Below are positions 1 to 64,000 of a stretch of DNA of 64,000 nucleotides, piece by piece; the stretch's first letter is position 1; each line of letters begins with the position of its first letter. The stretch spans positions 1 to 64,000 of the forward strand of contig SKKH01000100.1 in the NCBI GenBank assembly GCA_007121555.1. The letters run 5' to 3'. The notes under the pieces are model-generated. The model worked only from the letters and a program-made list of their open reading frames with translations. It made no database searches and was not told the DNA's origin. This stretch comes from Gemmatimonadota bacterium (GTDB lineage Bacteria; Gemmatimonadota; Gemmatimonadetes; Longimicrobiales; Gaopeijiaceae). The position numbers and the translations under genes are program-made.

Positions 1-565
1 GCCCCATCTGGAGAACATCGGTGATGATGCTCCCTCTGAACCCGCTCACAAGGGAGTAGCCCAGGACCAGGAGGGTGGTGACCCACGAGGCGATGAGGAA
101 CGACCCACTCCCCGTCTCGCCAAAGAACTGGGCCACCACCATGGTGTTGCTCCAGATCTCGTTCCAGAGTCGGAAGAGGAGGATGAGGGAGAAGAGCCAC
201 ACGGCCGCTGATCCGAAGCCGGACCGGATGAAGTGGTGGATGCTACTGAAGCCGGCCTTCCGGAGGTGGTAAAGGACCACTCCGGCCACTGCGAAGGAGA
301 ACCAGTAGGTTGCGTAGGCCACTCCCCCAGGGAGGCCGAAGGCCATGCCCAGGTCTGCGGCGTTCTGCACGCTCTTGGCGAAGATCCAGCTGATGAGGAG
401 GGTGGCCACCAGGGTGGCAAACCCGATCTCCCTCCCTGCCGTGTCCTTCCCTCGGAAGAAGTGGTCCTCTCGCCGGCCAGGCGAGGTGGGTCGGGGGCGG
501 GTCATCACCCAGGTCAACAGCCCTCCCAGGAATCCCAGAAGGATGAGCCAGTTGAAGAAGTTCAT
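1..565 (-). CDS. sodium:solute symporter (SSS family), N-terminal part, cut by window edge
   Basis: Reverse-strand frame from ATG at 565 reads MNFFNWLILLGFLGGLLTWVMTRPRP...REDHFFRGKDTAGREIGFATLVATLLISWIFAKSVQNAADLGMAFGLPGGVAYATYWFSFAVAGVVLYHLRKAG...; multiple TM segments and SSS-like N-terminus; open to position 1. Confidence 0.72.
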   Translation of the reverse strand, partial: MNFFNWLILLGFLGGLLTWVMTRPRPTSPGRREDHFFRGKDTAGREIGFATLVATLLISWIFAKSVQNAADLGMAFGLPGGVAYATYWFSFAVAGVVLYHLRKAGFSSIHHFIRSGFGSAAVWLFSLILLFRLWNEIWSNTMVVAQFFGETGSGSFLIASWVTTLLVLGYSLVSGFRGSIITDVLQMG

Positions 566-1032
566 GGGGCCTGTGACGGGCTACTGGCGCCTGAGGGTGG
601 AGTCGAGCCCGAGGGAGAAGCGGAGATTGTAGACGGCGCCGTGTCGGTCTCCACTCTCCGGGCTCCGGAGGGGCGCGTTGATGGTGATGTGGTCAGCCGC
701 TTCCCCCCGGGCGCTCACTGGAAGACGGTTGCATTCCATGGGGAAGGGCAGGTCCAGCCCCGGACCCAGGATGGCTGTGGGGAGGATCCTGGATCCGGAT
801 GGCCCCGTCCCCGGAAATCGTAGGACCACAGCGCTTGCGGACGAGGTGGATGGAGCTGGCGTGTTCAGGTGGTCCGAGGGACTGTGTCACAAGCCGACCC
901 GCTCCACGTCCGGTTCTCCCATCGCCAAAGGCGACGAGGTTTCGATCCCTGGAGGTAGCGACAAGGTTTGCTCCCCTCCTCGTGGCGAAGGGGTTTCCAT
1001 TCTTGGGGTAGGCTCGAAAACCGTGTCCCCCC

Positions 1033-1779
1033 TCAGCGGTGCTCCGGGTTCGGGTGATCGAAGTGACAGCCTGCGTCCCAGGCGGAGCGCTGATTCCCAT
1101 GCGCGGGGATCCCGCCCTGGTCCCGGAGCATTCTCGCGGCGTGTAGGAGATTCCATGTCATGAACGTGGTGTTCCGCTGCGTGAACTCGTTCTTCGGTCC
1201 CCCCGACCCTTCGTCCAGGTAGGATGGGCCCGGTCCGGCCTCGCCGATCCAACCTGCATCCGCCTGCGGCGGGACTGTGTACCCGAGGTGCTGGAGCGCG
1301 TAGAGGATCCCCATCGCACAGTGCTTGATCCCATCCTCGTTGCCGGTGACCAGGCACCCCCCGACCCGCCCGTAATAGGCGTACTGACCTCGGTCGTTGA
1401 GCTGCGCCGAGTTGCCGTACAGGCGCTCGATGACCCGCTGGCAGACCGAGGACTTCTCGCCGAGCCAGATCGGAGTACCGAGCACCAGGATGTCGGCGGC
1501 CATGACCTTCTCGAAAAGGTCGGGCCATGGGTCTGTCCCCCACCCGTGTGCGGTCATGTCCGGGTAGACGCCGGGAGGCAGGTGGAGATCCACGGGTCGG
1601 GTCACCTCCACCGTGACTCCATTCGCCTCCAGGATCGCCCTCGACACGTCAATGAGCCCCCGTGTGTGGGAGGTCTCCGGGGACCGCTTGAGCGTGCAGT
1701 TGAGAAAGAGGGCGGACAGGCCGGAGAAATCCCAATCGTGGGACTCGCAGTCGGCCTTCTGGCGAGGTGACAGGGTCAT
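1033..1779 (-). CDS. flavodoxin / NADPH-dependent FMN reductase-like protein
   Basis: MTLSPRQKADCESHDWDFSGLSALFLNCTLKRSPETSHTRGL...ADILVLGTPIWLGEKSSVCQRVIERLYG...GGCLVTGNEDGIKHCAMGILYALQHLGYTVPPQADAGWIGEAGPGPSY; flavodoxin-fold motifs. Confidence 0.8.
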   Translation of the reverse strand: MTLSPRQKADCESHDWDFSGLSALFLNCTLKRSPETSHTRGLIDVSRAILEANGVTVEVTRPVDLHLPPGVYPDMTAHGWGTDPWPDLFEKVMAADILVLGTPIWLGEKSSVCQRVIERLYGNSAQLNDRGQYAYYGRVGGCLVTGNEDGIKHCAMGILYALQHLGYTVPPQADAGWIGEAGPGPSYLDEGSGGPKNEFTQRNTTFMTWNLLHAARMLRDQGGIPAHGNQRSAWDAGCHFDHPNPEHR

Positions 1780-2089
1780 AGGAGGTGCTCCTCTGGGTGT
1801 GGGGGGGAACCCGTGGGTGTGGGGGGAACCCGCTCTGGCAAGCCGGGCTGTCCTTCGAACGCCCCACACCTCTCGGAGGTTCCCGGCCGGAGCGGCACGG
1901 CCCTGATGTGCGGCGCACGAGCTCCACCTGAGAACACCCCCAAGGTCCGCGACGTGAAGGCGGCGATCCCGAGACGAGCTTCGATCATGGAGCGGGCGCC
2001 GGAGGCCTCGCGGTTGACTCCCCAGTGAGGGCGCGAGGGCCCGGCAGATTCCTGGACCGCGAGTCCCGGTCCAGGCCCGGATGGCCAAC

Positions 2090-2416
2090 CTACGTCTGGT
2101 TCGCTTCCACAGCGATCTCGATGTCCACGTTGCCACCGACGACCGGGGTAGCGGCCCAACTTCCGACCCCCACGCCAAAGTCCTGCCGACGGATTCGAAA
2201 ATCGACAGAGCTGTTGGCAGGACTGGCTGCGTCGTACTCGAGGTCGATGTCGAAGTCCGAGAAGGTGCCGGAGACGGGGGTGAAGAAGTGATTCACCTTG
2301 AAATTGATCTCGCTGTGCACCTCGTCGACGTTCCACGTTTCCGCGGTGACGGCCGGCGTGGCGGCCAGTGTGACGGCATCGAGGAAGGCGGGAGCGATGC
2401 GGCTCATGGCGAACAT
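2090..2416 (-). pseudogene. YceI-family protein with apparent in-frame internal deletion
   Basis: Signal peptide, then N-terminal YceI motif (TWNVDEVHSEINFKVNHFFTPVSGTFSDFDIDLEYDAASPANSSVDF) joined directly to C-terminal motif (RQDFGVGVGSWAATPVVGGNVDIEIAVEANQT); about 108 aa versus roughly 190-220 aa for the family. Confidence 0.65.
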
Positions 2417-2826
2417 GGACTGACTCCTTCGTAGGTGAGGTCGGGATGGGTTCTCGGTCGAGCGAACCCATGATTCACAGGAGGGAAGACCTGCCACCTC
2501 TGTCCGGTTGCCGACCGTCGTTCAGATCCATGTGCCCGAAGCTCGATCAGGAGATGGGTGGATCGGTGCTCTCCTGCCGGTCCTCGCGGCCGTGGCTTCG
2601 TAGACCCACGCCCCGTGGTCCACGGCGGTGAGCACCGGAAAAAAGTCGGAAGCGCTCAGTCCGACCTGGTCGAGGCGCTGGGCGTCCAGCCAACCCTCGG
2701 AAGCGACGCCGAGGGCCCCGAGGATCGTCTGCTGACGGAAGAAGCCGAGCTCGCTCCCGGAGGGGTCCATCGGCTCAGCCCATCGGTGGACCCCTCCCCG
2801 GCCTAAAGCGCTTCGAGCAGGAGGTG

Positions 2827-2878
2827 TATATGATTTACGATATAGAAGAGAAGGAGAGGTATACTGAAAACGATATAG
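2827..2878. promoter_or_regulatory. two copies of a 19-bp operator-like element spaced 33 bp in an AT-rich island
   Basis: TATATGATTTACGATATAG (2827-2845) and TATACTGAAAACGATATAG (2860-2878); shared TATA...ACGATATAG; period 33 bp is about 3 helical turns. Confidence 0.45.
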
Positions 2879-3053
2879 TCTTTGCCGCTGCGACCGACCG
2901 TCGCACTTCGGGTTGAGGCGGCACTATGCCGCAACGGTTGTGGCCTCCCGCGGAAGTAGCCCTCCGACGAGCCCCTCTCCCGAGGGCCCTATCGCCGGCT
3001 CTGGATTGCCGGAACCCCCGTCCATGGGGGTCGTGGGCCCGGCGTTCGCCGCC

Positions 3054-4800
3054 CTAGGGCGACGACGCGCTCGCCAGTTCGTCTTCCTCCTCGCCACTGA
3101 TCCGGGCGCGGATACCGGCCGTCCGGGCCCGGGCCCACTCGGTCAGGGTCTCGACCTTCAGATAGATCACGGGAATCAGGAAGAGGGTGAACACGGCGGC
3201 CACCGCCGCACCCCCGATGGTCACCACCGCCATGGGCACCCGGAAGGCCGCTCCGGCTCCGGTGCCCAACGCCTGGGGCAGGAGAACCACCGCGATGGCT
3301 ACGTTGCTCATCACGATGGGACGAAGGCGGACCGGGCCGGCCTCCAGAAGTGCTTCCACCGCGCTCTGGCCCTTGGCCCGAAGTTGTCCCGCGTAGTCCA
3401 GGATCAGGATGGCGTTGTTCACCACGATCCCCACCAGCAGAAGGGCCCGGAGGATCTCGCCCAGCGCGTCTTCGAAGTCCTCGAACTCTCCCCCGATCTG
3501 CCACTCGTACCCCGGAGGCAGCGACTCCTGCGAGAGGCGCTCCTCCACATCGGCTACCCTTTCCGTGAGATTTCCGGCGGCGATATCGGCCTCCACGTTG
3601 TAGGCGCGCTGCCGGTTCTCCCTTCGGATGGCGGGCACCGTCTCCTCGAGCTCCAGGCTCCCCAGGGAGGCCAGGGGGACCCGCCCGCCCTCCACCGGAA
3701 CCTGCAGGTTGTCGAACTGGTCGGTGCGCCGTCGCTCTGCCTCGGGGAACCGCACCCGGATGTCGATTTCATCCCCCGCCTCCCGATAGACGCCGGCCAC
3801 TTCACCCTCCACCGCCGCCCGGACCAGGTTGCCCACCTCGCCCAGGGTCAGACCCAGGTCTCCCATGGTGGGCCGGTCAGGTCTAAACACGAACTCGGGG
3901 CGGGCGAGCTCGATGGTGTTCCGGACATCGGTGAGTCCACTCACCTCCCGAACCCAGTCGGTGATCTGCTCGGTGACCTCCTCCAGGTCGTCGGCGGGTC
4001 CGGTCACCTGCACCAGGATGTCGGCCCCAGCCTGGGGCCCGCCCCCCCCCGCCCCCCAGCTGCACGGTCACGTCGGCGTCCGGGACCTGGGCCATGAGGG
4101 GGCGCACCTCGGCCATCATCTCCTGCGTGGTCCGGTCCCGATCGTCCGTGAGGGTGACGAGGTTCTCGGCCCGGATGAACTCCACGATCTGTCCCAGCGT
4201 CACCTCGTAGGCATCGAGGCGATCCGGGTGAACCTGGACCTCCACCTCCCGGACCCGTCCCCCCACCACACTGATGTCGGCCACCCCGTCGACCCTGGAG
4301 AGCCGTTCCCGGATCTCGTCGTCGGCGAGGTCGAAGAGGAGATCCGCTCCCTGGGGACCGGAGAGGGCCACGTTCAGGATGGGGAAGGCATCGATGTCGA
4401 ACTTCTGGACCACCGGGGGCTCCGCATCATCGGGGAGCATGCCCCGGATCGCGTCCACCTGGTCTTTCACGTCGATGGCGGCCAGATCCGGATCCACATC
4501 CAGATCGAACTGCATCACCACGATGGAGACGTTCTCCCTGGAGAAGGAGGTGAGTTCATCGAGGTTCGCGATGTTGGACACCGCATCCTCGATGGGCTCG
4601 GTGACCTGGACCTCCACCTCCTCGGGTCCGGCCCCTGGATACGCGGTGGTGACGCTGACTACCGGGAATTCGACGTCAGGATACAGGTCGACTCGGAGCT
4701 GGGTGAACGAAAAGAAGCCCAGCACCACGAAGATGACCACGAGCATCGTGGCGAGGACGGGCCTCTGGACCGCCAGTCGCGGAAGGAATCGGAAGATCAT
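3054..4800 (-). pseudogene. RND efflux transporter (AcrB/HAE1-like), internally deleted and frameshifted
   Basis: N-terminal ORF MIFRFLPRLAVQRPVLATMLVVIFVVLGFFSFTQLRVDLYPDVEFPVVSVTTAYPGAGPEEVEVQVTEPIEDAVS... and C-terminal ORF ...GGEFEDFEDALGEILRALLLVGIVVNNAILILDYAGQ...PIVMSNVAIAVVLLPQALGTGAGAAFRVPMAVVTIGGAAVAAVFTLFLIPVIY; about 580 codons in total versus over 1000 for the family; frame changes in a C9 tract at 4042-4050. Confidence 0.8.
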
Positions 4801-6608
4801 CAGTCGACCACCTGCACGCGGGCGCCATCGGAAAGGAGCGACGCGCCCTCCACGACCACGGCCTCGCCGGCGTCGAGCCCACTCACGATCTCCACCATCT
4901 CCTCATTTCGCAGTCCGACCTCCACCTCACGGAACTCCGCCTCATCGCCGGAGACCACCCAGACCGCTCCGGCCCGGAGCGCCTGACGGGGCACCCGAAC
5001 CACGTCCTCTGCCGCGGCCACCAGAATCCCAACGGTCACCAGGGCGCCCGGGCGAAGCGACGAGGACCCGGGAAAGCGGGCCTCCACCTCGACGAGTCGG
5101 GTGACCGCGCTCGCCTGGATGGCGATCCGGTCCAGCTCGCCGGTAGCGTCATAGGCGGCGACACGGGCGCTCATTCCCCGCTCCAGCTCCCGGGCCTGTC
5201 CCTCGCTGATCCGAAGGGGGACCCGGTAGGCCGAATCGTCCACGACCCGGACCAGGGGATCCCCCGGTTGGGGAAAGCTCCCCACTCGGGCTGGGACCTC
5301 GGAGATCACGCCTGAGATCGGAGCGATTCCTCCCTGTACTTCGGCCGCCGACTCCAGATCGGCTTCGGCGAGCTCGAGCTGGGTGTTGGCATCATCCCAG
5401 TCCTGATCGGAACGGGCCCCGGCCTCCCAGAGTGGCCGGAGGCGCTCCACGGCCCGGTCGGCCTGCTGGACACCTGCCTGGGCCTGGCGAATCCTGGCGT
5501 CGGAGCCCTGGCCGGCCTGGCGGACGAGGGTCTGGCCCATCGTGACGCGGTCGCCCACGTCAGCCCGGATTTCCCGGATCTCGTCGTCGCTCCGGGCCCG
5601 GAGAACCGCCTCCCGCTCGCCTGTGACCGTGTCCGAGAACTGGCGCCAGCTCTCCAGGTCTCCCCGGTCGGCCTGCTCCACGGTAGTCCTGCGCGCGGTC
5701 ACTTGGCTCAGCGCCGCGTCAAAGTCCCCGACCGCACCGTCAAACTCCAGAAGGAGGCCGTCCTCCGCCTGCTGCCGTTCGAGCTCCGACTGCCGGACCT
5801 CTGAGCGGGCCTGCTCCACCTCGGCCCCGGTACGGAAGCCGTTGAAGATGGGCACGGAGATCTGCACTCCCACATTCCAATCCTCTCGCCAGTCACTGTC
5901 TGGGAAGACGGTCCGGGGGAAGGACTGATATCCGACCTCGGCGAAGGCCGAGGCCGTGGGCCGGTAGCCGGAACGAGCCAGACGGACCTGGTCCTCCCCG
6001 ATGCGGATCTGTGCCCGGGCGGCCTGGAGGGAGGGACGGTCCAGCACCGCAGCCTCCAGGGCTCTCCGGTCCACGTCCCGCAGCTCGGCCTCCAGGGCCG
6101 TGGTGAGCTCGAGCTCGCTGCGAAGGAGGGCCCGAACCCGCTCGGCGATGTCCAGGCCGATGCTCACCTGCCCGGCGGCGTAGAGCGTCTGGCTCACGGA
6201 GAGGGTGGCGATCCACGTGTTCGGGCGACCGAAGGGGAGGTCGGCAAAGGGGTCCTCACCCTCGTCCATCCCGTTTCCGTTGCCGGGGGGCAGCGTCCCA
6301 GCATCGCTGAGGGCGTCGAGGATGCTGCGGATCTGCCGGGTGTCGGTCAGGTTCCCCGAGACCTGTGGGAGGGCTCCCGAGCGCACCTGCGTGATCTCCT
6401 CCTCGGCCTGGGCGATCTGCTCCCGGACCAGAGCCACCTCTTCGCCGAACTCGAGGGCCCGCTCGACCGCCTCGTCGAGGGAGAGCGAGGTGGACTCTCC
6501 GCGCATGGCGGCAGGGGCGCCCTCCGTACCCTCAGAAGAACTCTGTGCCGCCAACTCGCCCGGAGCGGTGTAGAGCGCCACGGCCAGGAGTCCCACGACC
6601 GAGGCCAT
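4800..6608 (-). CDS. TolC-like outer membrane efflux protein fused in frame to RND periplasmic adaptor (MFP/HlyD-like)
   Basis: N-half: LSLDEAVERALEFGEEVALVREQIAQAEEEITQVRSGALPQVSGN...WNVGVQISVPIFNGFRTGAEVEQARSEV (OEP/TolC). C-half: FSDTVTGEREAVLRARSDDEIREIRADVGDRVTMGQTLVRQ...PISGVISEVPARVGSFPQPGDPLVRVVDD...ALRAGAVWVVSGDEAEFREVEVGLRNEEMVEIVSGLDAGEAVVVEGASLLSDGARVQVVD (MFP). Single uninterrupted 602-aa ORF. Confidence 0.8.
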   Translation of the reverse strand: MASVVGLLAVALYTAPGELAAQSSSEGTEGAPAAMRGESTSLSLDEAVERALEFGEEVALVREQIAQAEEEITQVRSGALPQVSGNLTDTRQIRSILDALSDAGTLPPGNGNGMDEGEDPFADLPFGRPNTWIATLSVSQTLYAAGQVSIGLDIAERVRALLRSELELTTALEAELRDVDRRALEAAVLDRPSLQAARAQIRIGEDQVRLARSGYRPTASAFAEVGYQSFPRTVFPDSDWREDWNVGVQISVPIFNGFRTGAEVEQARSEVRQSELERQQAEDGLLLEFDGAVGDFDAALSQVTARRTTVEQADRGDLESWRQFSDTVTGEREAVLRARSDDEIREIRADVGDRVTMGQTLVRQAGQGSDARIRQAQAGVQQADRAVERLRPLWEAGARSDQDWDDANTQLELAEADLESAAEVQGGIAPISGVISEVPARVGSFPQPGDPLVRVVDDSAYRVPLRISEGQARELERGMSARVAAYDATGELDRIAIQASAVTRLVEVEARFPGSSSLRPGALVTVGILVAAAEDVVRVPRQALRAGAVWVVSGDEAEFREVEVGLRNEEMVEIVSGLDAGEAVVVEGASLLSDGARVQVVD

Positions 6609-6667
6609 GAGAAGCTGGTCCAGTCTCGCTTTCTAGCCAAGGATCCCAAGGTCCGCGCTTCCATTCC

Positions 6668-7213
6668 TCATGACTGTTCTCCCATCTCCGCGCCCCGCCC
6701 CATACCTCGTGCGGACCGTTCGTCCTCCGAGGAATGAACGCCCGCGCGACTCTCGACCTCCTCCTGCTCTCGCTGGGCCCACCGCACCGTGACCTCCTTC
6801 AGTTCGACCAGGAGAAAACTGTGGAAGTCGTGGAGTCGTCGGATCCGGCTTCGGGCCAGCTTCATCTCCGGCGGGAGCTCTTCGAGGGCGTCAGCCAGGA
6901 TCTCCACCAGGCTTTCCATTCGCCCCCTCGCGGAGTCGAGACTTCGCAGGGCCAGGTCCGGATCCGCGCGATAGTAGTCCCGCCGGTCGCCCGGGAAGGC
7001 CCGTCGTTCCGCCAGACCAGCCCCTTCCAGAAGGCGGCAGTTGGTCGAAGCCGACGCCTTGCTGACCTGCAGCTCGGTCGCCAGTTCCTCCAGAGAGGCC
7101 GGGTCTTCCTCGAGGAGGAGGAGGCCCATCACCCGGTCCGCAATCCGGGGAAGCCCGTCCTCCTCGAACTGGAAGCCCATCCGTTCGATGAACGTCGCTA
7201 CGCTGGCGTACAT
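6668..7213 (-). CDS. GbsR/MarR-family transcriptional regulator
   Basis: FIERMGFQFEEDGLPRIADRVMGLLLLEEDPASLEELATELQVSKASASTNCRLLEGAGLAERRAFPGDRRDYYRAD; wHTH; first gene of the efflux operon. Confidence 0.8.
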   Translation of the reverse strand: MYASVATFIERMGFQFEEDGLPRIADRVMGLLLLEEDPASLEELATELQVSKASASTNCRLLEGAGLAERRAFPGDRRDYYRADPDLALRSLDSARGRMESLVEILADALEELPPEMKLARSRIRRLHDFHSFLLVELKEVTVRWAQREQEEVESRAGVHSSEDERSARGMGRGAEMGEQS

Positions 7214-7271
7214 GATGACCGGGAAGGGGGAAAGGTCGCTGATGGCTGATGCTTGCCGTATGTTTGATACA

Positions 7272-7287
7272 TTCAGTATGCACTGAA
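7272..7287. promoter_or_regulatory. palindromic operator candidate upstream of GbsR/MarR regulator
   Basis: TTCAGT-ATGC-ACTGAA perfect 6-bp arms, 59 bp upstream of the regulator ATG, in an AT-rich stretch. Confidence 0.55.
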
Positions 7288-7392
7288 TAGTGCAATCTTT
7301 AAGGGGCCTGCGAGGCCAGGGCGCCCCCCCGTCCCCTCTCTGAATTCAAGAACTCCCCTGACCGAGCCCCGCGAGGCATCGCAGCTTCGCGT

Positions 7393-8430
7393 TCATTCCC
7401 ATGTTTCGAGTAGCGCCAGGAATGCGGTCTCGGCCTTCCGCAGCTCGCGCACCGGTTCGGGATCCACCCGAGCCAGGAGGTCCGGGTGGCTACCATCCAG
7501 GCAGGCCTCCACGAGCATGGGGTGGACGTAGAATTCTCGGCACACGGCGACGGTATTGTTCAGCGTTCCCGAGACGACATCCAGGACCTGCTGCAGAGCC
7601 TCCCTTCGCTCGTCCTCCGAGTCGGGCGCCGGGAGGCGTTCTAGCGCCTCAAGCGCCTGGATGCTTCCCACCCAGGTACGGAAGTCCCGGGCGGTGAAGT
7701 CGTCGCGACCCGCGGCCCGGATGTACTCGTTCACGTCGGACGCGTCGATGAGGTGCCGGTCGCCGTCCTCGTCCAGGTACTGGAACAGCTCATAACCCGG
7801 CACTTCGAGGCAAGACTGCAGGATCGTGGCGAGGCGGGTGTCACCGAGTCCCACTTCCTGGGCCTGGCCGCCCTTCCCGCGAAAACGGAGGAGAGCCCCG
7901 TCGTCCACGAAGCTCACGTGCTTGCGGCGGAGCGTCGTGAGACCGTAGGAGCCGCTGGTGCGACGGGACTTCTCAGCGCCGATCCGTATGCCGGTCAGGT
8001 CGAGGAGTCGCACGAGCACTGCCAACACCTTCTCCCGAGGCATACCTCCGCGCCTGAGGTCGCGGCGAACCCGCCGGCGGATTCGCGGGAGCACGCGCCC
8101 GAACGCGCTCATCCGACCGAACTTGTTCCGGGCCGACTGCTCGATCCACTTTGGGTGATACCGGTACTGCTTGCGGCCTTCGGAGTCCCGGCCGGTCGCC
8201 TGGATGTGGCCATCCGGGTCGGGGCTGATCCAGACCTCGGTCCACGCCGGGGGAATGGCCAGAGCAGCCAGTCGTTCCCGCTGATCCGGTTCCTGGATGA
8301 GTCTCCCGGAGGGGGTGTGGTAGCTGAACCCCCGGCCCCTTCGGATGCGCCGAATCCCGGGGTCCTCATCGGAAACATGAACCAGGCCTGCCGAGCGCGC
8401 GACCTGCTGGGGGGTCGGGGACGCGCTCAT
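7393..8430 (-). CDS. DNA topoisomerase IB (poxvirus-like)
   Basis: RRGRGFSYHTPSGRLI...LAIPPAWTEVWISPDPDGHIQATGRDSEGRKQYRYHPKW...LLDLTGIRIG...GSYGLTTLRRKHV...DFRTWVGSI...LNNTVAVCREFYVHP (catalytic Tyr region). Confidence 0.92.
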   Translation of the reverse strand: MSASPTPQQVARSAGLVHVSDEDPGIRRIRRGRGFSYHTPSGRLIQEPDQRERLAALAIPPAWTEVWISPDPDGHIQATGRDSEGRKQYRYHPKWIEQSARNKFGRMSAFGRVLPRIRRRVRRDLRRGGMPREKVLAVLVRLLDLTGIRIGAEKSRRTSGSYGLTTLRRKHVSFVDDGALLRFRGKGGQAQEVGLGDTRLATILQSCLEVPGYELFQYLDEDGDRHLIDASDVNEYIRAAGRDDFTARDFRTWVGSIQALEALERLPAPDSEDERREALQQVLDVVSGTLNNTVAVCREFYVHPMLVEACLDGSHPDLLARVDPEPVRELRKAETAFLALLETWE

Positions 8431-8717
8431 GGAAGAGCATTCCCGCGGTCGGGCGTCGGTTGCCTGACGGACGGATTCGGGCTCATCGGCAGGCTCCCGT
8501 GAAAGACTTGCAGGGTGGCGGAAAATCTGGCCGGGTCCCGCCCTCCGGTAGGCTGGTCGGGTCCCCGGTTCTGACCCGATGGCCAGGAGTGCAATCGCCG
8601 TGCCTTCATGGATTGAAAATCGACCCCCTCCCCGGCATGGGGATTGCACTTCGACTCACCTCTCGGGGGCTGCGTGAAACCGGTCGCCGGCACTCGCACC
8701 ATCATACAGGAGCACCA

Positions 8718-8939
8718 ATGGACACCTGCGAAACCTGCGGAAACGAATACGACCGGAGCTTCGACGTCGTAATGGCGGGGGTGACCCACACCTTCGACAG
8801 CTTCGAGTGCGCCATCCATGCCCTTGCGCCGGAATGTGCACACTGTGGATGTCGGGTCCTGGGCCATGGCACGGAGGACGATTCGGGAAAGATCTTCTGC
8901 TGCAGCCACTGTGCGGACGCGAAGGACCGGGACCACTGA
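8718..8939 (+). CDS. small Cys-rich putative metal-binding protein
   Basis: MDTCETCGNEYDRSFDVVMAGVTHTFDSFECAIHALAPECAHCGCRVLGHGTEDDSGKIFCCSHCADAKDRDH; CxxC, CxxCxC and CCxxC motifs. Confidence 0.75.
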   Translation: MDTCETCGNEYDRSFDVVMAGVTHTFDSFECAIHALAPECAHCGCRVLGHGTEDDSGKIFCCSHCADAKDRDH

Positions 8940-9037
8940 CGTCCGGGGCTGCTTGCCACGAAGGGGCCCGGTGCACTCGTTAACCCGGCCAGTCGGCGGG
9001 CTACCGCGTAGCCGTGCTCCCTGAAATGGCCAGGATC

Positions 9038-9327
9038 TCACCCGTGCAGAAGCGGGAGTCGGCCGACGGAAACGACGAACTGTAGAGCGAAGAGGGTCAT
9101 CAGCGCGACGACACCCTCTAGAAGGGGCGGGTTCGCCATCACCATCGTCGACGCGATGACCGAGCCCACCACGATCGTGATGGCGAAGTCGAAACTCGAC
9201 ATCTTCGAGAAACTCCGAGCCCATTGATTCGGGTGAGGGCGAGGATCGTCATATAGAGCGCCACCGCTGAGGCCGCGACCATGAGGAGGTCGGGGAGTGG
9301 TGCCGTCATCCACACGTCGGGGTTCAT
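9038..9327 (-). pseudogene. DUF421 (YetF-like) membrane protein relic: frameshift plus C-terminal truncation
   Basis: Frame 1: MTAPLPDLLMVAASAVALYMTILALTRINGL; adjacent frame: SFSKMSSFDFAITIVVGSVIASTMVMANPPLLEGVVALMTLFALQFVVSVGR. One missing base near 9224 (GGGCTC[C]GGAGTTTCTCG) would join them; ends soon after. Confidence 0.65.
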
Positions 9328-9525
9328 GGTCCCAAACCTTGATGGTCGCGTTCGTGCAGGTCTTACAGGAACACAACGGGTCTGGGACGCTCTCCGGCCC
9401 CCTGGCATATGCGCCCAACCCTACCCAGGGACTCCCCTGATGTCCCTTGCTGCTCAGCGCCGGTTCGCCGAACGGGTGAGCGCTTCACCCCGGCACCCAG
9501 GCGCTGTGAGGACGCGCCGTCGCCC

Positions 9526-10719
9526 TCAGCCCAGGGCGCGGCGGAGATCCTCCACGAGGTCCTGGGGGTTCTCGATCCCGGCCGAGTAGCGGATCAGGGT
9601 CTCGGGAATCCCCACCTCAGCCCGCTCTTCCGCGCTCATCTCCACATGGCTGGTCGTGGCCGGCGGACCCACCAGGGTGGCCACGGACCCCAGCGACGCA
9701 GCCCGGTGAGCCAGGGTCAGCGACCCGAGCACCCGGTTCATCTCGTCCATCCCGCCGGGGAGAGAGAAACTCAGGACGCCCCCGAAGCCTGTCATCTGTC
9801 GGGAGGCGATCTCGTGGCCCGGGTGATCGGAGAGGCCCGGATAGAAGACCCGGTCCACCCGGGGGTGGGAGGCGAGGAATTCGGCGACGGCTTGAGCGTT
9901 GCTGTTGTGCCGCTGGACCCGGAGCTCCAGGGTCCGGAGCCCCCGGGCGAGGAGGAAGGCGGACATGGGGTCCAGGGAGGCGCCGTTGATCTCCCGGAAG
10001 TGGAAGACCTGGTCCACCAGCTCCCGGGCCCCCACCAGCACGCCGCCCATGGCGTCAGAGTGACCTCCCAGGAACTTGGTGGCGCTGTGGAGGACCAGGT
10101 CGGCGCCCAACTCGAGGGGTCTCTGGTTGATGGGCGTGGCGAACGTGTTGTCCACGACGACGAGCGCACCCACCTTCCGCGCCGCTCGGGCCAGCCGGGC
10201 CAGATCCAGGATCTTCAGGGTGGGGTTCGTGGGACTCTCGAGGTAGACCAGTCGGCATCCGTGGGCGATCTCCGCCTCCAGCGCCTCGTGGTCCTCGGTG
10301 GGGCAGAGCGTCGCCTCGACTCCGACCCGGGGAAGGAAGTCCGTGAAGAGCTTGGTGGTCCCCCCGTAGGAGTCGCGGATGCTCACCACCCGGTCTCCCG
10401 GAGCCAGGAAGGTGCGCAGCGTGTTGCTCACCGCGGCCATTCCGGTGGCGAAGCTGGTGGCCGCCGGGGCGCCCTCCAGGACCCGAACCTTGTCCTCGAA
10501 GAGCTCCACCGTGGGGTTCCGGTTCCGGGAGTAGATGTACCCCGGGCCCTCTCCGGTGCCTGCGGCGCGCCAGCGCTCCATGTCCTCGTATGCGAAGGTG
10601 ACCCCCTGAAAGAGAGGTGCCACGGTGGCCCCCTCGGCTGAGTCGTGGGGCTCTCCTCCCCACACTGCTCGGGTAGAAAAGCCCTGTTCGTTGAGGTCGT
10701 CCGATCCGGTAGGGTTCAT
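9526..10719 (-). CDS. Cys/Met metabolism PLP-dependent enzyme (cystathionine gamma-synthase/lyase family)
   Basis: YSRNRNPTVELFEDKVRVLEGAPAATSFATGMAAVSNTLRTFLAPGDRVV...VVDNTFATPINQRPLELGADLVLHSATKFLGGHSDAMGG; PLP-Lys motif intact (longer start at 10788 possible). Confidence 0.92.
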   Translation of the reverse strand: MNPTGSDDLNEQGFSTRAVWGGEPHDSAEGATVAPLFQGVTFAYEDMERWRAAGTGEGPGYIYSRNRNPTVELFEDKVRVLEGAPAATSFATGMAAVSNTLRTFLAPGDRVVSIRDSYGGTTKLFTDFLPRVGVEATLCPTEDHEALEAEIAHGCRLVYLESPTNPTLKILDLARLARAARKVGALVVVDNTFATPINQRPLELGADLVLHSATKFLGGHSDAMGGVLVGARELVDQVFHFREINGASLDPMSAFLLARGLRTLELRVQRHNSNAQAVAEFLASHPRVDRVFYPGLSDHPGHEIASRQMTGFGGVLSFSLPGGMDEMNRVLGSLTLAHRAASLGSVATLVGPPATTSHVEMSAEERAEVGIPETLIRYSAGIENPQDLVEDLRRALG

Positions 10720-10801
10720 CGTCTGATTCAGTCCTGGTAGTGGAGAAGGGGGTAAGGAGCGAGGTCCAACCTTGTCCCTGGTTTCCATCCCGTGACGAAG
10801 G

Positions 10802-13609
10802 TCAGGGGAGGAGGGTTCCTCTGAGGTCCGAATAGGAGCCGTGGCGCCGGGGATACCGGTCCAGCCCCGGACGGTAGCAATGGATGCGCTCCGACCCCCC
10901 GCGCAGGGACGAGGGTCCGCTTTCAGTGCGCCAGGTGGCCCCCTCCGGCACCGGTTCCTGGGGCATGGCGATGCCGAATCGATCCTTCACCTGGGCCTCC
11001 ACCACCTCCACCAGCGCCTCCGTCAGCGTGAGAGCTTCGTGGAGCCATCGGTCCGTCTGTTCGGTCAGATAGTCCCGGGCGGCCGACGGGCCCTGGGAGT
11101 TACGGCGTCGCTCAGCCTCGGCCCTCAACGCCGGAAGCTCCGCCATCCGCCGGGCCTCCAGGGCCTCCAGCTCCGCCGTAACCGCAGGCAGGAATTCCTC
11201 TGGATGGCCGCACATGTGGTAGAGGAGCCTCCGGTGCACTCGGTAGGCGCTTCGGGTGGCCTCCAGGGAGGCGAAGCCGGGATCCAGAAAGGTGGCATCT
11301 GCGTCCTTCGTCATGTACCGGTGCTGCTTGTACTCCGGCGGCACATCATCCACTTCCACGAAGAGGGGCGTCATGGGGGTTGCGGCCGAGGGGGCCACCG
11401 CCGTCCACAGGACCCCCGGGTCGCCGGCATCTTCCCGGGTGAGGTGCGCGACCTGCCCGTACCCCGCCCGATCCCCCGACCAGCGCGGATCCCGCACCAG
11501 CGCCATCATGTCCGCCAGGGACACCGGGGTCAGCCCCAGAAGCTCTTCCTCACGGTCCGGAGGATACTGAAACACGGCGTCGTCGTCTCCGGGCAGGCTC
11601 GGAAAGGGCTGCCCGTAGACCTGCTGCAGATCCATGGAGCCGGAGGCGTCCGGCTCGAACCAGTCCTGCTCCTGGGCGAATCGAACGAGATGAGGCGATC
11701 CCATGAAGTCCGGATCCTCCTCGAAGCCCACCGGGAAGTCGCGGATGAAGCCCGGATACAGGACCCGCACCTGGTCCGGCCCCAGACGCTCCGCCGCCCA
11801 AAGCCCCTGCCCCCCGGCGAAGGTGAGGACCACCCATCCCTCCTCGGCATCGGCGAAGAGGAAGGAGTTCCCGCCGTAGGTGGCATAGCCGTGAGCCTCC
11901 ACCAGGTCACCCACGATCCGGACCGCCTCCCGAGCCGAGCGGGCCCGTTCCATGACGGCCCGGGCCAGGTCGCTGTAGCTCAGGCCACGCTGGGGATCCG
12001 GGGTCATCTCCCTGAGTTCTGCCCGGGAAGGACTCCAGACCGTGCGCGCGGCCACTCCATGCTCGTTCAGCCCACCGTTGGTGAGCGGGGGCGGGAAGCC
12101 GGCGAACTCCGAGTAGTTGCTGGTAATGAAGCGGGCCGTTCGGCTCACCTGGGGGATCCGCGTTCGCTCCCCCGGATACCGGGCGCTCTCCGTCACGCCC
12201 ACCTCGACCATGGTGCCTTCGGGGAAGTCCCGTCCGGGGGTGATCTCCAGCCAGTGGCTGGACGGTTCGTGGCCGAACCCCCCGAGGAGCACGCTCCCAT
12301 CGCCGGTCAGGTTCCTTCCCACATAGAAGGCGATGCTCTTGTCCGGATGGCCGGCCTCCAGGTTCTCCGGCCTGATGTCGACCTGGACCGGTCCCATGGA
12401 GAGGCCATGGGGGGTCCCCTCCACCCCTTCTTCGGAAGAGGCCACCGCCCGGAATCCGTCCCCGGGGCGGAGGTGCACCGTGTGGCTCGCGCTGCGGATC
12501 CGGACCGGATCGCTCCCCTCCACCCCCATCCGGTAGAGAAGGTGAAGGAGGGTCCAGCGGCCGAAGAGGTCGTCGGGATCTTCAGAGCCCCTCTCCCAAT
12601 GGGCACTCGACGCGCTCTGCAGGTCGGAGACCGGCTCCTTGCCGGACCCGGCGGTCACCTCCCGGCTTTCCAGATCCAGGGTGTCACCGGCACCCATGAG
12701 TTCGATCCGAAGCCCCTGGACATCCGCCGGACTGCCGCTTCCCGCGACCGCCCCGGCAGCATCTACCAGGAGGACCCCGGAGGCCCCCACCACCCACGCC
12801 CTCCCTTCCTCCACCACCAGGGCTGTGTTCTCGTCCACTCCGACGCCGAGTCGGCCCTGCGGATCGGAGAGGGTGGCCACGATGAGGCGGCCGATCCGTC
12901 CCCGGGCCAGGAAGTGCTGGTCGACGAGGAGCTCCGGGAGGAACTCGAGGCCCCTGTCCAGACGCACGCCTCCCTCCGATCCGACTCCCTCCTGGAACGC
13001 CCCCTCCGAATCGCCCCCCGCGATCATGGGATCCGACATCATGGCGGCGCCGGCCGAGGTTCCCGAGACCACCGCTCCCTGCCGGAACCGCTCCATGACG
13101 GCCTCGTAGGCGGGGGTGGACTCCCCCTCCGGCCGGAAGGTCTCCGCGATCCTGGACTGGGACCCACCGGTGAAGAAGAATCCGCCGCACTCCCGAAGTT
13201 CCTCGGCCACGACCGGATCCAGCGCACGCTCCGGCTCCTCGGAGCCGAGAAGCACGCCCCGGGCCGCCTCCCCTCCGCCCCAGCGCCTGAAGGACTCCAC
13301 GGCCGAGTCCATGGAGCGCTGGGGATCGGCTCCAGCGGTGGGGATTACGCAGATCGGCCCGGTCCCCTCCCGCCCCTCCAGGGCGGTCTGGTATACGGCT
13401 TCGTTCTCTCCGGAGAGGGCGCCCCCGATACTCACTACGCGGCCGGTCCGCTCAGAGGCGGGATCGGTGGCGAGGGCGGTGCCGGCCGCGGGCTCCTCGG
13501 CGTAGCCGGTCAGGACCAGACCTGGTGCAACCAGGCTCAGGAGGAGAATCCATGGCCTCACCACAGGGCCCGGGCGGTCGGAACAGCATTGCGTTCGTGT
13601 TCGGTCCAT
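10802..13609 (-). CDS. cyanophycinase (S51) domain fused to peptidase C69 (Ntn-hydrolase) domain, secreted
   Basis: N-half: GRVVSIGGALSGENEAVYQTALEG...GGFFFTGGSQSRIAETF...GAVVSGTSAGAAMMSDPMIAGG. C-half: SIAFYVGRNLTGDGSVLLGGFGHEPSSHWLEITPGRDFPEGTMVEV...ITSNYSEFAGFPPPLTNGGLNEHGVAARTVWSPSRAELREMT... Confidence 0.8.
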   Translation of the reverse strand: MDRTRTQCCSDRPGPVVRPWILLLSLVAPGLVLTGYAEEPAAGTALATDPASERTGRVVSIGGALSGENEAVYQTALEGREGTGPICVIPTAGADPQRSMDSAVESFRRWGGGEAARGVLLGSEEPERALDPVVAEELRECGGFFFTGGSQSRIAETFRPEGESTPAYEAVMERFRQGAVVSGTSAGAAMMSDPMIAGGDSEGAFQEGVGSEGGVRLDRGLEFLPELLVDQHFLARGRIGRLIVATLSDPQGRLGVGVDENTALVVEEGRAWVVGASGVLLVDAAGAVAGSGSPADVQGLRIELMGAGDTLDLESREVTAGSGKEPVSDLQSASSAHWERGSEDPDDLFGRWTLLHLLYRMGVEGSDPVRIRSASHTVHLRPGDGFRAVASSEEGVEGTPHGLSMGPVQVDIRPENLEAGHPDKSIAFYVGRNLTGDGSVLLGGFGHEPSSHWLEITPGRDFPEGTMVEVGVTESARYPGERTRIPQVSRTARFITSNYSEFAGFPPPLTNGGLNEHGVAARTVWSPSRAELREMTPDPQRGLSYSDLARAVMERARSAREAVRIVGDLVEAHGYATYGGNSFLFADAEEGWVVLTFAGGQGLWAAERLGPDQVRVLYPGFIRDFPVGFEEDPDFMGSPHLVRFAQEQDWFEPDASGSMDLQQVYGQPFPSLPGDDDAVFQYPPDREEELLGLTPVSLADMMALVRDPRWSGDRAGYGQVAHLTREDAGDPGVLWTAVAPSAATPMTPLFVEVDDVPPEYKQHRYMTKDADATFLDPGFASLEATRSAYRVHRRLLYHMCGHPEEFLPAVTAELEALEARRMAELPALRAEAERRRNSQGPSAARDYLTEQTDRWLHEALTLTEALVEVVEAQVKDRFGIAMPQEPVPEGATWRTESGPSSLRGGSERIHCYRPGLDRYPRRHGSYSDLRGTLLP

Positions 13610-13660
13610 TTGGCCAGCTAACCGATCGGGATGGAAGGATCTGACCCCCGCGGGGCGGCC

Positions 13661-16600
13661 TCACTTCGCTCGGGGCCTCACGACCACGTCACGGGTGATC
13701 CCGTCGTCCACCAGGGGGATCGCTCCGGAGGGCGCCGAGTCGTCCTCCCGGCCGCCGGCCATCGTGACTTCGGCCCCGTCCTCCCGGATCCGCCCCGGGC
13801 GCTCCACCCGGATGCGGTAGAGGGTGTCACCGTAACGGTAATCCACGGTGAACGCATCCCACCCGGAGGGCACCACAGGCTCCAGAAACAGTAGCGTTCC
13901 TCGCCGCCGGAAGCCCAGGATGGACTCCAGCCCCACCCGGTACATCCAGCTTGCGGAGCCGGTGTACCAAGTCCAGCCGCCCCGCCCCGGATGGTCGGGA
14001 GAGGTGTAGACATCGGCTGCGATCACATAGGGCTCCACCTGATATCGAGACACCCCCTCCGGAGTTTCGGTGTGGTGCAGCGGATTGATCATCTGGTAGA
14101 GTTCGAAGGCTCGATCCCCCCTTCCTTGCGCCGCCACCGCCTGCACCGCCCAGAGGGCCGCGTGTGTATACTGGGCCCCGTTCTCTCGAACACCGGGCAG
14201 GTATCCCTTGATGTAGCCGGGATCCAGAGGGCCGTCGTCGAAGGGTGGCGTGAGCAGCCGGATCAGTCCCAGCTCCCGATCCACGAGTTGAGCTTCCAAG
14301 GCTTCCATGGCCCGGGACGCCTTGTCGGGCTCCCCGGCTCCCGAAAGCACACTCCAGCTCTGGGCGATGGAGTCGATCCGGCACTCGTCGTTGGTCGCGG
14401 AGCCCAGGGGGGTTCCGTCATCGAAGTAGGCCCGCCGGTACCAGTCTCCGTCCCATCCATGTTCGTTTGCGGCGTCGGAATATCCCTGCGCCTGCGCCAG
14501 AAGAGTGTCCACCGCTGCGGTGTCGCCCCGGGAACGGGCATGATCGGCGAAGGCTCGCAGGGTGGCAGCGAGGAACCACGCCAACCACACACTCTCCCCC
14601 TGTCCCCCCACACCTACCCGATTCATCCCGTCGTTCCAGTCTCCGATCCCCATGAGGGGAAGGCCATGGACTCCAGTGGTGCACGCCCGCTCGAGGGCAC
14701 GAAGGCAGTGATCGTAGAGGGTGCCGGTCTCGGAACTCCGGGAGGGTTGGCCGTAGACCTCGTGTTCGTCGGGACCCAGGGGTGGCATGTCGAGGAAGGG
14801 GATCTCCTCGTCCAGGACGGAGTCGTCACCGGTGACGCGCAGATAGTGGTCCACAGTGAAGGGAAGCCATACCAGATCGTCCGAGAAACGTGTGCGCACG
14901 CCCCTTCCGGTTTCGGGGTGCCACCAATGCTGAACATCACCCTCCACGAACTGACGTCCGGCGGCCCGGAGAAGGTGTTCGCGCACCAGGGCGGGCTCGG
15001 CGTGGACCAGGGCCATCGCGTCCTGAAGCTGATCGCGGAATCCGTAGGCACCCCCGCTCTGGTAGAGCGCGGACCGGGCCCAGAGTCGGCAGGACAGCGT
15101 CTGATGCAGCAGCCACCGGTTCATCATGACGTCGAAGGAGGGTTCCGGCGTGTGCACCTCCACCACGGCCGAACGCCGGGCCCAGTCGTCCCGGTTTTCC
15201 TCCAGAGCGCCGCGGGCCGCTGGAGCCGTCCGGTAGCGGTCCAGGAGCGCCAGGGCTTCGTCCCTGTCCCGGCCCGATCCGAGCAGGATGACAAGTTCGA
15301 TCTCCTGCCCGGGGGCGAGGTCCACCGATCGTTCGAGTGCGGCACAGGGGTCGGGCGTCGCCCGCAACGCCTCCCACGTCCTTGCGGCTCCCTTCGTCCG
15401 CTCCCCTTCATCGGCCCGGTGTCCCGCACGGGATTCGGGCTGGACCAGCCAGGCCGGTGCTTTGACCGTGCCGTTTCGACCCAGGAAGGCGGTCCTGTCC
15501 AGGGTGTGGTCCATCGGATCACCGCTCGCCGCGAGAAACGCTACCCGATTCCCGAAATCGGGGTCGAAGGGGTTACGAGCCAGAACCACGTCTTTCTCGG
15601 CATCGTACTCCACGTGAAGACGGTTCTGGGTGACCTCTCGGGAAACCCCCAGAGCCCATTCCACGTAGGCCGTCACCGAGAGCCGCCTGCGACGGTCCCC
15701 GCCATTCCGGATCCGGAGGAGGGAGACCTTCACGGGATCCTCGCCGGCCATCCCCATCACCAGGCAAGTCGAGAGGTCCCCCCTCTGATGCCGGAACTCG
15801 GTGGCCGACGGAGAGTGAATCGTGGTGTACGGGTCTTCGGAGCAGACGGGAGCAGAGGAGGGGCCCCAGATCTCGCCGGTCTCGTCGTCCCTGAGGTAGA
15901 TGGCCTCGCCGGGCACGTCGCTCACTGGGTCGTTCCGCCACGGGGTGAGCCGGTGGAAGAAGCTGCTCTCGGCCCAGGTGAAGCCGCCACCGCGCTCGGT
16001 CACCACGAATCCGCCCCGGCGGTTCGCCACCACGTTGGACCAGGGGGCGGGGGGAAGGGTGTCTCCCGAGACCTCGATCAGGTAGTCGCCCTTCGATGTG
16101 AATCCACCGATCCCGTTGTACAAAAGAAGCTCGTCGGAGGAGGTGGGAAGGGGGTCCTCCGGCGGGGCCTTGCCGAGCTGGGGCCAAAGGGACCGCTGAT
16201 CCCCCCGAATCTCCCGGGTTGGTCGACGAGCTGGTGAGGAACGGGCCGGCCCAGCTGCTGGGAGGAGGATCGGTCCCGTGACCCCTTCTCCCTCGGTCGG
16301 GGCGTTGGCCCGCTCGCGTGCTGGACTCTCCTGTTCCGGGCTCCGTACTCGCACCCGTCCATCCCCTCGCTCCCCCTTTCGCTCCTCCGCCTCCTTCATG
16401 AGCGTTGACAGCGCCCGCCCATCGGAGTGGATGCTCACCTGGGCCGTGGCCTCGAGCATGAGCAGTTGCTCCCGGCTAATCTGGTCCTTCCTAAGTGGAA
16501 AGATCGCTCCGGCCCCATCGGTGTCCGCGGCGCTGCTCAGCGTGTGTCGGACCTCGAGGATGCGTTCCTGGAGTTCCTGGAGATACGAAGACGGCTGGAG

Positions 16601-19600
16601 GTTCAGGACCACCAGGTCGAGGTCGAGTCCGCGCCGCCTCAGGTAATGGTGTGCCGCGAAGAGACGGCGCAGGGTGGAGAGCCCCTCCGTGGAGTCGATG
16701 GTAGTCAGGAGAATCGGGTGATCCCCGGAGATCCCCTGAGCCCATAGGAGGGGTTGAGGCCCTGCTCCTCCCGCCCTCTTCTGTGGAGAGGCACGGAGGC
16801 GCCCGCCTCCATGCAGGGGGTAGAGGAGGAGCCCTGCCAGTTCCTGGAACGCCGCGGAGTCCGCGGGAGTGAGCCCCAGCTCACGCAGCTCGGCCTGTTG
16901 GGTGATCCACGCCAGGTCCAGGGCCCTCTGAGGCGCATACTGATCATGATACCGGTCGGCCAGTTCGAAGGTACGTTCCCGGGTGTCGGCGACCAGGGTG
17001 GTGAAGGCCAGCGAGCGGGCTTCGCCCGGCTCGAGGCGGACCTGAGTTCGGAGGGCGAAGACCGGATCGAGCACGGCCCCCACGGTGCCTGAGAGGGGAC
17101 CCGGAGCGTCCATGGCGACGGGATTACGGGTCGTCCTTCCCCGCCCAAGGAACCGGGCCCGATCGGTCTCCCAACTCACCGGCCCGATGGGACCGGATCC
17201 CGCGCTCACGACGTGGATCCCCCAGAGGGGAGCCTCCTCCGCCGAGCGGGGTCGCCGCACGGCCGTGAGAGCGGTGCACCATGGGTGCCATTCGGTGGTG
17301 ACGAACAGGTTGGAAAAGGTGCGGTGCGCCCGGTCGGCTTCGGCACGATTGAGGACGATTTCACCGTAACTTGTGAGTTCGACCTCGGCGGGGCTCCGTC
17401 CGCGGTTGGTGACCGTGACGTTCCGAACCTTCGCCCGGTCCTCGGGGACGACCACGATCTCTGTCCGGGTTTGGATGTCACCGTCCGTGCGGTGGAAGCT
17501 CACCCGGTCCGTGGCCAGAAGCGCCACATATCTGTCGGCGGGCACGCAAATCGGCTGATGTGCCCCCGACCAGACCCGTTCCTGATCGACGTTCCGCACG
17601 TAGCAGAACTGTCCGGTGGAGTCGGAGGTGCCGTCGGTCCGCCACCGGGTGACGGCCGTCGCACCGTGTCGGGTGTATCCTCCCCCCCCGTGGGTGACCA
17701 TGGCCGTGAACGGCCCCCGTCCCAGGAGCGCTACGTGAGGACGTGTGGAGTCGGGGTCGGTGAAGGTTCTCACCATGGGCTGGGCCAGCTCAGGCTCCGG
17801 CAGGGCATCTTCGGGCTCGGCCCGCTGGGTCTCCTGGAATGCCTGGGCCCGCGGGAGCCGCTCCTGGAGAAGAAGTTCGGCGGCCTTCACCCTCGGATCG
17901 GAGTGAAAGCGGCCGCGCCAGACGCCCCTCGCCAGGGCATTGGACAGCGCCACCATGCTCATGCCGATGTGATGCGCCATGTAGGTCTGAACCAGGGCAT
18001 GGGACCCATCCCCATCCGGACGGGTGAAGTCCAGGGCGTCACGGAAGCCATAGGGACCCAGCGCGTCCAGGCCTTCCAGCTCGGTGAGGTTTTCCATGGA
18101 GGTCTCAGGATCCACGGCAAGGGCCAGGAGCGATGCGTAGGGGGCGATGACCAGGTCGCGCCCCATGCCCCGCTTCAGGGCCAGCTCGGGCACGCCGAAG
18201 GCCCGGTACTGGTAGGTGAACTCCCGGTCCCGGAGGTTGTAGGCGCTTTCGCTCATCCCCCAGGGCACCCGGCGCTCCTCGCCGTAGGAGATCTGTCGCT
18301 GCACCGCGGCCTCCTCACCCCGGCGAAGCACGGTGCCGCGGTAGGAGCGCATGACGAGGCTGGGCATCAGATACTCGAAGATGCTTCCACTCCAGGACAC
18401 CAGGGCACCTCCGCCCCCGCCGGTGCGAGTCAGGGTGCGCCCCAGGCGGAACCAATGTTCCACGGGTGCGTGGTCCAGTGCGATGGCCACGAACCCGGCC
18501 AGTCGCGCCTCCGAGGCCAGCAGGTCGTAGTACGAGGGATCGAGGCTGAACTGGTCCTGGTTCCACCCAATGGAGAAGAGCTTCCGGTCGGTGTCGAACA
18601 GGAAGGTGAAGTCGGTCTCCACGATGATGGCCTCGGCCCGGGCTGCCAGCTCCTCGAGGCGTCGGACCCGCGCCGCTGCGTCAGGGCAGGTGCTCGCCGC
18701 CACTCGCAGTGGCACCCCGTCCTGCTGCTCCCCATCCCGCTCCCCTGTTCCCGCATCGTCCGGTACGCCCTCACCAGCCAGTGCAGGGGATGCCCACTTC
18801 GGGACGGCCAGAGCCCGGTCCAGGCTTCGCCGGAGCCAGGGCTCCATCTCGCTCCGGAACTCCTCGGCCACATCGGAGCCACGCAACACATGAAGGGCCT
18901 CCTCAAGAGGAGTGGCCACCCAGAGCCGAGTGGCCGGCGTGACGCCGGCCTCCACGGTCGCGGAAAGGGCGGTGCGGGCCTCCTCCAGACGGGTCTCCAC
19001 TTCGCGTCCCACCCTCCGCTCCTCCTGCGAGCCGGTCTCCAGGTGCAGTCGCACCTGTTCGCTCACCAGCTCCACCTCCGCCATCGTGGCCTCCCATTCC
19101 AGAGGCGAGCGCTCCGGTTGATCCACCAAAGCCAGGAGGCCTTGTCGCAGCGCCATCAGGTGCCCGACCAGGTTCCCGCTGTCTACGGTGGAGACGTAGG
19201 CAGGCTCCAGCACGCGCAGGGACGTCAGATCGTACCAGTTGTAGAAGTGGCCTCGGTACCGGGAAAGTCGGTCCAGCGTGTCAAAGGCTCGCTCCAGGCG
19301 CTCCAGCATGGGATCCAACGCCAGGAAACCCAGGTCTCGGGCACTCATGGTGGAGAGCAGTTGCAGGCCGATGTTCGTAGGAGAGGTTCGGCGCGCCACC
19401 ACGGGGCGAGGATCCTCCTGGAAGTTGTCCGGCGCCAGCCAGTGGGTGTCCTCGCAGGCGAAGCGCTCGAAGAAATTCCAGTGGAGGAGTGCGTACCGCA
19501 TGGCCTGCGGCCGTCGATGCCGCGGAAGCCGCCGATCCGGACCGACGGGCCGGATCCCGGCCTGGTGCGCGACCACCGGAGCGGCGATCCAGAGGATGAG

Positions 19601-22576
19601 GATGGGCACCGCCGACAGCAGCGCCACGACCCTCTCTCCGCTCCCTTCCTCCAGCGCCAGCCCCACGAGCAGCACCATGACCCCCGCAGCCAGGGCGATG
19701 GCGGGAAGCATCTGCCCGGCAATGGACGGCAGGTCGCCGGCGGAGGTGCGCTCCGACCGGGAGGAGGGTGTCCACTCCAGGAGTTTTTTCCGAGAGACCC
19801 AGAGCCGCCAGAGCGTGCGGAGGACGGCATCGGCTGAGATCCATGCCTGGTGGGGCAGAAAGGTCAGGATCAGCGCGAACTGCTTGCACCCCGCCCAGGC
19901 GTCCCTGAGCAGGGCCGCGTAATAGGCCCGCTTGGACCTCTTCTCCGGGGGACGACGCAGGAGGCCCGGGAGTAGGCCGAGGATCCAGGGAGCTGCAAGG
20001 GCCCCAAGGCCGAGGAGCGTCCACCGGGCCGGGGACCCCGGGAGCACGGTCCAGCCTGCCACGAGAAAGACGACCAGGGCGATCTCCACGAGGCTCCGGC
20101 GGAGGTTGTCGACGATCTTCCACCGGGAGATGCGGGTCAGGGGATTCCTTTCCATGCCCTCGGCTCCCCGGACCCGGGAGGCGAGGCGGGGAAGGAGCTG
20201 CCAGTCCCCACGAATCCAGCGGTGTTTCCTTCGGGTGAAGCTCAGGTACCCGCCAGGATAGTCGTCGTAGACGGTCACGTCGGTGAGGAGCCCGGCACGG
20301 GCGTAGTTCCCTTCAATCAGGTCGTGGGAGAGGAGCGTGTTCTCAGGGAAGCGCCCCTCGGTGGCGGCGCGGAAGCTATCCACGTCGTAGATCCCCTTGC
20401 CTGTGAAGCTCCCCTCACCATAGAGGTCCTGGTAGAGGTCGGAGACCGCGGTGGTGTAGGGATCCACCCCTGGATCCGCCGCCTGCACCATCGCGAATCT
20501 CGAGCGAATGGCACTGGGCAGGGTGATTCCCACGCGGGGCTGGAGAACCCCGTACCCTCGCACCACCCTCTCGGCCTCGGGGTCGTAGACCGGTCGGTTC
20601 AGGGGGTGGGACAGGGCCCCTATCAAGCGCGGCGCCGCCTCCCGGGGCAGGACGGTGTCTGCGTCCAGGGTGATGACGTAGCGGACCTGCGTGAGGGGGC
20701 GTGTGTCTCCCACCTTGAGAGAGAAATTGGCCGGCTCGTCCCGGATGAAGCGGTTGAACTCCACCAGCTTACCCCGCTTCCGCTCCCAGCCCATCCACAC
20801 CCCTTCCGAAGGGTTCCAGAGGCGGGGACGGTGGAGGAGGAAGAAGGGTCCGGTGTCGCCATCGCCATAGAGGGTATTGAGGCGCTCGATCCCCTCCCGG
20901 GCGGCGTCCAGGATGGAGGCGTCATCGGGCAGGTGCTCCGAGCCGGCATCCACGAAGTCGGAGAGCATCCCGAAGTGAAGGGCTGGATCCCGGTTCGCCA
21001 GGAACTGGATCTCCAGGTGCTCCAGGGCCTGGTGCACATCGTCCGGGCTTTCAAGGAGCGTCGGGACCACCACTGCGGTCCTGAATTCTGCGGGGATCTC
21101 GCCCCCGCCAAGGAGATCCAGCGAGGGAAGAGAGCGAGGCGGGAGAAAGGTCGTGACGAGTTGGCTCATCGCCCGGACGGCAATGTCGTTGGCCGGGATC
21201 AGGGCCAGGAGGAAGATCAGAATCCCCCACCCACCCGACCCCGCTAGCCAGGGTATGAGCGCCAGGGCGAGGGCGGTCCCACCCAGCAGGCCGCTGCCCA
21301 GCACGATGTCGGGGTGCCGCAGGACCCAGCGATGGATTCGTTCCGGAAGCGAAGGACGGTACCCGAATTCGGCCTCCAGCCGACCACGGCCGTCGTCGAG
21401 GAGCCAGTATCCCACGTGGCTCTGCAGGGGCGGCTCCCCGTCCTCGAGGGCCTCGCGGGCCAGTCCCACGGCCCGAGCCGCTACCTCTGGCTCGGGGGCG
21501 CGACTCCGCCGGGCGATTCGCTCCACTACGTGCCGGTACCGGTCCCGGGTCTTGAAGGTCATCTGGTGGTGGGTTCCCGAGGGATCCAGGCGGAGCTCGG
21601 CCTCCATCCTGCTCTGTCCCTCCACGAAACTCTCCCAGTCCATCTGCCCCACTGTGCGGAGGCTGGTGATGCTGTTGGCCATGATGACCTGGGTGAGCGC
21701 CATCTGCTGCGTGGCCAGCACCGCCGCCTCTTCCGCGCCGAACCCTTCATCGACCACCCAACGCTCCAGCCGTTGGATGGCAGGGTTGGCGCCGCAACGA
21801 AGCCGGAGTTGCCGGAGGAACCGCGACACGAAGGTCGGGTTCAGGGCTGGAGGATCGAGCATGAACTCCTCGAGAGTCCGGGCCAGCCGGTCGTCGTTCC
21901 CTTCCATGACGGTCTCGATCCGATCCACCCACCCGTCAGCCCGGTCCATCTCGTCCAGGCGGGACATCGTGCGAAGTGCCATCCGCCGGACGCTCTCCAG
22001 GAGCGTGAGTCGGAGCATGGCCGGCAGGGCCCAGAGCTCTCCGATGCGGAGGGTGGCGTGCTCCTGGAAAGCTGCCGTGAGGAGTTCCAGGTTCTCCTGG
22101 TCCACCCGTCCCTCGGTGTGCGAGATGAGTACGATGCAGAGTTCGTAGACCCGGGGATATCCCGTCAGATTCCCACTGCGCGCCTCGGGGAGCTCGTCAT
22201 AGAAGCTGGGCGGGAGCCCTTCGAACGCCTCCCGGATGTGCTCTCGAAGGAGATACATGTTGTCCAGGAGCCATTCCGCGGCGGGACCCACGTCGATCTG
22301 CCGATCTGCAGCCTTGGAGACCCGGGCATGGGCCTGCCGCAGGATCTCCTCGTTGTTCCGGAGACGTCGCAGGAGGCGGGCCTCCTGCCAGAATCGTCGT
22401 CGGGAGGGGAGACCCCACTCCTGCTCCTGCCCCAGCGTCCGACCCCGCTCCACCAGGTGCTCGAGGCCCAGGAGCTCTCCACGGATGGGTCCCCCCAGGA
22501 GGTCTCCCGAACGAGAGGGAAGCCCAGGGATGCGGGCCGTGATCGAACCGAGGAGACGGTGGATGAATCGGCGCAT
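13661..22576 (-). CDS. ndvB: cyclic beta-1,2-glucan synthase (GT84 + glucoamylase-like + GH94)
   Basis: About 2970 aa; GT motifs [34 protein letters not shown]...[38 protein letters not shown]...[20 protein letters not shown]; C-terminal cellobiose-phosphorylase-like [65 protein letters not shown]...[11 protein letters not shown]. Confidence 0.92.
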   Translation of the reverse strand: [2971 protein letters not shown]

Positions 22577-22876
22577 GAAAACCGGGTATGGGAGGACCCC
22601 GATGCCGCAGTCTGGAATCGGCACCGGGGCAGCGGGCTGTGTCGGACGGAGTGCGCCGACTTCCGCCGGGAGGCCGACCGGACCGACGGCCAACCAATTG
22701 AAACCCTGAACGGGAGAGAAGGGTCAGGGCGCTCGGCTCTGGATCGTCCCCTGGGGTCTGTCCACCTTCCGCTCCCCATACCCCCCGCAGCTCTCGCTCG
22801 GACTCCTTCTGGAACCGTTCGGCTCATGGCGAGCGTGCGGTCTCGGTCGTCGGATGACCCCGGGTGGAACGAGGGC

Positions 22877-22920
22877 CTAGTGTGGTGAGTCAGAGATTCG
22901 GCGGCATTCGTGACCCGGCG
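22877..22920 (+). repeat. 44-bp dispersed repeat, left copy (inverted relative to 49886-49929)
   Basis: CTAGTGTGGTGAGTCAGAGATTCGGCGGCATTCGTGACCCGGCG; exact reverse complement found at 49886-49929. Confidence 0.9.
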
Positions 22921-23142
22921 CATCCGAGGTGGCTACGTTGCTCCGGATCGCAAGAGCGTTGCTATCGCTCACCATCGCGCCTTGCCACCCCGACGCGGCG
23001 GTCGCTCCTGTTCTTCAACAGCCTCCTAGCTTGCCCTCGAGATCTCCGGGACGCGATCTTTCGGTACCTCCTACCGCTGCGGACCGGCTTGGGGTGTGAT
23101 CCGTCTGAGACGGCACCTTCACCTTCCGATCCCCAGGCCCTC

Positions 23143-23871
23143 ATGTCAATGTCTCCGCCGCTCTCCGCCTCGGATCTCGTGGTTGAGATCCTCCCGCAGC
23201 CCGACGACAGCACCTGCGGGCCGACCTGCCTCCAGGCGCTCTATGGATACTACGGGCTCGATGTCTCCCTCCCGGCGCTGATCGACGAGGTGGCGGTTCT
23301 GGAGTCGGCCGGAACGCTGGCCGTGTACCTGGCGCAGGATGCGCTCCGCCGCGGCTTCGCAGCCACGATCTACACATACAATCTCACGGTCTTCGATCCT
23401 TCGTGGTTCGATCCTCCCGTGGTTGACCTGTCGGCTCGGCTCCGGGCTCAGGCGCTCGAGAAGAGCGATCCCAAGCTGCAGGTGGCCACGAAGGCCTATC
23501 TGGAGTTCCTCCAGCTCGGGGGAAAGATCACCTACGAGGAGTTGACGCCCGAATTGCTTCGAGGCTATCTGCGGAAGGGGCGACCGATCCTGACCGGGCT
23601 CTCGGCCACGTATCTCTATGGCTGTCCGCGAGAAACGGGTACAGAAAAACTGCACTACGACGATCTTCGAGGGGAGCCAACCGGTCATTTCGTGCTGCTG
23701 GCCGGCTATGATCCCGATGAGCGAGAGGTACTCCTGGCCGACCCTCTCCGCGATAACCCGCTGACCGGGTCCCAGCGTTACCGACTTCCGATCCAGCGGG
23801 TGCTCGGGGCGATCCTTCTGGGAGTTCTCACCTACGACGCGAACTTCCTGGTGATCGAGCCCCGAGAATGA
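23143..23871 (+). CDS. C39-like cysteine peptidase family protein
   Basis: LPQPDDSTCGPTCLQALYGYYGLDVSLPALIDEV...GHFVLLAGYDPDEREVLLADPL; Cys and His motifs of papain-like C39 fold. Confidence 0.8.
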   Translation: MSMSPPLSASDLVVEILPQPDDSTCGPTCLQALYGYYGLDVSLPALIDEVAVLESAGTLAVYLAQDALRRGFAATIYTYNLTVFDPSWFDPPVVDLSARLRAQALEKSDPKLQVATKAYLEFLQLGGKITYEELTPELLRGYLRKGRPILTGLSATYLYGCPRETGTEKLHYDDLRGEPTGHFVLLAGYDPDEREVLLADPLRDNPLTGSQRYRLPIQRVLGAILLGVLTYDANFLVIEPRE

Positions 23872-23911
23872 GCGGGCTACTTCCGGCTCCGGGCATGGGG
23901 CGGCGGTCCTG

Positions 23912-25453
23912 ATGATTCCCATCGTCGTCGTGGAGGCTCTCGAGCGTTGGCCCTTCGAGCTCGAAGGCGTCGAGGTGGTATCGGCGCGGGAGTACCTGAC
24001 CGAGCGGACGTACCAGGAGCTGCGGGGCGCGGCGGTCTACAACCTCTGTCGTCGGTACGGCTATCAGACCCTCGGATACTATGTGTCGCTCCTGGCCGAG
24101 GCCCGGGGACACCGGCCTCTCCCTTCGGTGGCCACCCTTCAGGCCCTCCACCTCTCTCCGGTCATGCGGAGCGTGTCCGACGAGCTGGACGAGATGATTC
24201 AGAACGCCCTCCGTCCCCTTCGCTCGGCTCACTTCGACCTTTCGATCTATTTCGGCAGGAATCTCACCCGGCGCTACGATCCCCTGGCCCGGGCCCTGTT
24301 CAACGAATTTCCGGCCCCGATGCTCCGAGCCCGATTCCGGCGCGATCCGGATCCCGAGGCGGAGAGCGGTTTCGGACCCTGGCGGGTTCAGACGCTTCGT
24401 CTCGTCGCCGGCTCCGACGTACCCGACTCCCATGTGCCCTTCGTGCTGGAGCAGGCGGGTCGGTTCTTCCGCCGGCGTGCGCCGGTGGTGGCCCGGGAGG
24501 CGAAGTGGAGCCTGGCGATCCTCTGGGATCCGGAGGACCCGTCGCCTCCCTCGGATGAACGAGCGATCCGGAAGTTCATCCGCGCCGCCTCCGAGCTGGG
24601 GATCCATGCCGAGATCCTGGCTCCCGAGGAGACCGGGCGAATCGTCGAATACGATGCCCTCTTTCTTCGAGAGACGACGGGGGTGAACCACCGCACCTAC
24701 CGGCTCGCGCGCCGCGCGGAGCACGAGGGGCTCGTGGTGGTCGACGACCCCGAGTCCATCGTCCGGTGCTCGAACAAGGTGTTCCAGGCCGAAGCGTTCC
24801 AGCGCCACCGGATTCCGGCACCCCGCACACTGGTCGTCCATCGGGGCAATGTCGATCGGATCGAAGGGGAGGTGGGATTTCCCTGCGTGCTGAAGCGCCC
24901 TGACGGAGCGTTCTCCCAGGGGGTGGTGAAGGCCGAGGACGCGGCCGGGCTCGAACGGGAGCTCCCTGCGCTTTTCACCCAGTCCGAGCTGCTGGTGGCA
25001 CAGGCGTGGACGCCCTCCACCTTCGACTGGCGCATCGGCGTCCTGGGCGGTGAGCCGCTCTACGCATGCCGATACCACATGGCGAAGGGGCACTGGCAGA
25101 TCATCCGCGCGCCCGTGGACTCCACTCCGGAAGGCGAGACGGCGAGTTCGGACACGTCGGGCGAAGCCGTGCCGGCGTCCGACGCCTCAGGCGGTGAACG
25201 CAGCTACGGCAGGGTGGAGACGATACCCATCGAGGAGGCCCCGGAGGCCGTGGTGCGCACAGCCGTGCGGGCCACTCGACTGATGGGGCTGGGGCTCTAC
25301 GGGGTCGACCTGAAGGAGGTGGAGGGTCGTGCGCTGGTCATCGAAGTGAACGACAACCCCAACATTGAATCCGGATACGAGGACAAGGTCCTGGGTGACG
25401 AGCTCTATCTGGCCGTGATGCGCCATTTCCTCCACCGCCTCGTGACGCTGTGA
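23912..25453 (+). CDS. RimK-like ATP-grasp ligase with N-terminal RLAN-type domain
   Basis: VEALERWPFELEGVEVVSAREYLTERTYQELRGAAVYNLCRRYGYQTLGYYVSLLAEARGHRPLPSVATLQ...NKVFQAEAFQRHRIPAPRTLVVHRG...VGFPCVLKRPDGAFSQGVVKAED...LGLYGVDLKEVEGRALVIEVNDNPNIESGYED. Confidence 0.88.
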   Translation: MIPIVVVEALERWPFELEGVEVVSAREYLTERTYQELRGAAVYNLCRRYGYQTLGYYVSLLAEARGHRPLPSVATLQALHLSPVMRSVSDELDEMIQNALRPLRSAHFDLSIYFGRNLTRRYDPLARALFNEFPAPMLRARFRRDPDPEAESGFGPWRVQTLRLVAGSDVPDSHVPFVLEQAGRFFRRRAPVVAREAKWSLAILWDPEDPSPPSDERAIRKFIRAASELGIHAEILAPEETGRIVEYDALFLRETTGVNHRTYRLARRAEHEGLVVVDDPESIVRCSNKVFQAEAFQRHRIPAPRTLVVHRGNVDRIEGEVGFPCVLKRPDGAFSQGVVKAEDAAGLERELPALFTQSELLVAQAWTPSTFDWRIGVLGGEPLYACRYHMAKGHWQIIRAPVDSTPEGETASSDTSGEAVPASDASGGERSYGRVETIPIEEAPEAVVRTAVRATRLMGLGLYGVDLKEVEGRALVIEVNDNPNIESGYEDKVLGDELYLAVMRHFLHRLVTL

Positions 25454-26757
25454 CGGATCCCACGCCGAATACGAAGCCGGAGGTGGGGGACCCCGGTCCC
25501 CTCGGCCTCTTCGAGGGTTTCGGGGTCGAGATCGAATGGATGATCGTCGATTCGGAGTCCCTCGACATCCGGCCCTCGGGCGATCTCCTCCTTGGCGAGG
25601 ATGGAGAGGTGGAGAGGGGTCCCATGGCCTGGTCCAACGAGCTCGTCCTCCATGTGATCGAGGCGAAGACGAACGGCCCCGCGCCGACCCTCTACGGACT
25701 CGCCGAGGTCTTCCACGCAGAGGTCATGGAGGCGGAGCGCCGGCTGGAGCCCCTCGGTTGTCGGCTCCTGTCAGGGGGGGCGCACCCCTGGATGGAGCCG
25801 GCGCGGGACACGCGAATCTGGCCTCACGAGTACACCGAGGTCTATCGAGCCTTCGACCGCATCTTCGGGGTGCAGGGCCATGGATGGTCGAACCTCCAGT
25901 CCACCCATCTCAACCTTCCCTTCTCGGGAGATGAGGAGTTCGCTGCCCTCCACCAGGCCATCCGGCTCATCCTCCCACTCGTACCCGCGCTTTCTGCGGC
26001 TTCACCCGTGTTGGATGGTGTGGTTCAACCGAACCTGGACGAGCGGATGGATCGCTACCGCACCAACGCGGCGCGGGTTCCCTCGGTGTCCGGAGGCGTG
26101 ATTCCGGACCGGAGCCTCTCCCGGCGTGCCTACGAGACGGAGGTCCTGGCCGGCCTCTACCGAGACCTGGCGCCCCACGATCCCGAGGGCACCCTTCGCC
26201 ATGAGTGGGTGAACGCGCGGGGGGCCATCCCACGCTTCGAGCGGGGTGCCATCGAGATCCGGGTCATCGATGCGCAGGAGTCGCCGGTCATGGATCTGGC
26301 CATCCTGAAGTTGGTGGTGGCGTTGATCCGGCGGATTACGGCCGCGGGATTCGCCTCTTCCGACCCAACTGGCCGCTCGCCACTCGATCGGGTGTCCACG
26401 GAGGTGCTGAGGGAGGTGCTCGCGGACACGGTTCGCGACGCCGAGCGGGCTTCGCTGAATGGGGTTCGCAGGCGCGAGGCGATGGCCCCCCTTCTCGACG
26501 TTCTACAGATGGCTGATCTGCATCCTCGGGACGCCGGCGCGTTCTGGGCTGCGGGAGCCGAGGTGACCGGCGAAGACTCCACTGAACTCCGGACACTTCT
26601 CGACCAGGGACCGCTGGCTCGCCGGATTGTGAGGGCGCTGGGAACGAAAGGGGGGCGTGAGCTTCGGCCCGGCGATGCACCGGGGGAGGCCGTCCTCAGG
26701 AGCACGTGGAGAGGCGTGGGCGAAGCGCTGAGGGAGAACCGGCCGTTCGCACCGTGA
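25450..26757 (+). CDS. glutamate-cysteine ligase family protein (GCS2-type)
   Basis: LFEGFGVEIEWMIVDSESLDIRP...SNELVLHVIEAKTNGPAPTL...GGAHPWMEPARDTRIWPHEYTEVYRAFDRIFGVQGHGWSNLQSTHLNLPFSGDEEFAALHQAIRLILP; GTGA overlap with upstream stop. Confidence 0.85.
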   Translation: MTDPTPNTKPEVGDPGPLGLFEGFGVEIEWMIVDSESLDIRPSGDLLLGEDGEVERGPMAWSNELVLHVIEAKTNGPAPTLYGLAEVFHAEVMEAERRLEPLGCRLLSGGAHPWMEPARDTRIWPHEYTEVYRAFDRIFGVQGHGWSNLQSTHLNLPFSGDEEFAALHQAIRLILPLVPALSAASPVLDGVVQPNLDERMDRYRTNAARVPSVSGGVIPDRSLSRRAYETEVLAGLYRDLAPHDPEGTLRHEWVNARGAIPRFERGAIEIRVIDAQESPVMDLAILKLVVALIRRITAAGFASSDPTGRSPLDRVSTEVLREVLADTVRDAERASLNGVRRREAMAPLLDVLQMADLHPRDAGAFWAAGAEVTGEDSTELRTLLDQGPLARRIVRALGTKGGRELRPGDAPGEAVLRSTWRGVGEALRENRPFAP

Positions 26758-26767
26758 TGCGCGCTCC

Positions 26768-27478
26768 ATGACCTCGGCGCTGGTGGTGAGCTGCGAGCAC
26801 GGGGGGAACCACCTCCCTGCAGGATTCCCGAGGCCTGTGGAACTCCTTCGAGCGCTGGCCACCCATCGGGGGTGGGATCCAGGCGCCCTTCCACTCGCAC
26901 GTCTCCTGGCCTCTCGGCTCCGGGCTCCACTTCGATTCTCCTCCATGTCGCGGCTCGTGGTCGACCCGAACCGGTCCGAGGGACATGAAGAGCTCTTCTC
27001 GCAGTGGTCTCAAACGCTCCCCCTTCCCGAGCGTCGCCGGCTGGTGACTCACTACCATCGGAGTCATCGGCTTCGGGTTCGCAGGGCGGTCGAGGCGGCG
27101 TCGAATGAGGGACGGCGGCCGGTGGTGCATCTCGCGGTGCATACCTTCACACCCGTGCTGGACGGTGTCGAGCGCGAGGTGGACGTGGGAATCCTCTTCG
27201 ATCCGACGAGGGAGTTCGAAAGCAGGATCGCCCACGTGTGGCGAGCCGCGATCAGGACGAGGTGCCCTGAACTCAGGGTGTGCTTCAACGAGCCGTATGA
27301 TGGCCGTTCCGACGGCCTCACCTCTGCACTGCGTACGACCTTCGACGCGGAGGGAGGGCTGGAGTATGCCGGAATCGAACTCGAATTGAATCAGGCGCTG
27401 ATCGAGTCGGAGGGACGATTCCCCGACCCACTCGCCGCCGCGCTTGCGGACACCCTGAAACAGGTCCTGGGGGGATGA
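26768..27478 (+). CDS. N-formylglutamate amidohydrolase-like protein
   Basis: SALVVSCEHGGNHLPAGF...HRGWDPGALPLARLLASRLRAPLRFSSMSRLVVDPNRSEGHEELFS...HLAVHTFTPVLDGVEREVDVGILFDPTREFE...GLTSALRTTF...YAGIELELNQALI. Confidence 0.85.
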   Translation: MTSALVVSCEHGGNHLPAGFPRPVELLRALATHRGWDPGALPLARLLASRLRAPLRFSSMSRLVVDPNRSEGHEELFSQWSQTLPLPERRRLVTHYHRSHRLRVRRAVEAASNEGRRPVVHLAVHTFTPVLDGVEREVDVGILFDPTREFESRIAHVWRAAIRTRCPELRVCFNEPYDGRSDGLTSALRTTFDAEGGLEYAGIELELNQALIESEGRFPDPLAAALADTLKQVLGG

Positions 27479-27485
27479 TGTACCG

Positions 27486-30400
27486 CTAACCCCGCGGGAG
27501 CCGGTCCTGAAGCAGGGGCTCGGCGGACTTCACCCTCGGGTCGGAGTGGAAGCGGCTGCGCCACACGCCCCCCGTCAGGGCATTGGCCAGCGCCACCATG
27601 CCCATGCCGATGTGGTGCGCCATGTAGGTCCGCACCAGGCCATGGGACCCATCCCCATCGCGACGGGTGAAGTCCAGGGCGTCGCGGAAGCCGTAGGGGC
27701 CCAGCGCGTTCAGGTCCTCCAGTTCCGCCAGGTTCTCCATGGAGGTGTCGGGATCCACGGCCAGCGCCAATAGCGATGCGTAGGGGGCGATGACCAGATC
27801 CTGGCCCATGCCCCGTTTCAGGGCCAGGTCGGGCACCCCGAAGGCCCGGTACTGGTACGTGAGCTCCCGGTCCCGGAGGTTGTAGGCACTTTCGCTCATT
27901 CCCCACGGCACCCCGCGGTCCTTCCCGTAGGAGATCTGTCGCTGCACCGCGGTCTCCTCCCCCCGACGAAGCACGGTGTCGGGGTAGGAGTGCATGAGGA
28001 GGCTCGGCAGGAGATACTCGAGGATGCCTCCGCTCCAGGACACCAGGGCACCCTTCCCTCCTCCGGTGCGGGTCAGAGTGCGTCCCAGGCGGAACCAGTG
28101 TTCGACGGGAGCGTCGTTCAGCGAAGCGGCTACGAATGAGGCCAGTCTCGCCTCTGAGGCCAGCAGATCGCAGGAGGAGGGATCGAGGCTGAACTCGTCC
28201 TGGTTCCAACCTGTGGAGAAGCGCTTCCGGTCGAGGTCGAAGAGGAAGGTGAAGTCGGTCTCCACTATGATGGCCTCGGCCCTGGCCGCCAGGGCCTCCA
28301 GACGTCGGACCCGCGCCGCTGCCTTCGGGCAGGTGGCTGCCGCCACGCGGAGTGGCACCCCGTCCTTTCGTTTTCTCCTCGCTTCTTCCTCTTCGCCCGC
28401 ATCGTCCCACCCAGGGGAGGTCCCCCTCGTGGCGACTCGAGTCCGATCCAGGCTTCGCCGGAGCCAGGGCTCGACCTCGCTCTGAAGCCCCTCGCCCACA
28501 TCGGACTGATTCAGCAGGCGAAGGGCCTCCTCGAGACAAGGGGCCACTCCGATCCGGGCGGCGGGCGTGAGGCCGTCCTCCACCGCCTTGGAGAGTGTGG
28601 TGAGGGCCTCGTCCAGGAGGGCCTCGACCTCGCGTCCCGCATTCCGCTCTCCCTTCGAGCCGGCCTCCAGGTGCAGTTGGACCCGTCCCTGCGCCAACTC
28701 CACCTCCGCCATGGTGGCCTCCCACTCCAATGGCGAGCGCTCCGGCTCATCGACCAGCGTGAGCAGCCCTTGCCGCAGCGCCATCAGGTGCCCGACCAGG
28801 TTCCCGCTGTCCACGGTGGAGACGTAGGCAGGCTCCAGCACGCGCAGGGACGTCAGATCGTACCAGTTGTAGAAGTGGCCTCGGTACCGGGAAAGTCGGT
28901 CCAGCGTTTCAAAGGCTCGCTCCAGGCGCTCCAGCATGGGATCCAACGCCAGGAGGCCCAGGTCCCGGGCACTCATGGTGGAGAGGAGTTGCAGGCCGAT
29001 GTTCGTGGGAGAGGTGCGGTGCGCCACCACGGGGTGCGGATCCTCCTGGAATTGGGCCGGCGCCAGCCAGTGCGTCTCCTCGCAGGCGAAGCGCTCGAAG
29101 TAGTTCCAGTGGAGGATCGCGTACTGCATTGCCTGCGCTCGCCGACCTCGCGGAAGCCGCCGATCCGGACCCACGGGCTGGACCCCCACCTGGTGTGCCA
29201 CCACCGGGGCCGCGATCCAGAGGATGAGGATGGGGGCCGCGGAGAGCAGTGCCACGATCCGCTCCGAGCTTCCTTCCACCACCGCCAGGCCCACGAGCAG
29301 GATCATGACCCCGGCGGCCAGGGCGATGGCAGGAAGCATCGGCCGGATGATGGATGGCAGGTCGTCGGCGGAGTTGCGCTCCGACCGGGAGAAGGATGTC
29401 CACTCCAGGAGATTTCGCCGGGAGATCCCGAGCCGCCAGAGTGTGCGGAGGACGGCATCGGCGGAAACCCAGGCCTGGTGGGGCAGGAAGGCCACGGTGA
29501 GCACGAGCTGCCTGCATCCCGCCCAGATGTCTCGGGCCAGGGCCGCGTAATGGGCTCGCTTGGCCCCCTTCGGCGGTGGACGAATGAACTCGGGAAGAAG
29601 CCCGAAGATCCAGGGAGCGACCAGCACCCCGAGCCCGAGGAGCGTCCAGAGGGCCGCGGACCCCGGGAGCACGGTCCAGCCTGCCACGAGAAAGACGACC
29701 AGAGCGATCTCCACCAGGCTCCGGCGGAGATTGTCGACCATCTTCCATCGTGAGATGCGAGTCAGGGAAGTCTTTTCCACGCCCTCCGCTCCCGGTGCCC
29801 GGGGGGCCAGGTGCGGAAGGAGCTGCCAGTCCCCGCGAATCCAGCGGTGTTTCCTCCGGGTGAAGCTCAGGTACTCGCCAGGGTAGGCGTCGTAGATCGT
29901 CACTCCGGTAAGGAGTCCGACACGGGCGTGATTCCCTTCGATCAGATCGTGGGAGAGGAGTGTGTTCTCGCGGAAGCGTCTCTCGGTGGCCGCGCGGAAG
30001 GCGTCCACATCGTAGATCCCCTTCCCTGTGAAGCTCCCCTCACCATAGAGGCCCCGGTAGAGGTCGGAGACCGCGGTGGTATAGGGGTCCACACCTGGAT
30101 CCGTCGTCCGCACCATCGCAAACGTCGAGCGGAGGGCACTGGGCAGGGTGATTTCCACGCGGGGCTGGAGCGCGCCATAGCCTCGGACCACTCTCCCCGC
30201 CTCGGGGTCGTAGACGGGTCGGTTGAGGGGATGGGACAGGGCTCCTATGAATTGCGCCGCAGCTTCCCTGGGCAGAGCGGTGTCGGCGTCGAGTGTGATG
30301 ACGTAACGGACCTCCTCCAGGAGCTGGGCGTCCCCCAGCGTCAGAGTGAAATCGGCCGTCTCGCCTCGGAGGAAGCGGTTGAACTCGAGTAGTGCACCCC

Positions 30401-31997
30401 GCCTCCGCTCCCAGCCCATCCACACCGATTCTGAAGTATTCCACCGTCGGGGACGGTGGAGGAGGAAGAAGGGGCCGGTGTCGCCATCGCCATGGAGGGT
30501 GTTGAGGTGCTCGATCCCCTCCCGGGCGGCATCCAGGATAGAGGCGTCCTCGGGCATGTGCTCCGAGGGGGCGTCCACGAAGTCGGAGAGGATCCCGAAG
30601 TGGAGGGCTGGATCCCGGTTCGTCAGGAACTGGATCTCCAGGTGTTCCAGGGCCTGGCGGACACCGTCAGGGCTTTCCAGGAGGGCAGGGACCACCACTG
30701 CGGTCCTGAATTCCGTGGGAATTCCATCCTCGCCTGGAAATTCCAGAGAGGGAAGGGGGCGAGCCGGAAGGAAGTGGGGGGCGAGTTGGCCCATCGTGCG
30801 GACGGCGATGTCGCTGGCTGGGATCAGCGCCAGGAGGAAGATCAGGATGCCCCACTCCCCCGAGCCCGACAACCAGGGAATGAGTGCCAGCGCGAGGGCG
30901 GTTCCCCCCACCAGGCCGCTGCCCAGCGCGATGTCGGGATGCCGCAGGACCCAGCGGTGGACTCGTTCCAGAAACGCAGGTCGATACCCGAACTCGGCCT
31001 CCAGCCGACTCCGGCCGTCGTCGATGAGCCAGAATCCCACGTGGCCCTGTCGCGACGGCTTCCCCTCTTCGAGGGCCTCCCGGGCCAGCTCCACCGCACG
31101 ACCCGCCACCTCCGGTTCAGGGGTGCGGGTCCGCCTGGCGATCCGGTCCACCACCTGCCGGTACCGGTCCCGGGTCTCGAAGGTCATCTCGACATGGGTT
31201 CCCGAGGGATCCAGGCGGAGTTCGGACTCCGTCCGGCTCTGTCCCTCCACGAAGCTCTCCCAGTCGAGTCGGCCCACCTTCCGGAGGCTGATGATGCTGT
31301 TGGCCATGATGACGGTGGTACGCTCCATCTGCTCGGGACCCAGAGCCTCTCCCGCCTCTGCGCCGACCCCTTCGTCCAGTCGGGACACCGTACGAAGGGC
31401 CATCCGCCGGACGCTCTCCAGGAGCGCGAGTCGGAGCATGGCCGGCAGGGCCCATAGCTCTCCAATCCGCAGAGCGGCCTGTTCCTGGAAAGCTGCGATG
31501 AAGAGTTCCAGGGTCTCCGGGTCCACCCGTCCCTCGGTGTGGGAGACGAGCACGACGCAGAGCTCATAGACCCGGGGGTATCCCGTCAGATCTCCACTTC
31601 GCGTCTCTGGGAGCTCGTCAAAGAGGCGGAGTGGAAGACTTTCGGACGCCTCCCTGAGGTGCTCTCGCAGGATCTCCATGTTGTCCAGGAGCCATGCACC
31701 GGCGGGCCCGACATCGGCCTGCCGACCCACAGCCTCCGAGACCCGGGAATGGGCCTTCCAGAGGATGTCAGCGGTGCTCCGAAGACGCCGCAGGAGTCGA
31801 GCCCCCGGTGGGAACATTCGTCGGGCCGGGAGATCCCACTCCTGCTCCTGCCCCAGCGTCCGAGCTCGATCCACCAGGTGTTCGAGGCCCAGGAGCTCTC
31901 CGCGAACCGGTCCCCCAGGGAGGTCCTCCGAGTCGGGAAGAAGGCCTGGGATGCGGACCGTGATCGAACTGAAGAAGCGGTGGAGGAGTCGGCGCAT
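27486..31997 (-). CDS. NdvB paralog retaining GT84 and glucoamylase-like region, lacking the GH94 half; 68-codon internal deletion relative to copy 1
   Basis: MRRLLHRFFSSITVRIPGLLPDSEDLPGGPVRGELLGLEHLVDRARTLGQEQEWDLP... collinear with 13661-22576 copy; ends DPRVKSAEPLLQDRLPRG* where copy 1 continues DPRVKAAELLLQERLPRAQAFQETQRAEPED... Confidence 0.9.
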   Translation of the reverse strand: MRRLLHRFFSSITVRIPGLLPDSEDLPGGPVRGELLGLEHLVDRARTLGQEQEWDLPARRMFPPGARLLRRLRSTADILWKAHSRVSEAVGRQADVGPAGAWLLDNMEILREHLREASESLPLRLFDELPETRSGDLTGYPRVYELCVVLVSHTEGRVDPETLELFIAAFQEQAALRIGELWALPAMLRLALLESVRRMALRTVSRLDEGVGAEAGEALGPEQMERTTVIMANSIISLRKVGRLDWESFVEGQSRTESELRLDPSGTHVEMTFETRDRYRQVVDRIARRTRTPEPEVAGRAVELAREALEEGKPSRQGHVGFWLIDDGRSRLEAEFGYRPAFLERVHRWVLRHPDIALGSGLVGGTALALALIPWLSGSGEWGILIFLLALIPASDIAVRTMGQLAPHFLPARPLPSLEFPGEDGIPTEFRTAVVVPALLESPDGVRQALEHLEIQFLTNRDPALHFGILSDFVDAPSEHMPEDASILDAAREGIEHLNTLHGDGDTGPFFLLHRPRRWNTSESVWMGWERRRGALLEFNRFLRGETADFTLTLGDAQLLEEVRYVITLDADTALPREAAAQFIGALSHPLNRPVYDPEAGRVVRGYGALQPRVEITLPSALRSTFAMVRTTDPGVDPYTTAVSDLYRGLYGEGSFTGKGIYDVDAFRAATERRFRENTLLSHDLIEGNHARVGLLTGVTIYDAYPGEYLSFTRRKHRWIRGDWQLLPHLAPRAPGAEGVEKTSLTRISRWKMVDNLRRSLVEIALVVFLVAGWTVLPGSAALWTLLGLGVLVAPWIFGLLPEFIRPPPKGAKRAHYAALARDIWAGCRQLVLTVAFLPHQAWVSADAVLRTLWRLGISRRNLLEWTSFSRSERNSADDLPSIIRPMLPAIALAAGVMILLVGLAVVEGSSERIVALLSAAPILILWIAAPVVAHQVGVQPVGPDRRLPRGRRAQAMQYAILHWNYFERFACEETHWLAPAQFQEDPHPVVAHRTSPTNIGLQLLSTMSARDLGLLALDPMLERLERAFETLDRLSRYRGHFYNWYDLTSLRVLEPAYVSTVDSGNLVGHLMALRQGLLTLVDEPERSPLEWEATMAEVELAQGRVQLHLEAGSKGERNAGREVEALLDEALTTLSKAVEDGLTPAARIGVAPCLEEALRLLNQSDVGEGLQSEVEPWLRRSLDRTRVATRGTSPGWDDAGEEEEARRKRKDGVPLRVAAATCPKAAARVRRLEALAARAEAIIVETDFTFLFDLDRKRFSTGWNQDEFSLDPSSCDLLASEARLASFVAASLNDAPVEHWFRLGRTLTRTGGGKGALVSWSGGILEYLLPSLLMHSYPDTVLRRGEETAVQRQISYGKDRGVPWGMSESAYNLRDRELTYQYRAFGVPDLALKRGMGQDLVIAPYASLLALAVDPDTSMENLAELEDLNALGPYGFRDALDFTRRDGDGSHGLVRTYMAHHIGMGMVALANALTGGVWRSRFHSDPRVKSAEPLLQDRLPRG

Positions 31998-32358
31998 GGA
32001 GACCGGGTGTGGGAGGGCCGGAGGCTGCGGTCACGGATCGAGACCGGGGCTGGGGCCGGAGTCGAGGCCTGGGTCGGGCGCGGGGTTGGAGGTTGAATGC
32101 CAGCCTTCGCCGGGAGCCCGAACGGACCGACGGTCCGTCGTCTGGAATCCTGAACCGGAGCGAAGGGTCGGTGGTACTCGATCCCGAATCGACGTCTGTG
32201 GCCGATTCACCTCCCGCCCCATGCACCCCCGCTGTCCGACCGGGGGTGTCCACCATTCAATTTCCGGCCCTTCATGTCAATGTCTCCCGACACGGGGTTG
32301 CGCCTCGGACGCCGTTCCTGAGTCCGTTCCCCTGCCCGGGAGCGCCGTCTGGAACCGC

Positions 32359-33702
32359 TCAGGTCCGGAGGAGTTCCCGAGAAGCGGACGCCGTCCCTCC
32401 GCAGCACCCCGCCTCCGGCAGGTCCGAGGAGCAGACCCCGGTTTCGGGAAGGGTGAGTCGGACCTCCCGGGCCGACGCCATGTCTCCTGTGAGGCCCGCC
32501 ACCACGGAGCGGACCTGCTCGTAGCCCGTGAGCATGAGAAAGGTGGGCGCTCGACCGTAACTCTTCATCCCCACGACATACGCGTCTGGCTCGGGGTGCT
32601 TCAGCTCCTCATAGCCGTGGGGGCGGACGGTCCCGCAGCTGTGCAGGTTCGGATCGATCATGGGGGCCAAGCGAACGGGAGCCTCCAGCGAGGGGTCGAG
32701 CTCGATGCGCAGCTCCCGAAGGAGAGAGAGGTCGGGCCTGAAGCCGGTGGTGGCCACAATCCGGTCCACCGATCGGATGAGCCGATCTCCTTCTCCCTGG
32801 ATCTCTAGCCGTCCGTCTCCGTCGGTGTGCACGGACTGGGTCCGGAAGCTCGTTACGAACGCCACCTGACCTGAGTCGACGAGGCCCTTGAGCCGGGCCC
32901 CCAGCTTTCCCCTTGCGGGAAGGGCATCCCGCGTGCCTCCACCGAACATGAGCCCGGGCTCGTCGCGCCGGACGGCCCACAGGACCTCGGTCGTCGGCTC
33001 AGCCTCGCGAAGCCGAACCAGGTCCAGAATCACGTTGAAGGCGGAATGCCCACTGCCGATCACGAGAATCCGACGTCCGGCATACTCCTCGCGGTCCCGG
33101 GCGAGGACATCGGGGATCCCGTAGTCGATCCGGTCGTCGTGCTCCTGTTCGCCGGGCACGGGGAGTCCGCCGGCGCCGATGGGGTTGGGGGTCGTCCAGG
33201 TTCCCGAGGCGTCGATCACCGCCCGGACCAGGCACCGTTCTGTGATTCCGTCCGCCCCGCGGGTGATCACCTGGAAGGGGGTGTCGCTCCGACCCGAGTT
33301 CTTCACCTTGTCCATTCCCTGCCGGGAGACGCCCACGACGGTGCGTCGAAACCGGATGTGGGGTCGGAGGGCGGGGTGGTCGCCGAGGGGCTCGAGAAGC
33401 ACTTCCACCAACTCCCTTCCAGTGGGCAGGTGCTCCGGATCGGGTCGTGCCCATCCCTGTCTCTGCAGGAGGCCTGCGGCCACCGGATCGATCAGATACT
33501 TCCAGGGAGAGAAGAGTCGGACGTGGCTCCACTCCCGGACGCTGGTCCCCACCGTGGGACCCGCCTCGAAGAGGAGCGGAGTCTCTCCGGCTTCCAGCAG
33601 GTGGGCTGCGGCGACGAGGCCGATGGGCCCGGCCCCGATCACCGCCACCGGGAGGGAGGAGGTGGAAGCGGGAGGTCTCGGGCGATGGGAGTTCGTGGAC
33701 AT
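32359..33702 (-). CDS. FAD/NAD(P)-dependent oxidoreductase (flavoprotein) with Cys-rich C-terminus
   Basis: LPVAVIGAGPIGLVAAAHLLEAGETPLLFEAGPTVG...SPWKYLIDPVA...GRRILVIGSGHSAFNVILDLV...; C-term GVCSSDLPEAGCCGG. Confidence 0.85.
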   Translation of the reverse strand: MSTNSHRPRPPASTSSLPVAVIGAGPIGLVAAAHLLEAGETPLLFEAGPTVGTSVREWSHVRLFSPWKYLIDPVAAGLLQRQGWARPDPEHLPTGRELVEVLLEPLGDHPALRPHIRFRRTVVGVSRQGMDKVKNSGRSDTPFQVITRGADGITERCLVRAVIDASGTWTTPNPIGAGGLPVPGEQEHDDRIDYGIPDVLARDREEYAGRRILVIGSGHSAFNVILDLVRLREAEPTTEVLWAVRRDEPGLMFGGGTRDALPARGKLGARLKGLVDSGQVAFVTSFRTQSVHTDGDGRLEIQGEGDRLIRSVDRIVATTGFRPDLSLLRELRIELDPSLEAPVRLAPMIDPNLHSCGTVRPHGYEELKHPEPDAYVVGMKSYGRAPTFLMLTGYEQVRSVVAGLTGDMASAREVRLTLPETGVCSSDLPEAGCCGGTASASRELLRT

Positions 33703-33738
33703 GGTCGCGTAGTGAGTCGTCGGAGGAATGGTTCGGGG

Positions 33739-34259
33739 TCAGCCGATCGTGCAGCAGGTGCCGCCAGTCGTCTCGATACCGGCCGCCTGTGTGTGGGCCA
33801 ACTCGCCGATGAGACGGGCCATGGCCTGTCTCACCTCGGGAGGAAAGTCGGAGAGCAGTCGAGCCTCCCGGGCGAGGATATCCGCTTCGATGGTGTCCAC
33901 CAGCGCCTCTCCGGCCGGGGTGACCTCCAGGCGCAGGGCCCGGCCGTCGTCCGGGTCCTGCGTCCGACGCACGTAGCCCTTCCTCTCGAGCGCGGAGACC
34001 ACCCGGCTGGTCGTACTCTTGTCGAGGTAGAGGGTCGCCGCCAAGGTCGTCTGGCTCATGGGGCCCACGTCCACCAACTGCTCCAGCGCGTAGCACTGGG
34101 TCACGGAGACGTCGTGGCAGCAGATCCGGTCGCGGTCCCGGAACTGGTACACCCGGAGGAGTTGCCGGAGGGCATCGTGGACGGCGGCAGTGTCGTCCCG
34201 GAGCGCCGGGTCCTGCTCGAGGACCGGGTCGTGCCAGGCGGAGGTCTGGTTCTTCATGA
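33739..34259 (-). CDS. MarR-family regulator with paired cysteines
   Basis: RDRICCHDVSVTQCYALEQLVDVGPMSQTTLAATLYLDKSTTSRVVSALERKGYVRRTQDPDDGRALRLEVTPAGEALV...GGTCCTIG. Confidence 0.85.
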
Positions 34260-34551
34260 GCACCCCACCAGAAAACGGTTGAAGAAGCACAGGGACCACC
34301 GGGACGGGATCTCCCGGTCACGGGCATGGCGAGTCGCTGCCCCGGCGTAATAGATGCACGTGACAACTATATGGCCGCCGGCTCAGGTCGTCAATCCCGG
34401 AGATCACCCTTCCAGGGGCGCGTCAGGACCTCCCCTCCTATATTGTCCCATGAGTCGGAACGGGGGCTTGATCCCATGGACAGGACGCGCCCTGTCCGCT
34501 CCTGCATCGCCCATCCTATCGCTCGGAGGTCCTCGGTGAGCTTCTCCTCGA

Positions 34552-35489
34552 TGTCCCGCAGGGACGCTGTTCGTCTGGGAACCCTGGCCACCGCTGGCCT
34601 GGCCCTCCGCCCCCTTCTCCCGTGGATCGGGCAGGACCGACCCCGACTCGACCCCATCACCAAACCCATCCCTTCGACAGGGGAGAGGATTCCGGTGATC
34701 GGACTGGGTACGAACCAGTACAGTGTCGACACGTCGGCGGAGATGGCTCAGCTCCAGGAGGTCCTGGAGACCATGGCGGAGCTGGGGGGCTCGGTGATCG
34801 ATACGGCCCGGGTCTATGGGCGCGCGGAAGAGGTGATCGGCGAGTTGCTGAACCGGATGGGCAACAGGGAGCAGTATTTCATTGCCACCAAGACGCCCAT
34901 CCGTGGCGAACTGCGCTCTCCCGACGAAGAACTCCAGACCTCCTTCGACCAGCTCGGGATCGAGGTGCTCGACCTCATGCTCATCCACAACCTCCACGGG
35001 ACCAACGAGCTCATGCCCGGCTTCATCCGGTGGAAGGAGGACGGGCGGATCCGGTACATCGGGATGAGCACCTCGGTGGAGTCCCAGTACGCGGCCCAGA
35101 TGGAGGGGATGAGGCGGTATCCGCTGGACTTCATCCAGGTGGACTACTCCATCGCGAATCGGGGGGCTGCCGACGAGATCCTCCCCCTGGCCGAGGATCT
35201 GGGGATCGCGGTGCTCGTGAACGTGCCCTTCGGTGGGCGGGGCGAGGGGGCCGCCGCCACCTTCGGTCGAGTGGCCGACCAGGAGCTCCCGGGCTGGGCT
35301 GCGGAGATCGACGCGGAGAGCTGGGCCCAGGTCTTCCTCAAGTACGTGGTCTCCCACCCGGCCGTCACCGCGGCCATCCCCGGCACGACCCAGGCGCGCC
35401 ACATGATCGACAACCAGGGGGCCGGCCGGGGTCGCCTCCCCGACGCGGCCCTGCGTCGGGAGATTGAGCGGTTCTGGGACGCTCTCTGA
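34552..35489 (+). CDS. aldo/keto reductase with Tat-type signal
   Basis: MSRRDAVRLGTLATAGLALRP...RIPVIGLGTNQYSVD...GGSVIDTARVYGRAEEVIGELL...QYFIATKTPIRG...DLMLIHNLHG...IRYIGMSTS...AIPGTTQARHMIDNQGA. Confidence 0.88.
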
Positions 35490-35514
35490 CTCACCACAGC
35501 CTTCGATCGGATGG

Positions 35515-36180
35515 CTAGACGAAGAGCGTCAGGGCCCCGGTGAGGATCAGCGCCACGGCCCAGATTCGATCCAGGTCGATCCAGAGGGGCCGGAGAAGCC
35601 GGAGTCCCAGCCAGTGTACTACCAGGACTGCAATGGCTCCGGTGACGACCATGTAGCTGACGGTGTGGATCAGCACGGTCATTCCGGCCTGCATCAGCTC
35701 CGTATTCACGCTCGAAGCCACGGCCACATGAGCGTGTGGGGAGTGGGGACGTCCTTGCGCCGTCCCCATCGATGCCCCGGCCATGAAGAGGGGGAGAACC
35801 ATGAGACCCGCTCCGTGAGCCGACGCCATCAGGAACGACCAGATGGTCAGGTCGCGGGACCCTACCCGCATGCCTCCCCACCTCGGGTGGCCTCCGCGGA
35901 AGAGTCTCACGAGCCCATATCCCACCAGGAATGCGCCGATCCCGAACTTGAGCATTCTCGACGGGACGGCCAGTCCGAGTCCCAGAACGAGCAGGACAAC
36001 GAGGCCCACCGCCAGGGCGTGACCCAGGGCGAGAGGGGCCAGGGCCCCCCACGCTGCTGAACTGCGGCCCTCCTGCATTCCGAGGGCCGCAGCGAAGAGC
36101 CATCCCATCCCGGGATTGAGGCCGTGGAGCGCACCGAGAAGCGCCAGCCCCACCCACGGCCATAGTTCGGGGCCGCTCAT
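35515..36180 (-). CDS. integral membrane protein (unknown function), overlaps SBP56 stop by ATGA
   Basis: MSGPELWPWVGLALLGALHGLNPGMGWLFAAALGMQEGRS...GHALAVGLVVLLVLGLGLAVPSRMLKFGIGAFLVGYGLVRL...; several TM segments. Confidence 0.75.
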   Translation of the reverse strand: MSGPELWPWVGLALLGALHGLNPGMGWLFAAALGMQEGRSSAAWGALAPLALGHALAVGLVVLLVLGLGLAVPSRMLKFGIGAFLVGYGLVRLFRGGHPRWGGMRVGSRDLTIWSFLMASAHGAGLMVLPLFMAGASMGTAQGRPHSPHAHVAVASSVNTELMQAGMTVLIHTVSYMVVTGAIAVLVVHWLGLRLLRPLWIDLDRIWAVALILTGALTLFV

Positions 36181-37586
36181 GGAAAGCAGAAGGAGTCGGA
36201 GGAGGCGTCTCCACCCTGGAGCCGAACCTGGTGAGGCCGGATCCCCGTTTCGGTCTCCAGAAAGAAGCGCTGGTCCAGCGAAAAGGTGCCGTCCGTTCCG
36301 TTGGTGGCCAGGGCCATCCAGCCGCGGATTCCCTCCGGATAGAACTGGGCATCCCACGGCGAATAGAGGGAGTTCGTCACGTAGACCCGCTGTCCGTCGC
36401 GGCTTACCTCCACCATCTGGGGACCGCCGTTCAATTCCCGTGACTCATCGTTGGGGTGACCCGTCCTGCGCACGATCCCCCCGAGCCGGAGGGAGCCGGT
36501 CTTTTTCGGGTGAAAGGGATCGGAGACATCGAAGCGGAGGAGCTCCCCCGTGCCCCAGCAGGAGACGTAGAGCGTCCGGTCGTCGAGTGAGAGGTTCAGG
36601 TCCGTGATGAGGGGCGGGACCGCGCCGAATCCCTTCAGCAGGGGAGGGAGGAGACCCGGATCGGCCGGCTCCGCAGGGATCTCGATCACCTTGCGCACCG
36701 CCCATCGGCTCCTGCCGTTCCTCCCCTCGCGATACCAGAGCCAGACGGAGGCCGAAAGGTCCTCCAGCGAGATCACCACTCCGGCGAACCCATAGGCCTT
36801 TCCCGGATTGCGAGCTGGACGGAGTTCGAGGGTCATCTGGTACTGGGCACCCAGCTCCAGCGTCTGGACGTGGCGGCGGCGCCGGAGGTCCCAGACATGG
36901 AGGGCATTGCCATACTTGCCGCCGAGCAGGAGTTCGGGATCCAGACCGTTCCGGACCATCTTCGGGGTCCCCCATTCACTGGTCACCACGGTGTCCTGAC
37001 CGAGATGCCACGCAAAGTCATAGCTGAGGAACTGGGGCCCCCGATCCAGCTCCCACGCTCCTCGGGGTTCGAAGGTCTCGTGGTCCAGTACGAAGATGCC
37101 GCCGGGCCCATCGCCGTCAGGCGCGCCCAATCCGTTCAGGTAGACTCCATCCGGCCCGCAGTGTACGGAATGGGGAGCCGAGTACCCGGTGCGCTCCATC
37201 AGCTCCTCCGGCTCGATCATCTTCACGAGACGGGGGGACCTGGGATCCGGCCGGGTATCAAGGACATGAATGCGGGAGGAATGGATCCCCGGAAGGATCA
37301 GGTAGCGCCGCTCCACATGGGCATGGGGGGCCCAGGGGCAGAGGTGGGAGCTGCAGGCGTTCCAGCCGAAGTGGTGCAGTTCGTCGCCGGGGAAGGGCAT
37401 CTCGACCCTGCCGACCATGGTCCCATAGGCGTCTGAGCCAGGGTCGACATCAACGACCCCCAGCGCGTCGGGGCGGCCGTCGTTCGCGGCGTTGAGGAGA
37501 GCCACGTAGGCCAGGGTCTCGCGAGGCGCGGAGGCGGCGAGCCGCGGGGAGGGATAGAACGTCGGGTCCGGTCGGAAGGGGGACAT
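36177..37586 (-). CDS. selenium-binding protein 56 / methanethiol oxidase family
   Basis: ELHHFGWNACSSHLCPWAPHAHVERRYLILPGIHSSRIHVLDTRPDPRSPRLVKMIEPEELMERTGYSAPHSVHCGPDGVYLNGLG...DFAWHLGQDTVVTSEWGTPKMVRNGLDPELLLGGKYGNALHVWDLRRRRHVQTL. Confidence 0.92.
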   Translation of the reverse strand: MSPFRPDPTFYPSPRLAASAPRETLAYVALLNAANDGRPDALGVVDVDPGSDAYGTMVGRVEMPFPGDELHHFGWNACSSHLCPWAPHAHVERRYLILPGIHSSRIHVLDTRPDPRSPRLVKMIEPEELMERTGYSAPHSVHCGPDGVYLNGLGAPDGDGPGGIFVLDHETFEPRGAWELDRGPQFLSYDFAWHLGQDTVVTSEWGTPKMVRNGLDPELLLGGKYGNALHVWDLRRRRHVQTLELGAQYQMTLELRPARNPGKAYGFAGVVISLEDLSASVWLWYREGRNGRSRWAVRKVIEIPAEPADPGLLPPLLKGFGAVPPLITDLNLSLDDRTLYVSCWGTGELLRFDVSDPFHPKKTGSLRLGGIVRRTGHPNDESRELNGGPQMVEVSRDGQRVYVTNSLYSPWDAQFYPEGIRGWMALATNGTDGTFSLDQRFFLETETGIRPHQVRLQGGDASSDSFCFP

Positions 37587-37693
37587 GAGAGCATCTCCGG
37601 GTGAAGTCGTGAGGGTGGCCTTCCTCAGCGATTGCGGGAGAATGCCGTCCAACCGGACATCGAGGAGCAGCGACCGGCCAATCCCCCGGTCTC

Positions 37694-40339
<2,646 letters not shown>

Positions 40340-40348
40340 GGGAAGGGA

Positions 40349-40957
40349 TCACGGGGGGGCCGCGTGTGATCCGGGGTTGTCGGATCCAGACGTCCCCTCC
40401 CCTGAAATGTAGAGGAGCAGCCAGGCCCGGGCCTTGACCCAGTCCCGCCGCACAGTGCGCTCGGAGAGGCCGAGCGCCATCGCGATATCGGCCTCCACCA
40501 TCCCACCGAACACCCGACACTCCACCACCATGCGCTGCCGGGGCTCCAGCGACTCCAGGGCCTCGTGGAGGGCGAGGATCTCGTGCGTCTCATCGCCGGG
40601 GACACCCATGAGCTCATCGTGGAGGGTGGCACGGATCCACCCTCCTTCGCGCTTGTGAGCCGCCCGGGCGCGGGCATGGTCCACCAGGACCTGCCGCATG
40701 GCCCGGGCCGCGATGGCCAGGAAGTGGGCCCGATCTCGGGCATCGAGGCGTTGGCTCGGGGCGAGCTTCAGGTAGGCCTCGTGGACGAGATCGGTGGGCG
40801 TCAGGGTGTGGCCCTGCGCTTCCCGGCGGAGTTGTGCGTCGGCCAGCCTCCGAAGGTGTTGGTAGACCAGTGGGAAGACCCGGGCGAGCGCGTCGGCGTC
40901 TCCGTCCCCGGCGGAACGAAGGAGTCGGGTCACTTCCCCGGCGACGGAAGGGTCCAT
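40349..40957 (-). CDS. ECF-subfamily RNA polymerase sigma factor
   Basis: VFPLVYQHLRRLADAQLRREAQGHTLTPTDLVHEAYLKLAPSQRLDARDRAHFLAIAARAMRQVLVDHARARAAHKR...EALESLEPRQRMVVECRVFGGMVEADIAMALGLSERTVRRDW. Confidence 0.92.
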   Translation of the reverse strand: MDPSVAGEVTRLLRSAGDGDADALARVFPLVYQHLRRLADAQLRREAQGHTLTPTDLVHEAYLKLAPSQRLDARDRAHFLAIAARAMRQVLVDHARARAAHKREGGWIRATLHDELMGVPGDETHEILALHEALESLEPRQRMVVECRVFGGMVEADIAMALGLSERTVRRDWVKARAWLLLYISGEGTSGSDNPGSHAAPP

Positions 40958-41455
40958 GGAACGGCACCGGAAAGGGAGATCACCTGCCTCCGAAAGTATG
41001 CATCCATCCGAAGCATTCGTCGAGCCCCGGATGTCCGCTTCGCGACTGCTCTTCCGCAGAGCGGTATACAGCCAGCCCGAAGGGTGGCGCCGGGATCGGT
41101 GGCCGCCGGGTCGAAGGGCGCAGCAGGGACGACCTGTTTACCTCGAAGTACGAGAGAGGAGTGGGGTCATGAGCATGGTGGGAGAGGAGATATGGCAGGT
41201 TCCTCACGGGCGCCCAAGGATCTTCGGCGGACCCTGGTCACCGCAAGGTCACCGGATTCGGGATCTTCTGGCTCGAAGCCTGGTTTCTTTCGAATGGTCG
41301 GGCCTCGTGAGGCCGGAAAGGAGGGTGCCCGGACTCGGGTCGATCAAGGGCGTGGCGGCCTCTGCGGGAGAATGAGCCATGGTGGCCCAGCTCTTTCGCC
41401 GCGCACTCGCCGGTGTCCTGGACTCGTGGGTGAGTCCGTTGGAGAGGGTTTTCGC

Positions 41456-43258
41456 ATGAACGGGTTCTCCTGGCCCACGCTCGCTGCTTCTGCGAGGAGG
41501 ATCCCGGGTCAACTCCGGAGCCGAGGGGTCTTCAGGGCGGGCCTTGCCTATCTTGTTGCCTCCGGGGTGATCGTCCAGGTATCCGCCGCCACCTTTCCAG
41601 CCCTCACGATCCCGACCTGGGTCCTCAGCCTGGAGATCCTGTTTCTGGCCCTGGGGTTCCCGGTGGCGGTCGGGGTGGCGTGGAGCTTCGGGGTCCCTCC
41701 GCAAACCAGAGACTGGCTCGGAATGGCCACGCTCGATCATGGGGGCGGGGGGGATCCTTCCTTCTCACCCCGCGCGCCATGGGGGTCCGGTCACGGGACC
41801 GTTCGCGCGAGCGACGCTCCTGGGTCCAGCACGAAGCGTTCGCCCGCCGCACCGGCCATCGCCGCGCTTCCCTTCCTGGACCGGAGTCCCGACGGGAGCC
41901 ATCAGTTCCTTGGCGATGGGGTGGCTGACGAACTGATCGGAGTACTGGCTCGCATGCCGGGGCTGCGAGTGGTCGCCCGTACCTCCTCCTTCGGGTTCCG
42001 CGACGGAGTCGCAGATGTTCGCGAGATCGCCCACCGGCTGGGGGTGGACTTCCTGCTGGAGGGAAGTGTTCGCGTGGTTGGGGACCGCATGCGAATGACG
42101 GCCCAGCTCATCGAGGCGAGGGCTGGGACGGTGGTGTGGGCCGGGAGCTGTGAGCGGACTCTGGTGGACCTCATCGAGGTTCAGCAAGGGCTGGCACGAG
42201 AGGTGGTAGGTGCACTCTGTCAACATCTGGGACAGTCCTTCTGCCCCCCGAACGACCTCCCGGGTCGGTCCGGAGGAGGCTCCGATAATCCGACGGCGCA
42301 CAAACTCTACCTCCGCGGTCGTGCGCGCTGGAATGAACGGACTCCTCACGCCTTGCGGCAGGCGATCCGATACTTCGAGCGGGCTCTGGCCCTGGACCCC
42401 CTTTTTGCGCAGGCTCACGCCGGAATCGCTGACGCAAACTCCATCCTCACCGAACACGGTATCGTTCCTCCATCCGAGGGCCTTGCCAGGGCACGCCTGG
42501 CAGCGGCCGAGGCGATCCGCCTCGCTCCCGATCTGTCGGAAGCGCGCATGGCCGAGGCCCTCGTCCGCCAGCTCGAGGGCGACTGGGCGGGAGCGGCGGG
42601 GGAGTTTCGAGCCGCCATCGCACTGAACCCAGCGTTGGCGCCGGCACGCCAGCGTCTGGCGCTGCTTCTGGCCTGGACAGGTCGACCCGACGAAGCCCGG
42701 GAGGTCATCAGGGACGCTCTCGCCATCGACCCCCTATCCCCTGCGGTGGCCGTGTCGGAGGGATGGATCGAGTACTACGCCCGAGACCTGGATCTCGCTC
42801 AGCGGCGGCTCGGGGAAGCGGTGGAGGAGTATCCGTGGCTGGAAAGCGCCCGATGCGGGCTCGGGCTGGTTCACCTCTCCCGCGGGGATCCGGCGCAGGC
42901 GGTGGAGGTGCTCCAGCGGGCGCCTGAGGGCGGGGCTCCCTCCAGTGCGCAGACCGCCCTCCTGAGTCATGCCCTGGCCCGATCGGGCCGCGTTGCGGAC
43001 GCGCTGGAGCGGGTCGATGCCCCTGCGAGTGAGGGAGGTTTCGCTTCCTTCTCCCCCTATTACCGTGCCGTGGTCCACCTCGGGTTCGGAGAGCGGGAGC
43101 AAGCGTTGGCGGCACTGGAGGAGGCCGTGGCGGAGGGAGCACCCCAGCGAGCCTACCTCGGGGTCGAACCCATCTTCGATCCGCTCAGGGGGCTCCCCCG
43201 GTTCACTCGCATCCTCGAGGAGTGTGGCTTCACACCTCGAGCATTCCAGGACCGGTGA
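41456..43258 (+). CDS. TolB-like plus TPR protein with N-terminal TM region
   Basis: Two TM segments, then AIAALPFLDRSPDGSHQFLGDGVADELIGVLARMPGLRVVARTSSFGFRDGVADVREIAHRLGVDFLLEGSVRVVGDRMRMTAQLI..., then TPRs. Confidence 0.8.
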   Translation: MNGFSWPTLAASARRIPGQLRSRGVFRAGLAYLVASGVIVQVSAATFPALTIPTWVLSLEILFLALGFPVAVGVAWSFGVPPQTRDWLGMATLDHGGGGDPSFSPRAPWGSGHGTVRASDAPGSSTKRSPAAPAIAALPFLDRSPDGSHQFLGDGVADELIGVLARMPGLRVVARTSSFGFRDGVADVREIAHRLGVDFLLEGSVRVVGDRMRMTAQLIEARAGTVVWAGSCERTLVDLIEVQQGLAREVVGALCQHLGQSFCPPNDLPGRSGGGSDNPTAHKLYLRGRARWNERTPHALRQAIRYFERALALDPLFAQAHAGIADANSILTEHGIVPPSEGLARARLAAAEAIRLAPDLSEARMAEALVRQLEGDWAGAAGEFRAAIALNPALAPARQRLALLLAWTGRPDEAREVIRDALAIDPLSPAVAVSEGWIEYYARDLDLAQRRLGEAVEEYPWLESARCGLGLVHLSRGDPAQAVEVLQRAPEGGAPSSAQTALLSHALARSGRVADALERVDAPASEGGFASFSPYYRAVVHLGFGEREQALAALEEAVAEGAPQRAYLGVEPIFDPLRGLPRFTRILEECGFTPRAFQDR

Positions 43259-43260
43259 CG

Positions 43261-44409
43261 TCAACGGCCGCTTCGGGCTTCGTCCTCGACGTGAAAGATT
43301 TCGCGAGAGCCGAACCCCTTGATGTCAAGTTCGCCCATCGGGCGGACCACGAAGTCGTCGCGAATCCGTTCCGCCGTCTCGGGCCCGATCAGGATCTGCA
43401 TGGGCTCGCACTGCTGTTCGAGGCGTGCGGCCAGATTCACAGCGGGCCCGAAGATGTCGTAGACGTATTTCTGGACTCCTACGATGGAGCCGATCACCGG
43501 CCCGGTCCCCATTCCGATCCGGCAGAGCCACCGATGATGGGAGGCTCGGTTCCGCTTCTCGAGAAAGCGCCGCATGCGAAGGGCTGCATGGGCGAGATTT
43601 CGCGCGTGATCCGGATCCGGCTCGGGGACCCCAGCGACAGCCATGTAGGCATCGCCGATGGTCTTGATCCGCTCACACCGAAAGTGTTCGACGATGCGGT
43701 CGAACGACGAGAAGATGTCGTTCAATTCGGCGATCAGGGCGCTGGGATCGCGGGAGATGGCCATCTCGGTAAACCCGACGAAGTCGAGCATGAGGACCGA
43801 GGCGGACGAATATGACCGGGGTGTGGTCGTGCCGGAGTCGAGGAGTTCGTCGTAGACGGAACGCGGCATGATGTTGAGGAGGAGCTTCTCGGCCCGGACC
43901 TTCTCCTGTTCCAGGTCCCGGGCCTGGCGTTCCATCATCCGGCTGTACGAGTCGAGCATGTACTCCGCTTCCTTCTGTCGGACGATGCTGGTTCCCTCGA
44001 CAAGCACCACGGGCCGAGCATCGATCTCGGCACCGCGGAACTCGAGGGCGATGGGGATAGGACGAGGACCCGAACTGGCCTCGGCTTCGAGTCGGTAGGG
44101 CCGACCCCGGGAGATCCGGTCGGCAAGACGCGCAGAGTCCAGGTGGGAAAGCCGACGGGGAAGGGTGTCGCTCGGGTTCAGTCCGTTGGTGGCTCCCGGC
44201 ACGGACTCGCCAGGAGGTCCCGGGGCCTCGGTGGGATCGGGCAGGAGACCGTCCCCAGTGTCCTCGGCATGCCCGACGATGCACCCTCCCGGTGGAAACC
44301 ACTGGTGAAAGCGTGGGTTCTCGAAGATCAGTTGCAGGGTGTCGGCACGGGCCACAGCGACAGCCGTATGAAGGCTGTCCACCACGGAGCGCTCAACTGC
44401 TCGAATCAT
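43261..44409 (-). CDS. class III adenylate/guanylate cyclase with N-terminal PAS-like sensory region
   Basis: EKVRAEKLLLNIMPRSVYDELLDSGTTTPRSYSSASVLMLDFVGFTEMAISRDPSALIAELNDIFSSFDRIVEHFRCERIKTIGDAYMAVAGVPEPDPDHARNLAHAAL...GPVIGSIVGVQKYVYDIFGPAVNLAARLEQQC. Confidence 0.92.
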   Translation of the reverse strand: MIRAVERSVVDSLHTAVAVARADTLQLIFENPRFHQWFPPGGCIVGHAEDTGDGLLPDPTEAPGPPGESVPGATNGLNPSDTLPRRLSHLDSARLADRISRGRPYRLEAEASSGPRPIPIALEFRGAEIDARPVVLVEGTSIVRQKEAEYMLDSYSRMMERQARDLEQEKVRAEKLLLNIMPRSVYDELLDSGTTTPRSYSSASVLMLDFVGFTEMAISRDPSALIAELNDIFSSFDRIVEHFRCERIKTIGDAYMAVAGVPEPDPDHARNLAHAALRMRRFLEKRNRASHHRWLCRIGMGTGPVIGSIVGVQKYVYDIFGPAVNLAARLEQQCEPMQILIGPETAERIRDDFVVRPMGELDIKGFGSREIFHVEDEARSGR

Positions 44410-44833
44410 GTGCCGACTCCACCACCCGTGCTCGAAGACCGAGGACGTGGGACTCGATCCTGGCGATGTCGATTGGGGAGATCGCATGGTCCTCCAGGGT
44501 CTCCCGGAGGAGAAGGAGCATCTCGTCGAAGTCCGAGGGGGTGATTCCGAGACCCCGATGGGCCCGCTCGATGTGGTCGTCGGAGTACGATGCGGGGCCC
44601 CCCATGATCGCCGAGATGAATCGGGTCTGGTGGTCGATCAGTCTCCGGGTGTCGACCCCTGCGAAGTGTCGTGACAGCCGGTCCGACTCGAGGACCTTCT
44701 CGTAGAACGCCGAGACCAGGAGCCGGACCCGCGCAAACCCCCCGAATCTCGCAAAGAGCGAATGCGCGCTCGGGGGAGCGCTTCCGACCGTCCCCGGGCC
44801 GGTCTCTTCGGGTATCGCAGCTTCAGCGCGCAT
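44393..44833 (-). CDS. group I truncated hemoglobin-like protein, overlapping the cyclase start
   Basis: SLFARFGGFARVRLLVSAFYEKVLESDRLSRHFAGVDTRRLIDHQTRFISAIMGGPASYSDDHIERAHRGLGITPSDFDEMLLLLRETLED; proximal His in H-x-GLGI context; 17-bp overlap with the cyclase. Confidence 0.85.
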   Translation of the reverse strand: MRAEAAIPEETGPGTVGSAPPSAHSLFARFGGFARVRLLVSAFYEKVLESDRLSRHFAGVDTRRLIDHQTRFISAIMGGPASYSDDHIERAHRGLGITPSDFDEMLLLLRETLEDHAISPIDIARIESHVLGLRARVVESAHDSSS

Positions 44834-45086
44834 CGCTCCCTCCCGGTGTACCGGCCACCCGTTCACGTGACGTGTTCCGAGAGAGACTGCGAGATTCTGG
44901 GGCTTAAAGCGGACAGAGGGGAAACGACCAGGTGTGGAGTGAACCCCTGCGTACCGAGGAAGGGCCCTGCTTTTCACTTGCTCTCTGCAAAGGCCCGGGA
45001 CTACCTTCGACTCCGGTATGAAAGGGCTATGAGATCCCCTCGCCCGCCACGTTCGCCGGGAGCCCACCCCTCAGCCGTCGGAGGTC

Positions 45087-45548
45087 ATGTGTATGATCCG
45101 TATCCCCTGGGAGCCGACTCGAGTTCACACCCCCGCCCTGACCCTGTTCCTCATTGTTTTCGTTGGGGCCTGCGGCAATGGAGCCCCGGCCGACGATGGA
45201 GAGCCCCGGGTCTTTTTTGAACAGCCTCGGGACGGAGAGGTGCTCACCGGCACGGTGGAGGTCGTCTTCGGGAGCCAGAACGTCGAGATCCGCGCCATCC
45301 CCGATGAGTTCGACCAGCCGCGGGAGGGAGTGGTCCACTACCACCTGGGCTACAACACCGATTGCCTGCCACCGGGAACTGTGATTCCGGAAGCGGATCC
45401 CTGGATCCACTTCGGAGATGGGAGCAATGAGATCGAGATGCCCCTTCCACCTGGTGAATACCGCCTCACGGTGCAGGCCGGCGACGACGAGCACAGGACC
45501 CTGGAAGGCCTCTGCGAGACCATCCATATCACCGTCCAGCCGGACTGA
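45087..45548 (+). CDS. DUF4399-type secreted/lipoprotein
   Basis: Signal LTLFLIVFVGACG; PRVFFEQPRDGEVLTGTVEVVFGSQNVEI...VHYHLGYNTDCLPPGTVIPEADPWIHFGDGSNEIEMPLPPGEYRLTVQAGDDEHRTLEGLCETI. Confidence 0.7.
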   Translation: MCMIRIPWEPTRVHTPALTLFLIVFVGACGNGAPADDGEPRVFFEQPRDGEVLTGTVEVVFGSQNVEIRAIPDEFDQPREGVVHYHLGYNTDCLPPGTVIPEADPWIHFGDGSNEIEMPLPPGEYRLTVQAGDDEHRTLEGLCETIHITVQPD

Positions 45549-45708
45549 AGACGGCCGGGACGGCAGTCTCATCGGGAAGCGGGGGCTCGGACGATTTTTC
45601 TTGCCCCTCATCGAGGTGAAGAGGAATCTTGGTGGTTGCGTGGCCCGTCCGCCCTGAGCCACTGAAGTTGCGCTCCGTTCCCGCCCCGATCCCCCCTGGA
45701 GACCCGCC

Positions 45709-46140
45709 ATGCCGAACCGACGACCCCACGACCACTTCGTGGCCTCCCTCTTCAAGGTCGAGATCGAAGGTGTGACCCAGGGCGCCTTCACTGCCATGGA
45801 GGGGCTTGAGGTCGAGGTGGATGTGGCCCAGTACGCGGACGGAGACGACCGGATCATGCGGAAGCGGCCCGGCCGGATTCACTACGGAAACCTGGTGCTG
45901 AAGCGAGGCTACGTGGATTCGGATGAGCTCTGGGCCTGGTTCAAGGCCGTTCTGGATGGCAAGGTGGAGCGGAAGGCCGGCTCGGTGATCCTGTGCAACG
46001 ACGCCGGCGATGAGGTCCACCGGTACAACTTCTTCGAGGGGTGGCCGTGCAAATGGAAGGGCTTCACCTTCGACGCCAGGTCCTCGGACACTCTGGTCGA
46101 GGAACTCCATATCGCCGTCGAAAAGATCGAGCGCGGTTGA
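45709..46140 (+). CDS. phage tail / contractile injection system inner-tube protein (T4 gp19-like)
   Basis: HFVASLFKVEIEGVTQGAFTAMEGLEVEVDVAQYADGDDRIMRKRPGRIHYGNLVLKRGYVDSDELWAWFKAVLDGKVERKAGSVILCNDAGDEVHRYNFFEGWPCKWKGFTFDARSSDTLVEELHIAVEKIERG. Confidence 0.85.
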   Translation: MPNRRPHDHFVASLFKVEIEGVTQGAFTAMEGLEVEVDVAQYADGDDRIMRKRPGRIHYGNLVLKRGYVDSDELWAWFKAVLDGKVERKAGSVILCNDAGDEVHRYNFFEGWPCKWKGFTFDARSSDTLVEELHIAVEKIERG

Positions 46141-46219
46141 GGGCGGGGACGGCTCCCTTCCCTCGCCGCGGTCCGCGACCCGCTTCCCAGCATCCCGCAC
46201 CCGCAGCCCTCATCCCGAC

Positions 46220-46900
46220 ATGACCTGCTGCGGTCACTGCCAGGACGCGGAGGGCTTCTTCAACGATTGGACCGCACGCCGGGAGCTTCGGCGGTACCGC
46301 CGAAAGGGCCCGACGAAGTCCACCCAGCTCCTCCTCGGACCCCTCCGGCCCGACGCGGGCGGCGCCACCCTCCTGGATGTGGGTGGGGGGATCGGAGCCA
46401 TCCAGCACGAGCTCTTCGGGGAAGGGCTCGCCGAGGCCGTCCAGGTGGATGCTTCGTCGCCCTACCTGGCTGTAGCCCGCAAGGAGGCGGAGCGGTCGGG
46501 ACACGGCGAACGGGCCGCGTTCGTCCACGGGGACTTCGTGGAGATGTCGGGCGAGTTCTCCAGGGCCGACCTGGTCACGCTGGACCGTGTGATCTGTTGC
46601 TATCCGTACCTGGAAGCCCTGCTCGAGGCCTCCATGGACCGGGCTCGCCGGGTCGTGGGGCTGGTCTATCCTCGGGAGCGTTGGGGCACCCGTATGGCCA
46701 TGAAGGTGGGCAACTTCTGGTTCCGCGTCCGAGGGAGCGCCTTTCGGCTCTACCTGCATTCACCCGATCGGGTGGGCGCCCTCCTCCGTGAGGGCGGATT
46801 CGAGCTCGAGGAGCGGGCTCACACCTTCATCTGGAGGGTGGAGATCTATCGCCGGACCGCCGGGGATCGGCCGCGCCCATCGCGGGGCGAGGAGGGTTGA
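46220..46900 (+). CDS. class I SAM-dependent methyltransferase
   Basis: GATLLDVGGGIGAIQHELFGEGLAEAVQVDASSPYLAVARKEAER...DLVTLDRVICCYPYLEALLEAS. Confidence 0.85.
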   Translation: MTCCGHCQDAEGFFNDWTARRELRRYRRKGPTKSTQLLLGPLRPDAGGATLLDVGGGIGAIQHELFGEGLAEAVQVDASSPYLAVARKEAERSGHGERAAFVHGDFVEMSGEFSRADLVTLDRVICCYPYLEALLEASMDRARRVVGLVYPRERWGTRMAMKVGNFWFRVRGSAFRLYLHSPDRVGALLREGGFELEERAHTFIWRVEIYRRTAGDRPRPSRGEEG

Positions 46901-46904
46901 ACTC

Positions 46905-47390
46905 GTGAGTGCCCCGTCCCCGACGCTTCCGGTGCTGTCCTTGGGGCTGTCGGCTCTCGTGTTCGGAGGAGCGGGGCTGGTCTTCCTGGTGAATCCCGGC
47001 TTCCTCGCTCACGCGGGTGTGGAGTTCTCCGGGCCGGCCGGGGCCGTCGAGATCCGTGCCTTCCATGGTGGGCTGGAGTTGGGGATCGCAGCCTTCCTGG
47101 GCTTGTGCGCCTTCCGAGGCGGATGGCACCGAGTCGGCCTCTTCGCTCAGATCGCCATGTTCGGTGGCCTCGCATCGGGGCGTCTGGTGGGCATGGCGCT
47201 GGATCCCGGCGCAATCGGACCTCTCATGACGGCCCTCACCGTGGCGGAGGGGTTCGGGGTCGCGGTCGGTCTCCTGGCCCTCCGCCGCGCCCCCTGCCGC
47301 CTCTCCACCCCTTCCGATCAGACGGCTAGCCGTCCAGGCCGTACTGCTCCCGGGCCAGATCCCCCAGCCCGGCCGAATCCAGGCGGGTGA
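46905..47390 (+). CDS. DUF4345-like integral membrane protein
   Basis: VLSLGLSALVFGGAGLVFLVNPGFLAHAGVEFSGPAGAVEIRAFHGGLELGIAAFLGLCAFRGGWHRVGLFAQIAMFGGLASGRLVGMALDPG; GTG start. Confidence 0.65.
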   Translation: MSAPSPTLPVLSLGLSALVFGGAGLVFLVNPGFLAHAGVEFSGPAGAVEIRAFHGGLELGIAAFLGLCAFRGGWHRVGLFAQIAMFGGLASGRLVGMALDPGAIGPLMTALTVAEGFGVAVGLLALRRAPCRLSTPSDQTASRPGRTAPGPDPPARPNPGG

Positions 47391-48642
47391 GGGGCGCCAG
47401 GAAGGTCACCTGGATCACCCCTGGATGCCGTCCGATCTCGATTCCACCCGTGATGGTGGCCCGGTTTCGGACCTCCGGTACGCTCATGCCCAGGAGCTCG
47501 GCGGCTCTCCGGAGGCCGTTCTCGGTGGCCGCGTTCAGATCCGGGCCGGTGCCCACGACGGAAATGGGAGCCAGCGTCTCCATGGTGATCCCTCGGCTCT
47601 CGGCCACCTGCCGGGCCCGGGCTTCTTCGTCGGGAGTCAGGGGCCTGGCCAGGGGCGGAAGGTCTTCAGCCAGAGGAAAGAGGACGGGACCCTCGAGACC
47701 CTTCCCCTGGGCACCCGCACCCTTCAGGAGATCGACCTGGAGGGTCACCGATCCCGAGACATCGGCGGTGTGGCCGGCGATCTCCCCGTCGCCCTGCATG
47801 GCGTGCATGTCGCCGACGTAGATTCCCGCACCGGGCACCCGGACCGGGGCCACGACGATGGCGCCTTCGCGGACGGCATCGATGTCCATGTGGCCATCGG
47901 TCCGGTGGGCCAGGTCCTCGGCCTGGATTCCATATTCATGGGGTGCGTCGATGAGGGCGGATCCGAAGTCACCCGCGTTGTGGGAGTCGGGGAAGGGAAT
48001 GGAGGGTGTGGTCCCCAGTTGCCCCAGGAAGGGACGGAGCCGCACCGGAATCCCCACCAGGTCATGGGGAGCCCAGACGAGAATGGAGTGCTGCACCGAA
48101 TCGTCGGGCAGGGCGGCCCACCGGTCCGCGTCCCGGCCCATGGCCTCGGCAGTCTCCTTGTCGACGGTGACCCCGACTCGCCGGGTCTCATCGAAGAGCA
48201 CCGTGTACCCGTTCACCATCCGGAACGGGGTGATGGGATCCCCCGTGTCGACATCCCGGACGGCCTCCTGTCCCACCCCCTCCACCCGGGTTTCGGGACG
48301 GAGTTTGTCGGTCTTCGGGTTCCTGGCGGCCACATAGGGGTCTCCCAGGAAGTGGCCCTCTACGAACTCGTCGTGGCCCGAGGCGGTCGCCAGGGAGGTG
48401 ACCGTGATGTCCCGGATCCGGATCACCACCGCGTCTCCGGGTTCGGCTCCCTCCACCGCCACCGGCTGGGTCACCTCGTGACCCCCGTGCAGCCGAGGGG
48501 TGATCATGGGACCCCAGCAGCCGGGAGCCGTGTTCGCGATGATGACACCCCCGTCCTGGACCGGTCCGAGCATGGGCTTCTTCGGATCCAGCACACCGTT
48601 GGTGAACGACGAGACGAGTACGTTCCGTTTGGCTGAATTCAT
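47326..48642 (-). CDS. acetamidase/formamidase family protein
   Basis: PGCWGPMITPRLHGGHEVTQPVAVEGAEPGDAVVIRIRDI...GAGIYVGDMHAMQGDGEIAGHTADVSGSVTLQVDLLKG... Confidence 0.9.
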   Translation of the reverse strand: MNSAKRNVLVSSFTNGVLDPKKPMLGPVQDGGVIIANTAPGCWGPMITPRLHGGHEVTQPVAVEGAEPGDAVVIRIRDITVTSLATASGHDEFVEGHFLGDPYVAARNPKTDKLRPETRVEGVGQEAVRDVDTGDPITPFRMVNGYTVLFDETRRVGVTVDKETAEAMGRDADRWAALPDDSVQHSILVWAPHDLVGIPVRLRPFLGQLGTTPSIPFPDSHNAGDFGSALIDAPHEYGIQAEDLAHRTDGHMDIDAVREGAIVVAPVRVPGAGIYVGDMHAMQGDGEIAGHTADVSGSVTLQVDLLKGAGAQGKGLEGPVLFPLAEDLPPLARPLTPDEEARARQVAESRGITMETLAPISVVGTGPDLNAATENGLRRAAELLGMSVPEVRNRATITGGIEIGRHPGVIQVTFLAPLTRLDSAGLGDLAREQYGLDG

Positions 48643-48717
48643 GGGTGTCTCTCCTGTGGAGAAGGTGAAGGGTTCGCGAGCACGGCCCCGGCGAGGGCCG
48701 CTCCGGGGCCGAAGGGA

Positions 48718-48984
48718 TCAGCCTCCCGACACGGGGGGGACCAGGGAGAGCTGACTGCCTGCCGGAATCACCTCCGCCGAACCGACGATCCGGTCACCGG
48801 CCACGACGAGCGACCGTCGAACCAGGGGAGCCAACTCGGGGAGTTCATCCGACACCCGGGCCTTGAGCTCGCTCGCGGCCAATCCATCCGTGCTCCCATC
48901 GAACACCAGGTCGAGTCGGGATCGACCGGCCTGGATCGCCAGATCGCCCGAGAGCTGAATCCGATACGCGGTCTCTGGGGTCAT
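48718..48984 (-). CDS. MoaD/ThiS-family ubiquitin-like protein (C-terminal Gly-Gly)
   Basis: LKARVSDELPELAPLVRRSLVVAGDRIVGSAEVIPAGSQLSLVPPVSGG*; PPVSGG C-terminus. Confidence 0.8.
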   Translation of the reverse strand: MTPETAYRIQLSGDLAIQAGRSRLDLVFDGSTDGLAASELKARVSDELPELAPLVRRSLVVAGDRIVGSAEVIPAGSQLSLVPPVSGG

Positions 48985-49149
48985 GTGAGCGGGGCGGGTC
49001 GGGGTGGATGCGGATCCGGCTCGACGGGGCTCTGCACATACCCGAGCGCGATCGAATTGTGGCGAGATAGGCCACTCACCGTGCCGAAGATGGGTGGCCT
49101 GGGCGGAGTGGCCTTGAGCCCCCGAAGATCCTGCCTCGCCCCCTCCTGC

Positions 49150-49845
49150 TCAGTCCAGCACCGTGCAGATCTCGGGAAACGGCTTCTTGTCGAGGGCCTT
49201 CTTCGGGATCCGGGCATCGGGCGCAGGGAATCCGGCTACCAGGAGGAGGAAGGGGCGCTCCCGCTCCGGACGATCCAGGATCCGGTTGAGGAAGCGCATG
49301 GGGCTGGGCGTGTGGGTCAGGATGGCCAGTCCCGCCTGGTGGAGGGCCGTGATCAGGATCCCGGAGGCGAGTCCCACGGACTCCGTCACGTAGTAGTTCT
49401 TCCGCCGGTTCCCGTCCTCATCCACTCCGTAGCTTTCGGCAAAGACGGCGATGAGCCAGGGCGCCACTTCCAGGAAGGGCTTTCGCGCATCGGTTCCGAG
49501 GGGGGCCAGGGCGTCCAGCCATTCGTCGGGAGCCCGTCCCCCGTAGAATTCCCGTTCCTCCTCTTCCGCAGCCTGCCGGATGCGGGTCTTGATCTCCAGA
49601 TCGCCCACCATCACGAAGTGCCAGGGTTGATGGTTCGCTCCGTTGGGGGCGGTCCCGGCCGCTCGAATGCAGTCTTCGACTACCTCCCGGGGCACCGGCT
49701 CGGGAGAGAAGTCGCGAACGGTCCTTCGCCTCCGGACATCGGCCAGGAAGCTCGCCGCGCGAGCCTTCATCTCCGGCTCGGGCAATCGCTGGTAGCCCTT
49801 CAGTGGAAGGAATTCGGCCTCTGTCGAGTCTGCTGAATGCGCCAT
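49150..49845 (-). CDS. nitroreductase-family protein (iodotyrosine deiodinase-like)
   Basis: [69 protein letters not shown]...[55 protein letters not shown]. Confidence 0.88.
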
Positions 49846-49885
49846 GGGGTGACGTGCTCTCGGGTGAAGTCCAAGGAGCTCGGCT

Positions 49886-49929
49886 CGCCGGGTCACGAAT
49901 GCCGCCGAATCTCTGACTCACCACACTAG
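49886..49929 (-). repeat. 44-bp dispersed repeat, right copy (inverted relative to 22877-22920)
   Basis: CGCCGGGTCACGAATGCCGCCGAATCTCTGACTCACCACACTAG; contains the stop codon of the S9 peptidase. Confidence 0.9.
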
Positions 49930-52598
49930 CGTCGGGGACGGCTCTGCTCCACCTCGTTGTTCAGTTCATTGATGTCCACGCTCCAGCGGTGGTCGCCCAG
50001 CAGGTGACGCACGAAGTATTCGGCGCGTTGCCAGAACCAGTAATCACTCATGTCGCCGTAGCCGTGCCGCTGACCGGGATACATGAAGAAGTCGAAGCGC
50101 TTGTTGGCCTTGATCAGCGCCTCGGCCATGCGGAAGGTCCCGGCATGATGCACGTTGTTGTCCACATCTCCCGTCGTCAGCAGAAGGCGCCCCTTCAGGT
50201 TCTGCGCCAGCTCCGAATTCCTGTCGATGGAATACTCGAAGGTGATCTCACCGTCGGCTCCCTGGATCTCCTGCACTCCGTGGTGTTTCTCAGACCAGTT
50301 CTGGTTGTAGACATCGTTGTCGTGATTCCCGGCCGAAGCCACCGCGACCTTGAAGAAGTCCGGGTAGACGAGCATGGCGGCCGTGGACATGAATCCGCCT
50401 CCCGAGTGTCCGTAGATTCCCACACGGTCCACGTCGATGAAGGAGTGGCGGTCGGCGAGCTGCTCGATGGCGACCTTCTTGTCGGCGAGCCCGTAGTCTC
50501 GGAGATTTCCGTACCCGTAGTTGTGGTACCACTTCGAGCGATCCGGATGCCCTCCCCGGTTCCCCACGCTGATCACGATCATCCCGAACTGAGCCAACGC
50601 CTGCTCATTGGGGTTGAGCGAGAAGAACTTGGAGACCGACTCGGTCTGCGGCCCGGGGTAGACGTAGGCGACGATGGGGTAGACCCGGTCCTCATCGAAG
50701 TCGTAGGGCCTGTACATGACGCCGTAGAGGTCCGTGATCCCGTCGGCCGCCTTCACATGGAACGGTTCGGGAAACTCGTACCCCGCCGCGTGGAGGCCGG
50801 AGAGGTCGGCTTCCTCCAGTTCGAGGATCCGAGCCCCGCTGCCGTCGTAGAGTGCGGACTCCGGAGTGGTATCGACCCGCGACCGGTTGCTGACGAAGTA
50901 TCGGCTGGATGGGGAGACCGACATGCGGTGGTCGTAGTCGCCGGGGTTCAGGAGCCGAAGATCGCTGCCATCCGTGCGGACCCTGTACATGTGCTGGTAG
51001 TAGGGGTCCTCTCCCTCCTCACGGGCGTTGGCGCGGAAATAAACGAACCCCTGATCGTCATCGATCCCCATGATCCCACCCACATGCCACGGACCCTCGG
51101 TGAGCCGTGCAACCTCGGAGCCGTCGGGAGCGTGCCGGTAGAGGTGAGCCCAACCGTCCCGCTCGGACCACCAGATCAGGTCTCCATTGGCGAGTCGGCG
51201 GGGAGTCTGGTGCTCCACGTAGGTGTTCAGCCTCTCCTCCACCACGGTCCGCACCTCCTCGGTGGCGGGGTCGAAGACCAGAAGGTCCACTCGGTGCTGG
51301 TTCCGGCTGCGCCGCCAGAAGTAGAGCTCGCTGGACTGGTCTGAAAGCCAGACCGCCCGGGGTGAGTCCTCCGGTTGCTGGTCCACCGGGTCGGGCGCGC
51401 TGAAGAGTCCCATGCGCTGGTCCTTCCATGGGTCGTCATCGACCCGCGTCATCTCGCGGGTCGCCATGTCGAAGACGAGGAGCTCGTCCTGGCTCACGTC
51501 TTCTTCGCCCGGCATGTCGTACTTGTAGCTCTCCAGCTTCGGGCGGTCGTTTCCGACCACGTGGACCACCCAGAGATCCCCCACGTGTCTCCGGTCCCGC
51601 CGGGTCAGGGCGAAGTAGTCGGAGTCGTGTGACCAGGTGATGTTCGAGTTCTGTCGTTTCTCGAACTCCTCCTCCGTCTCCTCGTCATGGTCGCCCCGTC
51701 CCTGGTTGCCGTAGGCGTAGTCCTTCTCTCCATCGAAGGTGAGCTGGATCTCCTCCACCTCGACGTCTTCCTCGGCCTCCTCCGCATCGTCGCCGCTCTT
51801 GCCGCGCCTCGCGTCCAGGATTTTCCGGTAGTCTTCGTAGCTCATCATCCAGAGATTGAAACTCCGGGTGAAGACGACCCACCGTTCGTCAGGAGATACC
51901 GACGCCCAGTCGGGATGGTCGTCGGGATGCTCGTAGTCCTCGAGCTCTCTCAGTTCCCGGGTGGACACATCGTACTCGAAGTAGTGGACCTTCCTGTCCG
52001 ATCGGTCGCTGGTCCGCTCCTCCTGGTCCTCGTCCTGGAGTTCCTCCTCCTCCCTCTGCTCCTCCTCCTCCCTCTGCTCCTCCTCCCTCTCCTTCTCCAG
52101 CGAGGATTCCACCTCGAACTGGAGGAGGTTCTGGCTGATGAAGCGGATGTTCCGGATGGGGAGATGCTGCGCCTTGTAGGGATCGCGAGTGATCCGTGTC
52201 AGCTCGGCAGCGATCCGGTCTCGGTCGAATATGAGCTCCTTGCTGCCGCGATCGGGATCGACCAGGTAGAAGAATTTCCCGTCCGAGGTCTCCCACTCGT
52301 ACCAGAACCGGTCCTCACCGGGAATCCAGTTGGGGCTCACGCTGAGCGAGTGGACCATGTCCCGGATTCGGTAGGGGGCAAAGCGCGCGGCCAGTCGATA
52401 GTTGGCCGAGCCTTCCCCTCCCACACGGGCTTCCTGCGGGGAGGCGTTGGGGATGCTGGTCTGAGCCGAAGCGGGAGCGAAGCCTCCCATCATCAAACCG
52501 ACGAGAAGGAGCCCGGGCAACACAAGGGAGCTCAGGCCCGCACGTCCGTAGCAGGTCGATGAGGGCGAGGAAGAGGCGTGGGATCGATTCGACCGCAT
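49926..52598 (-). CDS. S9 family (DPP-IV/prolyl oligopeptidase-like) secreted peptidase
   Basis: Signal peptide; beta-propeller; RVGIYGHSGGGFMSTAAMLVYPDFFKVAVASAGNHDNDVYNQNWSEKHHG...LLLTTGDVDNNVHHAGTFRMAEAL...YPGQRHGYGD. Confidence 0.93.
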   Translation of the reverse strand: MRSNRSHASSSPSSTCYGRAGLSSLVLPGLLLVGLMMGGFAPASAQTSIPNASPQEARVGGEGSANYRLAARFAPYRIRDMVHSLSVSPNWIPGEDRFWYEWETSDGKFFYLVDPDRGSKELIFDRDRIAAELTRITRDPYKAQHLPIRNIRFISQNLLQFEVESSLEKEREEEQREEEEQREEEELQDEDQEERTSDRSDRKVHYFEYDVSTRELRELEDYEHPDDHPDWASVSPDERWVVFTRSFNLWMMSYEDYRKILDARRGKSGDDAEEAEEDVEVEEIQLTFDGEKDYAYGNQGRGDHDEETEEEFEKRQNSNITWSHDSDYFALTRRDRRHVGDLWVVHVVGNDRPKLESYKYDMPGEEDVSQDELLVFDMATREMTRVDDDPWKDQRMGLFSAPDPVDQQPEDSPRAVWLSDQSSELYFWRRSRNQHRVDLLVFDPATEEVRTVVEERLNTYVEHQTPRRLANGDLIWWSERDGWAHLYRHAPDGSEVARLTEGPWHVGGIMGIDDDQGFVYFRANAREEGEDPYYQHMYRVRTDGSDLRLLNPGDYDHRMSVSPSSRYFVSNRSRVDTTPESALYDGSGARILELEEADLSGLHAAGYEFPEPFHVKAADGITDLYGVMYRPYDFDEDRVYPIVAYVYPGPQTESVSKFFSLNPNEQALAQFGMIVISVGNRGGHPDRSKWYHNYGYGNLRDYGLADKKVAIEQLADRHSFIDVDRVGIYGHSGGGFMSTAAMLVYPDFFKVAVASAGNHDNDVYNQNWSEKHHGVQEIQGADGEITFEYSIDRNSELAQNLKGRLLLTTGDVDNNVHHAGTFRMAEALIKANKRFDFFMYPGQRHGYGDMSDYWFWQRAEYFVRHLLGDHRWSVDINELNNEVEQSRPRR
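52042..52092. repeat. 18-bp in-frame tandem repeat encoding Glu-rich (REEEEQ)n segment
   Basis: TCCTCCTCCTCCCTCTGC x2 (52042-52059, 52060-52077) plus partial third unit; encodes EREEEQREEEEQREEEE. Confidence 0.85.
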
Positions 52599-52824
52599 GG
52601 AGGCCTACCGGGAAAGGGATGGACTTCCCGGGTGACCCGGGACACATGAGGCATCGGGAACGACTCGGATCGCTCACCGCAGCGAGGGTGGGGTTGAGAG
52701 ATGGGGCGACACCCTGCCGATTCCGCATGAAGGCGATTTCGATCCATCCTATGCGCCCTGACCTTACCCCGGCAAGGCACGGGCTCGTGAACAGCCTTCC
52801 AGCGGGCTGGTCTTCGGAAGTGGG

Positions 52825-54498
52825 CTACCCTTCCACCCCTCGGGGCCGCACGGCCGCCTCCGCGCCTCCGAGCCCGGCATCCACCAACACTGCCAGGATC
52901 GCCGCAGGGATGGCTCCGGAGAGGATCATCCAGGGATCCGAGAGGGCGAGGCCCGAGACGATGGGGTCTCCGAGACCCCCCGCGCCGATGAAGGCGGCCA
53001 GGGTGGCGGTTCCCACATTGATCACCGCCGCGGTCCGGACGCCCGCCATGATGACAGGGGCGGCCAGGGGAAGTCGCACATGACGAAGGATCTGGATGGG
53101 GGTCATGCCCAGCGCCCGGGCGGCCCCCACGGCGGCGGGGTCGGCGTCCCGGACCCCACTGTAGGTATTCCGGAGGATGGGGAATAGGGAGTAGAGGAAG
53201 AGGGCCACCACCGCCGGAACCACACCGATCCCGAGGAGGGGGATCATGAAGGCGAGGAGAGCGATGGAGGGGAGGGTCTGGATGACGCCCACGCTCCGGA
53301 TCACCCCTTCGGCGCCCCCGCGACTCCGCTCCAGCGCCAGACCGGCCGGAATGGCCACCAGGATCGCACCCAGCAGGGAGAGCCCTACGAGAAGCAGGTG
53401 GCGGAGGGTCTGCTCCACGGTCTCCCCGCGCCGCTCCCATAGATAGGCGGGGAGGGAGCCGGCTCGCCCTCGCGCCCGGACTCCTTCCCCCTCCACTCGC
53501 TCCAGAAGCCCGACTTCAGCGAGGAGGTCGCCGGCCACCTGCCTCACCGACTCGCCCTCCACCTCCAGACGTCGGTTCAAGTCACGCATGAGCTCCTCGC
53601 TCAACAGGCCGGCCAGCTCGGTCAGGGCGGCCACGGCGGCCGGGTTCTCCAGGGCCATGCGCGGACCCACAAGGGGGGCGGCCTCGTAGGGAGGGAAGAA
53701 CCCCAGGTCGTCCTCCAGCACCACGACCTCGGCTCGGGACAGGAATCCGTCGGTGGAGTAGCCGTCGATCACGTCGACCCGCCCGGCCCGGAGCGCCTCG
53801 TATTTCACCGCCTGCAGGAGGGACCGCGTCTCCCGCAGCTCCAGCCCGTAGGCCCCGGCGAGGCCTGGAAGTCCATCGTCCCGGCCGAGGAAATCGGGCG
53901 AGAAGCCTCCCACCAGTCCTCCTCCCTCTCGGGCGAGGTCGGAGAGAGTGCGCAGGCGGAGGTCCTCGGCCGTCTCCGTGCGCACCGAGACCGCGTAGGT
54001 GTTCTGGAAGCCCAGGGGGGGAAGCCAGCGGATCCCCCAGCGCTCCCGGAACTCCCGGGAGACCCGCCGGAACACCTCCGGTCCGCTTCCGGTGGGCTCC
54101 TCTCCAAGGATCGCCAGGAGCCCTGTGCCCGTGTACTCGGGATACACGTCCACCTCCCCGGACCTGAGCGCTCCGAAGGCCACCTCGGTGGAGCCCAGCC
54201 CCAGTCGCCGACTCACGGTGTGACCTCGGGCCTCCAGGAGCTGCGCGAAGGCCTCGGCCAGAAGGTACGACTCGCCGAAGGGCTTGGAGGCCACGACGAG
54301 GGGACGCTGCCTGCCCGGAGCGGCTTCGACCCCGGCGGTGTCGCCAGCCTGATTGGGAGGCCCCGGCAGCAGGACTCCGGACAGGGCCCGAGTGCCGGCG
54401 GGATCCGGGGCCGATGTGCCGCTGTGGGCCTCGGCCGCGCACACGGCCGGGTCAAGAACGAACAGGATGAGCCAGACGGCGAGGTGGCGCCACCTCAC
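52825..54498 (-). CDS. osmoprotectant (glycine betaine/choline-type) ABC transporter, substrate-binding domain fused to permease
   Basis: LVVASKPFGESYLLAEAFAQLLEARGHTVSRRLGLGSTEVAFGALRSGEVDVYPEYTGTGLLAIL... then TM permease SVGVIQTLPSIALLAFMIPLLGIGVVPAVVALFLYSLFPILRNTYSGVRDADPAAVGAARALGMTPIQILRHVRLPLA. Confidence 0.9.
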   Translation of the reverse strand: MRWRHLAVWLILFVLDPAVCAAEAHSGTSAPDPAGTRALSGVLLPGPPNQAGDTAGVEAAPGRQRPLVVASKPFGESYLLAEAFAQLLEARGHTVSRRLGLGSTEVAFGALRSGEVDVYPEYTGTGLLAILGEEPTGSGPEVFRRVSREFRERWGIRWLPPLGFQNTYAVSVRTETAEDLRLRTLSDLAREGGGLVGGFSPDFLGRDDGLPGLAGAYGLELRETRSLLQAVKYEALRAGRVDVIDGYSTDGFLSRAEVVVLEDDLGFFPPYEAAPLVGPRMALENPAAVAALTELAGLLSEELMRDLNRRLEVEGESVRQVAGDLLAEVGLLERVEGEGVRARGRAGSLPAYLWERRGETVEQTLRHLLLVGLSLLGAILVAIPAGLALERSRGGAEGVIRSVGVIQTLPSIALLAFMIPLLGIGVVPAVVALFLYSLFPILRNTYSGVRDADPAAVGAARALGMTPIQILRHVRLPLAAPVIMAGVRTAAVINVGTATLAAFIGAGGLGDPIVSGLALSDPWMILSGAIPAAILAVLVDAGLGGAEAAVRPRGVEG

Positions 54499-55274
54499 GA
54501 TGACCCTCCTCCGGTGGTGTTTCCGAGGCCTGCCCTGGCGAGGAGCTCTGCGACATAGGGGGTTGCAGGATGCTGGATCAACTCCCGAGGAGGCGCCACC
54601 TGTTCGATCTGTCCATGCTGCAGCACCGCCATCCGATCGGAGAGCTCGAGCGCTTCATGGAGGTCATGGGTCACCAGGACCGAGGTGACGCCCAACTCGG
54701 CCCGGAGTTCCGCGAAGTGGGCACGGACCTCCGCCCGGGTAATCGCATCCAGGGCCCCGAAGGGCTCGTCCAGGAGAATGATCCGGGGCCGGGCCGCGAT
54801 GGCTCGGGCGATGGCGACCCGCTGCCTCTGACCTCCTGACAGCTCACGGGGCCAGCGCTGACCGAAGCGATCCGCAGGCAGGCCCACCTGATCCAGCGCC
54901 TCCCGGGCCAGCTCCTCGGCCTCGGGGAGGCCCAGGAGCCAGGGGACCATGGCGGCGTTCCGAAGCACGTCCCAGTGCGGCATGAGGCCGCCGTCCTGGG
55001 GCACGTACCCGGTGTCGCGACGGAGCTGGATCGGGTCCAGCTCTCGTGCGGCGCGGCCTCCGACCCACACCTCCCCTCCGTCGGGCTCCACCATGCGGTT
55101 GAAGGTGCGCAAGAGCGTGGTCTTCCCGGACCCGCTCTCCCCCACCAGAGCTACGCACTCCCCCTTGGCCACCCCGAGCGACACGCCGGCCAGCGCACAC
55201 ACCTCGCCATACCACTTCTCGACAGAACGGGCTTCGAGCGCGGGTGAATCGACCACCGACGGGGAGGCGGACAT
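54495..55274 (-). CDS. ABC transporter ATP-binding protein (osmoprotectant type)
   Basis: VALVGESGSGKTTLLRTFNRMVEPDGGEV...YVPQDGGLMPHWDVLRNAAM...LSGGQRQRVAIARAIAARPRIILLDEPFGALDAITRAEV. Confidence 0.93.
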   Translation of the reverse strand: MSASPSVVDSPALEARSVEKWYGEVCALAGVSLGVAKGECVALVGESGSGKTTLLRTFNRMVEPDGGEVWVGGRAARELDPIQLRRDTGYVPQDGGLMPHWDVLRNAAMVPWLLGLPEAEELAREALDQVGLPADRFGQRWPRELSGGQRQRVAIARAIAARPRIILLDEPFGALDAITRAEVRAHFAELRAELGVTSVLVTHDLHEALELSDRMAVLQHGQIEQVAPPRELIQHPATPYVAELLARAGLGNTTGGGSS

Positions 55275-55323
55275 CTGAGCCGAGACGGAGGAACGAGGCG
55301 TCGTCAGATCCTGACCGAGGTTC

Positions 55324-56031
55324 TCACCATTGCAGTCGGTTGCGCAACGACATGACTTCGGGGTCCGGTCCCACCTCCAACTCCCTCCGAAGCTGTTCCG
55401 TGTGGAGGTCGGCCTCGCGCAGAGCTCCAGAGCGGTCCCCCGTTCGGACGAGGGCGTGCATGAGCCCCACTCGGATCCGCCCGTTGAGTGGGTCGGCATC
55501 CCGGAGCAAACGCCAGAAGCGCAGGGCCTCGAGGAGATCTTCCGACGTTTCCGCCACCCTGACCAGCGTCTCCAGCGCTTCTATGTAAAGGGCCTGAAAG
55601 CGGGCACGTTTCGAGTCCACCCAGTGCTCGAGTTCGTTGGCGCCCGCGAGGTGGACTCCGTCCAGGAAGAGCCCCGTGTAGAGGGGGATCGCTCCAGCTT
55701 GATCCCTGCGCCCGAGTGCGTCCAGGAATCCTCCCAGGTCGCTCGAGATGACCGCCGGGTTCAATCGGAGTTGAGCCACGCCCAGAATCAGGGAAGGGGT
55801 GCCGAGCATCCGGCGAAGGGTGTGGAGCATCTGTTTGAGCGCTCCCCGGCCTCGCACCTCGTCGCTCTCTCCCCAGAGGAGCGCCAGGAGCTTCACACGA
55901 GCCACTCCCGCTTCGCTCCCGGCAGCCAGGATGGCGAGGAGCAACATTGCCTTCCGATGCTCCATGACCGGCCCGAGCACCCTGTCGTCCTCGGCCAGGG
56001 TGAGTCCGCCGAACACGCTCAGTTGCAACAC
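55324..56031 (-). CDS. BTAD-domain transcriptional regulator (SARP-like)
   Basis: MLQLSVFGGLTLAEDDRVLGPVMEHRKAMLLLAILAAGSEAGVARVKLLALLWGESDEVRGRGALKQMLHTLRRML... Confidence 0.85.
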   Translation of the reverse strand: MLQLSVFGGLTLAEDDRVLGPVMEHRKAMLLLAILAAGSEAGVARVKLLALLWGESDEVRGRGALKQMLHTLRRMLGTPSLILGVAQLRLNPAVISSDLGGFLDALGRRDQAGAIPLYTGLFLDGVHLAGANELEHWVDSKRARFQALYIEALETLVRVAETSEDLLEALRFWRLLRDADPLNGRIRVGLMHALVRTGDRSGALREADLHTEQLRRELEVGPDPEVMSLRNRLQW

Positions 56032-56176
56032 CGTCGGGATCTCTCAGCCAAGTGACCCTCAGATGACTTTTCTGTCACCCGCACCTTGTAATATAGCGTC
56101 CATGACCCCCCGTCACCATCGACTGCGTAGGGGGTCCTTCGGCGCAGTCCCCACCGACTCCCCATAGGAAGCGACC

Positions 56177-56785
56177 ATGCAGAATGTACGTAGCTCAATG
56201 GGTTTGATCATCAGTGGAGTGGTGGTCCTCTTCGGACTGTCTGTGTCCGCCGAGTTGAGCGGCCAGCAGACTCCCCCTACCCTGGTGCCGGGCACGCCTC
56301 AGGCGGTGGATCGCTCGGAGAGGCTCATCCAGGATGTGTGGGAGAAGCTGGAGATGGCCTCGGCCTCGGCTCGGGAGTGGCGAGCCATGGGAAGGAAGAT
56401 CGAACGAGCCGCGGCGCTGCGCGGGGAGGAAGATCCGGAGGTCATCGGTCACCTGAATATGGCGGCGTCCCTTGCCTACGCCGGGGGTGACCGCAGACGG
56501 GCCCGACGGATCCTGGAAGAGATCAGCGAGCGTGCCCAGGACCAGGGAGATGTGATGGCCAGCGCGGACGCGCTGGTGCGAGCGGCCTGGATCGCGATGG
56601 AGCTGAAGGACCAGTCGGCGGCGACCCATCTGTCCCTCAAGGCATTGCGCCTCACCCGTTCGCCCCTTCTCACCCCCGCGCAGAAGGATCTCATCGAAGG
56701 ACGGTTCGCCGGCCCCCCAGACATGCGCACGGCCCTGCTCGCTGGTGAACGTGCTGCGCAGGAGGCTCGCCATCGGCCCCGATAG
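56177..56785 (+). CDS. secreted hypothetical protein with TPR-like helices, divergent from BTAD regulator
   Basis: Signal peptide MQNVRSSMGLIISGVVVLFGLSVSAELSGQQ; helical downstream. Confidence 0.6.
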   Translation: MQNVRSSMGLIISGVVVLFGLSVSAELSGQQTPPTLVPGTPQAVDRSERLIQDVWEKLEMASASAREWRAMGRKIERAAALRGEEDPEVIGHLNMAASLAYAGGDRRRARRILEEISERAQDQGDVMASADALVRAAWIAMELKDQSAATHLSLKALRLTRSPLLTPAQKDLIEGRFAGPPDMRTALLAGERAAQEARHRPR

Positions 56786-56906
56786 ACGGCTGCCCGTTGC
56801 TCTCCACCTCCAGTGGGAACGAAAGTGGCCGTCGCCGGGGAGCCACACCCGACGACGGCCGATCCCACCCTCCAGAGACGTCCGCCTCCGCCCGGCCTCG
56901 ACCACC

Positions 56907-57737
56907 TTACGGAAGCGAGACCTGCAGGTAGACCCCCACGGAAGCGCTCACCAGGTCCCGGTACTCCTTGTCCAGCGGAACCCGGAGGTTCAACCCGGGC
57001 CGGAAGCGACCGAACTGGTAGTCGCCGTTCAGGCCCACCTGGTGAAGGCTGTTCTCGGAGAATCCGTCCTCCTCGGCCGAGACGTCCCAGCGCCCCGTCA
57101 GCCCCCCTCCGAACCGGGCCAGTCCCCTCGGATAGTGGGCCAGGATCCCGTAGTCCAGCGCCGTCATCGTCTCACCCAGCTCGTCGTCCCCTCGCCAGAT
57201 CATCGAGGTCACCCCGGTCCGAGCCTGGAGCTTCACACCGGAATCCAGCGAATGGCTGAAGGTGACGGCACTCGAGAGGGGCACCACGTCCTGCATGAAG
57301 GCCTCGCCCCTGAGGGGGTCGGCGAGGAAGCCCACCACATCGCCGAAGCTGAACTCGTCTGCGGTGGTCAGGGGCAGCCGGGCACCCGCCTCGACCCGGA
57401 CCCGATCGCTGGCCGAGTACTCCATCCCGATGTAGGGATTTCCAAGCACGGCGCCACCCTCGAGCTCCGGAATCGCGGGTCCATCCACCTTCCCGTAGGC
57501 GAATGGGATCTCGGCCACACCCCAGAGCCTCTGCGCCACGGGATACCGGCCGGACGCGTACCAGGCCGTGGAGGGCACGGTGACTTCAAAGGCTTCCACT
57601 TCCGGATGGCTGACCTCCAGCCAGAGACCCTTCTCCGGGGTTCCTGGAAGCAGGTAACTCTGGGCCTGGGCGGGCAGCGGACCGAAGAGAATCGTGCCGA
57701 AGAGGAGGGTGGCCAGACCCGATCGAAGAATGTTCAT
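56907..57737 (-). CDS. outer-membrane beta-barrel-like hypothetical protein
   Basis: Signal peptide MNILRSGLATLLFGTILFGPLPAQAQ; alternating aromatic strands; terminal LVSASVGVYLQVSLP. Confidence 0.6.
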   Translation of the reverse strand: MNILRSGLATLLFGTILFGPLPAQAQSYLLPGTPEKGLWLEVSHPEVEAFEVTVPSTAWYASGRYPVAQRLWGVAEIPFAYGKVDGPAIPELEGGAVLGNPYIGMEYSASDRVRVEAGARLPLTTADEFSFGDVVGFLADPLRGEAFMQDVVPLSSAVTFSHSLDSGVKLQARTGVTSMIWRGDDELGETMTALDYGILAHYPRGLARFGGGLTGRWDVSAEEDGFSENSLHQVGLNGDYQFGRFRPGLNLRVPLDKEYRDLVSASVGVYLQVSLP

Positions 57738-57911
57738 CTCGCGCTCCATCGTCTGCAGGGTGATGGCCGGCAGCGGCCGGCCGGGGCGGGAGTGTGGCGG
57801 TCGCCATCTCCGTGGCACCCAACCGAACGATGAGCCAGGGGGATTACGGACGGATTAAAAGGCTCCTGGAGAAGAATGCAGGGACTCAGGTCCCGGTCTG
57901 CCCGGAGTCCT

Positions 57912-60900
57912 TCAATCGCCTTCTGGAGGCCCCTTCGAGGACAGGAGCGACTGGTACAGGGCGAGCGTCTCCTCTTCGGGCTCGGCGTCGAAGGCCTCCC
58001 GGAGCAGGGTCGAGAGGTGGCTGAAGTGCCGGATCGCCCGGTCCCGTGCTCCCGCTTGGGACCAACCCCGCATGAGGTTCCGGTGGGCCTCCTCGTTCAG
58101 TTCCTCCAGGGTGGTGACCCGGTGCCAGACGTCGAGGGCCTCGTCGTCTCGCCCAGCCCGTTCGAGGAGTCGTGCCAGCGTCACCCAGCCGTCGACCTGC
58201 AGCCGCCGGTAGTGGTCGCGGGCCTCCTCGATCCATCGGCTGGGTCCGTCCCCCTCGAGGAGTTCGCCCCGGTATAGTTCGAGGATCGAGCGGAGCTCCG
58301 CCGGATCGCCCTCTCCTTTCCGCTCCGATGCCATGGCCCCCCGAATCCCGCTCTCGAAACGCTCGGCGTCCCAGTCGAGTCCTCGTTCCCGGGTCAGGCG
58401 GTACCGATCTCCCTCCAGGACGATCCACCCTGGGTCACCGAGCTGCTTTCTCAGGTGGTGGAGGGTGACATGGAACGAATTCTTGAGCTGGGAAGGTGTG
58501 GCTTCTGGCCAGATATTCCCTCCGATTTCCGCCCGACTCGAGCCCTTGGGATGCAGGAGGAGAAACAGGAGAAGCTCCCGGGGGCGGGCATAGCTCCAGC
58601 TTCCGGCCTCCACCGTCTCGCCCTCCAGCTCGAAGGGACCGAGGGTGCGGATCCTGAGGCCCTGCGTTGGGGAAGGGGACGAGGAGGGAGGCTGCGATAC
58701 CGAATCGACCGAACGGGAGGCTGGCTCCGGGTCCGGAGCCGGCGGAGCGACCTCCGCAGCCTCGCCCCGCCACGATTCGAGAATTGCATCCAGCTCCTCT
58801 TCCCACTTCAGGTGACGGCCCTCGCTCCACGCGGCCGAGAAGGCCTCATGGCCTGCAGCGTCTCGCAGCCTGGGGACCAGGGTCTCCTTTCGCCTCACGT
58901 CCACGGCGAAGCCCCGGGTTCCCACGCTCTCCCGAAGGTCTTCGGCGAGGCCCATGAGCCGGGCGGCGCGGAGAGGATTTCCTCGGTCTCCGGCCACCTC
59001 GGCCAGGAAATCGAGGCCTCGGGCCAGGAAGAGGTAGGAGGGGTCATCCCGCAGCGCCGCCATGGACTCCAGGACGAGCGGCTCGGCCCGGGTGGGCTCT
59101 CCCCGGATCACCCAGATCAACGACCAGTTCTGGAGCGCGATGGCCAGGTCCCGGTCCCGGCCGAGGGTGCGAGCCACATCGATGGCGGCCTGGCTGTGGC
59201 GATCCGCCTGCTCCCGGTCACTGGAGAATTCGGCGCTGAGTGCGGCCATCAGAAGGGCGAGACGGAGGCCGTAGGGGTCCTCACCGGCCTGGAACCATTC
59301 CAGCGCACGTTGGGCGAAGTCGTGAAGCCGAGGGTCACTCTGCTGACCGAACCCGAGGGCCAGGTAGTTGTGGCACCAGGCCTCCATGCGGAGGTCACCC
59401 AGGGAACGGGCCAGCTCCGCGGCCTCCGAAAGCCGCTCTCGGCCCACCTCGGTCCGCCCCTGAAGGGTCGCCAGGGCCCCGGCGGCGAAGAGTAGCCGAA
59501 GACGGGGGAGCGCGGGGGAACTCGCGGCCTCGAGGCCTAGGGTGTCCTCGATCCAGGTACCTCCCTCCTTCCACTGCTGGTTCGAATACCAGAACCACCA
59601 GAGCTGTCCCACCATCTCCACATGGAGTTCGGGTGCTCCCCCGCGGCTCCAGATGAGCGCCGCCCTGAGGTTGTCCAGCTCGACCATGAGGTCCTTCACG
59701 TGGGCCTGACGCTCTGGACCCGTGAGGTGGGGCGCGACCTCTTCGATCCGCCCCGCCATGAATCGGGCGTGGCGGGCCCGTGTCTCCTCCTCCTCGTTCG
59801 ACTCGCGAAGTCGAGACTCCGCGTACTGACGGATCGTTTCGAGGAGGGAGTAGCGAGCCATGCCCCGGGATTCTCGCACCCGAACGAGCGAACGGTCCAC
59901 GAGGCGAGCCACCTGGTCCAGCGTCTCGAGTTCATCGAAGCCATCGCCCAGCGCACCCACGGCCGCTGCCCCGTCCAGGCCGAACCCACCCCGGAACACG
60001 CTGAGGCGGCGCAGGAGGATCCGGGCCGGCTCGGTCAGGAGTTCGTAACTCCAGTCGATGGCGGCCCGAAGGGTTCGGTGGCGGGCGATGGTACGCCGCC
60101 CTTCTGAGCTCAGGAGTCGGAAGAGGTCGTCGAGTCGGTCGCGGATCTGCTCCACCGAGAGGACCTTGACCCGGGCTGCGGCGAGCTCGATGGCCAGGGG
60201 GAGTCCGTCCAGGCGCCGGCAGATCTCGGCCACCACCGCCACGTTCTGCTCCGTGATGTGGAAGTCCGCGGAGTTCTCCCTGGCCCTCTCCTCAAAGAGT
60301 CGGACGGCCTCGAAAGAACGGGGATCGGTCAGGGAGTCACCGGCTTCGGGAAGGCTCAGCGGTGGAACCAACCACGCACACTCGCCGGAGAGGCCGAGGG
60401 CCTCCCGGCTGGTTGCCACGACCTTCAGATGCGGTCGCGCGTGAAGGCAGACTTCGACCAGCTCGGCGCACGCCTCCACCAGATGCTCGCAGTTGTCGAG
60501 GACCACCAGAAAGGGCTCCGGATCCAGGAAGGGCACGATGGCCTCGGGGCTTCCCGGGAGAAGCTCCTCTCGCCCTCCCATTCCGCGGAGGACGTGCTGT
60601 GGGAGGAGGGTGGGATCGTCCAGGGAAGCCAGGTCGATCCAGGCGCGCGGGTCCCTCCCGGAAGGTGGGGAGTCCACCGGCCATCGCTGCAGGAGCTCCA
60701 GGGCGAGGCGGGTCTTTCCGCTGCCCCCGGCGCCGGTGAGGGTCAGCAGGCGGTTCTCGTCGAGGAGGTGAGTGAGCTCTTCCAACTCCCGGGACCGTCC
60801 CACCAGTCGGGCGATGGAGGTGGGGAAGTGCGGGGTCGGTGGAGTGCCAGGAGTCAAGGGGCGAGCGCGGTGAGCGCGTGGAAAGACCCGACTACAATCC

Positions 60901-60980
60901 CCGAACCTACGGTCGAAGACCCGTGGAGTCCGGAGAAGGATCGGCCACCGGAACGGGTTCGAGGACCAGCATCTGGCCAA
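57912..60980 (-). CDS. large regulator: N-terminal NB-ARC-like ATPase, TPR-like middle, C-terminal wHTH+BTAD domain (start uncertain)
   Basis: LTLTGAGGSGKTRLALELLQRW (Walker A), GLPLAIELAAARVKVLSVEQI, then C-terminal LRIRTLGPFELEGETVEAGSWSYARPRELLLFLLLHPKGSSRAEIGGNIWPEATPSQLKNSFHVTLHHLRKQLGDPGWI. Confidence 0.88.
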   Translation of the reverse strand: MARCWSSNPFRWPILLRTPRVFDRRFGDCSRVFPRAHRARPLTPGTPPTPHFPTSIARLVGRSRELEELTHLLDENRLLTLTGAGGSGKTRLALELLQRWPVDSPPSGRDPRAWIDLASLDDPTLLPQHVLRGMGGREELLPGSPEAIVPFLDPEPFLVVLDNCEHLVEACAELVEVCLHARPHLKVVATSREALGLSGECAWLVPPLSLPEAGDSLTDPRSFEAVRLFEERARENSADFHITEQNVAVVAEICRRLDGLPLAIELAAARVKVLSVEQIRDRLDDLFRLLSSEGRRTIARHRTLRAAIDWSYELLTEPARILLRRLSVFRGGFGLDGAAAVGALGDGFDELETLDQVARLVDRSLVRVRESRGMARYSLLETIRQYAESRLRESNEEEETRARHARFMAGRIEEVAPHLTGPERQAHVKDLMVELDNLRAALIWSRGGAPELHVEMVGQLWWFWYSNQQWKEGGTWIEDTLGLEAASSPALPRLRLLFAAGALATLQGRTEVGRERLSEAAELARSLGDLRMEAWCHNYLALGFGQQSDPRLHDFAQRALEWFQAGEDPYGLRLALLMAALSAEFSSDREQADRHSQAAIDVARTLGRDRDLAIALQNWSLIWVIRGEPTRAEPLVLESMAALRDDPSYLFLARGLDFLAEVAGDRGNPLRAARLMGLAEDLRESVGTRGFAVDVRRKETLVPRLRDAAGHEAFSAAWSEGRHLKWEEELDAILESWRGEAAEVAPPAPDPEPASRSVDSVSQPPSSSPSPTQGLRIRTLGPFELEGETVEAGSWSYARPRELLLFLLLHPKGSSRAEIGGNIWPEATPSQLKNSFHVTLHHLRKQLGDPGWIVLEGDRYRLTRERGLDWDAERFESGIRGAMASERKGEGDPAELRSILELYRGELLEGDGPSRWIEEARDHYRRLQVDGWVTLARLLERAGRDDEALDVWHRVTTLEELNEEAHRNLMRGWSQAGARDRAIRHFSHLSTLLREAFDAEPEEETLALYQSLLSSKGPPEGD

Positions 60981-61338
60981 CTATACCATCCAGACGTTCT
61001 GCAATCCAGTCCCACGTCGACGCCAGCGACGGGTCCAGGTAGACGTCCGGCTCGTGGAGCCCGAGTCCTTCGATCAAGCTCACGACCCATCGCTCCAGAC
61101 GTGCCGGCTCCAGCCCCTCCGTGCCCACACCTGCGGTGCTCTCGGGCCAGGGTACGAAGGCGCTGAAGACCCGGTGCGACTCCGCCAGTCGCCGCAAGAC
61201 GGAATCGCTTGCCGCCGGTTCGACGGAAGGCCTGACCCGGAGGAGAAGCACAGGAGATCCGCGCCCCATCCTCAGATACGGGATCGTGCCTTCGCGTGTC
61301 TCCAGCACTGCGGCCCTGAGGTCCCGGAACGGTGTCAT
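60907..61338 (-). CDS. short alpha/beta-hydrolase-like protein, possibly degenerate
   Basis: IPYLRMGRGSPVLLLRVRPSVEPAASDSVLRRLAESHRVFSAFVPWPESTAGV...; no canonical G-x-S-x-G elbow visible. Confidence 0.35.
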   Translation of the reverse strand: MTPFRDLRAAVLETREGTIPYLRMGRGSPVLLLRVRPSVEPAASDSVLRRLAESHRVFSAFVPWPESTAGVGTEGLEPARLERWVVSLIEGLGLHEPDVYLDPSLASTWDWIAERLDGIVGQMLVLEPVPVADPSPDSTGLRP

Positions 61339-61344
61339 CGCGGA

Positions 61345-61881
61345 CTACCTCTCCGCTCCGAGGAACCGCCGCGCGCCACCGAGCGAGAACTCTCCCATGT
61401 AGTTGCTGTGTCCCACCTGGCGACCGCGCGCTTCCAGCTGAAGGCCCCATTCCTCGGAGAGCCAGAGCCAGCTTCCCACTGCAGCGTGCAGGCCCCACTC
61501 CGGGCCCATGAATCCCGGGTCTGAGCTTCGGCCGCCACCGACGGAGACGAAGGGGCTCCAGCGCGGGCCGGGATAGCGGAGTTGAACGCCGGCCTCGCCT
61601 ACCAGAAACCGGTCGCAGTCGAAGCATCGGTGCCACCGCCCGCCTCCCTCGACCATGAGGTAGGGAAGGGGGCTGTACCCGACGCTTCCCCGAAGTACGG
61701 TCCCGTCGTCGAAGCGGGTATCGATGCTGTACAGGGTCATGCCTCCGCCCATGGACACGACGATCGCTCCGGTCTCCTGGGCCCGAACGGCTCCTGGGAG
61801 AAGGAACCCGAGGCAGAGGACAACCCCGATCCCGACCTGGCCCAGGCACCCTCGGGGGCGATGTGGCTGCTTCATTGACAT
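61345..61881 (-). CDS. outer-membrane beta-barrel-like protein
   Basis: Signal peptide ...VLCLGFLLPGAVRAQE; VGYSPLPYLMVEGGGRWHRCFDCDRFLVGEAGVQLRYPGPRWSPFVSVGGGRSS. Confidence 0.6.
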   Translation of the reverse strand: MSMKQPHRPRGCLGQVGIGVVLCLGFLLPGAVRAQETGAIVVSMGGGMTLYSIDTRFDDGTVLRGSVGYSPLPYLMVEGGGRWHRCFDCDRFLVGEAGVQLRYPGPRWSPFVSVGGGRSSDPGFMGPEWGLHAAVGSWLWLSEEWGLQLEARGRQVGHSNYMGEFSLGGARRFLGAER

Positions 61882-62004
61882 GACCCTACTCCGGTAGGAG
61901 GAAGCGATGGATCCGGTTCCCGTGGGCCGGGAGACACGGACTCGCAGGGGCGAACTATCCGTCCCAACCTCCCGCAGGTCGCTTACGGGACGATTATCCG
62001 GGGC

Positions 62005-64000
62005 TCAGGGAGGGGTCGTGTCCAGCGCCTGGCGAAGAATCGTGAGCAGTTGATCCGGAGTGTACGGCTTGGGCAGAAACCGGACCGCGTCTCGGTCCCC
62101 GAATTGTGCGGCGGTCCCCTCCCTCCCACTGACGGCGACGATCGGCACAGTGGAGCCTGCTCGTCTCAGGGTGCGAACCAGGGCCATTCCATCCATGACG
62201 GGCATGGTCATGTCCGTGAGGACCAGATCGATCTCCTGGCCACGGAGTTGATACAGGGACAGCGCCTCCGCCCCGTGCGACGCCGTCACCACCCGGTATC
62301 CGTGGAGTTCGAGGATCCGTCGGGTCACCTTCCGTATCGCGGACTCATCGTCCACCACCAGAATGACCTCCCCGGCTCCTCGGAGCCCGGTCGACCAAAC
62401 GGCTTTCTTGGCGGCGGGACCTGCCGGAGCTTCCCCCACCGGCAGGTGGACCCGTACCGTGGTCCCGACTCCCTCCGAGCTCTCCAGGGTGAGGAATCCG
62501 TCGTGGCTCCGCACGATGGCCGCGGCGGTGGAGAGCCCCAGGCCGGTGCCCTCGCCCACCTCCTTCGTGGTGAAAAAGGGCTCGAACGCCCGCTCCTGGA
62601 TCTCCTTCGACATGCCGGTCCCGTCATCGCGGACGGCGATCTCCACATAGTCACCGGAGCGGGCGTCGGGAAGCGTCCCAGCGGTGGAGGAATCGATGGA
62701 GAGGGGCTGGGCGCGGATCTCCAGGTGCCCTCCTTCGGGAAGCGCGTCTCTGGCGTTCAGGCAGAGGTTCAGAAGGATCTGCTGGATCTGGGTGGCATCG
62801 CCGATCACGGAGGGAAGGTCCGGATCGAGACTCACCGTGAGCTCCACCTTCTTCGGGAAGGTTTCGCGGATGATCTTCGACACTTCCGTGACCATCTGGC
62901 CTGGATCCACGGCGGAGCGGGCCCCCTCCACTCCCCGAGCGAACCCGAGCACCTGCTTCACCAGGTCGGCCCCTCGCTCGGCACTGGTTCGCACCGTGTC
63001 GAGAAGTTCCTGACCCTCCGCACCGACCACCTGGGTTTCGAGGAGACCGAGGGTCATGAGGATGGGGGTCAGCACATTGTTCAGGTCGTGGGCAATGCCG
63101 CTGGCAAGGGTGCCCAGGCTTTCCATTCGCTGGGCGCGGAGGTAGTGCCGCTCCATCCGGCGCTGCTCGGTGATATCCCGGATGCCGCCCACCTTGCGGA
63201 TCGGGCGACCCTTGTCGTCGCGGAGGACCCACGCCCGGTCCGACACCAGGACATACGTGCCGTCCTTGCGTCGGAATCGGTATTCGAACTCGGAGATGTC
63301 TTCATCTTCCCCCTCGGCTCGCCGGGCGGCCCGGTTCACCCGGGCGCGGTCGTCGGGGTGGATGCGTGCTTCCCATGCAGCGCGGTCCGAACCCATCTCC
63401 GAAGGCGTATATCCGAAGACCGACTCGACCCCCTCACTCCACCATATGGTGTCGGCCTCCAGGTCGTAGTCGAAGGCTGCATCCACCGTGGCTCTGGCCA
63501 CGGCCCGAAATCTCTCCTCTCCGGCCTCCAGGGCGGCACGGATCGCCCGCTCACGGCTGATATCCCGGAAGGCACCCTGTACCGCCACGATCTCACCATC
63601 AGGGCTTCGGACCGCCTCTCCTGTAGTGCGCACCCACACGCGCCGTCCCGTCCGAGTGATGATCTCCAGCTCCAGGTCATAGGGAGTCCCCTCCTGCGCG
63701 CAGGCCGTGAAATGCTCCCGGAGCACGGGTCGCCACTCGGGGGCGTAGTAGTCGATCCCCTCGTCGACGCTGACGACCGTTCCGGGTGGCTCCTCATGGA
63801 TGGCCGCCACCTCGTCGGACCAGTACACGGTGTTCGCCCGAAAATCGACCGTCCATCCCCCCAGCTTCGCAAGCCGACCGGCCATAGCCACCAGTCGGCG
63901 GCTGAAATCCAGTCGCTCCAGCGCCTCCATCTCGCTGGAAAGATCCTGGATCACCCCGAGATAGTCCGTGATCTCGCCCTGGGGGTTCCGGAGGGCCGAA
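62005..64000 (-). CDS. PAS-domain hybrid sensor histidine kinase with C-terminal receiver; continues past window edge
   Basis: Tandem PAS/PAC; ESLGTLASGIAHDLNNVLTPILMTLGLLE (HisKA H-box); DDGTGMSKEIQERAFEPFFTTKEVGEGTGLGLSTAAAIVRSHDGFLTLES (HATPase); VILVVDDESAIRKVTRRILELHGYRVVTAS...DLVLTDMTMPVMDGMAL (REC). Confidence 0.93.
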   Translation of the reverse strand, partial: SALRNPQGEITDYLGVIQDLSSEMEALERLDFSRRLVAMAGRLAKLGGWTVDFRANTVYWSDEVAAIHEEPPGTVVSVDEGIDYYAPEWRPVLREHFTACAQEGTPYDLELEIITRTGRRVWVRTTGEAVRSPDGEIVAVQGAFRDISRERAIRAALEAGEERFRAVARATVDAAFDYDLEADTIWWSEGVESVFGYTPSEMGSDRAAWEARIHPDDRARVNRAARRAEGEDEDISEFEYRFRRKDGTYVLVSDRAWVLRDDKGRPIRKVGGIRDITEQRRMERHYLRAQRMESLGTLASGIAHDLNNVLTPILMTLGLLETQVVGAEGQELLDTVRTSAERGADLVKQVLGFARGVEGARSAVDPGQMVTEVSKIIRETFPKKVELTVSLDPDLPSVIGDATQIQQILLNLCLNARDALPEGGHLEIRAQPLSIDSSTAGTLPDARSGDYVEIAVRDDGTGMSKEIQERAFEPFFTTKEVGEGTGLGLSTAAAIVRSHDGFLTLESSEGVGTTVRVHLPVGEAPAGPAAKKAVWSTGLRGAGEVILVVDDESAIRKVTRRILELHGYRVVTASHGAEALSLYQLRGQEIDLVLTDMTMPVMDGMALVRTLRRAGSTVPIVAVSGREGTAAQFGDRDAVRFLPKPYTPDQLLTILRQALDTTPP

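Follow-up and report, generated by a model that had tools for sequence, protein, structure and literature searches.

A widespread operon pairing RLAN-type ATP-grasp and GCS2-type ligases with two predicted amide-cleaving enzymes in a Gemmatimonadota bacterium

Introduction

The RLAN domain is said to have been defined by Iyer and colleagues in 2009. Neighbourhoods that combine an RLAN-RimK ATP-grasp protein with a GNAT-C39 (DUF3335) protein have been predicted to be amidoligase systems (Iyer et al., 2009, doi 10.1039/b917682a, as cited in PMC10318531 and PMC12239564), and one of the citing papers notes DUF3335-GNAT fusions and credits a possible peptide-ligase role to the same study (PMC10318531). 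The operon considered here shares with these neighbourhoods, as the citing papers describe them, the fusion of RLAN to a RimK-like ATP-grasp domain, the papain-like C39 partner and the peptide-ligase prediction; it differs from that description in the presence of GCS2 and FGase genes and in that the C39-like protein stands alone. Given the credited fusions, we have to conclude that the operon is part of an already predicted class of peptide ligases, insofar as this class is known here through the citing papers.

Several better characterized systems invite comparison. Glutathione synthesis, whether by gshA and gshB or by the bifunctional GshF, likewise relies on a gamma-glutamyl-type ligase and an ATP-grasp ligase, sometimes in one fused protein, but the operon proteins score far below the corresponding equivalog cut-offs, and the operon has an RLAN domain and two hydrolases on top. 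The RimK-RimB system of S6 glutamylation, and RloABC, resemble the operon in that a RimK-type ATP-grasp ligase is accompanied by a gene for a cleaving enzyme; here, however, the cleaving enzymes are C39-like and FGase-like rather than retropepsins, and RLAN and GCS2 come in addition. The phytochelatin synthase Alr0975, which acts on gamma-glutamyl peptides, has a papain fold with a Cys-His-Asp triad, as does the C39-like protein, but the latter belongs to Pfam C39 and not to Phytochelatin. Finally, the operon asnO-ngg-peptidase for the osmolyte NAGGN (PA3459-PA3461) pairs precursor-free synthetic enzymes with a peptidase gene (PMC8070244). The likeness lies in a GNAT and amide-forming enzymes that build a small peptide without a precursor, and in the peptidase encoded alongside them; the present operon differs in lacking an asparagine synthase-like gene and in that its ATP-grasp protein does not match the Ngg model. 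In the open-access literature, we found no product assigned to the four-gene set.

Organization of the operon

The window, that is, the whole stretch of 64,000 nucleotides analysed (contig SKKH01000100.1 of assembly GCA_007121555.1), contains the operon and the flanking genes listed in Table 1. The preliminary description of this DNA proposed four contiguous genes on the same strand, with a GTGA overlap between the second and the third and a short gap before the fourth, and this layout was confirmed in every detail. The intergenic distances are 40 bp (C39-RLAN), -4 bp (RLAN/GCS2) and 10 bp (GCS2-FGase), so that a precursor gene cannot fit inside the operon. The GTG start codon of GCS2, at 25450, lies within the last codons of the RLAN gene, the stop of which is at 25453. 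An alternative upstream start of the C39-like reading frame exists (GTG at 22864); its homologues begin at the ATG at 23143.

Table 1. Genes of the operon and its immediate flanks in the window
Feature	Coordinates	Strand	Length	Domains and remarks
C39-like gene	23143..23871	+	242 aa	Pfam Peptidase_C39_2/Peptidase_C39
RLAN + RimK/LysX-type ATP-grasp amide ligase gene	23912..25453	+	513 aa	Pfam RLAN + RimK
GCS2-type carboxylate-amine (gamma-glutamyl-type) ligase gene	25450..26757	+	435 aa	Pfam GCS2
FGase-superfamily (N-formylglutamate amidohydrolase-like) gene	26768..27478	+	236 aa	Pfam FGase
Full cyclic beta-glucan synthase-like gene	13661-22693	-		Glucoamylase-like + GH94 domains
Truncated second cyclic beta-glucan synthase-like copy	27486-31997	-		84% DNA identity, GH94 part missing

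The encoded proteins

The second protein of the operon has the architecture of the RLAN-RimK-type ATP-grasp proteins: an RLAN domain (aa 25-179; 137 bits against a gathering cut-off of 25, PF14401) is followed by an ATP-grasp part (31.2 bits for RimK against 21, PF08443) that retains the residues for ATP and Mg, with K289, K328, D466, E478 and N480 conserved among 101 homologues. In the predicted structure (pLDDT 90.1), the matches of the ATP-grasp portion are RimK, LysX and Ddl. Identification of this protein as the glutathione synthetase GshB was considered and rejected (18.5 bits for PRK12458 with a cut-off of 408, no match to TIGR01380), and there is no match to the model of the NAGGN synthase Ngg (TIGR03103, cut-off 569).

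The GCS2 protein (99 bits against a gathering cut-off of 21, PF04107) contains the GxExE and E-x-R-x-x-D motifs of its superfamily and can be aligned with YbdK; E27, E29, E269 and D274 are at least 99% conserved, and R271 is conserved as well. A profile search against solved structures matched plant GCL and YbdK, with a best E-value of 1.5e-4, indicating low similarity to the GCS2 proteins of known structure. It is not a canonical glutamate-cysteine ligase or YbdK: the best score is 50.1 bits against a cut-off of 176.4 (YbdK subfamily), and the GCL equivalogs are far below their cut-offs. Elsewhere, the genome encodes another GCS2-like protein, which carries CBS domains (G000:C216, L138:2177-4207).

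The C39-like protein (39.7 bits for Peptidase_C39_2 against a Pfam gathering cut-off of 24) consists of a single, stand-alone domain without a transporter domain, and its presumed triad, C25-H182-D200, is conserved in 97%, 100% and 100% of 78 homologues, respectively. The predicted model (pLDDT 93.4) has a papain fold, and its matches are PeiR, the isopeptidase of archaeal pseudomurein, which ranks first, C39 peptidases and the primitive phytochelatin synthase Alr0975, all with query-normalised TM scores of 0.4-0.5, a likeness at the level of the fold. The name 'C39-like' should not be taken to imply processing of bacteriocin leaders, because there is no transporter, and isopeptidases and gamma-glutamyl transferases are among the relatives with a papain fold. 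A C39 bacteriocin-processing peptidase was accordingly rejected as a candidate: similarity to the C39 family is evident, but the operon has no transporter gene and the protein has one domain.

The fourth protein falls squarely within the FGase superfamily (78.2 bits against a gathering cut-off of 28.9, PF05013), including the conserved His, Asp and Glu residues: E10, H11, H33, D37, H125, E204 and E206 are invariant or almost so across 45 operon copies. A relative of solved structure is 2odf, and the protein is presumed to be a metal-dependent amidohydrolase. It matches none of the NCBIfam models even at an E-value of 0.1, and none of the four operon proteins exceeds the cut-off of any NCBIfam equivalog. 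Across the operon, the presumed catalytic residues, whose roles are assigned by family analogy, are kept in 95-100% of up to 101 sequences. In one locus of Ignavibacteriales (L095:10705-11967), the operon FGase carries an extra C-terminal HD-like domain that scores below the Pfam cut-off.

Conservation, ligase fusions and a variant without GCS2

How widespread is this arrangement? In the phylum of the host, the RLAN protein was found in 23 of 298 genomes, in most of them with C39 and GCS2 adjoining. A scan of 84,980 species genomes yielded at least 592 RLAN relatives, the best 80 of which were combined with 20 loci from the phylum and the window itself into a set of 101 loci that was analysed by profile searches; the members having been chosen by similarity to the RLAN protein of the window, this set is biased. 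The order C39-RLAN-GCS2-FGase on one strand is present in 42 of these 101 loci, C39-RLAN-GCS2 in 28 and RLAN-GCS2 in 10, and none of the 101 deviates in gene order or strand. Where the flanks are long enough (76 loci), C39 is found in 57, GCS2 in 64, FGase in 39 and all three partners in 36; FGase went undetected in 26 of the 64 loci of this kind that contain GCS2 and thus is not essential to the system. By the phylum labels in submitters' titles, the full four-gene set spans at least nine phyla, being found, besides Gemmatimonadota, in Planctomycetota, Acidobacteriota, Thermodesulfobacteriota, Balneolota, Bacteroidota, Omnitrophota, Pseudomonadota (where the operon occurs, among others, in Thiobacillus and Nitrosomonas), Ignavibacteriota and Spirochaetota. 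With one order and strand in 42 of the 101 loci and this phyletic spread, the four-gene arrangement is far beyond chance. The pairwise distances of C39, RLAN and GCS2 are correlated (Mantel r 0.69-0.85, 70 loci), as are those of all four proteins (r 0.57-0.85), and in both cases none of 500 shuffles reached such values, although shared ancestry alone would yield part of these correlations.

The preliminary description further read two ATP-dependent amide-forming and two amide-cleaving enzymes as a sign of synthesis and trimming of a peptide or gamma-glutamyl product, and noted no obvious precursor peptide gene in the cluster. The four enzymes, as predicted from the protein families, form a conserved unit, in which the hydrolases may trim, transfer or recycle, and no precursor gene lies within the operon or, among ORFs from 60 aa upwards, recurs in its surroundings. 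Clustering of all neighbouring ORFs of this size, in search of a precursor or an additional operon gene, revealed no further family in more than nine loci, and none that is widely common, close and on the same strand except the GNAT of the variant described below. Two families reach nine loci: one is this GNAT, and the other lies at variable distance, mostly on the opposite strand.

In six relatives from the order of the host (L047 and L049-L053), the RLAN-ATP-grasp and GCS2 ligases are fused in a single frame of 972-1670 aa, with both domains confirmed by Pfam in L047. The ATP-grasp part comes first and GCS2 second, the reverse of the domain order in GshF. Other loci lack GCS2. L042-L045 encode, besides the RLAN-ATP-grasp protein, a fusion of GNAT and C39 (DUF3335), whose domains Pfam confirmed in L043 and L045. 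In L072, L107, L110 and L116, the gene directly 3' of RLAN encodes a small protein that falls into the same GNAT cluster (confirmed by Pfam for L072). This GNAT scores 31.8 bits with the Ngg model TIGR03103, below the cut-off of 569. Thus, the partner of the RLAN ligase is a gamma-glutamyl-type ligase in some loci and an acyltransferase in others, and a GNAT in place of GCS2 is what one would expect if the role of the second enzyme is to cap an amine or to extend from it.

Genomic surroundings

The operon sits between the full and the truncated copies of the cyclic beta-glucan synthase-like gene, the truncated copy ending 8 bp from the FGase stop, an arrangement reminiscent of a scar left by recombination or insertion. 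The operon is patchily distributed: within the host's family, no more than 20 of 121 genomes have GCS2, and the four other genomes of the same genus all lack it; one of these four (G151) has a single cyclic glucan synthase gene and no match to the operon. In two genomes of another genus (G100 and G117), the operon follows a cyclic glucan synthase gene in the same direction. Compared with the window, the operon DNA of these two genomes is 79-81% identical, and so is rpoB (79-81%), whereas the glucan synthase proteins are only ~40% identical. Together with the patchy presence, these identities suggest that the operon was gained as a unit, by a route that they do not prove. A link to osmoadaptation through the flanking glucan synthase was considered and rejected, the adjacency being limited to the window and the two genomes of one other genus, with differing orientation. 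The module resides mainly on chromosomes: of 72,556 plasmid records, 11 contain RLAN proteins and one contains the GCS2. One of the plasmids, NZ_CP133752.1 of Pseudomonas aeruginosa (L164), encodes a lone RLAN-RimK protein with no C39, GCS2 or GNAT annotated next to it.

Possible functions

So what could such an operon make? The single gene order, the ligase fusions, the correlated distances, the conserved residues, the lack of any other regularly shared gene and the precedent of the NAGGN operon lead us to favour, as on the whole just about probable, a self-contained operon for synthesis, from free building blocks, and recycling of a small peptide-like metabolite of non-ribosomal origin, probably a gamma-glutamyl one. 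In this scenario, with reaction types predicted from the enzyme families, GCS2 would use ATP to activate the gamma-carboxylate of glutamate, or of a close analogue, and couple an amine to it; the RLAN/RimK-type ATP-grasp enzyme would form a second amide bond in the manner of GshB or RimK; and cleavage or transfer of these unusual amide bonds, in processing or turnover, would fall to the FGase-like hydrolase and the C39-like enzyme with its Cys-His-Asp triad.

The main rival to the metabolite is tagging. The ligases could use a protein or a surface polymer as the substrate rather than free amino acids, marking a protein, a ribosomal subunit or an envelope polymer with glutamate or peptides that the hydrolases would take off again, much as RimK and RimB act on S6. 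The ATP-grasp part is indeed nearest to RimK and LysX, enzymes that act on protein C-termini or carrier proteins, a cleaving partner, RimB, is also present in RimK operons (PMC12239564), and in fold the C39-like model comes closest to an isopeptidase of an envelope polymer, archaeal pseudomurein. However, the neighbourhoods contain no conserved gene for a target protein, and the patchy presence within the host's family is unlike that of a modifier of a universal target. Furthermore, all GCS2 enzymes of established activity known to us act on small molecules. Tagging appears somewhat unlikely.

A variant of a thiol or glutathione-like pathway is another conceivable solution: GCS2 would make a gamma-Glu-Cys-type dipeptide, the RLAN-ATP-grasp protein would act as GshB, and the C39-like enzyme would extend or trim the product as phytochelatin synthase does. 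GCS2 followed by an ATP-grasp enzyme is the logic of glutathione synthesis, the rest of the genome encodes no GshB above the cut-off (the best TIGR01380 match, outside the operon, scores 61.4 against 299), and Alr0975 is among the C39-like fold matches, at TM about 0.4-0.5 and at the level of fold only. Yet both ligases score far below the models for glutamate-cysteine ligase and glutathione synthetase, and the operon is also found in Thiobacillus and Nitrosomonas, Pseudomonadota that are expected to have ordinary glutathione synthesis. We consider this pathway quite unlikely.

Maturation of a RiPP, a graspetide or similar, with the precursor encoded elsewhere and the leader removed by the C39-like enzyme, seems highly improbable. 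Graspetide loci do contain an ATP-grasp and a C39 enzyme (PMC8939145), but there the C39 enzyme belongs to an ABC transporter, and none is encoded here. Moreover, the neighbourhoods share no small ORF of at least 60 aa, nor is there space for one within the operon. To our knowledge, neither GCS2 nor FGase is typical of RiPP pathways.

The last alternative, that the FGase acts as HutG in histidine breakdown, the ligases serve ordinary glutathione synthesis and their co-location is incidental, is extremely improbable: it could draw on the presence of a true histidine ammonia-lyase gene, hutH, in the genome (G000:C177, L137:554-4861), on the failure to find FTCD there and on the operon FGase being the sole protein found in a PF05013 search of the genome, but hutH is on another contig with no other hut genes among the neighbours examined, the FGase, itself surrounded by ligases, lacks the NCBIfam match expected of HutG, and its place after GCS2 is kept in at least nine phyla. 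Standard roles in glutathione or histidine metabolism, named in the preliminary description as what would refute it, thus fit poorly with a genome that has no other FGase and no GshB over the cut-off. In a search with PF08886, the controls gave no matches.

To return to the small metabolite, a bolder version, in our view rather unlikely, would make the RLAN-ATP-grasp and GCS2 pair a GshF-like synthase of a new, widespread gamma-glutamyl peptide, the C39-like enzyme its gamma-glutamyl transferase or isopeptidase, similar to phytochelatin synthase, and the FGase the enzyme that recycles it. Whichever version applies, the four-gene set is real, broadly conserved and testable, and yet falls in a class that, as the citing papers present it, had been predicted previously. 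The set is present in cultured genera, Pontibacter, Rufibacter and Thiobacillus among them, and the ligase fusion and the alternative GNAT partner narrow down the chemistry enough for direct testing. If the GshF-like reading is true, the gamma-glutamyl peptide would be a previously unrecognised, widespread bacterial metabolite.
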